DNA of 5,829 bases, from the NCBI GenBank assembly GCA_029861675.1, contig JAOTYV010000292.1, positions 1-5,829 on the forward strand, written 5' to 3'. Positions within the stretch are counted from its first letter, which is position 1. Every line of letters begins with the position of its first letter. The position numbers were made by a program, and so were the translations under genes. The DNA comes from Alphaproteobacteria bacterium (GTDB taxonomy: Bacteria > Pseudomonadota > Alphaproteobacteria > UBA8366). The notes below the pieces were generated by a model. The model did no database searches, had not been told where the DNA came from, and saw nothing but the letters and a program-made list of their open reading frames with translations. Shown in pieces: positions 1-5,829 of the stretch.

Positions 1-56
1 CGCAGCACCGCGGCGGCCGTCTCGTCGCAGGATGTTTCGATTCCGAGCACAAGCAT
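1..56 (-). CDS. tsaD: tRNA N6-adenosine threonylcarbamoyltransferase TsaD, N-terminal fragment
   Basis: Only the first 18 codons and two bases are in the window; the gene continues past the left edge on the minus strand. The reading MLVLGIETSCDETAAAVL is the hallmark N-terminus of the TsaD/Gcp (Kae1) family: the G-I-E-T-S-C-D-E-T motif opens the ASKHA-type nucleotide-binding fold. TsaD transfers the threonylcarbamoyl group from threonylcarbamoyl-AMP to A37 of tRNAs that read ANN codons, working with TsaB and TsaE in the cytoplasm. The ATG at 56 is chosen because the family motif starts right after it and no ATG, GTG or TTG lies in frame just upstream. It is divergent from hemC across 75 bp, a common arrangement in Alphaproteobacteria. 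No Shine-Dalgarno sequence precedes the ATG; a promoter sits almost directly on it (see the 63-91 entry). The tRNA-Thr later in this window is a tRNA class that TsaD would modify, but that is coincidental. Confidence 0.93.
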   Translation of the reverse strand, partial: MLVLGIETSCDETAAAVL

Positions 57-62
57 GGGCGG

Positions 63-91
63 TTTGTACCGCGCCGGCCAAATCGCCGCAA
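63..91 (-). promoter_or_regulatory. Putative tsaD promoter, possibly giving a leaderless mRNA
   Basis: On the minus strand a TTGCGG -35-like hexamer (plus positions 86-91) is followed after exactly 17 nt by TACAAA (plus 63-68), a reasonable sigma-70 -10 box. Only six bases (CCGCCC) separate the -10 box from the tsaD ATG at 56, so a start site 6-7 nt downstream of the box falls on or beside the A of the ATG. There is no room for a Shine-Dalgarno leader. This is an inference from hexamer match and spacing. Confidence 0.45.
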
Positions 92-131
92 ACCCCTTCC
101 GGCGACGCCATAATGCGGGTAGAGAAGAGCC

Positions 132-1064
132 ATGACTGAGCCGCTTCGCATCGGAACCCGCGGATCGCCCCTTGCCCTGGTCCAGGCAGAGGAAGTGCGC
201 GCGCGCCTGGCCGAGATCGCGCCGGACCGTGCAATCGAGATCGTCCATATCCGGACCACCGGCGACCGGGTGCGCGACCGCCTGCTCGCCGAGATCGGCG
301 GCAAGGGCCTGTTCACCAAGGAGATCGAGCAGGCGCTGTTCGATCGCACCATCGATCTCGCCGTGCATTCGATGAAGGACGTGGAAACATACCTGCCGGA
401 CGGGCTGTGCATCGCCGCCGTGCTGCCGCGGGAGGATCCGCGGGACGCGCTGATTTGCGCCACGGCGGACACGCTCGCCGGAATTCCCGCCGGTGCGACC
501 ATCGGCACCGCCTCGATCCGCCGGCAGGCGCAGATCCTGCACCGCCGGCCCGACCTGAAGGTGGTGCCGTTTCGCGGCAATGTGGAAACCCGGCTGCGCA
601 AGATCGCGGACGGCGAAGCCACGGCGACGCTGCTGGCTGTGGCAGGGCTGCGGCGGCTTGGCCTGACCGGCGCGGCGGCCGGCGTGCTCGAGCCGGAGGA
701 GCTGCTGCCGGCGGCGGCCCAAGGGGCGATCGGGCTCGAGACGCGCGCCGACGACACGGCGACTCGCGACCTCGCCGCCGCGATCGACGATCCCGACAGC
801 GCGCTGTGCATCGGCGTCGAACGCGCCATGCTGGCGGCGCTGGATGGGTCCTGCCTCACGCCGATCGGCGCGCTGGCGGTGATCGACCGGGCGGGCGACC
901 CGCCGACCGGCCTGGTGACGCTCGACGGGCTGGTTGCCCGGCCCGATGGTACCGAACTGAACCGCGAACGGCGCCAATCCGCCGCCGCCGATGCCCTGGC
1001 GATGGGAACCGAGCTGGGCGCGGCCTTGCGCGCGCGCATGGGCTCTGATTTTTTCGCGGCATGA
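132..1064 (+). CDS. hemC: Porphobilinogen deaminase (hydroxymethylbilane synthase)
   Basis: This 310-residue cytoplasmic enzyme polymerises four porphobilinogen molecules into hydroxymethylbilane, the third common step of haem, cobalamin and chlorophyll synthesis. Family motifs are present in order: GTRGSPLAL near the N-terminus (Arg10), VHSMKD at 78-83 with the catalytic Asp83 (Asp84 in E. coli) and Lys82, GTASIRR with Arg130-Arg131, FRGN with Arg148, LPAAAQGAIG around 193-202, and DGSC with Cys241, the residue that carries the dipyrromethane cofactor (Cys242 in E. coli). The numbering runs one behind E. coli throughout, so the protein is complete and normal in length (E. coli about 313). 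The ATG at 132 is preceded by a purine-rich, weak Shine-Dalgarno stretch (AGAGAAGAG, 121-129). A CATAAT at 109-114 could be a -10 box, but no convincing -35 is seen. hemC is the first gene of the operon; hemD starts 7 nt after its TGA. Confidence 0.97.
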   Translation: MTEPLRIGTRGSPLALVQAEEVRARLAEIAPDRAIEIVHIRTTGDRVRDRLLAEIGGKGLFTKEIEQALFDRTIDLAVHSMKDVETYLPDGLCIAAVLPREDPRDALICATADTLAGIPAGATIGTASIRRQAQILHRRPDLKVVPFRGNVETRLRKIADGEATATLLAVAGLRRLGLTGAAAGVLEPEELLPAAAQGAIGLETRADDTATRDLAAAIDDPDSALCIGVERAMLAALDGSCLTPIGALAVIDRAGDPPTGLVTLDGLVARPDGTELNRERRQSAAADALAMGTELGAALRARMGSDFFAA

Positions 1065-1071
1065 CGGATCG

Positions 1072-3225
1072 ATGAGCGCGACCGGCCCCTGCGTGCTGGT
1101 GACCCGCCCGGAAGCGGATGCCGGCCCCTTGATCGCGGCGTTGCAGCAGCGCGGCGCGACGGTATTGGCGCAGCCGATGCTGCGCATTGACTTGAAAGAT
1201 GCTGATGCGCCTGACCTAGAGGGCGTCCAGGCGCTGTTGTTCTCCTCGGCGAACGGCGTGCGCGCCTTTGCCCGCGTGGCGGCCGGTCGCGCTCTGCCGG
1301 TCTTCGCCGTCGGCGACGCCACCGCCGCGGCCGCCCGCGAAGCGGGCTTTGGCGATGTGGCGAGCGCGGGCGGCGCAATCGAGGATCTGGCGGCATTGGT
1401 GGTTGCGCGCGGCGATCCGGCGGCCGGCGCGTTGCTGCATGTCGCCGGCAGCGCGGTCGCCGGCGATCTCAGCGGGCTGCTGGAGGCGGCGGGATTTACC
1501 GTGCGCCGCGCGGTGCTCTATGCGGCCACGCCGGCCGACGCGCTGGAGCCGGAGGTGCGGGCGGCGCTCGCCGCGGGAGAGCTGCACGCCGTGATGTTTT
1601 TTTCTCCACGTAGCGCCGCGACCTTTGCTAGTGTGGCGCGCGCGGCCGGGTTGGCCGAGTCGTGCGCGCGGGTGCGGTTGCTTGCTTTGAGCGGCGCGGT
1701 GGTCGAGGCGGCGGGCACGCTCTCCTGGGGCGGTGTCACGGTCGCCGCCGAACCTACCCAAGCCGCGCTGCTGGCCGCCTTTGACGCAACTCCTTTTGGC
1801 GAGACAATGACACAGAACGAAGACGCCGAAGCGACAGCCGCCGCCGGACAGGAACAACCGACCGGCGCGCTGGAGGCCGGGGCCGACGCGGTGATCGACG
1901 CGTTCGGCGGCATCCGCCCGATGGCCGCCAAGCTGGAAGTGCCGGTGACGACGGTGCAGGGGTGGAAGAATCGCGGCCGCATCCCCGGCAATCGCCACGG
2001 CGCGGTGCGCGCGGCGGCGGCCCGGCACGGGGTCGATCTCTCCACCGTCTCCACTGTCTCCGCCGCGCCCGATGCGGCGCCGGAGGAAGGGACGGCGGAT
2101 CGCCCGTCTCCGCCGGACGCGAAAGGCGCCGTCGAGGCGGCGCCGGAAAATGAGCCCACGCCGGCGCCCGGCCGGAAATCGGGCGGCGCGGGGATTGCCT
2201 GGCTCGCGCTCTGTCTTTCGATCCTGGCGGTGGCGGCGACCGTGACCGCGCCCTATTGGTCGCGTCTCGTTCCGCTGCCGGGATTGCCCGCCGCGCAGCA
2301 GCCGGCGGCCGGCGACCTCGACGCACGGCTCGCGCCGTTCGAAGCCGCGGCCGGCAAGCTCGACGGCGTGGCGGCGCGCCTCGCCGATCTGGACCGGCGT
2401 CTGGCGGCGCTGTCCGGTTCGGTCGCGAAGGGCGGCGGGGCGGTGGACCCGGCCGTCGTCGCGGCGCTGCGGCGCGATCTGCAGCGAAGCGGCGTGGAAA
2501 TGGAAGACCTCGCCGACCGGCTCGGAACGGCGGAAGCCCGAACGCAGGCGACCGCGCGCCGGGTACAGGAGGCCGTCGCCGGATTGCAAGGCGCCTCGGC
2601 GGCGCTGTCGGAGACGGTGGACGGCCTCGGCAAGCGAATCGCCGCGCTCGAGGCGCGCCCGCTGATCAGCGGCGAACGGCTCGCCGCGCTCGCGGTGTCG
2701 CTGGGCCAGTTGGAAGCGCAGCTTGGCGCGGGTGCACCCTATGACGCGGCACTGGGCCGCTTGCGCGGTCTCGCGGAACCCGACAAGCCGTTGATCGAGG
2801 CGCTGGTGCCATTGGCGGCGAATGCCGGGCGCGGCATCCCGACCCTGGCCGTGCTGGCGCGCCGGTTTGACGAGATCGCCCCGAAACTGACGGCGAAGCC
2901 CAAGGGCGCGGCCGAGCCGGGATTGATCGCGTCGATTCGCGACAAGGCGTTGTCGCTGGTGAACATGCGCAAGGTGAGCGGCGATGACGCGACGTCGCCG
3001 GTGACGCGGGCCGAACGCGCGGTCCGGCGGGGCGATCTGAGCGCCGCGGTGGCGGCGCTGGACGGCGTGGGCGACGCGGCCGGCGGCTGGGTCACCGACG
3101 CCAAGGCCCGCATCGCGGCGGACCGGGCGATCGACGCCGTTCAATCCCACCTGGTCGGCATGCTCGCCGCCGCCGCGCGCTCGAACGACCGCGCCGGGCC
3201 GGACGGGACATCCCCGGCGCCATGA
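1072..3225 (+). CDS. Uroporphyrinogen-III synthase fused in frame to a Mic60/mitofilin-like membrane protein
   Basis: One open frame of 717 codons carries what are usually two genes. Residues 1-240 form a complete HemD: VLVTRPEADAG at the N-terminus, ALLFSSANGVRAFA around 50-63, VFAVGD, LYAA with Tyr150 (the region of the conserved family tyrosine), MFFSPRSA, and the terminal EPTQAALLAA. This cytoplasmic enzyme cyclises hydroxymethylbilane to uroporphyrinogen III with inversion of ring D. After a short linker, residues 271-323 match the small HTH-like 'carph-isopro' domain (FGGIRPMA, TTVQGWKNRG, IP). An acidic, Pro/Ala-rich linker follows, then a single transmembrane helix at about 375-393, an Ala/Leu/Arg coiled coil (about 405-530) and the helical C-terminal mitofilin region (about 531-705). 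The positive-inside rule (GRKSGG before the helix) puts HemD in the cytoplasm and the Mic60 part in the periplasm, so the fusion is topologically sensible. An in-frame ATG at 1807 (Met246) could start Mic60 separately (472 aa), but its upstream GGCGAG is a poor ribosome site. The TGA at 3223-3225 overlaps the hemY ATG (ATGA). The start at 1072 is preferred over in-frame ATGs inside hemC. Domain calls are firm; fusion versus sequence error is open. Confidence 0.85.
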   Translation: MSATGPCVLVTRPEADAGPLIAALQQRGATVLAQPMLRIDLKDADAPDLEGVQALLFSSANGVRAFARVAAGRALPVFAVGDATAAAAREAGFGDVASAGGAIEDLAALVVARGDPAAGALLHVAGSAVAGDLSGLLEAAGFTVRRAVLYAATPADALEPEVRAALAAGELHAVMFFSPRSAATFASVARAAGLAESCARVRLLALSGAVVEAAGTLSWGGVTVAAEPTQAALLAAFDATPFGETMTQNEDAEATAAAGQEQPTGALEAGADAVIDAFGGIRPMAAKLEVPVTTVQGWKNRGRIPGNRHGAVRAAAARHGVDLSTVSTVSAAPDAAPEEGTADRPSPPDAKGAVEAAPENEPTPAPGRKSGGAGIAWLALCLSILAVAATVTAPYWSRLVPLPGLPAAQQPAAGDLDARLAPFEAAAGKLDGVAARLADLDRRLAALSGSVAKGGGAVDPAVVAALRRDLQRSGVEMEDLADRLGTAEARTQATARRVQEAVAGLQGASAALSETVDGLGKRIAALEARPLISGERLAALAVSLGQLEAQLGAGAPYDAALGRLRGLAEPDKPLIEALVPLAANAGRGIPTLAVLARRFDEIAPKLTAKPKGAAEPGLIASIRDKALSLVNMRKVSGDDATSPVTRAERAVRRGDLSAAVAALDGVGDAAGGWVTDAKARIAADRAIDAVQSHLVGMLAAAARSNDRAGPDGTSPAP
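1792..1810 (+). other. hemD / mic60 junction with missing stop codon
   Basis: At this junction the HemD frame runs through CCT TTT GGC GAG ACA into ATG at 1807 without a stop. A TGA at 1808-1810 lies in the +1 frame and overlaps the ATG as ATGA, the same coupled stop/start seen at the mic60-hemY boundary (3222-3225). One inserted or deleted base a little upstream, for example in CCTTTT, would therefore restore a classical two-gene arrangement with HemD ending here. In the sequence as given, the fused reading is the only one without an assumed frameshift. Confidence 0.6.
1882..2040 (+). other. HTH-like 'carph-isopro' domain ahead of the Mic60 membrane anchor
   Basis: These 53 codons (fusion residues 271-323) read ADAVIDAFGGIRPMAAKL, then VPVTTVQGWKNRG, RIPGNRH and a basic helix ending HGVDL. 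The G-G-I-R-P-M-A, T-V-Q-x-W and I-P elements are those of a short helix-turn-helix-like domain often found in alphaproteobacterial proteins, where it resembles a Cro/CI fold that recognises DNA or a partner. It sits between HemD and the transmembrane helix, on the predicted cytoplasmic side. A DNA-binding role is not shown; it may serve as a protein-protein module. Confidence 0.6.
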
Positions 3226-4577
3226 CCCGCACGCTCATTCTCGTCGCGGCCGTCGTCCTGGCCGCCGTCGCCGCCAGTTGGCTGAGTGGCCATCCCGGCC
3301 ACGTCACCATCGAATGGCTCGGTTGGCGCGCCGACACGTCCATTGCCATGCTGGCCTTTCTGATCGTCGTGATGGCGTTGATCGGCGCCGCCGGGCAACG
3401 GTTCTGGGGGTATTTGCGGGTCGCTCCGCGGCGGCTTCTGGAGACCTTCCGAGCGCGCCGGCAGCGGCGCGGCTACGAAGCGCTCAGCGCCGGCATGATC
3501 GCCGCCGCGTCGGGCGATGCGTCGAGCGCCGGACGGCATGCGCGGCGCGCCGAAACGCTGCTCGAAGATGCCGGGCTTACCCGCCTGCTGCGCGCCCAGG
3601 CGGCGCAGTTGGGCGGCGACGAAACGGCGGCCCGGCGCACCTATGAGGAAATGGCGGAACAGCCGGAGACGGCCCTGCTCGGCATCCGCGGCCTGCTCGA
3701 ACAGGCGGAAGCGAAGGGCGACAAGGCGGAAGCGCTGCGGCTGGCCGAGAAGGCCTACCGGTTGCAGCCGAACGCCCAGGGCGTGCTCGAGCGCCTGTTC
3801 GATCTGCAAGTGGAGTTCGGCCATTGGGCCGATGCCGATGGGACGATTACCCAGGCGTTGCGCCGCAAGATCATGCCCGCCGGCGATGCCCGCCGCCGGC
3901 GCGCCGCGGTGCTGCTGGCCCGCAGCGGCGAGGCGGAGCATGCCGGCGACATGGGCGCCGCGCTCGCCTTCGCCCGGGAGGCCCATCAGCTCGACCCGGA
4001 CCGGGTGGCGGCGGCGATCCGCCACGCGGTCCTGCTTGGCCGTGACGACAAGCAACGCCGCGCCGTCAAGATTTTGGAAAATGCCTGGAGCGCGCACCCG
4101 CACCCGGAAATCGCCGCCGCATATGCGGGCCTGTTTGAAAGCGACGACGTGCTGGCGCGGGTGAAGCGCTATCAGCGGCTGCTGAGCTTCCGGCCCGACC
4201 ATGTGGAAGGCCATGTGGCGCTGGCGCAGGCGGCGCTCGACGCGAAATTGTGGGGCGAGGCGCGCGCCCATCTGGGACATGCGGCCGAGCGCGGGGTAAC
4301 GCCGCGCCTGTGCCGATTGTTCGCGGATTTGGAAGAGTCCGAGCATGGCGATCTCAAGGCGGCGCGCCAATGGTTGGAGCGCGCCGGCACGGCGCCGCCC
4401 GACCCGGTCTGGGTGTGCGAGGATTGCGGCGCCACCGCCGGCGTGTGGAGCCCGCGCTGCGACAGTTGCGGCGCGTTCGACAGTCTCGAATGGCGTCCCC
4501 CGGCGCAGGCGTCGCACCTGCCGGCGCGGCCGCCGCAGCCGGCGCTGATGGACCGGCGGGGCAGCGGGCCCGCCTGA
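3222..4577 (+). CDS. hemY: HemY-like TPR membrane protein with C-terminal zinc ribbon
   Basis: This 451-residue protein belongs to the proteobacterial HemY family, which is unrelated to the Bacillus protoporphyrinogen oxidase of the same name. In order it has a first transmembrane helix at 4-22, a short periplasmic loop with HVTIEWLGWRADTS (typical HemY_N), a second transmembrane helix at about 41-57, a basic cytoplasmic stretch (RVAPRRLLETFRARRQRR), then TPR-like helical repeats over about 75-385 (for example GDKAEALRLAEKAYRLQP and GDMGAALAFAREAHQLDP). A four-cysteine knuckle closes the chain: C399-x2-C402 and C413-x2-C416, in CEDCG...CDSCG. HemY is implicated in late haem synthesis in the inner membrane, probably as a scaffold; no catalytic activity is assigned. 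Its ATG overlaps the preceding stop as ATGA, implying translational coupling. A strong hairpin 59 nt after the stop ends the operon. Confidence 0.9.
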   Translation: MTRTLILVAAVVLAAVAASWLSGHPGHVTIEWLGWRADTSIAMLAFLIVVMALIGAAGQRFWGYLRVAPRRLLETFRARRQRRGYEALSAGMIAAASGDASSAGRHARRAETLLEDAGLTRLLRAQAAQLGGDETAARRTYEEMAEQPETALLGIRGLLEQAEAKGDKAEALRLAEKAYRLQPNAQGVLERLFDLQVEFGHWADADGTITQALRRKIMPAGDARRRRAAVLLARSGEAEHAGDMGAALAFAREAHQLDPDRVAAAIRHAVLLGRDDKQRRAVKILENAWSAHPHPEIAAAYAGLFESDDVLARVKRYQRLLSFRPDHVEGHVALAQAALDAKLWGEARAHLGHAAERGVTPRLCRLFADLEESEHGDLKAARQWLERAGTAPPDPVWVCEDCGATAGVWSPRCDSCGAFDSLEWRPPAQASHLPARPPQPALMDRRGSGPA

Positions 4578-4635
4578 CCTGCCCGGCCAACCCGATCGCC
4601 AAGCATCCGGCCCGGTCGGGGCCCTGAATTGGGGG

Positions 4636-4660
4636 CGGGCCGGCCCAGAGGGCCGGCCCG
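4636..4660 (+). terminator. Transcription terminator of the hem operon
   Basis: A perfect 11-bp GC stem (CGGGCCGGCCC at 4636-4646, GGGCCGGCCCG at 4650-4660) closes on an AGA triloop, and two extra G-T pairs can extend it. It is followed by TTAGAGGGAGTTT, a poor T-tract, so intrinsic termination may be partial or aided by Rho. It lies 59 nt after the hemY stop. The near-symmetric stem could also work on the minus strand, but no converging gene is seen. Confidence 0.75.
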
Positions 4661-4777
4661 TTAGAGGGAGTTTACAAGCCTAGCAGTGTGAAGCGGTTTC
4701 ATGACTGCCGGGAGGTCCGGCTCGCGCCGCTTCCGTGATTTCACCCTGGCACGGTACGCGTTCGACAAATTCGATGA

Positions 4778-4793
4778 TGTGATTATCGTCACA
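4778..4793. promoter_or_regulatory. CRP/FNR-family operator-like palindrome
   Basis: TGTGA-TTATCG-TCACA is a perfect 5+5 match to the CRP half-sites TGTGA-N6-TCACA. Outside these arms symmetry is lost. In Alphaproteobacteria such sites may be used by CRP-like cAMP or other CRP/FNR regulators. No gene begins within 180 bp on either side, so its target is unclear; chance occurrence is possible. Confidence 0.4.
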
Positions 4794-4798
4794 ATTGG

Positions 4799-4818
4799 TT
4801 AATTTTTTATTAATTTTA
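4799..4818. repeat. AT-rich tract with TTAATTTT twice at 11-bp period
   Basis: TTAATTTT occurs at 4799-4806 and 4810-4817, so the T-tracts lie on one face of the helix, about 90-105 bp upstream of the tRNA promoter. In DNA of this GC content a 20-bp run with almost no G or C stands out. It may be intrinsically bent, an UP-like element or a nucleoid-protein site; which cannot be decided here. Confidence 0.4.
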
Positions 4819-4862
4819 CGACGCAATCGGTGTGGTAAAGGGATTGGCCGGGCGAATCGGTC

Positions 4863-4882
4863 GCGGGATCGACGATTCCCGC
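4863..4882. repeat. Inverted repeat, 9-bp arms with one bulge
   Basis: GCGGGATCG (4863-4871) and CGAT-T-CCCGC (4873-4882) pair across a single A, with one unpaired T at 4877. No T-tract follows, so it is not a good terminator; it could be an operator or a small RNA hairpin lying 24 nt before the tRNA -35 box. Confidence 0.35.
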
Positions 4883-4905
4883 AGGCAAATGGGGCGATTG
4901 GCCGC

Positions 4906-4934
4906 TTGCGATTTTCCGGCCATCCGCTTATATG
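4906..4934 (+). promoter_or_regulatory. Sigma-70 promoter of the tRNA-Thr locus
   Basis: TTGCGA (4906-4911) and TATATG (4929-4934) are separated by 17 nt (or TTATAT by 16 nt), the best promoter in the region. The expected start is near 4941, about 40 nt before the first tRNA-Thr 5' half. It therefore looks like the original tRNA-Thr promoter, now separated by about 283 nt from the only complete tRNA at 5224. Confidence 0.6.
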
Positions 4935-4979
4935 GTCCGCGCCGGCCGCGCATTGTTGCGTGGATTCAGGCAGTCCGGG

Positions 4980-5021
4980 GCCGCCTTAGCTCAGTTGGTA
5001 GAGCATCGCATTCGTAATGCG
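4980..5021 (+). pseudogene. Truncated tRNA-Thr(CGT): 5' half, copy 1
   Basis: Forty-two bases are identical to nucleotides 1-42 of the complete tRNA at 5224: acceptor 5' strand GCCGCCT, full D-arm, and the anticodon arm with CGT up to G42. Identity begins exactly at mature tRNA nucleotide 1 (flanking bases differ) and ends inside the 3' strand of the anticodon stem, where TTGGG replaces GGGGG. There is no T-arm, acceptor 3' strand or CCA, so it cannot make a tRNA. As the copy next to the promoter it is probably the original chromosomal 5' half left after an integration event. Confidence 0.88.
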
Positions 5022-5079
5022 TTGGGATAGAGGGAAGACAATAGTGAAACTAAGTGGTTAGGATTGCCCTGACCGGAGC

Positions 5080-5099
5080 TTTGCAACAAGTTTGCAACA
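5080..5099 (+). repeat. Phased direct repeat TTTGCAACA, spacer 1
   Basis: TTTGCAACA is present at 5080-5088 and 5091-5099, period 11 bp, ending 3 nt before the second tRNA 5' half. Position, length and helical phasing resemble arm-type binding sites of tyrosine recombinases next to a core site. Confidence 0.6.
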
Positions 5100-5102
5100 T
5101 AT

Positions 5103-5141
5103 GCCGCCTTAGCTCAGTTGGTAGAGCATCGCATTCGTAAT
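5103..5141 (+). pseudogene. Truncated tRNA-Thr(CGT): 5' half, copy 2
   Basis: Thirty-nine bases match nucleotides 1-39 of the intact tRNA exactly, from the mature 5' end to the first base after the anticodon loop; AAGTAGG then replaces GCGGGGG. The anticodon stem therefore cannot form and no T-arm or acceptor 3' strand follows. It is three bases shorter than copy 1, placing the break point of homology at tRNA positions 39-42. A 10-bp palindrome, GTCGGCCGAC, lies just downstream at 5148-5157. Confidence 0.88.
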
Positions 5142-5201
5142 AAGTAGGTCGGCCGACAAACGACGGTGGATATCAATAGATTAAGGGAATAGGAATCGCT
5201 T

Positions 5202-5222
5202 TAATACGGTTCTAATACGGTT
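5202..5222 (+). repeat. Phased direct repeat TAATACGGTT, spacer 2
   Basis: TAATACGGTT is present at 5202-5211 and 5213-5222, period 11 bp, ending 1 nt before the intact tRNA. It occupies the same place as the TTTGCAACA pair does before copy 2, and both pairs are preceded by GCTTT, but the motif is different. This suggests equivalent arm sites for recombinases of different specificity. The TAATAC could alternatively supply a -10 box for the tRNA, though no good -35 is seen. Confidence 0.6.
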
Positions 5223-5223
5223 A

Positions 5224-5299
5224 GCCGCCTTAGCTCAGTTGGTAGAGCATCGCATTCGTAATGCGGGGGTCGCGTGTTCGAGTCACGCAGGCGGCACCA
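5224..5299 (+). tRNA. tRNA-Thr(CGT)
   Basis: A complete 76-nt cloverleaf with encoded CCA. The acceptor stem GCCGCCT pairs with AGGCGGC; the D-arm is GCTC-AGTTGGTA-GAGC; the anticodon stem TCGCA/TGCGG (one T-G pair) closes the loop TTCGTAA with anticodon CGT at 5257-5259, reading ACG; the variable region is GGGTC; the T-arm is GCGTG-TTCGAGT-CACGC; the discriminator is A73 followed by CCA at 5297-5299. No mismatches are seen, so it should be functional. Its first 39-42 bases are repeated twice upstream, so by the integration model its 5' half came from a mobile element. It has no strong promoter of its own close by and is probably read from the promoter at 4906-4934. Confidence 0.97.
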
Positions 5300-5318
5300 T
5301 CCTTCTAAACCGGACAAA

Positions 5319-5829
5319 ATGCTCCTGACGCGATTTATCGCATCGATCCTTCTCTCTATTTTCGCCGGCACTGTTGTTGCGCAGGCAGGAATCCCCTTCG
5401 ACACGTTTGTTGTCGGACTGAGGCCCGTTTGCGCGACGTCGCCGTCTCCGGATTGCGCAAGCGCCATCGGCTCTTTCCTGGATTCCAACGCGAATGGGGG
5501 TGTCGAAATTGCGGAGGTTAAGCGCGCGCGCGACCGAGCCAAGCGCTCGGTTCGGAACAATAACTCGTCCCTCAACTCGATCGAGAGGAGCATGATAAGC
5601 GTGGCGCTGATGGTTTTTCAGCACGCGGGCATACGGAAGGTGTTCGCTAATTTCGACACCGACGCCGACGGTAGCCTGAGCCAAAGTGAACTATTCGCCG
5701 ATTTCCGCCTCGATCAGAGGCCATTTAAGGATGTGATTGCGGACCCCAAAGGCGTTGACTGGAAGAGTTTCGCCGCGCGCTTCGGCAAGGTTGGGTTTCT
5801 GATAACGGATTTGCTTCCACCCTCACATC
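5319..5829 (+). CDS. Secreted EF-hand (calcium-binding) protein, C-terminus outside the window
   Basis: An open frame of 170 codons that is still open at the window end. Residues 1-23 form a clear Sec signal peptide: MLLTR, a hydrophobic core, and A-Q-A as a plausible signal peptidase site. Two canonical 12-residue EF-hand loops follow: D55-S-N-A-N-G-G-V-E-I-A-E66 and D113-T-D-A-D-G-S-L-S-Q-S-E124, each with acidic or amide ligands at 1, 3 and 5, Gly at 6 and Glu at 12. A weaker third helix-loop (about 142-155) may be degenerate. Cys38 and Cys46 could form a disulphide in the periplasm. A calcium-binding periplasmic or secreted role is inferred; no named family is recognised. The ATG is chosen because the signal peptide begins there; the ribosome site is weak (CCGGAC). 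It starts 19 nt after the tRNA CCA with no terminator or promoter between them, so co-transcription with the tRNA is likely. It is lower in GC (about 55% in its first part) than the hem operon. Confidence 0.8.
   Translation, partial: MLLTRFIASILLSIFAGTVVAQAGIPFDTFVVGLRPVCATSPSPDCASAIGSFLDSNANGGVEIAEVKRARDRAKRSVRNNNSSLNSIERSMISVALMVFQHAGIRKVFANFDTDADGSLSQSELFADFRLDQRPFKDVIADPKGVDWKSFAARFGKVGFLITDLLPPSH

Follow-up and report, generated by a model that had tools for sequence, protein, structure and literature searches.

The window, a 5,829-nt stretch of alphaproteobacterial DNA, carries three starts of tRNA-Thr(CGT) in tandem. We propose, with a confidence slightly above even, that each truncated copy together with the spacer behind it forms an attL-type site, that what was inserted was a unit without an element body, about 121-134 bp long, and that two such units, of types B and A, gave rise to the three copies. 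Relatives carry the same site empty or with an integrase-bearing insertion, spacers of separate genomes repeat one layout, and the type A spacer is homologous across two order lists.

The tRNA-Thr(CGT) array in the window

The gene order of the window is hemC-hemD-mic60-hemY, followed by the three tRNA-Thr(CGT) starts; the Pfam score of the mic60-like gene is below the cut-off. All copies lie on the plus strand and start at 4980, 5103, and 5224, which gives spacings of 123 and 121 bp. By sequence match, copy 1 holds nt 1-42 of the tRNA (4980-5021) and copy 2 holds nt 1-39 (5103-5141), and the last copy, an RF00005 match at 5224-5299 with nt 1-76, is the only complete gene. This arrangement agrees exactly with a preliminary description of the sequence. 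The first 39 nt are identical in all three copies, nt 40-42 are matched additionally by copy 1, and an exact 39-nt triplet inside 300 bp is not chance. The homology of every copy begins at mature nt 1 and ends just past the anticodon loop (nt 32-38), located at 5011-5017 in copy 1 and 5134-5140 in copy 2, confirming the end in the anticodon arm given previously. The RF00005 score is 69.4 bits for the intact copy and 29.5 bits for copy 1.

Copy 1 is the putative original 5' half of the gene and would form the B side of an attL-type site. A putative native promoter of tRNA-Thr(CGT) precedes it on the plus strand (TTGCGA, 17 nt, TATATG; 4906-4934); it was recognized by eye and looks intact, and a consensus promoter scan did not report this pair of boxes. 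The 150 nt that lead up to copy 1 can be aligned with the corresponding stretch ahead of the single tRNA in a relative, G001 (58% of columns, 75% ungapped). On the 3' side of the tRNA, at 5319-5829, a gene with EF-hand matches below the Pfam cut-off starts and is cut by the window end.

Empty, integrase-bearing, and short-unit sites in relatives

A search with hemY retrieved 24 loci. In the nearest relatives, G001 and G002 (HemY 61%), a single intact tRNA stands about 330 nt after hemY and no fragment is present; these are empty sites, as the preliminary description had proposed to look for. In the window, 402 nt separate hemY from copy 1. In G003 (L010), hemY is followed by a 5' half (nt 1-39 with two differences) and, 114 nt on, by a 371-aa tyrosine integrase ORF that matches PF00589, with Arm-DNA-bind_3 just at the cut-off. 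A further ORF with a helix-turn-helix match below the cut-off comes before the contig end. G003 is thus an occupied site with an integrase-bearing insertion and the 5' half left behind. Of the full element sought between a 5' half and an intact tRNA, the integrase gene is present in G003, and the intact tRNA and the right end lie beyond the contig. The three copies are not common to these relatives, two of which are empty and one integrase-bearing.

A pattern search found an exact 5' half in 25 of 385 class genomes, and twice in none. With up to three mismatches, the 5' half occurs in 32 of 43 genomes of the G001 order, and its pattern was found in 4 of 6 genomes in the G318 order and 28 of 61 in the G003 order. 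A tandem pattern requiring CGTAAT at the fragment end matched 0 of 43 genomes; a looser single-copy search recovered the units. The loci of 83 genomes were fetched and classified, 80 of them with tRNA-Thr(CGT) and 3 with tRNA-Thr(TGT), while G423 and G424 matched and were left out. Among the 80 tRNA-Thr(CGT) genomes, 70 are without a 5' half (none at ≤10 mismatches over the flank retrieved, in most cases about 1.5 kb), one is cut by a contig end, and nine are not empty. At least 300 nt upstream are visible in 68 of the 70 fragment-free loci. The hemY end lies up to 800 nt upstream in 48 of the 70 and at 932 nt in one, and the fetched piece holds no hemY in 21. In two of these 21, G004 and G005, other genes covering 5-6 kb separate hemY from the tRNA, and therefore a distant fragment could escape in some loci.

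The nine non-empty loci are the integrase-bearing site of G003, a fragment in G400 (whose contig ends 79 nt after nt 36), units in five genomes, and an intron in G416 and G417. The body-less units measure 124 bp in G402, 123 bp in G403, 124 bp in G443, 134 bp in G318, and 202 bp in G404, so that further short 5'-half units (123-134 bp), for which a search had been suggested, do exist. Fragment homology in the relatives ends at about nt 38-39. Compared over 38 positions with the tRNA of the same genome, the 5' half differs at seven in G403, three in G318 and G404, and none in G402 and G443; the G443 contig begins 103 nt before the fragment and so shows no hemY. The earlier proposal that incoming DNA brought a 5' half and crossed over in the anticodon arm is supported by the 70 fragment-free loci of 80 and by the 5' half followed by an integrase gene in G003.

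The tRNA-Thr(CGT) genes of G404, G416, and G417 (L072, L079, L080, L085, L086, and L087) are interrupted: about 220 nt are inserted after U36. The group I intron family RF00028 matches in G404 and G416 (53.4 and 59.9 bits), and G417 is alike by sequence; this intron sits within the integration core. We rejected it as the origin of the units: introns are found in the tRNA-Thr(CGT) of relatives and in none of the units, and positions 4560-5829 of the window gave no RF00028 match. In G442 (L146), the intact tRNA lies near the contig end and is immediately preceded by about 17 nt that resemble the tRNA start (GCCGCCTTAGTTCAGTT).

A recurring spacer layout

Spacer position 1 is the first base after the anticodon loop, and the IHF consensus used for the scan is WATCARNNNNTTR. 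All features given here lie on the plus strand. The unit 1 spacer (type B; 85 nt from nt 39, 5018-5102) is, from the spacer alignment and the layout scan, a putative P'-like arm. At position 31 it has an IHF-like site with two mismatches, AACTAAGTGGTTA (5048-5060); an equally good match appears somewhere in 733 of 1000 shuffles and at this position in 89 of 3000, and taken alone this prediction is weak. A direct repeat follows, in which TTTGCAAC stands twice with a period of 11 (5080-5098; copies at 5080-5087 and 5091-5098; 2 of 500 shuffles). The unit 2 spacer (type A; 83 nt from nt 39, 5141-5223) is homologous to the spacers of G402, G403, and G443. Its position 31 holds a match to the IHF consensus without mismatch, TATCAATAGATTA (5171-5183), which is equaled anywhere in 3 of 1000 shuffles and at this position in 0 of 3000. 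The direct repeat of TAATACGG, again two copies with a period of 11 (5202-5220; copies at 5202-5209 and 5213-5220; 4 of 500 shuffles), is kept in G402, G403, and G443. Both the TTTGCAAC and the TAATACGG repeats are putative arm-type integrase sites.

The best plus-strand IHF match starts at position 31 in units 1 and 2 of the window, G402, G443, and G318; in G403 it starts at 30, and the left end of G400 has it at 29, with one mismatch. These predicted sites are perfect in unit 2 and G318 and have two mismatches in unit 1, G402, G403, and G443. As a control, we scanned the 85 nt before the tRNA in 35 hand-picked loci of the 70 empty ones, and 0 of 35 hold a perfect match; because 10 of 35 hold one with one or two mismatches, the two-mismatch sites count by place only. 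The best IHF matches of the 202-bp G404 unit and the G003 left arm start at 139 and 52, which sets both outside the shared layout.

All six spacers with lengths of 83-96 nt contain an 8-nt direct repeat of period 11 that begins at 60-63. It is TTTGCAAC in unit 1 and TAATACGG in unit 2, G402, G403, and G443; in G318 the two repeat copies differ by one mismatch, and 66 of 500 shuffles are as good. The distance from the repeat end to nt 1 of the next tRNA is 4 nt in unit 1, 3 nt in unit 2, 6 nt in G402, G403, and G443, and 18 nt in G318; its position therefore varies less relative to the left core than relative to the right one. Both features at their set places appear in 0 of 3000 shuffles each for units 1 and 2, G443, and G318, a count that describes the layout and is not an independent test, since the position windows were set after the units had been seen. 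The near-equal unit lengths can be accounted for by a tRNA part of 38 nt joined to a single arm, which measures 83-86 nt (96 nt in G318). The preliminary description was right about the lengths of 123 and 121 bp, and this recurring layout supplies the account that it had left out.

The left ends of G404 (L085, 5681-5882) and G400 (L090, 8219-8333) align with each other (z 4.6) as a third spacer kind, with AAGACA..GTTC.ACC and GTGTGAA..ATATGTG in common. Structured RNA was rejected as spacer content: the five spacers folded gave z values of -0.99 to 1.38, none significant, and no Rfam family was found in the spacers of the window, L147, L070, L048, and L072.

The type A spacer family

The unit 2 spacer aligns over its full length with the G402 and G403 spacers (z 6.7 and 6.0; 0 of 500 shuffles as good), and the G443 spacer is 82-84% identical to those of G402 and G403. 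A model built from G402, G403, and G443 alone returned window unit 2 as the best match outside the training rows in 1.3 Mb (E 0.033); G318 was not recovered in the same search. The G318 spacer aligns with z 4.3 to G403, 3.4 to G402, and a weak 1.8 to window unit 2, and since the held-out model missed it, its membership rests on alignment and layout. The unit 1 spacer, with z of about 1 or less against the compared spacers, has by this measure no sequence relation to them.

G402 and G403 belong to the order list of G001, and G443 to that of G003. The HemC tree joins the window to G001, G002, and G004 as a four-row set (support 96/97), G403 to G404 (100/100), and G443 to G444 (100/98). HemC of the window is 64% identical to G443 and 63% to G001; on HemC alone, type A in the window and G443 may be of common descent. 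No HemC was found in G402, which was placed by its HemY end only (58% to G403). In G408 (L185), the hemC match holds one TGA. Sister pairs differ: G444 is empty and G443 has a unit, G404 has another unit and G403 type A, and G001 and G002 are without units. The content of the site therefore varies between sisters, while the type A spacer is kept across lists. Between G402 and G403, the spacer is 94% identical (five differences over 86 columns), compared with 65% for hemY DNA (48% at third positions). Type A was seen once per genome and solely at tRNA-Thr(CGT), and the exact arm pair likewise stands once per genome in G402 and G403, not in several copies. Further TAATACGG-like sites with one mismatch in G402 and G404 lie beside unrelated genes.

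Search for a parent element and an integrase

No cognate integrase, excised form, or full element of type A was found in searches of 384 and 367 genomes of the class, 43 of the order, and viral contigs; these searches gave known copies, chance sites, or repeats adjoining another gene. No autonomous parent with type A arms was found, and the G003 left arm differs from type A. Within the window, no integrase gene fits between a fragment and the tRNA, as the spacers of 83-85 nt are too short. No relatives of the G003 integrase turned up among viral contigs and phages, and one distant plasmid match was obtained. The G402 type A spacer gave short weak matches only against phages and plasmids, and three weak class matches to the G443 spacer have no tRNA nearby.

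The 5' half led in viral contigs to one prophage-like contig of conventional design, L025, which we rejected as a parent; at 1960-3270 it carries an intact tRNA-Thr(CGT) and directly after it an integrase-like ORF, recognized by eye, reading towards the tRNA. Among the listed phage matches to the 5' half, most carry a tRNA gene annotation, and the rest are without annotation. For TTTGCAACANNTTTGCAACA of the unit 1 repeat (5080-5098) and pairs of TTTGCAACA, the unit 1 kind, an integrase ORF lies within 260 nt in 10 of 32 viral stretches (three of them near-identical); one more stretch has its integrase 620 nt away, and 21 are without a recognizable integrase. Pairs of TAATACGG were not found near a recognizable integrase, either in viral stretches or at the extra sites of G402 and G404, and no integrase was detected in the ten viral stretches with such pairs (L101-L110). 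In nine of these ten, the period-11 TAATACGG repeats precede similar downstream sequence; L104 differs.

Seven distant integrase loci from other class members were also retrieved, and six show no tRNA in the fetched 18.5-20 kb. In the seventh, from G072 (L203; about 8919-10039, in integrase orientation), the integrase is next to a 47-nt tRNA-Met fragment (nt 31-77), with the intact copy 9.7 kb away; this is a 3'-fragment island.

Discussion

In the reading that we prefer, a tyrosine-recombinase crossover in the anticodon loop of tRNA-Thr(CGT) would leave an attL-type B-O-P' site each time. The inserted unit would combine 38 nt of the tRNA with a single lambda-P'-like arm, which has an IHF site and then two arm-type repeats. 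We infer that such units move, that the repeats are integrase sites, and that integrase supplied in trans, together with IHF, inserts the unit unchanged, perhaps in the form of a small circle. The three tRNA copies would result from the entry of two different units, type B and type A, and the last to insert would have supplied the 5' half of the intact tRNA (5224-5299). A unit may also bring a new tRNA promoter: G402 and G403 have a TATAAT box that lies 10 nt ahead of the tRNA, with no convincing -35 box.

The next tRNA half follows directly after the arm, and therefore neither a second arm nor a body is left. The regular size suggests that the unit itself inserts, rather than a large element that is later lost. 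Compared with the varied lengths expected from random loss, six spacers have one layout and four of them share sequence, so that the simplest reading is insertion of the unit itself as a one-armed attP. The main model of the preliminary description is supported for integration of a 5' half, and its loss of two large element bodies is less supported, given recurring units of 121-134 bp with one layout. The alternative that it mentioned, attP-like units of about 120 bp as the inserted item, fits better, with the unit 2 sequence kept in G402, G403, and G443.

In lambda (J02459), the start of the H' site TATCAATTTGTTG lies 26 nt beyond the annotated core and 29 nt beyond the overlap, on the strand that also carries the predicted IHF sites of the units; the three P' sites start, by eye, near +50, +60, and +70. 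The roles of H' and P' in attL are those given in PMC4880445, and the putative sites of the six short spacers follow the lambda order of a core, then an IHF site at a distance of about 30 nt from the overlap, then arm repeats near +60/+70. The units differ from lambda attL in having a tRNA half in place of attB, two repeats instead of three P' sites, no prophage, and the next tRNA within 3-18 nt. The window, where homology ends at nt 39-42, fits a lambda-type overlap that spans about 7 bp of the anticodon loop, with the core retained.

Insertions carrying a 5' half are already known, though uncommon. According to Islander (PMC4383910), 159 of 3919 islands have a 5' fragment, which like that of the window precedes the regenerated tRNA and has its orientation, and an anticodon-centered crossover, as in our reading, is one of two site classes. 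Islander requires of an island an integrase gene and a length of 2-200 kb; because candidates below 2 kb or without an integrase are dropped, units of the window kind would not be listed, and a body-less unit of 121 bp is excluded. The archaeal pTN3-like integrases use the tRNA 5' half, and according to PMC8371274 and PMC5495485, the element carries this half and severs the tRNA from its original promoter, as the units would; in contrast to the units, these are full-size elements whose integrase gene is split by integration. In tRNA-dependent lysogeny, as outlined in PMC10865867, an important tRNA gene is again the target and putative arm-type sites lie beside the core, but the tRNA is not rebuilt and the phage supplies a whole tRNA gene. 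The titles and abstracts listed by our literature searches gave no account of short body-less units like these.

The sites could instead be remnants of integrase-bearing 5'-half elements that inserted once or twice, with deletions removing the integrase, cargo, and P arm and leaving attL beside a rebuilt tRNA. The integrase-bearing insertion at the same site in G003, the 5'-fragment islands listed in Islander (159 of 3919; PMC4383910), and the 202-bp G404 unit, which is longer and without the short-unit layout, all speak for such a history. However, it does not readily account for one layout in six spacers of 83-96 nt or for the full-length homology of unit 2 to G402, G403, and G443, and random deletion is unlikely to end repeatedly 3-6 nt (18 nt in G318) beyond the repeats, before nt 1 of the tRNA, in six of six cases; we consider the remnant history rather unlikely. 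We regard as distinctly improbable a promoter or regulatory insert before tRNA-Thr(CGT) that is selected, vertically inherited, and occasionally lost by direct-repeat recombination. It would suit the contrast between 94% spacer and 65% hemY DNA identity in G402 and G403, where 7 of 38 positions distinguish the G403 fragment from the tRNA of that genome, as well as the TATAAT-like box noted by eye in both genomes. Against it, the tRNA halves are left without explanation, sister species differ in content, and the spacers have no significant RNA fold and no convincing -35 box. Moreover, G443, from the other order list, is 82% identical to G402 in the spacer and the window 62%, although the window groups with G001 and G002 from the order list of G402 (HemC of the window: 64% to G443, 63% to G001).

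Exact 39-nt repeats do favor misassembly, but the two spacers differ, the tRNA-proximal one is homologous to those of other genomes, and the same architecture with related but different spacers recurs in separate assemblies, so that an artefact of assembly or tandem duplication has only a very slight probability. A tandem duplication of promoter and 5' half was rejected, as the two spacers are unlike one another and, by eye, also unlike the region upstream.

Returning to insertion of the unit itself, we suggest tentatively, at less than even confidence, that the units are miniature gene-less integrative elements. Each would be an attP with one arm only, in which the tRNA 5' half contributes about 38 nt and the P'-like arm 83-96 nt, that forms circles of about 120-135 bp, uses an integrase in trans, spreads between orders, and stacks at tRNA-Thr(CGT), replacing the 5' end of the gene each time. 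Such elements would be the tyrosine-integrase counterpart of MITEs. MITEs are non-autonomous miniature elements that are short and non-coding, with conserved ends and a patchy distribution; they are transposase-driven, reach many copies per genome, and have a known autonomous parent. The units resemble them in being short, with no coding capacity, conserved ends, and a patchy distribution; unlike MITEs, they are site-specific at one locus, and no parent was found in the class and order genomes or viral contigs searched.

If the units move as they are, integrases would mobilize DNA more than ten times below the 2-kb floor of Islander (PMC4383910). The substrate would look like half an attP, and the minimal integration substrate would have to be rethought. 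There would also be an unsearched class of mobile DNA at tRNA genes, as a standard island finder demands an integrase and 2 kb. Even as remnants, the copies would represent repeated 5'-half-carrying integration at a single bacterial tRNA, and they provide a layout rule (loop, IHF site at +31, repeats at +62) for seeking such sites in other genomes.
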